The notes beneath the pieces were generated by a model that did no database searches, had not been told where the DNA came from, and was given only the letters and a program-made list of their open reading frames with translations. This document shows positions 1 to 34,703 of a DNA stretch of 34,703 bases, piece after piece. Origin of the DNA: Rhodobiaceae bacterium (GTDB lineage: Bacteria; Pseudomonadota; Alphaproteobacteria; Puniceispirillales; Puniceispirillaceae); assembly GCA_018624035.1 (NCBI GenBank), contig JAAZUU010000013.1, forward strand, positions 1 through 34,703, written 5' to 3'. The position numbers were made by a program, and so were the translations under genes. Position 1 is the stretch's first letter, and every line of letters starts with the position of its first letter.

Positions 1-477
1 CATCATGGCGCAGCGCAGAGCGACGCTGTCATCCTCGCCCGTGCCTTTGAAGGCGAGGATGTGAATGATTTGTGCCTGGCGCTCTGCACCGGCGGAGAGC
101 GCCATCTCGAGACAACCGAACTCGGCCGCGCTTTCACACAAATCGTCAACGCAACGCACGGGCTGGAGCTTGCCGCCGGGCTTGCCTATCCGGTCGCGGT
201 CGGACATGCCGGGGCCGCTGTCGGGCTTGATCAATGTCAGCTTGTCGGGGCCTTCCTTCAATCCTGGTGTGCCAACCAGATTTCGGTGGCGGTTCGCGCC
301 ATCCCCATCGGCCAGCTTGACGGGCAGCAATGCCTTGTCGCGCTGATGCCGGAGATTGAGGAAGCCGCAAGGACGGCCATGGCGACGCCTTGCGATGAGA
401 TCGGCAGCTTCGCAACGGGCGCGGAGCTGGCATCACTTGAACATGAAACGGCCGAACAGCGGATTTACCGAACATGA
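1..477 (+). CDS. ureF: Urease accessory protein UreF (5' partial)
   Basis: The frame is open from the window edge, so the N-terminus lies outside. UreF is a helical accessory protein that, with UreD/UreH and UreG, forms the complex that loads nickel into apo-urease in the cytoplasm. The visible 158 residues carry family hallmarks: a YPVAVG segment in the middle, a PIGQLDGQ segment, and a C-terminus of the [24 protein letters not shown] type that closely parallels the conserved UreF tail. The TGA stop overlaps the ATG of ureG in an ATGA, so the two are translationally coupled. The identity is firm because of both sequence and the ureG neighbour. The urease structural genes must lie upstream, outside the window. 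Confidence 0.93.
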
Positions 478-1124
478 CCAGCAGCGCGATATCCAATCCC
501 TCTCCGGCACTCAAGCACGGGCCGCTTCGCGTCGGCATCGGCGGGCCTGTCGGGGCCGGCAAGACAAGCATGACCGAGGCGTTGTGCCGGGCGCTGGCGC
601 CGCATCTGTCGATGGCGGTGATCACGAATGATATCTATACCCGCGAGGATGCGGATTATCTGCTCCGCGCCCAGGCGCTGCCAGAGGAGCGGATCAGGGG
701 GGTCGAGACAGGTGGCTGCCCGCATACGGCGATCCGCGAGGATGCCTCGGTCAACCTTGCCGCTGTCGCCGATCTGAATGCCGCAATCCCCGACCTTGAC
801 CTGATCCTGATCGAATCCGGCGGCGACAATCTGGCCGCGACCTTCAGCCCCGAACTTGTCGATCTGACGATCTATATCATCGATGTCTGCATGGGGGCTG
901 ATATTCCGCGCAAGAAAGGACCGGCGCTGTTGAAATCCGACATGCTGGTGATCAACAAGATCGAACTGGCACCCCATGTCGAGGTCGATCTCGACCAAAT
1001 GCGGACCGACACGGCGGCCGGGCGGCGCGAGCGCCCGTTCATTTTCGGCTCGATGCGCAAGGGTGTGGGGGTTGATGAGCTTGTCGATTTCCTGATCGAT
1101 GAAGGTGGACTTAAACGGCGCTGA
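474..1124 (+). CDS. ureG: Urease accessory GTPase UreG
   Basis: A SIMIBI-class GTPase of 216 residues, the usual UreG length. It uses GTP hydrolysis to deliver Ni2+ to urease with UreD and UreF. Visible motifs are the P-loop GPVGAGKT at residues 24-31, the nickel/zinc-binding CPH at 82-84 within [11 protein letters not shown], and ESGGDN at 114-119. The guanine-specificity motif, normally NKxD, reads NKIE at 161-164, and the preceding segment reads [12 protein letters not shown] instead of the more usual PRKGGPGI-type stretch. The gene starts in the stop codon of ureF, so the pair is one operon. An N-terminal extension of about 17 residues precedes the first strand. The identification is firm; the Asp-to-Glu change in the G4 motif is the oddity. 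Confidence 0.96.
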
Positions 1125-1209
1125 GACTTTGGCGGCAATAAAATGGGGATGTCAAAGCTCATGGTTTTCTGCGATCTTCCTAATGGACTAATGCCGTGAG
1201 GATGATGAC

Positions 1210-2640
1210 ATGCCCCTGACCGATCCGGACCGCCTGTTTCCTGTCGAGGAACGGCTTCGAGACATGGCGCGAGCCTTTTACGAGTCCGTCCGGGACCTTC
1301 CCATCATCAGCCCGCATGGCCATTGCGAGCCACGTTGGTTTGCCGAGAACAAACGCTTTCCGAACCCGGCCGAACTTCTGGTCATCCCCGACCATTACCT
1401 GTTCCGTATGCTGGCAAGCCAGGGGGTCGAACTGGCAGGTCTGGGGATCCCACGCGCCGATGGCGGTGACACGGAGTCCAACCCGCGCATCATCTGGCGG
1501 CGCTTCGCCGCGCATTACCATCTTTTTCGCGGCACACCTTCGGCGATGTGGCTTGATCATACCTTTGAACATCTGTTCGGCCTTGACGAGGTTCTGTCAG
1601 CGGACACAGCGGACGCTTATTACGACCATATCGACAGCTGCCTTGGTCGCGATGATTTCCGGCCCCGCGCGCTGTTCACGCATTTCAATGTCGAGCTGCT
1701 GGCCACCACGGACGCCGCCACCGACGAATTGCGCTGGCACCGGCAAATGCGAGACAGCGGCTGGTCCGGCCGGATTGTCACGACATACCGTCCGGACGCC
1801 GTCGTCGACCCTGATTTCCAGGGATTTGCCGCCAATGTCGCGCGCCTTGGCGAGATCACGGGCGAGGACACGGCAAGCTGGTCGGGTTACCTGGCAGCCC
1901 ATCGCGGCCGCCGTGAGTATTTCAAGAGCTTTGGCGCCACCGCCACCGACCATGGCCATGCCAGCGCACGCACTGCCGATCTGTCCCCGCACGAGGCCGA
2001 GGCGCTGTATCATAAGGCGCTGAATGGCAGCTGCACTCCGCAGGAAGCCGATATGTTCCGTGGCCAGATGCTGACCGAAATGGCACGGATGAGCCTTGAT
2101 GACGGGCTTGTGATGCAGATCCACCCAGGGTCGCATCGCAATCACAATGGCGCCATTCTGGCGCGGCATGGCCGTGACATGGGGTTCGACATCCCCGGGC
2201 GCACCGATTATGTCAGCGAGCTGAAACCGTTGCTGAACGCTGTCGGACTGGAACCGGGGTTGCGGATCATCCTGTTCACGCTTGATGAAACCGCCTATGG
2301 CCGCGAGCTGGCCCCGTTGGCCGGTGTCTATCCGGCGCTGACGCTGGGCCCGCCCTGGTGGTTCTTCGATTCCTTCGAGGGAATTCGCAAATTCCGCGAG
2401 GCGGTGACCGAGACCTGCGGCTTCTACAACACCGCCGGGTTCAATGACGATACGCGGGCCTTCTGCTCGATCCCGGCGCGTCATGATGTGGCACGGCGAT
2501 CGGACTGCACCTATCTGGCGAATCTTGTCGGCACCGGCAGGCTGCGGGAATCCGAGGCGTTTGAAGTGGCGCGGGAGCTGGCCTACGATCTTGCCAGAAA
2601 GGCCTATAAGCTCCAGCCGGCAGAAATCACATCGCCATGA
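1210..2640 (+). CDS. uxaC: Uronate (glucuronate) isomerase
   Basis: At 476 residues this matches the uronate isomerase family (EC 5.3.1.12), a member of the amidohydrolase superfamily that converts D-glucuronate to D-fructuronate or D-galacturonate to D-tagaturonate in the cytoplasm. The N-terminus has an SPHGHCEPRWFAENKRF segment with the HxH metal site, followed by PDHYLFRML, a family signature. Further family segments are FNVELLATTDAATDEL in the middle and GPPWWFFDSFEGI near the C-terminus. The ATG is preceded by a GAGGATGATGAC stretch acting as a moderate ribosome site. The stop overlaps the ATG of the next gene (ATGA), a probable fructuronate reductase, which makes a two-step hexuronate module. 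Whether glucuronate or galacturonate is preferred cannot be told from the sequence. Confidence 0.94.
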   Translation: MPLTDPDRLFPVEERLRDMARAFYESVRDLPIISPHGHCEPRWFAENKRFPNPAELLVIPDHYLFRMLASQGVELAGLGIPRADGGDTESNPRIIWRRFAAHYHLFRGTPSAMWLDHTFEHLFGLDEVLSADTADAYYDHIDSCLGRDDFRPRALFTHFNVELLATTDAATDELRWHRQMRDSGWSGRIVTTYRPDAVVDPDFQGFAANVARLGEITGEDTASWSGYLAAHRGRREYFKSFGATATDHGHASARTADLSPHEAEALYHKALNGSCTPQEADMFRGQMLTEMARMSLDDGLVMQIHPGSHRNHNGAILARHGRDMGFDIPGRTDYVSELKPLLNAVGLEPGLRIILFTLDETAYGRELAPLAGVYPALTLGPPWWFFDSFEGIRKFREAVTETCGFYNTAGFNDDTRAFCSIPARHDVARRSDCTYLANLVGTGRLRESEAFEVARELAYDLARKAYKLQPAEITSP

Positions 2641-4061
2641 CAGATATTCCGCGTCTACGCCGGCAAGGCAGCGCGCCAGCCCCGGGGATCATGCATCTGG
2701 GACCCGGCGCCTTTTTTCGGGCCTTCCTGTCCCCATGGACCGACGAGGCGATGAAAATGGCCGGCGGCGACTGGGGCATTGTCGCCGTCAGCCTGCAATC
2801 ATCCGGCGCGCGGGACCGGCTGGCCCCGCAGGACTATGTCTACACAGCGCTGGAACGCGGACCCGGTGGTGATATCCCGCGCCGGGTGGATGCCATAGCC
2901 GAGGTGATGGTCGCGCCCGAGGACCCGGCGGCCGTCATCGCCCGTATGGCCGATCCCGCCATCAGAATTGTCTCCCTCACCATCACCGAGAAAGGTTACT
3001 GCCGCGATCCGCAAACAGGTGATCTGCTGCCGGATCACCCCGATATCCGGCATGATCTGGCAAATCCGGACAAACCGGTCTCGGCCATCGGCTTCATCGT
3101 TGCCGGGCTGAAGGCACGCCGCGAGCGAAATCTGCCGCCCTTCACTGTTCTGACCTGCGATAATCTGCCGATGAATGGCCGGATGGTGCGCAAGGTGGTA
3201 ACGGCCTTCGCCCATGAGATCGACCCGGCCCTTGGCGCCTGGATTGAGACGGACGCCGCCTTTCCCTGCACGATGGTCGACCGGATCACCCCGGCGACAA
3301 CGCCGCAGGATATTGACAGGCTGGCCAGCAGCGCCGGCTATCTGGACGAGGCCGCCGTGATCCATGAACCGTTTCGCCAATGGGTGATCGAAACAGGCTT
3401 CACGGACGGGCATCCCGACTGGACCGCCGTGGGGGTGCAGTTCGTGTCCAATGTTGAAGCTCATGAATTGATGAAACTTCGCTGCCTCAACGGCACGCAT
3501 TCGGCACTGGCCTATCTTGGCTATCTTGCCGGGCATGAGACGATTGCCGACACGGTGGCCGACCGGCCATTCGAGGCGCTCTGCACCTCGCTGTGGCAGG
3601 AAGAAATCCTGCCGACACTGGAAACACCCGAGGGAGAGGATCTTCCGCGCTATTGCCAGTCGCTGATGGCACGCTATCAGAATCCGGCAATCCGGCACCG
3701 CACCTGGCAAATCGCCATGGATGGCAGCCAGAAACTGCCACAGCGGATTCTCGGTACGATTGCCGACAGGTTGGCTCACGGAGTGGTGCCGCATGGCCTG
3801 TGCCTGGTGGTCGCCGGATGGATCCGCTATGTCGGCGGACGGGATGAAACCGGCGCGCTGATTGATGTCCGGGACCCGCTTGTTGACAGCCTCAGGACCG
3901 CCACACGGACAGACGATCCGGTCGGCGCCGTTCTGGCCATGGACAGCATCTTCAAACCTGAACTCACCGCGAATGCTGGGTTTGTCGACGCTGTCCGCAC
4001 GGCCTATGATCGGCTTGGTCGTGACGGGTCACACGCCTGCGTCGCCGCCCTCGCCTCCTGA
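2637..4061 (+). CDS. uxuB: Mannitol dehydrogenase family oxidoreductase, probable fructuronate reductase
   Basis: A 474-residue long-chain polyol/mannitol dehydrogenase family protein. The Rossmann nucleotide-binding region begins with HLGPGAFFRAF near residue 20. Family segments follow in order: TVLTCDNLPMNG, PCTMVDRITPAT, EPFRQWVIE, MKLRCLNGTHSALAYLG and DGSQKLPQRIL; the KLRxLNGxHS stretch holds the catalytic lysine region. Because it starts inside the stop codon of uxaC, the likely reaction is NADH-dependent reduction of D-fructuronate to D-mannonate (EC 1.1.1.57). Mannitol 2-dehydrogenase or tagaturonate reductase activity cannot be excluded by sequence alone. The 3' end overlaps the convergent nagA by about 33 bases. 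No mannonate dehydratase or KDG kinase is present here to continue the pathway. Confidence 0.88.
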   Translation: MTDIPRLRRQGSAPAPGIMHLGPGAFFRAFLSPWTDEAMKMAGGDWGIVAVSLQSSGARDRLAPQDYVYTALERGPGGDIPRRVDAIAEVMVAPEDPAAVIARMADPAIRIVSLTITEKGYCRDPQTGDLLPDHPDIRHDLANPDKPVSAIGFIVAGLKARRERNLPPFTVLTCDNLPMNGRMVRKVVTAFAHEIDPALGAWIETDAAFPCTMVDRITPATTPQDIDRLASSAGYLDEAAVIHEPFRQWVIETGFTDGHPDWTAVGVQFVSNVEAHELMKLRCLNGTHSALAYLGYLAGHETIADTVADRPFEALCTSLWQEEILPTLETPEGEDLPRYCQSLMARYQNPAIRHRTWQIAMDGSQKLPQRILGTIADRLAHGVVPHGLCLVVAGWIRYVGGRDETGALIDVRDPLVDSLRTATRTDDPVGAVLAMDSIFKPELTANAGFVDAVRTAYDRLGRDGSHACVAALAS

Positions 4062-5225
4062 CATCTTGCGATCGACAAGCACCGCCTTCGAGGCCAGCGA
4101 GTCATCAAGACAGGTCAGGCTGGCGGGTCGCCCGACCTCGATCCGGCCGTAGCGGTCCTGAAGGCCGAGGATGCCGGCCGGCACGCCGCTTGCCATGTCA
4201 AGCGCCGCAGCCAGTGACACTCCGGCTTGCAAAACCATCGTCCGGACAGCCTCATCAAGCCCGAGATGCGCGCCGCCAAGCGTTCCGTCCTCGGCCTGAA
4301 GGCGCCCATCAACAAGCCTGACCTGCCGCCCGCCAATGCTGAACGCCTCCATGGCACTGCCGAATGTCGGCATTGTATCCGACACAAGACACAACCGTCC
4401 CGCCATCATCCCGGCGGCAAGCGCCAGATTATCCGGATCGACATGATGCCCGTCGGCGATGATGCCGGCCACAAGCCTGCTGTCAGTCAGCGCCATTCCA
4501 ACAACACCGGGATCGCGGGCGCTGATCTGCGAGCATGCGTTGAAGAGATGCGTCACGCCGCGCAGCCCGACTTCAGCAGCCTCGGCAATCTGGCTGCCGG
4601 TGGCCTGCGAATGGCCGGCAAACAGAATAATGCCGGCAGCATTGAGCCTTTCCAGATGCGCCGGATTCGCCTCTTCCGGTGCCAGCGTCAGCAGCAGACG
4701 GCCAGAAAAGACCTCGGCGAACGCCGTCAATCTGGCAACATCATCATCATTCATCCGCCTGATGGCCTCGCGTGGATGAATTCCGGGCTTTGCCGATGAC
4801 AGGAACGGGCCTTCAAGATGAACCCCCAGAATTTCCGGACCATCCCATGCCGCAACCGCATCAAGGGCGGCTGTGTACCCCGTCCCCGGCGCGGTGATGA
4901 AGGTCGGCAACAGATGGCAGGTTCCACCTCTGCGGGCAGCGGACACCATGCGCGCCAGCGTTGCGGTATCGGGCGTGTCATTGAACATGACACCGCCGGC
5001 GCCATTGATCTGCAAATCGATGAACCCCGGCGCGACGATATCGAAATGCCTGACCGGCTGAAAATCTCTCCCGGGTCGAATCCCTTCTGCCGGCATGATA
5101 TCGGTGATGACGCCATTGCTGATCGTGATGATCCGGCCCTGCAGCGGGGCCGCGCCTCCACCCGGAAACATTCTGTCCGCCCGGATCATCAGATCATCAG
5201 CGATATGATTTTCATGTGATGCCAT
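4029..5225 (-). CDS. nagA: N-acetylglucosamine-6-phosphate deacetylase
   Basis: An amidohydrolase-superfamily enzyme that deacetylates GlcNAc-6-phosphate to glucosamine-6-phosphate in the cytoplasm (EC 3.5.1.25). Motifs in order: PGFIDLQINGAGG, GVHLEGPFLS with the metal-binding Glu, a FAGHSQAT histidine, GVTHLFNA, GIIADGHHVDP, and LVSDTMP with the catalytic Asp. The frame extends upstream to a TTG at 5267, but that TTG is part of a perfect TTGACA -35-like hexamer, so I chose the ATG at 5225 (398 residues); the ATG at 5234 is also possible. There is no clear Shine-Dalgarno at either. The 3' end overlaps the convergent uxuB. The position next to anmK and the recycling genes suggests a role in salvaging cell-wall GlcNAc. 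Confidence 0.93.
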   Translation of the reverse strand: MASHENHIADDLMIRADRMFPGGGAAPLQGRIITISNGVITDIMPAEGIRPGRDFQPVRHFDIVAPGFIDLQINGAGGVMFNDTPDTATLARMVSAARRGGTCHLLPTFITAPGTGYTAALDAVAAWDGPEILGVHLEGPFLSSAKPGIHPREAIRRMNDDDVARLTAFAEVFSGRLLLTLAPEEANPAHLERLNAAGIILFAGHSQATGSQIAEAAEVGLRGVTHLFNACSQISARDPGVVGMALTDSRLVAGIIADGHHVDPDNLALAAGMMAGRLCLVSDTMPTFGSAMEAFSIGGRQVRLVDGRLQAEDGTLGGAHLGLDEAVRTMVLQAGVSLAAALDMASGVPAGILGLQDRYGRIEVGRPASLTCLDDSLASKAVLVDRKMSGGEGGDAGV

Positions 5226-5239
5226 GTTGGGCATGGTCC

Positions 5240-5267
5240 AGGTTAGAGTTGCGCGGGCGCATGTCAA
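5240..5267 (-). promoter_or_regulatory. Candidate sigma70-type promoter of nagA
   Basis: On the minus strand a perfect TTGACA lies at 5267-5262. After a 16-base spacer it is followed by TAACCT at 5245-5240, which matches the -10 consensus at three of six positions. Transcription would begin near 5233, just upstream of the chosen ATG at 5225, giving a very short leader. The -35 is seen directly; the promoter role is an inference. Confidence 0.35.
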
Positions 5268-5473
5268 GCCGCCACCCAGTTATGACACAGTCCGACAAGG
5301 ATCCGTCAAGCCATTCGGCAGCTCGCAAGCTATATGTCACAAGCGCCATCCCCGGTCGGCGGGGGATGCTGTGGCTTGCGCATGGCACATACAGCGTTTC
5401 ATGGTGTATTCTGACCACATGACAGCAACCCGCCACAGACATTTTCATCCCCCCGCCCGGAAAAGGACACAAC

Positions 5474-6634
5474 ATGACCGCACCCGGATGGTATGCCGGC
5501 CTGATGACCGGAACGGTTCTTGATGGCCAGATCGACATCGCGTTCCTGAAGACCGATGGTGAGGGAATCGTCGAATTCGGTCCGGCGGCAATGATTCCCT
5601 ATACCGATGATGTGCGTGAGATGATTGCCGAAGCCGTCGCCGCGGCGCGGTGCTGGAACTTCGACGGGCCGGAACCCACGATTTTTGCCGAGGCAGCACG
5701 CGCCCTGACCGGCGCGCAGGCAGAGGCGGTGTTGAACATTGCGGCAAGCCATGACTTTCCGATTGAAGATATCAGCGCTGTCGGTTTCCATGGCCAGACC
5801 GTCCTTCACCGACCTCCGGCTGACAGCCACAGGGGCCGGACACGCCAACTTGGCGACGGCGCGCTGATGGCGGAGATGATCGGCCGACCGGTGATATTTG
5901 ATTTTCGGTCCGCCGATGTGGCGGCAGGTGGGCATGGCGCGCCGCTTTGCCCCTGTTATCACGCGGCGTTGCTCAAACGCGCCGGAGCCGATGAAACGGT
6001 GGCCGTGCTCAATCTCGGCGGTGTCGGCAATATCACCTGGCAGGGCAAGGATGGCAGACTCATCGGATTCGATACCGGGCCGGCGAACGCGCCGATTGAT
6101 GACTGGGTTCGGCGTCACAACGCCGGCACGATGGATGCCGGCGGCAGGATTGCTGCCAGTGGCAAGGTTGATCGCGCGCGGCTGACCGAAATCATGAATA
6201 AATCCTACTTCTCAGAATTACCGCCAAAGTCATTGGACAGAAATGATTTTTCACTATCACTAGCTGATGGATTGTCGCTTCCTGATGGCGCGGCATTGCT
6301 GACAGCCCTCGCCGCGGCGGGGGTGGCGCGGGCGGTGGACATACTGCCGACGCAGGTCAGACGACTGATTGTCTGTGGCGGTGGACGCCATAACCCGGTG
6401 CTGATGAACGCCATCACCGCGGCGACCGGGCTGGCGGTTGAACCGGCAGACAGTCTTGGCTGGCGAAGCGACACTGTTGAAGCCGAATGTTTTGCCTATC
6501 TGGCGGCGCGCCACCTTGCCGGCCTGCCGGTGAGCCATCCGGAAACGACCGGCGTGCCCACTCCCATGACGGTCGGACGACTTGCCGTGCCAAACGCGTC
6601 TGCTAGGCTGAACGGGTCAGGAGACAGCGCATGA
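5474..6634 (+). CDS. anmK: Anhydro-N-acetylmuramic acid kinase
   Basis: A 386-residue ASKHA-fold kinase that opens the 1,6-anhydro ring and phosphorylates anhydroMurNAc to MurNAc-6-phosphate (EC 2.7.1.170), a step of cell-wall recycling in the cytoplasm. The N-terminal phosphate loop reads GLMTGTVLDGQIDIAF, with GTVLDG where many homologues have GTSxDG. Other family segments are VGFHGQTVLHRP, FDFRSADVAAGGHGAPL, NLGGVGNITW, FDTGPANAPIDDW and VCGGGRHNPVLM. A good AAAAGGA ribosome site sits 6 bases before the ATG. The stop overlaps the start of the amidase/NlpC fusion (ATGA), so the two are one transcript. The partner MurNAc-6-P etherase (MurQ) is not in the window. Confidence 0.94.
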   Translation: MTAPGWYAGLMTGTVLDGQIDIAFLKTDGEGIVEFGPAAMIPYTDDVREMIAEAVAAARCWNFDGPEPTIFAEAARALTGAQAEAVLNIAASHDFPIEDISAVGFHGQTVLHRPPADSHRGRTRQLGDGALMAEMIGRPVIFDFRSADVAAGGHGAPLCPCYHAALLKRAGADETVAVLNLGGVGNITWQGKDGRLIGFDTGPANAPIDDWVRRHNAGTMDAGGRIAASGKVDRARLTEIMNKSYFSELPPKSLDRNDFSLSLADGLSLPDGAALLTALAAAGVARAVDILPTQVRRLIVCGGGRHNPVLMNAITAATGLAVEPADSLGWRSDTVEAECFAYLAARHLAGLPVSHPETTGVPTPMTVGRLAVPNASARLNGSGDSA

Positions 6635-7863
6635 GCGGCACAGATCCTAATTCGATTGCAGGCCTTCTCGACGATGACGCCATCGAACTGCTCGTCGTGC
6701 ATTGTTCCGACACGCCCGATGATCAGCCGCTACGGGCACGCGACATCCAGGCCATGCATCTCGGATTCGGATGGGATGGAATCGGCTATCACCGGGTGAT
6801 CGGGCGCGACGGGCTGTGCGAGCCGGGACGCCCCGAATATTGGCGCGGCGCGCATGTCCGCGGCGTCAATGACCGCAGCCTTGGTGTCTGCCTGATTGGC
6901 CGGCATGACTTTACCGCCGCGCAGATGAACAGCCTCGCGACGCTTCTGGCAGAATGGCAGCAACGGTATCCGCAGGCACGTATCGTCGGGCATCGTGATG
7001 CTGTCGAGACACACAAGACATGTCCGAATTTTGATGCGGCCGCCTGGTGGCGGCGACGCCGGACACGGGATGCTGGAACATCCATGACGGTATGCGTGCC
7101 TTCATTGCCGATCCGTCGGGACCCGTCAGACAGGGCATCGCTCGACACCGAGGCACTTTATGGTGAAACAGTAGAGGTCATCGAACGGGCAGGCCTCTAT
7201 ACGCAGGTCCGGCTGCAAACGGATTCCTATGAAGGCTGGGTCCGCTCCGACGGCAGGTTGCACCCCTGCATCCCGCCAACACATCGGATCGCCGTCGCCT
7301 CGATTCATGCCCTCTCGGCGCCTGACGTCAAGTCACCTGCGCTCCTGCGCCTGTCGCTGGGCGGTTTGGTGTCGGTTTGCGATACCACAGGGGACTGGCA
7401 CGCGATCACCCTTCCCGATGCCGGCACCGGATATGTTCCGACCCACGCCGTCATGCCGGTTGAAAGCCAGGAGGCGGATTTTGTCGGCGTCGCCGAACGC
7501 CTGATCGGCACCCCCTATCTGTGGGGCGGGCGGAGTGCCGCCGGGGTCGACTGTTCGGCACTTCTGCAACTGGCCCTGCAGGCTGCCGGCATCGCCTGCC
7601 CGCGCGACAGCGGACCACAATTCGAATGGGCGCGCACGCGTATCGGAACAAGCACTGTCGTGCCGTCACAGGCGCGGCGCGGCGATCTGGCCTTCTGGCC
7701 GGGGCATGTCGGGATATTCCAGTCGGTGGACCGGTTTCTTCACGCCAACGCGCATCATCATGCGGTGGCAAGCGAGGCGGCGTCAGACGCGTTGCCACGC
7801 ACCGATGCCGCCTCGCAGGCGCCTGCCACCATCCTGCGGCTTGGCGTTGATCAACCGGACTGA
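6631..7863 (+). CDS. Fusion of N-acetylmuramoyl-L-alanine amidase (Amidase_2/PGRP fold) with SH3-NlpC/P60 peptidase
   Basis: One 410-residue frame carries two cell-wall hydrolases and has no signal peptide, so it should act in the cytoplasm. Residues about 18-140 are an Amidase_2/PGRP domain with zinc ligands H24, H121 (VGHRD) and C131, a GYHRVI Tyr at 53 and K129 in the HKTCPNFD tail, resembling the T7 lysozyme/AmpD active site. Residues about 150-280 look like two bacterial SH3 domains (LYGETVEVIE, YEGWV). Residues about 283-405 are NlpC/P60: WGGRSAAGVDCSAL with nucleophile C308, PGHVGIF with H359, and LHANAH with H371. It is translationally coupled to anmK. The likely job is removal of the stem peptide from anhydroMurNAc and cleavage of the gamma-D-Glu-diamino acid bond. 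I know each half as a separate family; the fusion is what I see here. Confidence 0.88.
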   Translation: MSGTDPNSIAGLLDDDAIELLVVHCSDTPDDQPLRARDIQAMHLGFGWDGIGYHRVIGRDGLCEPGRPEYWRGAHVRGVNDRSLGVCLIGRHDFTAAQMNSLATLLAEWQQRYPQARIVGHRDAVETHKTCPNFDAAAWWRRRRTRDAGTSMTVCVPSLPIRRDPSDRASLDTEALYGETVEVIERAGLYTQVRLQTDSYEGWVRSDGRLHPCIPPTHRIAVASIHALSAPDVKSPALLRLSLGGLVSVCDTTGDWHAITLPDAGTGYVPTHAVMPVESQEADFVGVAERLIGTPYLWGGRSAAGVDCSALLQLALQAAGIACPRDSGPQFEWARTRIGTSTVVPSQARRGDLAFWPGHVGIFQSVDRFLHANAHHHAVASEAASDALPRTDAASQAPATILRLGVDQPD

Positions 7864-9239
7864 GTTGACAGCCTGTCCCGCAGCATCCACAACACGGCCA
7901 GCGCCGGGATCACCATCACCGCCGTGATGATGAAGAAAATACCCCAATCACCATTCAGCCAGTCGACCAACGCCCCCGATGACGAGGCCAGAAGGGTCCG
8001 CCCGAGCGTGCCGATCGAGGCCAGCAGCGCATATTGCGTCGCCGTGTAATTGCGGTCGACCAGAAGCGAGATGAAGGTGACGAAGGCCACCGTCGCGAAG
8101 GCCGCGGCAAGGTCATCGGCAATCACCGCGATGGCGAACATCAGTTCATTCTGCCCGACCCAGTGCAGGACACTGAAAAGGATGTTCGTTGCCGCCATAG
8201 CGATGCCGGAAATCAGCAACGCCCTGACAACACCGGTGCGCAATGCGAACAGCCCGCCGATCAGCGTGAAGACCACGGTCGTGATCCACCCAAGGCCCTT
8301 GGAATAGATCGCGATATCCGATTTCGAGAACCCGACTTCCTTGTAGAAGATGATCGACATCTTGCCCATGAAGGCCTCGCCGATCTTGAACAGGAAGATG
8401 AAGGCAAGGATCATTATTCCGATCTGCAGGCCGTTCTTGCGGAAGAATGACCAGAGCGGCTCGATCACCGTCGTCGTGAGGAAACTAACAAGCTGGACGA
8501 TGGCCCCCTTGCCACCCATGCGGTCGGCCATGGCCTGCTGGGCGTTACGCTGGTCGGCGGCACGCTCCTTTGTTCCGGTCTCGGGAATGAACAACAGGCC
8601 GACATTGCACAGCACCACAAGAATACCGAGCGCGACAAACGTCATCTGCCAGTAATTCGCGACGCCGATCGTCTGCAGATGGTCGGCAAGGAACAGCGCG
8701 ACCATCCCGCCAAGCTTGTAGCCCGACCACCAGCCGACAACCGCCACGGCGGCGCCGGCGGCCATGCCCCTGGCGTCATCCTTGTCGATCTGCTCAATCC
8801 GCAGGGCGTCAATGGTGATGTCCTGTGTCGCCGAGCAGATGGCGATGATCAGGCCAGCGCCGATCACCAGCGCCAGCGAGGTTGACGGGTCGATCGTGCT
8901 CCAGAACAGGAGACAGGCGAGAATCACTGCCTGAAGCGTGATGATCCATGCCTTGCGGTGGCCAAGCCTGTCGGTCAGCACCGGCACGCGTAGCCTGTCG
9001 ATGAGCGGTGCCCACAGGAAATTGAAGGCATAGACCCCGAAAATAAGTCCGGCCCACCCGATGGCGCTTCGCGACAGGCCATCCTCCTTGAGCCATAGTG
9101 ACAGTGAACTTCCGATCAGCACCCATGGAAAGCCGCTGATCATCCCCAAAAGGAGAATCCGCGCCATTCTGCGTTCGAGATAGGATGTGAACAGATCCGA
9201 AATGAGGCCCGAGGACCGGACCGTTTTCTGGTGAACCAC
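7851..9239 (-). CDS. ampG: AmpG-family muropeptide permease (MFS)
   Basis: A 462-residue inner-membrane protein with about 12-14 hydrophobic segments. The N-terminal GFPWVLIGSSLSLWL stretch and SATQDITIDALR after the fourth segment are typical of AmpG, which imports GlcNAc-anhydroMurNAc and its peptides into the cytoplasm by proton symport. The start is GTG at 9239, chosen because GGGAGG lies 5-6 bases upstream on the minus strand. The gene is inserted in the opposite orientation inside the recycling block: its 3' end overlaps the amidase/NlpC fusion by 13 bases and its 5' end faces the YkuD gene across a 127-base divergent spacer. The context makes a muropeptide substrate very likely. Confidence 0.9.
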   Translation of the reverse strand: MVHQKTVRSSGLISDLFTSYLERRMARILLLGMISGFPWVLIGSSLSLWLKEDGLSRSAIGWAGLIFGVYAFNFLWAPLIDRLRVPVLTDRLGHRKAWIITLQAVILACLLFWSTIDPSTSLALVIGAGLIIAICSATQDITIDALRIEQIDKDDARGMAAGAAVAVVGWWSGYKLGGMVALFLADHLQTIGVANYWQMTFVALGILVVLCNVGLLFIPETGTKERAADQRNAQQAMADRMGGKGAIVQLVSFLTTTVIEPLWSFFRKNGLQIGIMILAFIFLFKIGEAFMGKMSIIFYKEVGFSKSDIAIYSKGLGWITTVVFTLIGGLFALRTGVVRALLISGIAMAATNILFSVLHWVGQNELMFAIAVIADDLAAAFATVAFVTFISLLVDRNYTATQYALLASIGTLGRTLLASSSGALVDWLNGDWGIFFIITAVMVIPALAVLWMLRDRLSTQSG

Positions 9240-9366
9240 TTAAACCTCCCAGCACCTGAATGTCTTTATGGTTGTGATCAGGCTATGCCGTGTTGTCCAA
9301 TAAAGGCAAATTATATCGGCCTCGGGATGTTCAGAGGGGCGACGTGATTTCGGGAGACAGGACAAG

Positions 9367-9906
9367 GTGAATGACTGGACCGTGACCATTTCCGGCAATG
9401 GATACCGGCTGACAGCGCCGCATCATGGCTGTGATTGTCTTGTCGGCAAGGCAGGTTTCATCGCCGGTGACGACAAACGCGAAGGCGATATGGCAACGCC
9501 CGTCGGCATCTGGCCACTGCGAAAGGTCTATTACCGGCCAGATCGAATAGCGGCGCCGGATACCGGCCTGCCGGTCATTTCCCTCAGCCCCGATATGGGC
9601 TGGTGCGACGATCCCGGGGACCCGGAATATAACCGGCCGGTCAAGCTTCCCCATGCGGCGCGGCATGAGAAACTGTGGCGTGAGGACGGGCTCTATGACC
9701 TGATCGTGGTCCTTGGGCATAATGATTCACCGCCGGTTCCCTGGCATGGCAGCGCCGTCTTCCTGCATCTTCGCGAGGCGGACACAACTCACACCGCGGG
9801 CTGTGTCGCCGTGACGAGGCAGGATCTGCTGGAGCTGCTGCATAAGGCGGACAGCGGCACAGTCCTGCATATTGGCGATGACCACCGGGGAGAGGCAGCA
9901 TCATGA
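9367..9906 (+). CDS. YkuD-domain protein without signal peptide, candidate cytoplasmic L,D-carboxypeptidase
   Basis: A 179-residue single-domain YkuD (L,D-transpeptidase fold) protein. The signature is SAVFLHL (H134) followed by HTAGCVAV, with H142 and the catalytic C146. It starts at GTG 9367 with GGGAGA about 9 bases upstream. There is no signal peptide, transmembrane segment, LysM or other wall-binding domain, unlike periplasmic L,D-transpeptidases. Recent work on Acinetobacter ElsL and Vibrio LdcV describes cytosolic YkuD enzymes that trim the terminal D-Ala of tetrapeptides; from its size, lack of export signal and neighbours I infer the same role here, replacing LdcA. It overlaps the GH84 gene by ATGA. 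The YkuD assignment is firm, the carboxypeptidase role inferred. Confidence 0.82.
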   Translation: MNDWTVTISGNGYRLTAPHHGCDCLVGKAGFIAGDDKREGDMATPVGIWPLRKVYYRPDRIAAPDTGLPVISLSPDMGWCDDPGDPEYNRPVKLPHAARHEKLWREDGLYDLIVVLGHNDSPPVPWHGSAVFLHLREADTTHTAGCVAVTRQDLLELLHKADSGTVLHIGDDHRGEAAS

Positions 9907-11078
9907 CAGAAGCCGACAGGATCAGGCTACCCCGTCTGCCGGATGCGCCGATACGCGGCTATATCGAGGGCTATTACGGGCGTCTGCCAACCTGGCAGGA
10001 GCGCCACAGGATCATCACGAGGCTGGCGGCGCTTGGAATGAATGCCTATTTCTACGCGCCGAAGGAAGATCCCTGTCACCGGGTGAACTGGCGGGATGCC
10101 TGGTCTGGCGACTGGATCACCGAATTTTCAGCCATGTGCGACGCCGCCGCCGCCTGCGGCGTCTCGGTGTTCGCCGGCATCGCCCCCGGGCTCGATTACG
10201 ACCCGAAACGCGACACCGCGGAATTCGAGACATTGCTGGCGAAGGCATTGTCGCTGCAGGCCGCAGGCGCGCACGCGATTGTGGTGATGTTCGACGATAT
10301 CGAGCCCCCCTCGCCGACGCTTGACCCGACGCTTGCCGGCGAAATCGACCTTCATGCCGGGATCGCCGGCCGCCTCGCGGCGCGCCTTGACGTACCGGCA
10401 CTTGTCGTGCCCCGTATCTATGCCGATGAAATCAGCGATGCCGCGGCGGACAGCTACCGCGCCCTTGCCGCCGCCCTGCCCGCCGACATGCCAATCTTCC
10501 ATTGCGGCTCACACATTATCGCCGGCGGCGACCCGCTTTCCGACACGACCACGCCGGCGGCGGCCAGTTTCCATCAAAGGCTGATCCTGTGGGACAATCA
10601 TTATTGTAATGATTATTGCCCGCGGCGGCTGTTTGTCGGACGCCATGCCGGCCGTTCCGGTGTCCGCGACCTGATGCTGAACGGCACCGGCATGGTGGAA
10701 ACTGACATGCTGCTGCTTGGCCTGATGGCGGCCGGCGATGACAAAATGGCCTGGAGCGAGGCGCTTGCCGCGGCCGGCGTGCCGGAGGATTTCCGTCACA
10801 TCGCCGCCTGGTTCGATGGCCCTGTCACCGCCGACACGGTTCCCGCCCCGCCACCCTCACCGAACAAAATCGCCTTTGATGCCATCGAGACGCTTCTGTG
10901 GCGCTGGAAAACACCGCTGGCACGGGAATGGTACCCGTTCCTGTTCGGACTGAAACATGATCTGCAGATCGCATCCGGCGCGCTTCCGGCGCTGCGAATC
11001 GCCAAAACGCAGACAACGCCGCTATACCGGCATCTGACCGGACACGCCACCGATGACGAAGGAGGAACAGATGACTGA
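9903..11078 (+). CDS. GH84-family beta-N-acetylglucosaminidase (O-GlcNAcase-like), probably cytoplasmic
   Basis: A 391-residue protein matching the catalytic barrel of glycoside hydrolase family 84. The N-terminus reads RGYIEGYYGRLPTW, followed by LGMNAYFYAPKEDPCHR with the sugar-binding Lys (K54). The catalytic Asp pair is D131-D132 in VVMFDDIEPP, and the substrate-binding WDNxxxNDYC motif is at 230-239. GH84 enzymes remove terminal beta-linked GlcNAc by substrate-assisted catalysis. There is no signal peptide and no extra carbohydrate-binding domain, so it should be cytoplasmic. It lies between the YkuD gene (ATGA overlap) and the M19 dipeptidase (8-base overlap). I infer that it acts on GlcNAc-anhydroMurNAc in place of the GH3 enzyme NagZ. 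Hyaluronidase-like or O-GlcNAcase activity are alternatives. Confidence 0.85.
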   Translation: MTEADRIRLPRLPDAPIRGYIEGYYGRLPTWQERHRIITRLAALGMNAYFYAPKEDPCHRVNWRDAWSGDWITEFSAMCDAAAACGVSVFAGIAPGLDYDPKRDTAEFETLLAKALSLQAAGAHAIVVMFDDIEPPSPTLDPTLAGEIDLHAGIAGRLAARLDVPALVVPRIYADEISDAAADSYRALAAALPADMPIFHCGSHIIAGGDPLSDTTTPAAASFHQRLILWDNHYCNDYCPRRLFVGRHAGRSGVRDLMLNGTGMVETDMLLLGLMAAGDDKMAWSEALAAAGVPEDFRHIAAWFDGPVTADTVPAPPPSPNKIAFDAIETLLWRWKTPLAREWYPFLFGLKHDLQIASGALPALRIAKTQTTPLYRHLTGHATDDEGGTDD

Positions 11079-12135
11079 CCCTGAAACCGTAATGCCGATC
11101 TTCGACGGGCATAATGACGTTCTGTCAAAGCTTCACGCCACATATCCACAGGACCCGGCGACCGCCTTCATCGATGGATATGATGCGGCCATCGATCTGC
11201 CGAAATCACGTATCGGCGGTTTTGCCGGCGGTTTCTTTGCGGTCTATATCCCGCCCCTTGAGGTCGATCAGGCCGCCCGCACCGCGGCGATGATGGCAGA
11301 CAGCTATGACCTGCCACTGCCACCACAGCTTGACTGGCCACATGCCGTCGAGGTGACCATGGCACAGATCAACATCCTTCTGCAGCTTGAGCGACGCGAG
11401 GCCTTGAGCATCTGCCGCAGCGTTGCCGATATCAGGGCCGCCATGGCGGCCGGCAGGATCGCCGCGATCATGCATATCGAGGGCGCCGAGGCCATCGACG
11501 CCGAGCTTCAGATGCTGGATGTGCTTCATGCGGCAGGTTTACGGTCACTTGGGCCGGTCTGGAGCCGCCCGACTATTTTCGGCCATGGCGTTCCCTTTGC
11601 CTTCCCGTCCGGCCCCGATACCGGACCGGGGCTGACCGAGGCCGGGCGCCGCCTTGTCAGACGCTGCGACGAGCTTGGCATCCTGATCGACCTGTCTCAC
11701 ATGAACGAGGCCGGGTTCCGCGATGTCGCCCGACATACGACGAATCCCCTCATCGCCACACATTCCAACGCGCATGCCATATGCCCGCATTCCCGCAATC
11801 TGACCGACGACCAACTCTGCACGATCCGCGACAGCGGCGGAATGGTCGGGCTGAATTTCGCCACCGCTTTCCTGCGGCCCGACGGCAAGATGCTGGCGGA
11901 TGTGCCGCTCGATCTGATGCTGCGCCACCTCGACCACCTGATAGGCATTCTTGGCGAGGATCACGTCGGGCTCGGCTCGGATTATGACGGCGCGGTGATG
12001 CCGGAAAGGCTTACCAGCGCAGCCGGCCTGCCGCAGCTTGTCATGGCGATGCGGCGGCATGGGTTCGGCGAGGAACTGATCGCCAAACTGTGTGTTGAAA
12101 ATTGGCTTTCCATATTTGACAGAATATGGAAATAG
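11071..12135 (+). CDS. M19-family (renal/membrane-type) dipeptidase
   Basis: A 354-residue zinc dipeptidase of the amidohydrolase superfamily. The N-terminal FDGHNDVL gives the H14xD16 metal pair; the bridging Glu is E137 in HIEGAE; further ligands are H210 in LIDLSHMNE and H231 in ATHSNAHAICPHSRNLTD, with GLGSDYDG near the C-terminus. An in-frame ATG 18 bases upstream exists, but the AAGGAGG at 11059-11065 places the real start at 11071. It overlaps the GH84 stop by 8 bases. Characterised bacterial members hydrolyse L-Xaa-D-Xaa dipeptides, so L-Ala-D-Glu from recycled stem peptides is a sensible substrate here; that is an inference from context. No signal peptide is visible. Confidence 0.9.
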   Translation: MTDPETVMPIFDGHNDVLSKLHATYPQDPATAFIDGYDAAIDLPKSRIGGFAGGFFAVYIPPLEVDQAARTAAMMADSYDLPLPPQLDWPHAVEVTMAQINILLQLERREALSICRSVADIRAAMAAGRIAAIMHIEGAEAIDAELQMLDVLHAAGLRSLGPVWSRPTIFGHGVPFAFPSGPDTGPGLTEAGRRLVRRCDELGILIDLSHMNEAGFRDVARHTTNPLIATHSNAHAICPHSRNLTDDQLCTIRDSGGMVGLNFATAFLRPDGKMLADVPLDLMLRHLDHLIGILGEDHVGLGSDYDGAVMPERLTSAAGLPQLVMAMRRHGFGEELIAKLCVENWLSIFDRIWK

Positions 12136-12143
12136 TTTTTTTT
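12107..12143 (+). terminator. Intrinsic terminator overlapping the dipeptidase stop
   Basis: A perfect 10-base-pair inverted repeat (TTTCCATATT at 12107-12116 and AATATGGAAA at 12123-12132, loop TGACAG) is followed by the TAG stop codon and eight Ts at 12136-12143. The stem lies inside the last codons of the dipeptidase gene. The stem is AU-rich, so efficiency is uncertain, but geometry and position fit a rho-independent terminator for the recycling operon. Confidence 0.75.
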
Positions 12144-12150
12144 CATATAA

Positions 12151-12172
12151 TTACATTACTTTTCTAATGTAA
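12151..12172. repeat. Short AT-rich inverted repeat between convergent operons
   Basis: TTACATTA at 12151-12158 and TAATGTAA at 12165-12172 form a perfect 8-base inverted repeat around a CTTTTC loop. It lies just after the terminator and before the end of the convergent ABC permease gene. Its stem has a single GC pair per arm, so it could help termination from the minus side or be a protein-binding site. Confidence 0.5.
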
Positions 12173-12205
12173 ATTATCACATCATGCGGGAATGTGTGAT
12201 CGGGA

Positions 12206-12961
12206 TTATTCGGCTGATCTTTCCGCCCATCCGGCAAAGATTTTCTCGAGCATCACAACAACGTAATAGAGCGCGATGCCTAGCACGGCGAGCGCGATCA
12301 GCACGGCAAACATCAGCGGATAGTCGGAATTGGTCTTGCCACTGTCAAACAGCGCGCCTAGCCCGCGACCGTGCGGCGACACGATTTCCATCAGGTTCGT
12401 GCCGATAAAGGCAAGCGTCACCGCCACCTTCAGCGCGCCGAAGAATTCCGGCAGTGTCTTTGGCAGCGCGATCTTCCAGAAGATGGTCACCTTCGACGCG
12501 CCGAGCGAGCGCAGGATATCGCGATATTCCGGCTCAAGTGTGGACAGGCCGATCGAGACCGACACGGCGATCGGGAAAAAGGAAATCATGAAAGCGATCA
12601 GGACCGTGTTCAAATCATGCTGGCCAACGAACATCAGCGCGACAATCGGAACGACGGTGGCCTTCGGGATGGCGTTGAACCCGACCAGAAGCGGATAGAG
12701 TCCCTCTCGCAGGACCCGCGAGAACCCCATGATCATGCCAAAAAGCACGCCCACAACGATGGCGATCAGCAACCCGACAACAGTTCGCCACAATGTCTCC
12801 CAGCCGAAGGTCAGAAACAGCCCCTTGAAGCGCCAGAATGCCGGCCAGAGATCGCTTGGCGAGGCCATCTTGTAGTTTGGCCAGTCATTGATCCATACAA
12901 GCGCCTCCCAGAAACACAGGAAAATGACGATGGCCAGCAGCCGCACGAAAACCTGTCTCAT
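12206..12961 (-). CDS. ABC transporter permease (SsuC/TauC/ThiX-like)
   Basis: A 251-residue inner-membrane permease of the nitrate/sulfonate/taurine/pyrimidine-type importer family, with about six hydrophobic segments. The EAA-like cytoplasmic loop that contacts the ATPase is visible as RDILRSLGASKVTIFWKIALPKTLPEFFGAL. It is the last gene of the minus-strand operon binding protein - ATPase - permease; its ATG overlaps the ATPase stop (ATGA). The substrate cannot be read from the permease. Its 3' end faces the end of the peptidoglycan-recycling operon. Confidence 0.92.
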   Translation of the reverse strand: MRQVFVRLLAIVIFLCFWEALVWINDWPNYKMASPSDLWPAFWRFKGLFLTFGWETLWRTVVGLLIAIVVGVLFGMIMGFSRVLREGLYPLLVGFNAIPKATVVPIVALMFVGQHDLNTVLIAFMISFFPIAVSVSIGLSTLEPEYRDILRSLGASKVTIFWKIALPKTLPEFFGALKVAVTLAFIGTNLMEIVSPHGRGLGALFDSGKTNSDYPLMFAVLIALAVLGIALYYVVVMLEKIFAGWAERSAE

Positions 12962-13776
12962 TGGCCCGCCTCCTCGCCTTCACGGGCAATCCGGATCTGG
13001 TCACGCAGAACATTCAGCGTTTCCGTTGCCTCGTTTGTGTAGAGATGGTCCAGTGTCCTTGGCCCGCTATCAGGCAACTGCAGGCTGTATTGCACCGTTG
13101 CCGGCCGGCCCGACAGGACGATGACCTCGTCAGCAAGGAAAATGGCCTCGCGGAGGTCATGTGTGATCAGCACGCCGGTAAAGGGTTCCTCGGCGCGGAG
13201 CCGGTGCATCGTCAGCCACAGATCCTCGCGGGTGAAGGCATCAAGCGCACCAAAGGGCTCATCGAGGATCAGCACCTCGGGCTGATGCACCAACGCACGG
13301 CACAGCGAGGCACGCTGACGCATGCCGCCGGACAGTTCGGACGGGCGCTTGTCCTCAAACCCGGCCAGACCGACAAGTTTCAGCAGATCACGCGCGCGAC
13401 GCTCCCTGGCGGCGGCGTCAAGTCTGGTCGGCACGATTTCCAGCGGCAGCATGACGTTTTTCAGAATGCTTCGCCATTCCAGAAGGACCGGATTCTGGAA
13501 TGCCATCCCGACGGTCGACCGGGGGGATACCACCCGCTCACCCTGCAGCCAGACAGAGCCGGCATCAGGCTTCATCAACCCGGCGACAAGGCGTGTCACG
13601 GTGGATTTGCCGCATCCCGACGGGCCGACAATGGCACTGAAGCCATGCCGCGGCACACGGATCGTCAGATCATCAAGGACGGGAAGCGGACCGGTATTCG
13701 TCCTGTAGGTATGCGAGACGCCGTCAATGACGATGAGATCGCCGTCGCCTGCCTTGCTCTCGGAGGTATCTGCCAT
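12958..13776 (-). CDS. ABC transporter ATP-binding protein (SsuB/TauB-like)
   Basis: A 272-residue nucleotide-binding subunit of the same importer. Walker A reads GPSGCGKST, the Q-loop AFQNPVLLEW, the ABC signature LSGGMRQR, Walker B LILDEPFGALD and the switch histidine VLITHDLREA. It powers uptake by the NMT1-type binding protein and the permease encoded on either side. The gene is separated from the binding-protein gene by about 143 bases holding a strong stem-loop, and overlaps the permease start by four bases. No strong Shine-Dalgarno precedes the ATG. Confidence 0.95.
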   Translation of the reverse strand: MADTSESKAGDGDLIVIDGVSHTYRTNTGPLPVLDDLTIRVPRHGFSAIVGPSGCGKSTVTRLVAGLMKPDAGSVWLQGERVVSPRSTVGMAFQNPVLLEWRSILKNVMLPLEIVPTRLDAAARERRARDLLKLVGLAGFEDKRPSELSGGMRQRASLCRALVHQPEVLILDEPFGALDAFTREDLWLTMHRLRAEEPFTGVLITHDLREAIFLADEVIVLSGRPATVQYSLQLPDSGPRTLDHLYTNEATETLNVLRDQIRIAREGEEAGQ

Positions 13777-13879
13777 TCATTCGACCACGGAAATTATACG
13801 GCCCGGAATTCATTTATCTTGAACAACATTCATTCCGGAATACATTCAGCCATGGCGAACATCGTGCCATGGACCGGAG

Positions 13880-13907
13880 CAGGACAGCGCCAGCAGGCGC
13901 CGCCCTG
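13880..13907 (-). promoter_or_regulatory. Intercistronic stem-loop after the binding-protein gene
   Basis: CAGGACAGCGCC at 13880-13891 and GGCGCCGCCCTG at 13896-13907 can pair over 12 positions on the transcribed (minus) strand, with two G-U pairs and a 4-base loop. It lies 12 bases after the binding-protein stop and before the ATPase gene, with no T-run after it. Such hairpins commonly protect the upstream mRNA or partly end transcription, raising binding-protein yield relative to ATPase and permease; this role is inferred. Confidence 0.55.
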
Positions 13908-13919
13908 CCCCTGATTTTG

Positions 13920-14933
13920 TCAGTTCAGTGCGAATCCGCCGGACGGCAGATAGGCATCTGTGAAATACAGCGAGGCATCCGGTGTGCCCTTGTACTCATA
14001 GGTTTCACTGAGCTGCTCGATGGCAGCGGCAAAACGGGCGTCATCGATCGCACCCATGCCGTTGGCCTTCACATTGTCGGTCATGACATTTGCCTCGATG
14101 GCCAGGCTCAGTCGGCGCTGCTCAAGCGCGGCATCGGCGGCCGGGTTGCGTTTGACCAGCGCGTCGGCAGCCGCAGACGGGCTGGCAATGGCGTCCTTCC
14201 ACCCCGCGGCGACAGCGCCAAGGAAGCCCTTGACGGTATCGGCATTCGCCGCCGCGAACTCGGTATTTACGATGATGGCGTTGCCATAAAGCTGCAGCCC
14301 GTAATCAGCCATCAGAATGGTCGAGATATCATCCTCCGGCACGCCAAGTCGCACCAGGTTCAGATAGGAGGAGAAGGAAAATCCGGTGACCGAATCCACC
14401 TTGCCCTCGGCCAGCATCGGCTCGCGGGTCGGGAACCCGACAGGCTCGACCTTGATCTTGTCCATATCGAGATTATTGGCCTTCGCAAAGGACGGGAACT
14501 GGGCCCAGGCGCCATCCGGTGGCGGGGCACCAAGAACCGACCCTTCAAGATCGGATGGCCCGGAAATGCCGAGCGACTTGCGGCCGACAACCGCGAAAGG
14601 CGGCTTGTCATAAACCATCATCACCGCGGTGACCGGCGCGCCGGGGTTCTGATCAAGAAACTTGATCAGCGAGTTGATATCGGCGAACCCGACAGGAAAG
14701 GCACCTGTCGCCACCTTTGGAATGGCGTCAAGCGAGCCCTTGCCGGGGGAAATCTCGACATCAAGGCCGGCGGCGGCGAAATGGCCATTGTCAATGGCGA
14801 GGAAATAGGGGGCCGATGGTCCCTCGAATTTCCAGTCCAGCGCGAACTGGATCTTTGTGGCGGCGAAACTCGACGCCGACGCGAGGACACCCAGAAGGGC
14901 CACCGCGAGTGATTTTGCGATTAGTCTGATCAT
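13920..14933 (-). CDS. ABC transporter substrate-binding protein, NMT1/THI5-like family
   Basis: A periplasmic binding protein of 337 residues when started at the ATG at 14933. That start is chosen because GGGAG lies about 8 bases upstream and a clean signal peptide follows (MIRLIAKSLAV hydrophobic core, predicted cleavage after SSFA). The mature protein begins KIQFALDWKFEGPSAPYFLAID, then GLDVEISPGKGS and GFADINSLIKF, typical of the NMT1/SsuA-like group that binds small organic acids, sulfonates or pyrimidines. I saw no thiamine riboswitch upstream, so a thiamine-precursor ligand has no support. It is first in the operon with the ATPase and permease downstream on the minus strand. Confidence 0.88.
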   Translation of the reverse strand: MIRLIAKSLAVALLGVLASASSFAATKIQFALDWKFEGPSAPYFLAIDNGHFAAAGLDVEISPGKGSLDAIPKVATGAFPVGFADINSLIKFLDQNPGAPVTAVMMVYDKPPFAVVGRKSLGISGPSDLEGSVLGAPPPDGAWAQFPSFAKANNLDMDKIKVEPVGFPTREPMLAEGKVDSVTGFSFSSYLNLVRLGVPEDDISTILMADYGLQLYGNAIIVNTEFAAANADTVKGFLGAVAAGWKDAIASPSAAADALVKRNPAADAALEQRRLSLAIEANVMTDNVKANGMGAIDDARFAAAIEQLSETYEYKGTPDASLYFTDAYLPSGGFALN

Positions 14934-15274
14934 TATGTTAACTCCCAAGTCTCGGCACCCGGTTGCTGGTGCGTCATGCACGCCATTGCGCTGGATTCAT
15001 GCGAGGTTGAACAGTGCTGTTTTGTTGTCGTGGCTATGCATTTTTCTTTCACCCGGCGACGGTGCCGGAGACGCTGGCGGCAATTCCTTGCGGACTGCCC
15101 GGCCTGCCCCGGAAACGATTCGCCTATGGATGAGCCGTCAGGTTCGCCCCGACAGTCTGCGTCACTCTGTCAGGTTTTTGCCCAATGATCAAAGCGATCT
15201 TGCATCTTTGCCACCAATCCGACACCCGTTTGTCAGTTAATCGGCAGAAATCGGATGGATTTCGGCACCGCCGA
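14934..15274. other. Non-coding gap between ABC operon and PEPC gene
   Basis: These 341 bases lie upstream of the ABC operon and downstream of the PEPC homologue, both on the minus strand. The stretch should contain the ABC operon promoter, but I see no convincing -35/-10 pair, no riboswitch and no tRNA. The open frames crossing it lack ribosome sites and family motifs. No clear intrinsic terminator follows the PEPC gene. Confidence 0.5.
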
Positions 15275-18028
15275 CTAGCCATGCGCCCCATAATGGGCCG
15301 AGACCATCTGGGTGATTCGGTCAATCAGGATCTGGTTTTCCCGAAGAGGGTGAAGGATTTCCCTTTCGATGGCCGCGAAATTGCCACCACTTTCGGTGCT
15401 GTAGGTTTCTGGCTCATCCAGCGGTTCGGTGACCGTGGCGCTTGGCTTGCGGCTGAAGGCGTCCTCGACAATCCCGGCAACCCCGGTGAAATCGAGCGAC
15501 AGGCCAAGAGCGAGAATGTCGTCATTGCTGTACTGGTTGCTTTCCCCAAGGTTCGGCGTCCGGCAGATGATCATCAGACTGTCCGTTATGACGGCAAGCC
15601 TGATGGCGTGAAGCAGATCGAGCGTGCCGCGTCTCTCGCCGGTGACCCGCGCATTGTCCTCACCAACCTTGTCAACAAGCCGGTACAGATCGACAAGATC
15701 ATCCCGCAATGCCCAGACAGTCTGCTTGATATCGCGGAATCGCGGCCGGCCACGAAGGTGCTGGGCCAGTCGGCGAAGCGCTCTCTGGTTGCGCTGTTGC
15801 TTGCCATGATAGGCCCGGTTCACCCAGAAGCCGGGATCGGCAAGCCGGCAATAGGAAAGAACCGTATTCAACGAGCCGAGCGCCTTGCCGGCAAGCACAT
15901 GATCAAGGCACTGCCGCAGGCGTGGCGAGTGCCGGTGAATCTCGACGAATTCATCGATATCGACGGTCGCCGCCCGCCCCATGCCGGAAATGACATTGGC
16001 CAGAAACCCGACCTGCTGAAGTATGGCATTGTGCGCGATGGCGCGGATTTTTGACGGGCCACGCCGCTCACCACCAGCCTGCACCACCCGTTTTGTTGGC
16101 CGTGATCCTGTCGGCGGCAACAGATTGCTGCCGAAAAGATCGATCAGATCACCATAATTCGCATCCACGACAAGGGCCTCGTGCCATGTCTTGAGTTCCA
16201 GAAACAGATCGAGGGAAAAATCTGTGTTCTGATAGAAGACATCATCTTCGCAGCCTGACGGTGGCGCCCCCGCCTCGGCGGCGAGCAGACCCCGCATTGT
16301 CGAGGCGGCAAGCTCGCAGGTGCCGAACAGACGATATCCGTCACCACCCTGAAAACTCGACTGATGGTAGACACCGACGCCAAGATGCGCGGCTTCATGC
16401 CGGACATAGGGGGTCATCAGCCAGGCCTGGCGTTCGGCCATCGGTGCCTGCATGCCGCCTCTGCCAAGCGATTCACCATGCGTGTTGAAGATCAGCAAAT
16501 GAACATCTTCGCCAATGCGATGCCGAAGCGAGCGAAGCAGTTTTAACTGCAATCTCTCAATGGCCATATTGGCGGCAATCTGACCAACGAACCGCCCGGC
16601 GTCAGAGAACCCCGTCTGAATGGAAAGCCTGCCACGGCGCCTTATGTAGTCAATGAAAACAGACTGCTGTAAAAGCTGGTCGATAACCTTGTCGCCATGT
16701 TCAAGGCCATATCCGGTCTCAAAGAGCGGCGAAATATCCAACCGGTCGGCAATATCGAACTTATGCGCCAGATAGAGGGCAGACATGATCGTGATGGGGC
16801 GTTCGCATTCGGCGATCAAGAGCCGGATCGGCTGATCGGAATCGATATGTTTCAGGATCTGTGTCGCCAGCATCAATTGCCGCCGGGCGGTCGCCGTCTC
16901 GGCATCGAGATTGCCGAAATTGATCTGCCAGGGCGACTCCGTCCGGATGCGGTTGGCCAATCTTTCAATCAGCATGCGCGACGACATCGCGCCGTCGCTC
17001 ACCGAGACAGCACGCCCGTCGACCGGCCGCATGGCGTTGCGAATCTGCGCGGCGTTGATGCGGAGATGCACCTCGCCCATGCCAAAGCCATGCGTGGCGA
17101 TATCGGCGGCAAGAACCATCACGCAAAGCGCCGCCTCATCATCCAGTTCGCGCGCAATGTCATGCAGGTCACGCGACAGCGTCCGGCTGGAGACAAGGCG
17201 GTTGTCTGCCTCTGTCAGGTTATTGATGATTGCTGTGAAGTCCCTCTCGCCGGGCTGTTCAAACCCGCCAAGGGCTTCTTCGACAAGCGCCTGTTCCGCG
17301 GCAAGAGAGGCGGCAATGTCACCCAGCGCGGACAGACCAAGCGAATCAATTGTGGCGCGGTACCCCTCCAGCGCCATCACCTTTTCACGAAGCCGCAGGC
17401 AGAAGCTGTCAATCCAGGTGATGTCGGAACGCCCGTCAAGATCGTACCCGACCCAGGTCGAGACGCCGATCAGACCCGGCAGATTGTCCCGCCATGTGTT
17501 CGCGTGCGTGGCCTGCCGCTGTCGCAGGATATCGGCATTGATGTCATTGACGGCAATGCGGGCGTGACGCACCGCCTGCATCGCCTCGGCATGTTCGTCA
17601 TCCAGCGTCACACGATCACGCGGCGCAAAGGCGTCTTCCGGCATGTCGGCACTGCCTTTGGTGGCCGCCTCGCACAGTGAGCGGGCTACCTCGCAGCGAA
17701 GCGCAAACACCGGGTGGGCGGTGAAGACGGCGCGATAGATCGGGCGTGATATGTCATGTCCGGACAGGTCCGGCAGTTTATCTTGTCCGGCGCAGTCGAG
17801 GCCTGTCTGACGACGTAGTTCAGCCACCCGTTCCCGCCACAGCCCGGTGGCATGAAGATCAAGCACCCGGCGCAGATCGGCCGCCGTCACCTCGCCATCA
17901 TAGAGTTGCTCGCCAATGAGGTCGGCAAGGGCCGATACCGGATTCACATCGGTGACCTGCATACCCTGATGACGGAACTGGTACAGGTTCCGCAGCCATT
18001 CATCAGCGAAGTCGCGTTGCGCGCGCAT
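15275..18028 (-). CDS. Divergent phosphoenolpyruvate carboxylase-like protein
   Basis: A 917-residue cytoplasmic protein of PEP carboxylase length and layout. Recognisable landmarks are FTAHPVF (H105, family TAHPTE), STWVGYDLDGRSD at 190-202 (family SWxGGDRDGNP), HLRIN with R323, and HGESLGRGGM at 517-526 (family HGRGGxVGRGG). Several active-site positions differ from well-studied PEPCs: the glycine loop lacks its first Arg (Glu at 519) and is two residues shorter, and the SDSxKDGG lysine region reads FSDAGRFVG at 474-482. If active it would carboxylate PEP to oxaloacetate (EC 4.1.1.31) to replenish the TCA cycle. Membership in the superfamily is well supported; catalytic competence is not certain. 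Confidence 0.78.
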   Translation of the reverse strand: MRAQRDFADEWLRNLYQFRHQGMQVTDVNPVSALADLIGEQLYDGEVTAADLRRVLDLHATGLWRERVAELRRQTGLDCAGQDKLPDLSGHDISRPIYRAVFTAHPVFALRCEVARSLCEAATKGSADMPEDAFAPRDRVTLDDEHAEAMQAVRHARIAVNDINADILRQRQATHANTWRDNLPGLIGVSTWVGYDLDGRSDITWIDSFCLRLREKVMALEGYRATIDSLGLSALGDIAASLAAEQALVEEALGGFEQPGERDFTAIINNLTEADNRLVSSRTLSRDLHDIARELDDEAALCVMVLAADIATHGFGMGEVHLRINAAQIRNAMRPVDGRAVSVSDGAMSSRMLIERLANRIRTESPWQINFGNLDAETATARRQLMLATQILKHIDSDQPIRLLIAECERPITIMSALYLAHKFDIADRLDISPLFETGYGLEHGDKVIDQLLQQSVFIDYIRRRGRLSIQTGFSDAGRFVGQIAANMAIERLQLKLLRSLRHRIGEDVHLLIFNTHGESLGRGGMQAPMAERQAWLMTPYVRHEAAHLGVGVYHQSSFQGGDGYRLFGTCELAASTMRGLLAAEAGAPPSGCEDDVFYQNTDFSLDLFLELKTWHEALVVDANYGDLIDLFGSNLLPPTGSRPTKRVVQAGGERRGPSKIRAIAHNAILQQVGFLANVISGMGRAATVDIDEFVEIHRHSPRLRQCLDHVLAGKALGSLNTVLSYCRLADPGFWVNRAYHGKQQRNQRALRRLAQHLRGRPRFRDIKQTVWALRDDLVDLYRLVDKVGEDNARVTGERRGTLDLLHAIRLAVITDSLMIICRTPNLGESNQYSNDDILALGLSLDFTGVAGIVEDAFSRKPSATVTEPLDEPETYSTESGGNFAAIEREILHPLRENQILIDRITQMVSAHYGAHG

Positions 18029-18411
18029 ATTGTCCCAACCCCTTGCCTGTCGGCGGATGTAAACAGATCCTGCCTTTGCAACGCCTACTGATCAGGACAC
18101 TACAGGCGAAACCTGGAAAAGGCCGGAGCGGCGTTGCATTCCGGCACGGCGCATCCGGTGGTATATAGTCTGGGTTGTGCGCCATTATGCGTGTCTGCCC
18201 GGGCTTCGCAACCGGTGAAAGGTCGATAACCCGGCAGATACTGAAAAAATTTTCCAACGGATCGCGCGAGACAGCCGAATGGCCGATCCGTTGACAGGTC
18301 TTCCGCATCGCGCGACCCTCATATCAGGGCCAGTTGACCAGCCCGTCATCACTGATCGATGGTGGCGGTCTGAATGACAGGCCCAGCTGAACCGCGAAGG
18401 AAAGAACCGGA
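18029..18411. other. Divergent intergenic region with inverted repeat
   Basis: These 383 bases separate the minus-strand PEPC homologue from the plus-strand TPP enzyme, so both promoters should lie here. A perfect 10-base inverted repeat (CAACGGATCG at 18255-18264, CGATCCGTTG at 18284-18293) is flanked on the left by AAAAAATTTT. A TATATAGT stretch near 18160 resembles a -10 element but has no good -35. I see no tRNA, known riboswitch or small gene. Confidence 0.5.
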
Positions 18412-20040
18412 ATGCTAGATATGAAGATTGCAGGCCTTGTCGCGGAATCGTTAATCGCCAACGGCATCGACCAGCTTTATTGCCTTCCCGGAATTCAGAA
18501 TGACGGGTTTTTCGATTCGTTGTTCGACCGCACCGACCGGATCACGCCGATCCAGACACGCCACGAACAGGGCGCGGCCTATATGGCGACCGGCGCGGCG
18601 CTGGCAACCGGTCGTCCGCAGGCCTTCTGTGTTGTGCCCGGGCCCGGGTTTCTGAACACCACGGCAGCGCTGTCACCCGCCTTGGCGGTGAACGCCCCGG
18701 TGCTGGCACTCGCCGGCCAGATCCCGCTTGGCGCGCAGGGCAAGGGACATGGACTTTTGCATGAGATACCGGATCAGTTCGGCATTCTGGAACGGCTCAC
18801 GAAATCAAGCCATCGTATAACCGGCCCCGAGGATGCCACCACTATCTTGCAGGCCGCCTTTCGCGATCTGAAATCCGGCCGCCCGCGCCCGGTTGGACTG
18901 GAGATCGCCGTCAATCTGTGGGGCCAGCACGCGGCCGGGAATGGCGACGGCCTTCAGGTCGACCCCGAGGCCATGCCAGCCCTCGATACGGATGCCATTG
19001 ACCGGGCGGCATCCCTGATCGCCGCAGCCCGGTCCCCGATGATCGTGGTCGGAGGCGGGGCGCAGGACGATGCCGAGGCGGTGCGCCAGCTGGCCCGCCG
19101 GATTGGCGCGCCGGTCGTGGCTTTTCGAACCGGCCATGGGATCATGCCGGATGACGAGCCGCTGTCGATCGGCATGCCGGTCGCGCACAGCCTGTGGGCG
19201 GATGTCGATCTTGTCATCGGTCTTGGCACACGCCTGCAAAGCCAGATCATGTCATGGGGCCAGGATGATGCGATGAAGGTCATCCATATCGATATTGACG
19301 ACGCGCAGATCGGCCGCAGCGCCGCGGTCGATGTCGGGATCCATGCCAGGCTTTGCGATGCCCTGCCGCCATTGTTGACAGCGGTTGATTCAGAGGCGGA
19401 TCCCAACACGGGCTGGCTTGACCGGGTCGCTGATGTGAAAGCGCAGCGGGCCGCTGAATATGCCCGCCACCTTGGCCCGCAACTTGCCTGGCTTGGCGCC
19501 ATTCGCGATACGCTGCCGCCGGAGGGAATCTTCGTCGATGAGTTGACTCAGACCGGCTATGTCTCGCGCTTTGCCTTCCCCACCTACGCACCGCGGACCT
19601 TCATCTCGACCGGCTATCAGGGAACACTCGGTTACGGGGTAGCGACAGCGCTTGGCGTTGCCCATGCCCGCCGCGACGTCCCCGTCGTCGCAATCAGCGG
19701 CGATGGCGGCGCACTGTTCACGATAACCGAGCTTGCGACGGCTGTGCATCACCGGATTCCCCTGACATTGGTCATTTTCAACGACCATGCGTTCGGCAAT
19801 GTCAGACGGCTGCAGATCGACAATTATGACAGCCGTCTCATTGCCTCGGATCTGAGCAGCCCCAATTTTGCCGCCCTTGCCACGTCATTCGGCGCGCAGG
19901 GGCTGACGGCCTCTACTCCCGATGATCTGCGAGGCGCTCTCGACATTGCGATGGCGCATGACGGGCCAAGTGTGATCGAGGTGCCTGTCGGCGAACTGCC
20001 CTCACCGTGGGATTTCGTGCTGATGCCGAAGGTCAGGTAA
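18412..20040 (+). CDS. Thiamine pyrophosphate enzyme, acetolactate synthase/benzoylformate decarboxylase superfamily
   Basis: A 542-residue, three-domain ThDP enzyme. The cofactor-activating Glu is E52 in TRHEQGAAYMATG, preceded by LYCLPGIQN. The central domain has VVGGGAQDD and a VAFRTGHGIMP stretch. The C-terminal ThDP-magnesium motif is SGDGGALFTITELATA...NDHAFGNV. An AAGGAAAG ribosome site precedes the ATG. It resembles acetolactate synthase large subunits, but there is no regulatory subunit gene and no branched-chain amino acid gene nearby, so it may be a catabolic decarboxylase or carboligase. The stop codon shares a base with the start of the next gene (TAATG), suggesting translational coupling to a secreted protease, an unexpected pairing. 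Confidence 0.85.
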   Translation: MLDMKIAGLVAESLIANGIDQLYCLPGIQNDGFFDSLFDRTDRITPIQTRHEQGAAYMATGAALATGRPQAFCVVPGPGFLNTTAALSPALAVNAPVLALAGQIPLGAQGKGHGLLHEIPDQFGILERLTKSSHRITGPEDATTILQAAFRDLKSGRPRPVGLEIAVNLWGQHAAGNGDGLQVDPEAMPALDTDAIDRAASLIAAARSPMIVVGGGAQDDAEAVRQLARRIGAPVVAFRTGHGIMPDDEPLSIGMPVAHSLWADVDLVIGLGTRLQSQIMSWGQDDAMKVIHIDIDDAQIGRSAAVDVGIHARLCDALPPLLTAVDSEADPNTGWLDRVADVKAQRAAEYARHLGPQLAWLGAIRDTLPPEGIFVDELTQTGYVSRFAFPTYAPRTFISTGYQGTLGYGVATALGVAHARRDVPVVAISGDGGALFTITELATAVHHRIPLTLVIFNDHAFGNVRRLQIDNYDSRLIASDLSSPNFAALATSFGAQGLTASTPDDLRGALDIAMAHDGPSVIEVPVGELPSPWDFVLMPKVR

Positions 20041-21218
20041 TGAGCCGCCGGGCCGCGACCCTTTTGCTGTTTGCCATTGCCGCCGGTGGACCGGCCAATG
20101 CCGCGCTGACCCCCGAAACATTGTGCGGATGGATCGACGCCGCGCAGAAAAGCGGCGAGGCTGTTTACACCGTCCCCGGCATCGAAGGCAGGAAAACTAT
20201 CAGCTTCCGTCCCCCCGGGCCGGACTGGCGGCTGGCGACGGTGGAGATTTATGATGAATTTGAGCGCCCCCTGATCCAGGTCAGAGCCCTGCCGCCCTGC
20301 CGCCCGCTGGAGGCCCGCCGCCTTGTGCGTGCACCGGATGGCACGGTTGACAGCATTGAAGTGCTGACCCCGGACTTTGCCGACATTGCAAGCATCGAAC
20401 CTCAGAACCCGCCGCTCCCCCGACTTGACCCCGGAGGCGGCAGCGCGGTGCTGGCGCTTGTCGATACGGGTGTGAATTATCAGCTGCCGGCGCTGCAACC
20501 CCATCTCGCGACCGATGGTGACGGGCGACCGCTTGGCCATGATTTCTGGGATGATGATGACCGCCCCTTCGATTCCGACCCGCGCCGCACCCCCTATTTT
20601 CCACAGCATCACGGCACCACAGTGTTCAGTGTTCTGGCCAGCGAGGCACCGGACACGCCCATCGCCATCTATCGGTTTCCGGCCACCGAGATGTGCCGCT
20701 TTGCCGATCTGATCGACCATATGGCGCGCCTGTCGATTCGGATTGTCAGCCTGTCCATGGGATCGGATGACCGCGCGGACTGGACTTGCTTTGCCGCGGC
20801 GGCAACGGAAAATCCACAGATGCTGTTCATCGTTTCAGCTGGCAATGACGGGCGTGATCTTGAACGCATGCCGGTCTATCCGGCCGCCTTGCCGCTGGCC
20901 AACATGCTGGTCGTCACCTCGTCGGATGAGTTTGGCAGGCTGGGGCGCGGCTCCAACACCGGGGCGACATCGGTCGATCTGATGGTGCCGGCGGAACAGG
21001 TTGAGGTCATTGATCACCGCGGCGCCTATGCCGAAACCGGTGGCACCAGCTATGCGGTGCCGCGTGTCGCCGCGCTGGCGGCGAGATTCCTCCACGCCAA
21101 TCCGGCGGCCGATACCCGGGCGATCAAGGCGTTCCTCGCATCGCGGGCCATCTCGGCGAACGGCGTGCCGCTTGTGTATGGCTGGATTCCCGACCCGACC
21201 GACAATTTCGGGTTCTAG
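20040..21218 (+). CDS. Secreted subtilisin-family (S8) serine protease
   Basis: A 392-residue protein when started at the ATG that overlaps the upstream stop (TAATG). This start gives a proper signal peptide, cleaved after GGPANA. The S8 catalytic triad is visible: D142 in ALVDTGV, H191 in QHHGTTV and S337 in GGTSYAVPRVAALAA; the oxyanion Asn is N269 in VSAGNDG. It should therefore be an active periplasmic or extracellular endopeptidase. The roughly 120 residues between the signal peptide and the catalytic Asp may act as a propeptide or accessory domain. A second protease, of trypsin type, lies convergently just downstream. Substrates are unknown. Confidence 0.9.
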   Translation: MSRRAATLLLFAIAAGGPANAALTPETLCGWIDAAQKSGEAVYTVPGIEGRKTISFRPPGPDWRLATVEIYDEFERPLIQVRALPPCRPLEARRLVRAPDGTVDSIEVLTPDFADIASIEPQNPPLPRLDPGGGSAVLALVDTGVNYQLPALQPHLATDGDGRPLGHDFWDDDDRPFDSDPRRTPYFPQHHGTTVFSVLASEAPDTPIAIYRFPATEMCRFADLIDHMARLSIRIVSLSMGSDDRADWTCFAAAATENPQMLFIVSAGNDGRDLERMPVYPAALPLANMLVVTSSDEFGRLGRGSNTGATSVDLMVPAEQVEVIDHRGAYAETGGTSYAVPRVAALAARFLHANPAADTRAIKAFLASRAISANGVPLVYGWIPDPTDNFGF

Positions 21219-21242
21219 GCGGTGAATTGCCGTCGGTAATGT

Positions 21243-22400
21243 TCACTCGGCAAGGGCCTTTTCCAGAAAGGATTCGGCCAGCGGCACAGCGGCGGGATTA
21301 TGGCGCCGCATCAAATCCAGCGCTAGCATGCCGAATTCGCGATCGCCAAGGCCGCCGGCCACCTGCACCGCCATTCGCAGCGCCTGTGCGTTTGTCGGGT
21401 CAATCGCAAGGTAACGTTTCAAAATAGGCAGTCCAGCAGCAAGGTCGCGATCCAGATGCAGGGTCACCGCCATCGACATGAGGCTGTTCGGACTGTCGGG
21501 ATCGAGAGCAAGGCTGCGTTCGAGGAACAGCCGCGAGCGGTCAAACATCCACCAGCGGCCAAAGCTCTGACCCGCCTGGTCCAGCAACTGCTTGTTTCCC
21601 GACGCCATGCAGCGTGACTCGATCACGCTGACAAGATCGGGCGGCGGATCGCGGGAGATCGAACCGGCGTCATACAGCGCGTCGGCGCATTCACGAATGG
21701 CGCGGCCAATTTTACTGAAACGCGCGCTATGGCTGCTATCGGTCCGCGCCGCGACGGCGGTGATATGCGCTGCCGGGACAATTTCACTGATCTTGCCATC
21801 GCCAGAGGCCAATATGCCGACAAGATGTCCCTCGGCATCGACCACGGCACCACCACTATTGCCGGGCAGCGCGCGGGCGTTGGTATGGATGCGGGCGCGC
21901 ATCGAGGCGTCATCCGGCGGATAGCGGGCCCAGTCCCCGGGCCGATAGACGCGCGGACCGTTGCGCCCCTGATCAAAGGCAACAACAAAAAGCTTCTGCG
22001 GCATGGAACCGGTCCGTCGCGCCAGCTCCTGAAATTCCGGAGTGGGTCCCTCCGGCCGCAGCAGTGCCAGATCTACCGCGGCATCATGCGGTTGCGGCCT
22101 GGCCCGCCCGATACGCCCCGTTGCATCGCGAATGATCACCTGCGGGTGATCCTCGGCAACATGATGGTTGGTGACGATATGGCCGTCCGGCAGAATGATC
22201 CCGCTGGCAATCATGTTTGGCGTCTTGATGCCGACAATACGGTCCTTCCACCCGCATACAGGTGCCGGCGCATCGCAGGCCGCGGCGAAGGTGGGCGTCA
22301 CGACAGGGGGAACCATCGCCGCCAGCACCGCGCCAAGGCCCAACGCTGTGACGAACGCCATGCAACGTACAAATGGCAGGAGAGCTTTGCGTACTTTCAT
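21243..22400 (-). CDS. Exported trypsin-like serine protease with C-terminal TPR-like region
   Basis: A 385-residue protein with an N-terminal hydrophobic export segment (about residues 8-40, ending TFAAA). Residues about 55-210 form a trypsin-like (S1/HtrA-type) domain with the triad H80 in HIVTNHHVAE, D110 in AAVDLALL and S182 in LPGNSGGAVV. The rest (about 260-385) is helical with alternating FLERSLALDPDSP and YLAIDPTNAQAL segments, typical of tetratricopeptide repeats that bind partners. There is no PDZ domain, so it is not a DegP/DegS protein. AGGA lies about 7 bases before the ATG. It converges with the S8 protease gene across 24 bases and lies downstream of the sulfatase on the same strand. 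Confidence 0.86.
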   Translation of the reverse strand: MKVRKALLPFVRCMAFVTALGLGAVLAAMVPPVVTPTFAAACDAPAPVCGWKDRIVGIKTPNMIASGIILPDGHIVTNHHVAEDHPQVIIRDATGRIGRARPQPHDAAVDLALLRPEGPTPEFQELARRTGSMPQKLFVVAFDQGRNGPRVYRPGDWARYPPDDASMRARIHTNARALPGNSGGAVVDAEGHLVGILASGDGKISEIVPAAHITAVAARTDSSHSARFSKIGRAIRECADALYDAGSISRDPPPDLVSVIESRCMASGNKQLLDQAGQSFGRWWMFDRSRLFLERSLALDPDSPNSLMSMAVTLHLDRDLAAGLPILKRYLAIDPTNAQALRMAVQVAGGLGDREFGMLALDLMRRHNPAAVPLAESFLEKALAE

Positions 22401-22479
22401 AGCCGCATCCTGTGTCCGTCAGACCATGCAGGCAAGACGCCAATCCGCCGCGCCCACAAACACCTTACAGGCAGCCGGT

Positions 22480-24048
22480 TCAGGCAAGAAGGTGCGATAC
22501 CGGGCTTTCATCCATCTGGCCGGCAAGCATATGGGCCAGCTGCAATGTCAGGTCAGCCTTGATGGAAGCGTGTGGCGGGCTGTCCCAGAGATTTTCGGTC
22601 TCCTGCGGGTCCGCCGCGAGGTCATAGAGTTCACCCCAGGATTCGCCCTGATAGATTGTGAAACGCCAGCTGTCGGTTCGCAGGCTGCGCATCCGCGCCG
22701 GCCTCGCAAAGCCAAGCCGCGGCCCAAGGTCGTTGAATTCGGTCAACACGGCCTCTCGATGCGTGTCCGCGCCCTTGATCACCGGCAGGAAACTGTCTCC
22801 CTGCATGCCGTGATAGGGTGTCAAACCGACGCGATCGAGAATGGTCGCCGAGATATCGATGGTCGAGGCCAGCGCTTCGGTGACACGCTCGGCGCGGCCG
22901 GCTGGATCTGACCAGATCATCGGCACTTGCGTGATTGACCTGAAAGGCATCGCCCCCTTCAGAAGAAATGAGAAATCGCCCAGATAATCACCATGGTCGG
23001 CGTTGAAGCAGATCACCGTGTTCTCATATTGCCCGCTTGCTTTCAGACTGTCGACAAGCCGCCCGACCTCGTCATCGATCATCGTGATCATGCCGGCTGT
23101 CAGCGCCATCGCCTCGCGAAGATGCTGTTCGTCAACGCGGCAGGCGGTGGTGGGACTCAAAGGCTTGGCGCCGGCCTTCCACTGGTCGGACATCCAGGTC
23201 ATCGGAGGTGTCGGATTGCGGTGCGATTCGAACGGCAGACTCACCTCGAACTGATCGGGACTGTACATGTCCCAATATTTGCCGGGCGGATTGAACGGAT
23301 GATGCGGGTCGGGAAACGATACATAGGCGAAAAAGGGTGATTCGCCGCCAGCCTGCGCGCTGATCCAGTCGATGGCCCGGTTCCCGATGTAACGCGTCGG
23401 ATAGAATTCCTCGGGAATGGGGGTCCGATATGCCTGTGGGCAGCTGTAATTGTGCGGCATCTCATTCGCCGGATCCTGCATCGCCTGCCAGTCGGGACAA
23501 TTGGCGCGGAACCATTGCTGATAATGGCCATTGCACTGGTCGCCATGGCCGGTAACCATGTCGACATGCTGAAATCCGTAATAGGCACCCTCGAATTCAT
23601 ATCGCTTGTCACTGGCGTATGATGATGGCTGTTCATGACTGTGAATGCCGCCACCGGCGCGGCGCGCCTCCTCAATCAGACGGGTCTTTCCATCGTCACT
23701 GCGAAGCGGCGGTTTTTCGGTAAATGGCTGGAGGTGACTTTTGCCGATCGAGGCGGTGCGATAACCGGCGGCCGCCAGCACGTCGGTAAAACAGTTGCTG
23801 TCCGTCGGCAGAACGCAGCCATTATAACGAAGCCCATGCGTTGACGGGTAACGACCTGTCATGAAAGAGGCCCGGTTGGGCATGCAGACCGGGGACGTGA
23901 CCTGAAAATTGGCAAAACGCGTTCCCGTGGCGGCGAGCGCATCGATATGGGGTGTTCTCACCACCGGGTGGCCGGCACAGCCAAGCCAGTCCCAGCGATG
24001 CTGGTCAGTCATGATGTAAAGAAAATTCGGCCTGTCATGTGAAGTCAT
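22480..24048 (-). CDS. Sulfatase (type I, arylsulfatase/alkaline phosphatase superfamily)
   Basis: A 522-residue sulfatase. The signature CMPNRASFMTGRYPSTHG begins at C55, the cysteine that the formylglycine-generating enzyme converts to the catalytic residue. Metal ligands are suggested by YIMTDQH near the N-terminus and FNADHGDYLGD in the second half. I chose the ATG at 24048 because AAGGTG lies about 6 bases before it; the longer frame to 24090 adds an unconserved leader. No signal peptide is seen, so it is probably cytoplasmic. The natural substrate could be a choline-, aryl- or carbohydrate-sulfate, or a phosphonate monoester. No formylglycine-generating enzyme gene is in the window. Confidence 0.9.
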   Translation of the reverse strand: MTSHDRPNFLYIMTDQHRWDWLGCAGHPVVRTPHIDALAATGTRFANFQVTSPVCMPNRASFMTGRYPSTHGLRYNGCVLPTDSNCFTDVLAAAGYRTASIGKSHLQPFTEKPPLRSDDGKTRLIEEARRAGGGIHSHEQPSSYASDKRYEFEGAYYGFQHVDMVTGHGDQCNGHYQQWFRANCPDWQAMQDPANEMPHNYSCPQAYRTPIPEEFYPTRYIGNRAIDWISAQAGGESPFFAYVSFPDPHHPFNPPGKYWDMYSPDQFEVSLPFESHRNPTPPMTWMSDQWKAGAKPLSPTTACRVDEQHLREAMALTAGMITMIDDEVGRLVDSLKASGQYENTVICFNADHGDYLGDFSFLLKGAMPFRSITQVPMIWSDPAGRAERVTEALASTIDISATILDRVGLTPYHGMQGDSFLPVIKGADTHREAVLTEFNDLGPRLGFARPARMRSLRTDSWRFTIYQGESWGELYDLAADPQETENLWDSPPHASIKADLTLQLAHMLAGQMDESPVSHLLA

Positions 24049-24138
24049 CGGGACACCTTGCAGATTTGTCAGTGACAAAAGTACAGCCATGTCCCGATGA
24101 ATAAAGCAGAATCATTCACCAGAGCTTTTCCGCTGAAA

Positions 24139-24756
24139 TCAGCCGATAGCTCTCAACACGCGGGATTCGAACAATGTTCCCAATTCATCGGCGCGGGTCA
24201 CGATGTTCTGGAACTCCGGTGACATGCCAATCCTGTCAACCCCGTCGCCAAAGGCATGCATGTCAGCAAAGCTGTAGACAACAGTCATTGTATCCATCCG
24301 CGACGCCAATACCGGAATGCCGGCCATGATCGAAACCGGATCGTTTTCCACCAGCTTGCCGATTTCCTCGAGCAGACCAACAGCCGCCTTCAAGTTCGAA
24401 CGCGGCATTGCGTAAGTCCGGTGCATGCGCACTGTGTCGGTTGGATCCATTTCACCCCAGATCGATCGAAAGACCTCGGGACCGGTAATATCCGCTGCCG
24501 GGTTGGCCTCGCGGTCAGCCATCAGTTTCCTGTAGTCAGGGTCATCCATCATCGCGGCATTGGCGCCGGTGCCGGCGGCCATCGAATCATATTGCGCATA
24601 GACATGGATTTCGCCCGCTCCCGCACCGGCGACAACACGGGATCTGCGTGTCTTGCCTCCGTGCCGGGACAGGATTTCGGCAAGCCTGTTCGTGCGGTCC
24701 ATGACAACATCCAACTTGCCGGGATGCGGATGTGCAATGCGCCTTGAAATAAACAT
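24139..24756 (-). CDS. Uncharacterised protein with duplicated alpha/beta-barrel-like domain
   Basis: A 205-residue soluble protein I cannot name. Its two halves are related: residues about 2-85 and 108-200 share the order strand (ISRRIAHPHPGKL / MHRTYAMPRSNL), helix with LAEIL or LEEIGKLV, strand (GEIHVYAQYDSM / DTMTVVYSFADM), a glycine-containing loop, and a DPDYRKL / SPEFQNI helix. This is the pattern of a tandem dimeric alpha-beta barrel (ferredoxin-like, as in NIPSNAP or monooxygenase-like proteins). An excellent AGGAGG lies 5 bases before the ATG. It is downstream of a divergent promoter region shared with the MFS gene and upstream of the sulfatase on the same strand, so the three may serve one pathway. 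Function is unknown. Confidence 0.78.
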   Translation of the reverse strand: MFISRRIAHPHPGKLDVVMDRTNRLAEILSRHGGKTRRSRVVAGAGAGEIHVYAQYDSMAAGTGANAAMMDDPDYRKLMADREANPAADITGPEVFRSIWGEMDPTDTVRMHRTYAMPRSNLKAAVGLLEEIGKLVENDPVSIMAGIPVLASRMDTMTVVYSFADMHAFGDGVDRIGMSPEFQNIVTRADELGTLFESRVLRAIG

Positions 24757-24774
24757 GATATCCTCCTGTGATGG

Positions 24775-24922
24775 TGCAAATTTGATTTCTATCTTCCTGA
24801 TTATTAGCCTTTATTCAGTGACGCTATTTCTGGATCTGTCGACTGGTTCCGGCATCGCCAGCACCTTACATCGTGCAGATGGACAAAGCGTAGGCATGTC
24901 TCCACCGGATTTCAAATTTGCA
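24775..24922. promoter_or_regulatory. Paired TGCAAATTTGA sites in a divergent promoter region
   Basis: TGCAAATTTGA at 24775-24785 occurs again as its exact reverse complement at 24912-24922. Each contains the palindrome CAAATTTG, and the two palindromes are 136 bases apart, close to 13 helical turns. They flank the spacer between the minus-strand alpha/beta-barrel gene and the plus-strand MFS gene, a position expected for operators of a shared regulator. The repeats are seen; the operator role is inferred. Confidence 0.4.
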
Positions 24923-25023
24923 ACAGATGGGTGAGGAAAAAACCAAGCACGATTCGAGCGACACTGGCGATATGACACGGCTGCTGATAGAGTGCGCTCC
25001 GCCATCAACGGATCTCAGCCTTC

Positions 25024-26235
25024 ATGACAAGCCTCACCGCCTCGCTGCGCCACGCCTATGCGCTTCGCCACACCCCGGTTGGCCTGCTGTTCCTGATGGC
25101 GTTTGCCATGCCGCTCGGGTTCTCCACCTGGCTGGCGTTGCTGAACAATTTCACGGTCGAAGTGGCAAGCTTCACCGGCGTCGAGATCGGCTGGCTGCAG
25201 ACTGTACGCGAGATTCCGGGATTTCTTGCGGTCGGGGTCATTCTGGTCCTGCTGGTGATGCGCGAACAGACCTTGGCGCTGCTGTCATTGGTGGCGCTTG
25301 GCGGCGCTGTCGCGATAACCGCGCTATTCCCAAGTTTTGCCGGCCTTCTGATCACCACGCTGATCGGTTCTATCGGCTTCCATTATTATGAAACGGTGAA
25401 CCAGTCACTGCAGCTTCAATGGATCGAAAAGGACCGGGCACCACAGGTCATCGGCTGGCTGGTTGCCGCCGGTTCGGCCTCATCGCTTCTGGCCTACGGG
25501 CTGATTGCGCTTGTTTTCAAAGTGGGCGGGCTTGGCTATCACAATGTCTATCTTGCCGGTGGCGGAATCACTGTTGTGATCGCCTTCTATTGCTGGATTG
25601 CCTACCCGCAGTTCCGGATTGAAACGCCGCAGCATAACCGGCTGATCATCCGGCGTCGCTACTGGCTGTACTACGCCCTGCAGTTCATGTCCGGCGCGCG
25701 TCGGCAGATTTTCATGGTGTTTGCAGCTTTCATGATGGTCGAGACGTTTGGATTTGCGGTCCATGAACTGACAATCCTGTTTCTCGTCAACTACATCGCC
25801 AACATCATTTTCGCACCGATGATGGGGGCCCTGATCACCCGCATAGGTGAAAAATGGTCGCTTGCCTTTGAATATGCGGGACTGACAGTCGTGTTCCTTG
25901 CCTATGGCGGAATCTACTGGTTCGGATGGGGTGCGGTGCTGGCGGCAGCGCTGTATGTGATCGACCACCTGTTCTTTGCGCTGGCCTTCGCGCAGAAAAC
26001 CTATTTTCAGAAAATCGCCGACCCGGCCGATATCGCGCCGACCGCCGCCGTTGCCTTCACGATCAATCATATCGCTGCGGTGTGCCTTCCGGCAGCGCTT
26101 GGTTATCTCTGGATCGTCTCGCAGGCGTCGGTATTTGTGCTGGCGGCATTGCTTGCCGTGGCGTCCCTGGCGCTGGCACTGATCATTCCGCGGCATCCGC
26201 GCCGTGGTCGCGAAACCATCTTCACCAGCATTTAG
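25024..26235 (+). CDS. Major facilitator superfamily transporter
   Basis: A 403-residue inner-membrane protein with about 12 hydrophobic segments split by a basic central loop around residue 210 (RLIIRRRYW). The first loop carries VEIGWLQTVREIPGFLAVG. It fits the MFS fold but I do not recognise a substrate-specific subfamily. It diverges from the alpha/beta-barrel protein and sulfatase genes, sharing a spacer with paired palindromic sites, so import or export of the sulfatase-related compound is plausible. There is no clear Shine-Dalgarno before the ATG; transport direction and substrate are unknown. Confidence 0.85.
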   Translation: MTSLTASLRHAYALRHTPVGLLFLMAFAMPLGFSTWLALLNNFTVEVASFTGVEIGWLQTVREIPGFLAVGVILVLLVMREQTLALLSLVALGGAVAITALFPSFAGLLITTLIGSIGFHYYETVNQSLQLQWIEKDRAPQVIGWLVAAGSASSLLAYGLIALVFKVGGLGYHNVYLAGGGITVVIAFYCWIAYPQFRIETPQHNRLIIRRRYWLYYALQFMSGARRQIFMVFAAFMMVETFGFAVHELTILFLVNYIANIIFAPMMGALITRIGEKWSLAFEYAGLTVVFLAYGGIYWFGWGAVLAAALYVIDHLFFALAFAQKTYFQKIADPADIAPTAAVAFTINHIAAVCLPAALGYLWIVSQASVFVLAALLAVASLALALIIPRHPRRGRETIFTSI

Positions 26236-26297
26236 CCCCTGCCAAGGGACATACCTGCCGGCCAGCCGGGAACACATGTCACTTGTCCAGAATCCAA

Positions 26298-26325
26298 TTC
26301 TGACGCAATTTTATTTAAATATAAT
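26298..26325 (+). promoter_or_regulatory. Candidate promoter of the FecR-domain gene
   Basis: An exact TATAAT lies at 26320-26325 inside an unusually AT-rich stretch (26305-26335). TTCTGA at 26298-26303, 16 bases upstream, is a weak -35. Transcription would begin near 26332, upstream of the FecR-domain gene. The TATAAT is seen directly; promoter function is inferred. Confidence 0.45.
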
Positions 26326-26397
26326 TTAATTTAGTGACTAATAATACAACCTATGCAAGTTATTGCCGCGCATAATTACGTTTTCATGAGGTCCGGC

Positions 26398-28089
26398 ATG
26401 CCGAGCCTGTCAGCCCGTTGCACCCGCTCCACCTCCGTTGTTTCCCGTATGCGGGTCTTGCCGGGCATCATGCTTTCGCTGTTGTCACTGCTGTCAGCAT
26501 TGCTGATATCCGGCGGCGCGGCGGCCGCAGAGTTCATTGGCGTGGCAGCCGCCCTTCGCGGCGACGTGATCCGCGTGGCGGCAGCCGATGGCGGCGGCAA
26601 TATCGGGCCTGTATTCTCGGGCTCCCGCGTCTTTCTCGGTGATGAAATCGAGGTGGCATCCGATGGCAGGATGCAGATCATGCTTCTCGACGAGACAGTT
26701 TTCACACTGGGAAGCGGTGCCAGGCTGACACTGGACGAGTTTGTCTATGATCCGGCAACCCAGTCCGGTGCCATGTCGACGCGGATCACCAGGGGTGCCT
26801 TCCGTTTTGTTTCCGGCAAGCTTGCCAAATCCAGCCCGGACGCGATGAAGGTCAGGCTTCCCGCGGCGAGCCTCAGCATCCGGGGCACGCAGGTCGCCGG
26901 AATCATTGATGAAGATGGCCGAGGCCAGATCGTGCTGGTCGGCCCCGGGCCAAACGCTGTCGACGCGACGCTTGGCGCCATCACCGTCAACAACGCCCTT
27001 GGCAGGGTTGATCTGACACGTCCGAATTTCGCCACGACAATCCTCCCCGATCAGGCCCCCACCCCGCCACGGCTCGCCTCTCCCGAGACAATACAGCAAA
27101 TTGAACAGGGCACAGGCGAGGACGCCGCCACCAAAATCGCCGAGGCGGTCGGTGTTGAATCGCTGGATGTGATTCCTGCCGTCGATACCGATGATGACGG
27201 CATCCCGGACACGATTGTCGGCAATACCGCGCTTGGACAAAATATTGCCAATGCCACCGACGGTGCCGCGGTAACCAGTGATCAGGCGATTCTTGACGCG
27301 GTTTTTGCCGCGCTGTCCCCGGTGGTTTCCGACGGTGAGGTCGAGGCGGATGATCTCGGCACACTCGGGGTCAATATCGGTGCCGGGGCTGCGGCCCTTT
27401 TCAGCTCAGGCGCGCAATATCGTGGTGACACCACAATTGACCAACTGCTGAATTACGGGCTTACCGGCAGCACGACCTTCAGCGCCACCGATGTCACGAT
27501 TTCATGCGCGAACAGCGCGGCTTCGGGATGCGGTGGCAGCTATGACATTTCCGATCGGTGGGATTTCGCCACCGGGTCTGTCCGCATGGTTCTGTCCGAC
27601 GGCACGGCAGCGCTGGATTACAGTGGTGACGGCACCGTCGACACCAATATCGGGTTCTCGATGGATGTGACCTTTGAATATGGTGTCGCTGGCCCCCTTG
27701 GCAGCTCAATTGTCACGACCAATCAGGCTGGCGACATTCCGGGCTATGTTCACGTCGCCGCTGAATATGACAGCTCACTCAATCTTGGCGCCTACAACGT
27801 TACCGAGACGACCTCCCATATCAGTCAGGACGAAGCTGTGAACTCGGTCGACTGGACAGCCATCGGCGGCAACAGCATGACGGTGACCGACCGGGGATCC
27901 GGCATTCCGGGGCGCCTTGTTATCCGAAATGATGCCTTCCTGTCGAACTTCGCCCTCGGCAGTGATGCGGCGGCCGCGGATTCCATCGGCAATATCGCCA
28001 GCCATGAACTGACCATTGAAAAACCTGTAGACGGCGATGATCCGGTCGAACTTGCCACCGGAACCGTCCATGGGATGGCCAAGCAATGA
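26398..28089 (+). CDS. Exported FecR-domain protein with beta-rich C-terminal domain
   Basis: A protein of 563 residues if started at 26398, where GAGG lies 6 bases upstream; an in-frame ATG at 26353 is an alternative. A hydrophobic signal segment (LSLLSLLSALLISGG, cleavage near AAAA-EF) directs export and has no lipobox. Next is a FecR-type domain (GDEIEVASDGRMQIMLLDETVFTLGSGARLTLDEFVYDP...), which in other proteins is a periplasmic beta-sandwich. A DTDDDGIPDT calcium-binding-like loop follows, and the C-terminal about 230 residues are beta-rich and glycine/serine-rich. Only 14 bases separate it from the interrupted outer-membrane gene. By analogy with type XI (Slam/DUF560) pairs it may be that channel's cargo, an inference. 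Confidence 0.8.
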   Translation: MPSLSARCTRSTSVVSRMRVLPGIMLSLLSLLSALLISGGAAAAEFIGVAAALRGDVIRVAAADGGGNIGPVFSGSRVFLGDEIEVASDGRMQIMLLDETVFTLGSGARLTLDEFVYDPATQSGAMSTRITRGAFRFVSGKLAKSSPDAMKVRLPAASLSIRGTQVAGIIDEDGRGQIVLVGPGPNAVDATLGAITVNNALGRVDLTRPNFATTILPDQAPTPPRLASPETIQQIEQGTGEDAATKIAEAVGVESLDVIPAVDTDDDGIPDTIVGNTALGQNIANATDGAAVTSDQAILDAVFAALSPVVSDGEVEADDLGTLGVNIGAGAAALFSSGAQYRGDTTIDQLLNYGLTGSTTFSATDVTISCANSAASGCGGSYDISDRWDFATGSVRMVLSDGTAALDYSGDGTVDTNIGFSMDVTFEYGVAGPLGSSIVTTNQAGDIPGYVHVAAEYDSSLNLGAYNVTETTSHISQDEAVNSVDWTAIGGNSMTVTDRGSGIPGRLVIRNDAFLSNFALGSDAAAADSIGNIASHELTIEKPVDGDDPVELATGTVHGMAKQ

Positions 28090-28103
28090 TCAGGAGGGAG
28101 ACC

Positions 28104-29453
28104 ATGTTTAGGACCGGGTTCATGGCCCTGTCCGTCATTCTGTCGTGGCTTGTGATGACGCCCGCCACGCGCGCCGAGGTGACATAGCCCGATCTGCTTG
28201 CCGACCCCGACAATGCCGGACTGAACCGGCAATTTGTCTCCGAACGGCTTGCCAGAGGCGATCTGCCGGCGGCCCTTTCGGCCGTTGAACGCCTTATTGT
28301 CCTTCGTCCAACCGGCATACCGGCCCGCATCCTGCGCGCCGAGCTGCTGGTCAATCTGGCGAATGACACGCTGGCGAAGGGCGAGCTGGAGGCGCTTGCC
28401 AGGCTCCCGCTTCTGCCGCAGCAGGCAGAGCGGATAGCGCGTTTGCAGGACATCATCGAGTCACGAAGCAGACGATGGCGCAGCACGGCCTCGCTGTCCT
28501 TTGGCGTTCGGGGAAGCGACAACACCAACAGCTATCCGTCATCCGGCCTGATGGATTTCAAACTCAACGCGACAACTCCGGCCACGACACGCCGATATGA
28601 AAGCTATGGCGGCGCGACGAAGACCATATGGGAAGTCGCCGGCATCGCGAACACGGTGGTCGCAGCCACCTACGAATTTCCAAATCAGGATCGCGACACG
28701 CTGACATTCGGTCTGTCGCATGCCGAGGCGCGCGGACGAGAACATGAATATCTGACCAGCAGCACGACAACCGCCTTTGCCGGCGCCAGCCTGCGCCTTG
28801 GCCAGATCAGGATTCGCCCCGACATCCGTTTGACCGAAACGCACCGCAGGACGGATTCAGGCAGCACAGTCGCCTCCGGCGGCCTGACTGTCTTTTATGA
28901 TCTGCCGCGGAATTTCCAGAGCTACATCAATGCCGACTACAGCGTCGTGGACCGCATCCCCTCGACAAATTTCAGCACGGCAAACCAGAATGACGGCCAT
29001 TCGCGCAGCTTCAAGCTTGGCCTGTCACGTTCGTTCCTGCCGCAGCTGACAGTGTTCGCCGAGGCAAGCTACACCGCCTTCAACCCGATGGAGACACGCT
29101 TCCCGTCACGTGCCATTCCCTACATGCAATCAAAGGCAAACCAGAACAGGCGACAGGCAGGCACCGTTGGCGCATTGTTCGCTCCGACTGCGAATATCCG
29201 CCTGCGGGCCGGCATTGATGCCTCGGACGGCAAATATGACAATCAGGATCCGACAAGTAAGAAATACCGCCGCGACACGCAAACCCGCGCCAGCATCGGC
29301 CTGCAGATTGCCGGTCAGGCGGTCAGTCGGAAATTTGAGAAATTCAGTCTGTCTGTCAGCGCGTCGACAACGAAAAACGACTCGAATCTCAGACAGAATG
29401 ACTACAGGCGCTCGGACGCCTCGATCACTGTCAATTACCAGCTTGCCGACTGA
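28104..29453 (+). pseudogene. TPR + outer-membrane beta-barrel protein (Slam/DUF560-like) with in-frame amber stop
   Basis: The reading frame begins at ATG 28104 behind a near-perfect AGGAGGGA and encodes a signal peptide (FMALSVILSWLVM, cleavage after ATRA). Codon 28 is TAG (28185-28187). The same frame then runs uninterrupted to 29453. Codons 29-112 give a helical, TPR-like region (LARGDLPAALSAVERLIVLRP...), and the rest is a porin-like set of alternating beta-strands ending in a DYRRSDASITVNYQLAD tail like that of DUF560/Slam barrels. Without the TAG the product would be 449 residues, the size expected for a short type XI outer-membrane channel. A CAG-to-TAG change would explain it. It could be a true pseudogene, a readthrough gene or a sequencing error; a TTG-initiated fragment from 28443 would lack export signal and TPR region. 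Confidence 0.75.
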
Positions 29454-29465
29454 CGCGCGCGTTGC

Positions 29466-30224
29466 TCAGACCATACCAAGGTCTAGCATACCAAGATCGA
29501 TCATGCCCTTGGCAAGGAGCCGCAATCCGGCCAGCGTCACAAGCAGTCGGAACACCATCCGGAAGCGCTGTTCCGAAATATTGTCACCAAGACGCCTTCC
29601 CATCAGCGTGCCGGCGACACCGGCAACCGCGCCGGCCAGAATATGCGGCCAGTATTCGGCGTAACTGAACCCGAAACTGACATAGCCGGTGGCCTTCATC
29701 ACCTCGAGACCAAGCAGACAGACCGCCAACGTCGCGGTAATCTGCTGGCGGTTCAGGCCCGTTCGCAGGATTGCCGGCTGCAGGAACAGGCCAACACCGA
29801 AAATCGTTCCGAAACAACCATGCAGCCCGCCAACATACAGGAACTGGCGCGGCAGGCTCAGCCTGATCCCCCTCGGCACAAGCCAGACCAGCGCCAGCAG
29901 CAGACCCCCGAGCAGCAGCGCGATGGCCCCCTCGTCGAGCGACACGAAAATCCGCGCCCCGACCACCACGCCAACCGCCGCCGCCGGCGCGAACATCAGG
30001 AAGATCGGCCAGTTGACATGCCGCCGGAAAGTGACCATCCGCGCCACCAGTGAAGGCGCGCCAAGAGCCGACTGCATCGGGATCGCCGCCGCCAGCGGCA
30101 GCACGGCCGAACTTGCCGCCAGCATGATATAGACGCCGCCTGTCGCGACCGCCGCGTTGACCAGCGCGGCCAGGAAACACCCTACAGAAATCACCAGAAT
30201 CTCGACCAGCATGCGACGCAGCAT
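29466..30224 (-). CDS. TauE/SafE-family membrane transporter
   Basis: A 252-residue inner-membrane protein with about eight hydrophobic segments in two half-repeats. The N-terminal half has ALVNAAVATGGVYIML and the C-terminal half FGVGLFLQPAILR and GAVAGVAGTLMGRRLGD, typical of the TauE/SafE (DUF81) family that exports sulfite, sulfoacetate or other organic anions. The C-terminus ends in a small DLGMLDLGM repeat that mirrors a CATACCAAG direct repeat in the DNA. No good ribosome site is seen before the ATG at 30224. It converges with the outer-membrane gene across 12 bases. The substrate is unknown. Confidence 0.88.
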   Translation of the reverse strand: MLRRMLVEILVISVGCFLAALVNAAVATGGVYIMLAASSAVLPLAAAIPMQSALGAPSLVARMVTFRRHVNWPIFLMFAPAAAVGVVVGARIFVSLDEGAIALLLGGLLLALVWLVPRGIRLSLPRQFLYVGGLHGCFGTIFGVGLFLQPAILRTGLNRQQITATLAVCLLGLEVMKATGYVSFGFSYAEYWPHILAGAVAGVAGTLMGRRLGDNISEQRFRMVFRLLVTLAGLRLLAKGMIDLGMLDLGMV

Positions 30225-30337
30225 AGACGCGGTTGAACAGCCTGACCATTGCCATGATCACATCATATGGACAAGGCTTGCAAAGCCTGATCCATTGCCT
30301 GTCTTGACCCTGTCCTGACGGAGGCGCAAGGTGCGGC

Positions 30338-31243
30338 ATGATTGCTGACCGCCCGATAATCGGCATTGCCTTCATGCTGGGATTTTGCGTCTTTGCCCCG
30401 ATGGGCGACGCGGCGGCAAAATCCATCGCGCTGGCCACCCCGCTTCTTGTGCTTTTGCTGGCAAGGTATCTTGTGCAATGGCTTTTGCCGTTGCCGCTGA
30501 TCCTGTTCAGTGGACGCGAAATGAAGATGACCAGCAGAATGGTCAGGATTATCGTGGCACGAAGCGTGGTTCACATTGCCGGGGTGGCGGTGATGTTCAA
30601 CGCCTACCGCTATCTGCCACTTGCCGATGCGCTGGCGATCGCCTTTGTTTACCCGTTCATCATGCTTGTCATGGGCAGGTTCTTTCTTGGCGAACAGGTC
30701 GGCATCCGTCGGCTTGGTGCCTGCACGGTCGGTTTTTTTGGCACGCTGCTGATCATCCAGCCAAGTTTCGCCGCTGTCGGCCCGCCGGCCCTGCTGCCGC
30801 TTCTGGTGGCCTTCCTGTTTGCCTTTCTGGTACTTCTCACAAGGCAGATCGCCAAGGATTACGACCCTGTCTGCCTCCAGTCGGCCAGCGGGTTCGCCAG
30901 CGCGTTGATCCTTCTTGCGGCATGGGCGGTGACCCGGCATCTGCAGATTTTCGACCTTCAGTTCATTGTCCCGACAGCGGATCAAGCGCGGACACTCATT
31001 CTTGTCGGCGTTTTTGGCACATTGGCGCATCTTGGCATGACCTACGCCGTTCGCTTCGCCCCGTCAGCCACACTGGCACCGATGCAATATGTCGAGTTGC
31101 CCGTCGCCACCGCACTTGGCTGGATAATGTTCAATGAATTTCCCAACTTCCTTGCTGCGCTGGGGATCCTCATTACCGTGCTTTCCGGTCTTGCCGTGAT
31201 CTATTTTGAACATAAAGCGATGACGCGCGCGGCGCGCGCCTGA
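30338..31243 (+). CDS. EamA/DMT-superfamily transporter
   Basis: A 301-residue inner-membrane protein with about ten hydrophobic segments in two EamA repeats. Each repeat ends with a stretch before a charged turn: YRYLPLADALAIAFVYPFIMLVMGRFFLGEQVGIRRLGA in the first and RFAPSATLAPMQYVELPVATALGWIMFNEFPN in the second, both family hallmarks. AAGG lies 6 bases before the ATG. DMT transporters export or import amino acids, nucleosides or other metabolites; the substrate is not evident. It is followed, 64 bases later on the same strand, by the dehalogenase-like hydrolase and a second EamA gene. Confidence 0.9.
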   Translation: MIADRPIIGIAFMLGFCVFAPMGDAAAKSIALATPLLVLLLARYLVQWLLPLPLILFSGREMKMTSRMVRIIVARSVVHIAGVAVMFNAYRYLPLADALAIAFVYPFIMLVMGRFFLGEQVGIRRLGACTVGFFGTLLIIQPSFAAVGPPALLPLLVAFLFAFLVLLTRQIAKDYDPVCLQSASGFASALILLAAWAVTRHLQIFDLQFIVPTADQARTLILVGVFGTLAHLGMTYAVRFAPSATLAPMQYVELPVATALGWIMFNEFPNFLAALGILITVLSGLAVIYFEHKAMTRAARA

Positions 31244-31307
31244 CGCGGCTTGCGGCTCCGCGCCAACTCACCTAGGGTCACATCATCGTTCAGGGGCACC
31301 GTTTCGC

Positions 31308-32183
31308 ATGCGATATGTCGACATCTTCAGTTTCGAGACCCGAAATGTCGGTGACGTCGACATCGCCTTTCGCCGTGCCGGTGATGGCCCGCCCCTGTTG
31401 CTGCTTCATGGCTTTCCGCAGACAAACATGATGTGGCACAGAATCGCGCCGGCGCTTGCCGAGAGGTTCACTGTGATCGCGGCCGACCTTCGCGGCTATG
31501 GCGACAGTTCCACTCCGGACAGCGATGCCGAACACGCCGCCTATTCCAAGCGTGCCATGGCGTCTGACATGGTTCGGCTGATGTCCGATCTCGGCCATGA
31601 CAGCTTCATGGTGGCGGGACATGACCGCGGCGGCCGTGTCGCCCACCGCATGGCCCGCGACCATGCCGACCGTGTGAGAAGACTTGCCGTTCTCGACATC
31701 GCGCCGACAGCGGCGATGTACGGCCAGACCGACATGCGCTTCGCCACAGCCTATTACCACTGGTTCTTTCTGATCCAGCCGGCCCCGCTTCCCGAACGGA
31801 TGATCGGTGCCGACCCGGAATTCTATCTGCGAAGCAAATGCGGACAGTGGGGCCGCACAGAAGGTGCCATCTCGGACAAGGCCTTTGCTGACTATCTGCG
31901 CTGCTTCCAGAGGCCCGCGAATCTGCATGCCATGTGCGAGGATTACCGCGCCGCGGCGACCATCGATCTTGCTCATGATGAAGCCGACGCAGACACGAAG
32001 CTGGCCATGCCTGTGCTTGCGCTGTGGGGTAAGGCAGGCTTTGTCGGCACGAATTATGACGTTCTGGCCGAATGGCGACAGGTGGCAACGAATGTCAGCG
32101 GCCACGGCGTTCCGGGCGGTCACTATCTGCCGGAAGAAGCTCCGGATGAAACTCTTGCCGCACTCGTGAAATTCCTCACCTGA
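31308..32183 (+). CDS. Alpha/beta hydrolase, fluoroacetate (haloacetate) dehalogenase family
   Basis: A 291-residue alpha/beta hydrolase closely resembling fluoroacetate dehalogenases (EC 3.8.1.3). All positions known to be used by that family can be placed: nucleophile D106 with carboxylate-binding R107 and R110 in GHDRGGR, the halide pocket H151-W152 in YYHWFFL and Y213 in CEDYRA, acid D130 in VLDIAP, and general base H272 in GGHYLPEEAPDE. The HGFPQTNMMWHRIAP segment forms the oxyanion region, and the cap contains QPAPLPERMIGADP, typical of the group. These enzymes hydrolyse fluoroacetate or chloroacetate to glycolate. It is cytoplasmic and sits between two EamA transporter genes. Activity on fluoro- versus chloro-substrates cannot be told from sequence, and epoxide hydrolase activity is a weaker alternative. 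Confidence 0.87.
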   Translation: MRYVDIFSFETRNVGDVDIAFRRAGDGPPLLLLHGFPQTNMMWHRIAPALAERFTVIAADLRGYGDSSTPDSDAEHAAYSKRAMASDMVRLMSDLGHDSFMVAGHDRGGRVAHRMARDHADRVRRLAVLDIAPTAAMYGQTDMRFATAYYHWFFLIQPAPLPERMIGADPEFYLRSKCGQWGRTEGAISDKAFADYLRCFQRPANLHAMCEDYRAAATIDLAHDEADADTKLAMPVLALWGKAGFVGTNYDVLAEWRQVATNVSGHGVPGGHYLPEEAPDETLAALVKFLT

Positions 32184-32200
32184 CGAGAGACTGAGCCCAC

Positions 32201-33139
32201 ATGTCACCAGGCAATTTCATTTCGGGGGCGCCGCGCCCCATGACCGGGCTTGCGATGGCGCTTGCCGGGGCGTTGCTGATCACGCCGGATACATTGCTGA
32301 TCCGTCTGTCCGGGCTTGAGGAATGGGGGCTGACCTTCTGGCGTGGCATCCTGATCGGCGGCAGCCTGTGCGCGCTGTGGCTGCTGTTCGAAGGGCGGCG
32401 CGCGCTGAGCCGGGTCCGCAACCTTGCCACACTTCCGGCGCTGGTGATCATCATTGCCAATTTTGTCAACGCCATGGCCTTCAATTTCGCGACCATGGAG
32501 ACCTCCATCACCGTTGTCGTGACAGCTCTCGCCACAGCGCCGCTGATCGCGGCGGCGCTTGCCTATGTCATCCTGAAAGAGCGGACTACGCGGCGCACCT
32601 GGATTGCCATCGCACTCAGCATGATCGGCGTTCTGATTGTGATCATGAATGGTGACGGGGCGCTGCAGGCACCGGAGGGCAATGTCTGGCTTGGTGGCTT
32701 TCTGGGTTTTCTGGCCGCGCTGGGGATCGCGATAGTCTTTGTCACCACGCGCCGCCATCCCGACATACCGGTCCTGCTGGCAACCGGCATCGGTGCCATT
32801 CTGTCTGCTCTTGTCGGCCTTGTCATGGCGCCGGCGGGCGCGATCCTGACCGGTAACGCGCTGGCGATCGGGCTGATGGGACTGTTCGTGATGCCGATAT
32901 CATGGGGGTTGCTGACACTGGCACCGCGCCATACCAGCCCCACCGTCGTCAGCCTGTTCATGTTGCTGGAAATGGTTCTGGCGCCGTTCTGGGTCTGGCT
33001 GGGTACCGGCGAGCGGCCCAGCCTGCCGATGATCGGCGGTGCCGCCCTTGTCCTGGCAACCCTGATGATCTATTTCATCGCCGCCGCGCGCGAGGCCAGA
33101 CAGGGATTGGAAGTCAGCTCTGCCGCAGATGCGCCGTGA
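32201..33139 (+). CDS. EamA/DMT-superfamily transporter (second)
   Basis: A 312-residue inner-membrane protein with about ten hydrophobic segments and two EamA repeats, the first with ETSITVVVTALATAPLIAAALAYVILKERTTRRTW, the second with ISWGLLTLAPRHTSPTVVSLFMLLEMVLAPFWVWLGTGERP. It starts 17 bases after the dehalogenase-like gene, so the two are probably co-transcribed; a role in moving the hydrolase's substrate or product is possible but unproven. Its 3' end overlaps the convergent HugZ/HutZ-like gene by 26 bases. It is only distantly similar to the DMT protein at 30338-31243, so recent duplication is unlikely. Confidence 0.9.
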   Translation: MSPGNFISGAPRPMTGLAMALAGALLITPDTLLIRLSGLEEWGLTFWRGILIGGSLCALWLLFEGRRALSRVRNLATLPALVIIIANFVNAMAFNFATMETSITVVVTALATAPLIAAALAYVILKERTTRRTWIAIALSMIGVLIVIMNGDGALQAPEGNVWLGGFLGFLAALGIAIVFVTTRRHPDIPVLLATGIGAILSALVGLVMAPAGAILTGNALAIGLMGLFVMPISWGLLTLAPRHTSPTVVSLFMLLEMVLAPFWVWLGTGERPSLPMIGGAALVLATLMIYFIAAAREARQGLEVSSAADAP

Positions 33140-33608
33140 CGGCCAGACCCGGACCGACAAGCCGGTAAGCCCGGGCGAAGCCGAGCACCATCACACCACC
33201 TGTCGGGCGCAACCGAAGCAGATGAAAATCGGTGAAATCCCGGATCAGGCCCATTGTCGGGCCATGACGCGATTCAAAGCCGTCACAAACAACATTGAAG
33301 AGGGATGAATTACGATTTATTTCAATTAGTTCTGAATCAAACTTTATGCGTTTTCTTGCCCATATATTCTGTGCGACTTCCTCATCCTCGATGACAAGAC
33401 AGGCCGCCTTCCCAGCCTCCAGCATGGCGCGGACATGCGCGGACAGGCGGCTTGGATAGATAAACATGTCACCATCATGGCGAATGACAGGCGTCACTCC
33501 CATTTCGGGAATCTCCCCCTCGCCAAGGGCGGCCACCAGGATCGTCCGCGCCTTTGCCAACAGGCTGTCGCGCTCCGCCTCAAGGCCTGCGATGTCGATA
33601 TCATCCAT
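33114..33608 (-). CDS. HugZ/HutZ-like FMN-binding split-barrel (pyridoxamine phosphate oxidase-fold) protein
   Basis: A 164-residue protein from the ATG at 33608, chosen because AAGGA lies 7 bases upstream; an upstream start at 33656 would add 16 residues. It has the split-barrel fold and segments characteristic of the heme-utilisation group: CLVIEDEEVAQNIWARKRIKF, a FESRHGPTMGLIRDFTDFHLLRLRPTGGVMVLGFARAY block close to HugZ/HutZ, and a C-terminal tail with one His (H160, VTAHLRQS) where those proteins place a heme ligand. A heme-degrading or heme-storing role is therefore possible, but no heme transport gene is nearby and related proteins of this fold bind FMN. It overlaps the convergent EamA gene and diverges from the DsbA-like gene. 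Confidence 0.78.
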   Translation of the reverse strand: MDDIDIAGLEAERDSLLAKARTILVAALGEGEIPEMGVTPVIRHDGDMFIYPSRLSAHVRAMLEAGKAACLVIEDEEVAQNIWARKRIKFDSELIEINRNSSLFNVVCDGFESRHGPTMGLIRDFTDFHLLRLRPTGGVMVLGFARAYRLVGPGLAVTAHLRQS

Positions 33609-33677
33609 GATGCATCCTTTCGGCATGGCTGTGTCATGATACTCTTGCGGCAGCACCGCTTCGCCTGTATCTGCTTA

Positions 33678-33690
33678 GATATGACATATC
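33678..33690. promoter_or_regulatory. Palindrome in the hugZ-like / dsbA-like divergent spacer
   Basis: GATATGACATATC is a perfect palindrome with 6-base arms around one central base. It sits in the 159-base spacer between two divergent genes, where an operator for a dimeric repressor would be expected. The binding protein is unknown. Confidence 0.4.
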
Positions 33691-33703
33691 AACGGGCGTG
33701 CAA

Positions 33704-33737
33704 GCCGGGCGCACATGCCGGGCGCACATGCCGGGCG
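33704..33737. repeat. Short tandem repeat, 13-base unit
   Basis: The unit GCCGGGCGCACAT occurs twice head to tail (33704-33716, 33717-33729), then its first eight bases once more (33730-33737). It lies about 30 bases upstream of the DsbA-like start and is non-coding by my start choice. It could vary in copy number. Confidence 0.75.
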
Positions 33738-33767
33738 AACGGCATCACTCATGGACGAGGCAGGCGG

Positions 33768-34412
33768 ATGCAGGACCAGTCAGCCACAACAGATCTGAGA
33801 ACCGTATCGGTGGAGGTGTTCGCCGATGTGATCTGCCCGTGGTGCTATATCGGCAAACGCCGTCTCGACATGGCCTTCGAGTCGCGACGCGATGTCAGGC
33901 CATCCTATGTCTGGCGCACCTTCCTGCTGAACCCGACCATGCCACCCGAGGGTATGGAACGGCTGGCCTATCTGAGCGCGAAATTCGGCAATTCAGCGGC
34001 AGCGGTTTATGGGCGCATCGCGGCCGCCGGGCTCGACAGCGGGATCGAATTCCGTTTCGACGCCATCTCGAGGACGCCGGACAGCCGGCCAGCCCACCGG
34101 ATGCTGATCGCGGCCGGGCCGGACAGTGCCGAGCTGTCAGAAGCCATCTACCGCGCCTATTTTGTCGATGGGCATGATATCAGCGATCCGCTTGTCCTGG
34201 AGACCATCGCCGCTGAATTCGGACGCCCCGACCTGATAGAGGCGGCAGCGGATGACGCGGTCGCGCGCCAACTCGACACGCATCTTGCGACCGGCAACCG
34301 GATGCGGCTTGACGGCGTGCCGTTCTTCATCTTCGGCGGTAAATACGCCATTGCCGGAGCGCATCTTCCCGAGCATCTGCTGCCGGCCATCGATGCCGCG
34401 GCGGCGCTGTGA
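33768..34412 (+). CDS. DsbA/FrnE-family thioredoxin-fold oxidoreductase
   Basis: A 214-residue thioredoxin-fold protein. The active site VICPWCYIGKRR is the FrnE/DsbA-like CxxC motif, and the cis-proline loop reads GVPFFIF. Between them lies the usual helical insertion (WRTFLLNPTMPPEG...). No signal peptide is present, so it is cytosolic. FrnE-type proteins act as disulfide isomerases or oxidoreductases; some relatives isomerise hydroxychromene carboxylate, but those usually lack the second Cys. I chose the ATG at 33768 because the 111 upstream in-frame codons show no conservation and cross a tandem repeat. It ends 3 bases before the convergent mfd stop. Confidence 0.88.
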   Translation: MQDQSATTDLRTVSVEVFADVICPWCYIGKRRLDMAFESRRDVRPSYVWRTFLLNPTMPPEGMERLAYLSAKFGNSAAAVYGRIAAAGLDSGIEFRFDAISRTPDSRPAHRMLIAAGPDSAELSEAIYRAYFVDGHDISDPLVLETIAAEFGRPDLIEAAADDAVARQLDTHLATGNRMRLDGVPFFIFGGKYAIAGAHLPEHLLPAIDAAAAL

Positions 34413-34415
34413 GGG

Positions 34416-34703
34416 TCACGCGCCAAGCGCGATGAGTTCCTGCACAATCTGCTTGCATATGGCAGGCCGGTCCTCGGCGACCGGCATCGCGCGCTGCATG
34501 ACAAGCTTGTGGTCCGCGCGAAGCTGCACCTCGCCCGCCTTGCCGGCGATCCAGGCGACAAGCTGTTCCGGCCGGGTGAATTCATTGTTGCGGAAGGCCA
34601 GCGACAGCCCCTTCGGCCCGACATCGATGCGCTCGACACCGACATGACGGCACAGCTGCTTCAACTCGATGACCGCTAGAAGATTGCGCACCGAATCCGG
34701 CAC
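34416..34703 (-). CDS. mfd: Transcription-repair coupling factor Mfd (C-terminal fragment; 5' part beyond window)
   Basis: The frame is open to the right-hand edge, so only about 95 C-terminal residues are seen. They match the C-terminal TRCF domain of Mfd: VRNLLAVIELKQLCRHVGVERIDVGPKGLSLAFR followed by FTRPEQLVAWI and a short RADHKLV strand. Mfd is a DNA translocase that removes stalled RNA polymerase and recruits UvrA for transcription-coupled repair. The helicase part must lie to the right of the window. It converges with the DsbA-like gene, with stop codons 3 bases apart. Confidence 0.85.
   Translation of the reverse strand: MPDSVRNLLAVIELKQLCRHVGVERIDVGPKGLSLAFRNNEFTRPEQLVAWIAGKAGEVQLRADHKLVMQRAMPVAEDRPAICKQIVQELIALGA

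Follow-up and report, generated by a model that had tools for sequence, protein, structure and literature searches.

A peptidoglycan-recycling gene cluster of Puniceispirillales in which a GH84 glycoside hydrolase may take the place of NagZ

In peptidoglycan recycling, NagZ is the standard enzyme of the GlcNAc-removal step and a drug target, and its inhibitors have been tuned to avoid the GH84 O-GlcNAcases. The reference pathway of Escherichia coli comprises AmpG, NagZ, AmpD and LdcA, followed by AnmK, MurQ and NagA. Among alphaproteobacteria, Caulobacter crescentus has AmpG, an amidase, AnmK and NagA, is without LdcA and Mpl, and combines NagZ (GH3) with a MurU shunt and no MurQ (PMC13046382). 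A cytoplasmic YkuD LD-carboxypeptidase is known from Acinetobacter as ElsL, whose orthologues occur mainly in Gamma- and Betaproteobacteria (PMC8649774), and NlpC/P60 peptidases of the YkfC type have already been described in recycling (PMC2954226; chlamydial YkfC, PMC9928106).

The window analyzed here is the 34,703-nt stretch at positions 1 to 34,703 of contig JAAZUU010000013.1 of a Rhodobiaceae bacterium (GCA_018624035.1; Puniceispirillales, Puniceispirillaceae). The initial annotation had placed seven genes side by side in it, all of which were confirmed with Pfam and NCBIfam profiles. The N-acetylglucosamine-6-phosphate deacetylase gene nagA lies on the minus strand at 4029..5225 (TIGR00221, 252 bits; cut-off, 226), with an ATG start at 5225 in a frame open to 5267. 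On the plus strand follow anmK, for anhydro-N-acetylmuramic acid kinase (5474..6634; PF03702 and NF007141 above cut-off; AnmK 469 bits, cut-off 352), and a single 410-aa frame of Amidase_2, SH3_16 and NlpC/P60 domains. Next come the muropeptide permease gene ampG, of the MFS type, on the minus strand (7851..9239; TIGR00901, 379 bits; cut-off, 350), and, on the plus strand, genes for a leaderless 179-aa YkuD protein (9367..9906), a 391-aa GH84 glycoside hydrolase or NAGidase (9903..11078) and a 354-aa M19 metallodipeptidase (11071..12135). Overlaps of 4 to 8 bases between genes, as first described, were found at the anmK/fusion (4 bp), YkuD/GH84 (4 bp) and GH84/M19 (8 bp) junctions, but two tail-to-tail pairs overlap by more, namely the fusion with ampG (13 bp) and nagA with an upstream uronate gene (33 bp). 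With nagA and ampG read from the minus strand, the cluster is not one operon; it is made up of four directional units, nagA (minus), anmK-fusion (plus), ampG (minus) and YkuD-GH84-M19 (plus). The single terminator once assigned to its end was not recovered: no terminator-like site was found 3' of 12135, and the region holds 6 such sites against 5.5 expected from shuffled sequence.

Recycling enzyme families were then searched one by one by profile in the genome itself and in 40 relatives (41 genomes). Because the PF01510 genome search missed real amidases, which were found in the clusters of three genomes (G030, G036 and G039), we judged genome-wide negatives by comparison with positive controls and with the complete single-contig genomes (G016, G023, G025 and G031). 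GH3/NagZ (PF00933) was absent from the genome itself and from all 25 near-complete relatives; a partial match in one incomplete congener (G009) is the sole exception among the 40 relatives. By profile search, a GH3 occurs in 324 of the 378 good genomes of Alphaproteobacteria. Neither LdcA/S66 (PF02016) nor GH20 was found in any of the 41 genomes, and none of them has an Mpl above the TIGR01081 cut-off. AmpD itself was not found (equivalog NF008758, 28 bits against a cut-off of 143), and the T7-lysozyme-type amidase of the cluster is the only Amidase_2 gene in its genome. A short MurQ is encoded at L050:856-1605 (NF003915, 269 bits; cut-off, 168; below the TIGR00274 cut-off), and the same contig, L050, carries a NagK-like kinase and NagB. 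By itself, the island is therefore not the complete muropeptide line originally proposed, since MurQ, the kinase and NagB, although found in the genome, lie on another contig. Compared with E. coli, the organism shares AmpG import, an amidase, AnmK, MurQ, NagA, NagB and the reaction order that we infer, but has no GH3 NagZ, S66 LdcA, Mpl or separate AmpD; instead, it has GH84, a leaderless YkuD, a T7-type amidase, a YkfC-type NlpC/P60 and M19, with the genes clustered. It resembles Caulobacter in having AmpG, an amidase, AnmK and NagA and in the absence of LdcA and Mpl, and differs in NagZ and MurQ; the Caulobacter amidase also carries a PG-binding domain, and several of the recycling genes there lie apart.

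The cluster is common to most sampled members of the marine order Puniceispirillales (SAR116). Its core order is amidase, NlpC, ampG (minus), YkuD, murQ (minus), anmK, PIG-L (minus), GH84 and M19, and this order is kept in families f1, f2 and f4, with MurQ and AnmK inside the cluster; three genomes (G028, G031 and G037) have clusters in which no YkuD gene was found. The same cassette surrounds the same GH84 clade in the Granulosicoccaceae (Gammaproteobacteria). The check on gene order in related genomes thus turned out positive: chance does not account for an arrangement that three families of the order have kept and that recurs in another class. Among 387 genomes of the class, the cluster-type GH84 (E<=1e-148) is limited to Puniceispirillales. 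GH84 and MurQ go together in the 25 near-complete relatives: 20 genomes have GH84 along with a strong MurQ match (E<1e-20), and the other 5 have neither. The Amidase_2 profile likewise had no match in those 5. GH3 is missing from 7 of the 11 Granulosicoccaceae genomes with the cassette and is found in the other 4, once in a frame whose 807 aa do not fit the length of NagZ; because of these four, a replacement of NagZ would not be uniform in that family. We did not count the GH84 homologues of SAR86 and Fibrobacterota as further members, because no cluster genes were found around them.

The GH84 protein (PF07555, E 1e-39) has the TIM-barrel fold, the catalytic pair Asp131-Asp132 and the GlcNAc-pocket residues of its family. 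Residues K54, D131, D132, Y173, W230, N232 and D237, which correspond to the O-GlcNAcase active site, are invariant. Its AlphaFold model (pTM 0.87) matches human OGA (5m7u) at Z 34.9, and the alignment takes in nearly the whole 391-aa model; the nearest solved structure is OgOGA (2xsa). The identity to these O-GlcNAcases is, however, about 20 to 24%, and the cluster protein is short, leaderless by hydropathy like the other cluster hydrolases, and encoded beside AmpG and AnmK; in the set examined, it forms a clade of its own otherwise found only in Granulosicoccaceae. The proposal that GH84 replaces NagZ is supported by the missing GH3 and by the kept gene order, which suggest that the enzyme may act on the GlcNAc-anhydroMurNAc bond. 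Alternatively, it could remove O-GlcNAc from proteins, or act on some other GlcNAc-conjugate, and be clustered only because the freed GlcNAc joins the same sugar pool via NagA. The closest characterized structures are indeed O-GlcNAcases, including OgOGA from an alphaproteobacterium, and in SAR86 and Fibrobacterota GH84 occurs without AmpG or AnmK alongside. Nevertheless, with neither GH3 nor GH20 in the genomes, this would leave AmpG, AnmK, MurQ and the amidase without an enzyme for that bond, and GH84 follows MurQ in presence and absence and stays beside AmpG in two classes, so that we regard an O-GlcNAcase role as very improbable. No precedent for GH84 as a substitute for NagZ was found in the open-licence literature, which is weak evidence of novelty, and nothing relevant was found there on recycling in SAR116.

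The fusion consists of a T7-lysozyme-type Amidase_2 domain (6631..7080; PF01510; motifs HCSDT 24, GHRD 120 and KTCPNF 129; best solved relative T7 lysozyme, 89 bits) and an SH3b plus NlpC/P60 part (7081..7863; PF18348 and PF00877) of the YkfC/dipeptidyl-peptidase VI type. By the subfamily criteria of PMC2954226 (SH3b with NlpC/P60, catalytic Cys, Asp256 and SH3b Tyr118), the latter belongs to YkfC: alignment to 3pvq and 3h41 places the diagnostic Asp in PRDSGPQ 324 and the SH3b Tyr in DSYEGW 198, and the catalytic Cys lies in DCS 307. In YkfC, this Asp and Tyr recognize a free N-terminal L-Ala (PMC2954226; PMC9928106); several relatives of the cluster protein have Asn in place of the Asp (PRNSGDQ). 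What differs from YkfC is the fusion, in the lineage of the window, to the very amidase that would make the free N terminus. In f2, f4, G013, G016 and G023, the amidase has its own gene next to that for NlpC, and such separate neighbors, often overlapping by 4 bp, are the rule in most of the order. We therefore dropped the fusion as a defining part of the pathway; it is a lineage-specific joining of neighbors and, like nagA, characterizes the lineage of the window rather than the pathway. That the fusion replaces AmpD plus a peptidase is plausible in view of the sole Amidase_2 gene and the YkfC residues, but it would hold for one lineage, and the YkfC role has precedent.

The YkuD protein (PF03734; invariant Cys146 in a TAGC motif) has no hydrophobic leader (hydropathy 1.31 against 2.47 for a secreted control) and shows the ElsL-class architecture, a YkuD domain of 105 to 200 aa without signal peptide or membrane helix; the YkuD profile matched nothing in a search of the PDB. 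It is likened to ElsL by this architecture, the catalytic Cys and a genome without LdcA, and differs from it in being embedded in a recycling cluster. A replacement of LdcA by YkuD, as first suggested, is thus favored by the absence of LdcA from all 41 genomes and by analogy with ElsL, and would not be new (PMC8649774). The M19 protein (PF01244, 299 bits; best solved relatives 3fdg/3ly0, E 7e-123) is proposed to be an L-Ala-D-Glu dipeptidase.

Taken with the genome searches and the kept gene order, which bear out the original reading as peptidoglycan recycling with substituted parts, these features make it likely (about 0.85) that the cluster encodes an AmpG-dependent cytoplasmic recycling line with substitutes for several textbook enzymes; from sequence, we infer all its substrates and reactions. 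AmpG would import GlcNAc-anhydroMurNAc-peptides, and GH84, taking over from the missing NagZ, may cleave GlcNAc off them by substrate-assisted catalysis, as O-GlcNAcases do, while the amidase domain, as a stand-in for AmpD, would free the peptide. In the manner of ElsL, YkuD could trim the terminal D-Ala; the NlpC/P60 domain, needing the free N-terminal L-Ala made by the amidase, would split L-Ala-D-Glu from mDAP, and M19 would split that dipeptide. AnmK and MurQ would convert anhydroMurNAc to GlcNAc-6-P, and NagA would then deacetylate this to GlcN-6-P. The same genes might serve the scavenging of environmental peptidoglycan as food. In keeping with this, the peptides are apparently degraded, because there is no Mpl, and uronate genes and the sugar ABC transporter adjoining nagB-murQ indicate sugar catabolism nearby. 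However, the known substrates of AmpG are anhydromuropeptides, all hydrolases are leaderless by hydropathy, and Caulobacter recycles its wall though it too is without Mpl and LdcA (PMC13046382). Scavenging instead of recycling is accordingly very improbable, slightly more so than the O-GlcNAcase role, and the enzymatic reading would be the same, because one machinery can do both.

As for the sugar branch, we lean slightly toward the view that, in SAR116 and Granulosicoccaceae, a GH84 dedicated to GlcNAc-anhydroMurNAc replaces NagZ wholesale and that many SAR116 members with the cluster also swap NagA for a PIG-L-family deacetylase acting on GlcNAc or GlcNAc-6-P. If so, NagZ has given way to GH84 throughout an abundant order of marine bacteria, bacterial cytoplasmic GH84s gain a native role, and the sugar branch holds two previously undescribed substitutions by non-homologous enzymes. 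Recycling would then tolerate exchanged enzymes at most of its hydrolytic steps, and surveys that use NagZ, AmpD and LdcA as its markers would overlook it in marine clades. The open-licence literature yielded nothing relevant on PIG-L in recycling, and the replacement of NagA by PIG-L in sister lineages, where it would act somewhere in the same branch, appears to be new here. The cluster PIG-L shares the AHPDD and HxDH metal motifs of PIG-L/LmbE deacetylases (nearest solved, diacetylchitobiose deacetylase 8bgn) and differs from them in sitting in a recycling cluster, between anmK and GH84 in the sister lineages and not in the window. Its exclusivity with NagA would be a second, directly testable substitution: the two are never both in one genome, nagA being present only in GH84-type genomes without PIG-L and in family f3.

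A peptidoglycan-recycling pathway in which a GH84 enzyme would serve as NagZ is well supported by the genomics, and no report of GH84 in this role was found in the literature searched. The window, contig C170 of a 2.75-Mb draft genome of 95.6% completeness, carries nagA (4029-5225, minus strand), anmK (5474-6634, plus), an Amidase_2-SH3b-NlpC/P60 fusion (6631-7863, plus), ampG (7851-9239, minus), YkuD (9367-9906, plus), GH84 (9903-11078, plus) and M19 (11071-12135, plus). All seven families, as named in the initial annotation, were recovered by Pfam and NCBIfam. The overlaps of 4 to 8 bases described there also held, same-strand overlaps measuring 4, 4 and 8 bp; tail-to-tail overlaps were 33 and 13 bp. 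No terminator was detected at the cluster end, where one had been claimed, and the genes form four directional units rather than one operon. Further along the window (26353-29453), a protein read as containing a FecR-like domain is followed by a frame resembling an outer-membrane beta-barrel, apparently as two adjoining genes.

GH3, the NagZ family, was found in 324 of 378 good genomes of the class. As determined by profile search, GH3 was found neither in the window's own genome nor in any of 25 near-complete relatives, with a partial match in one incomplete congener; the E. coli and Caulobacter control genomes were both positive. Among the 41 genomes of the profile-search set (own genome plus 40 relatives), GH20 and LdcA were found in none, and no Mpl score exceeded the cut-off. 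The cluster gene was the sole Amidase_2 match. These searches support the earlier proposal that cluster enzymes would stand in place of a standard nagZ, ldcA and ampD. Profile negatives are not infallible, since the Amidase_2 profile overlooked the cluster amidase in three genomes of family f4, from which tblastn recovered it. The GH3 model is longer and stronger than the Amidase_2 model, and complete genomes agree with the GH3 absence.

OgOGA and human O-GlcNAcase (OGA) ranked at the top of profile and Foldseek searches with GH84. The AlphaFold model (pLDDT 85.5, pTM 0.87) aligned with human OGA over 356 residues (Z 34.9, rmsd 3.4), and no hydrophobic leader was found on the protein. The Asp131-Asp132 pair, Lys54, Tyr173, Trp230, Asn232 and Asp237 were invariant in both GH84 alignments (A1 and A5), and correspond to the catalytic and GlcNAc-binding residues of human OGA. 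GH84 chemistry employs the substrate's own acetamido group; therefore, GlcNAc must be acetylated when cut and deacetylated later.

NagA, counted where TIGR00221 scored above its cut-off or gave a strong partial match, was present in 12 of the 41 genomes and the cluster PIG-L in 13, with no genome holding both. The 25 genomes with GH84 comprised 8 with NagA, 13 with PIG-L and 4 with neither (G010, G025, G031 and G040). In nagA-less clusters, this PIG-L/LmbE deacetylase (locus L060, 12815-13504; equivalents in 13 relatives) lies between anmK and GH84. Its nearest solved structure is diacetylchitobiose deacetylase. The simplest reading is that PIG-L performs NagA's deacetylation on GlcNAc or GlcNAc-6-P, a replacement not found in the literature searched; this account is unfinished, since two complete genomes (G025 and G031) have neither enzyme. 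A second nagA-like gene of the window's own genome (contig C123, 4232-5209), also seen in relative G002, scored 209 bits, just under the TIGR00221 cut-off.

For the peptide branch, the nearest relative of the amidase was T7 lysozyme, and the NlpC part of the fusion aligned with dipeptidyl-peptidase VI and B. cereus YkfC. In YkfC, Asp256 and an SH3b Tyr have been linked to the way the enzyme recognizes L-Ala at a free N terminus (PMC2954226); the Asp in RDSGPQ aligns with Asp256, and the Tyr in DSYEGW is also matched. The amidase would create the free L-Ala that the YkfC-type NlpC recognizes. Several relatives (loci L053, L061 and L064 to L067) have Asn at the position of the diagnostic Asp and carry an Asp three residues later (PRNSGDQ versus PRDSGPQ). 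Cys146 of the YkuD protein is invariant, and the protein resembles ElsL, the LD-carboxypeptidase of Acinetobacter, in size and leaderless state (PMC8649774). Precedents exist both for a leaderless YkuD in the place of LdcA and for the use of a YkfC-type peptidase. M19 matched a solved bacterial M19 dipeptidase (E 7e-123). Since Mpl is lacking, the peptide is likely degraded, as proposed for Caulobacter (PMC13046382).

Gene order, which the initial annotation had suggested comparing among relatives, was conserved across Puniceispirillales (SAR116), as read from loci of 25 relatives and 80 named contigs. The usual arrangement is amidase, NlpC, ampG (minus), YkuD, murQ (minus), anmK, PIG-L (minus), GH84 and M19; family f4 keeps the same genes with the YkuD-ampG end shifted to the opposite side. 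In three members of the window's genus (G004, G007 and G009), murQ, a BadF/NagK-like kinase and nagA adjoin anmK; the window's own genome instead carries murQ, nagB and the kinase on a different contig (locus L050). Most of the order has amidase and NlpC as distinct adjoining genes; their fusion is confined to one clade of the GH84 tree. That neighboring genes became fused supports their acting consecutively. Some genomes have a more distant MFS protein in the position of ampG (L066, 9994-11517, of G031; L069 of G040; L115, 8226-9929). This protein runs in the same direction as its neighbors and has a weak Acatn match; the G031 and G040 versions are 30% identical to AmpG of the window.

The GH84s of Granulosicoccaceae (Gammaproteobacteria) share one supported clade with those of the order (SH-aLRT 99, quick tree). 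They adjoin ampG, amidase and NlpC, and in several genomes also anmK, M19 or murQ; GH3 was not found in 7 of 11 Granulosicoccaceae genomes with such a GH84. Given the shared clade and neighbors, the cassette seems to have crossed the class boundary, with GH84 and AmpG kept together on either side. Around the related GH84s of SAR86 and Fibrobacterota, none of the cluster neighbors were found.

GH84 was present in 20 of the 25 near-complete genomes, and MurQ matched strongly (E<1e-20) in all 20. The other five (G012, G017, G021, G022 and G033), spread over four genera, had no GH84, strong MurQ or Amidase_2 match. Because the genomes are related, this tally of 20/20 versus 0/5 should not be read as a formal probability. 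Their joint loss suggests that GH84, MurQ and Amidase_2 belong to one pathway, and the pattern resembles repeated loss of recycling. The MurQ of the order (L050, 856-1605, on contig C7 of the window's genome, and the cluster copies) is short, with approximately 250 amino acids versus approximately 300. The Glu motifs DGVELLPTF and ESVEDAEDD are retained, but the TIGR00274 match breaks off around position 237 of 291, as would be expected of a protein lacking the C-terminal lid.
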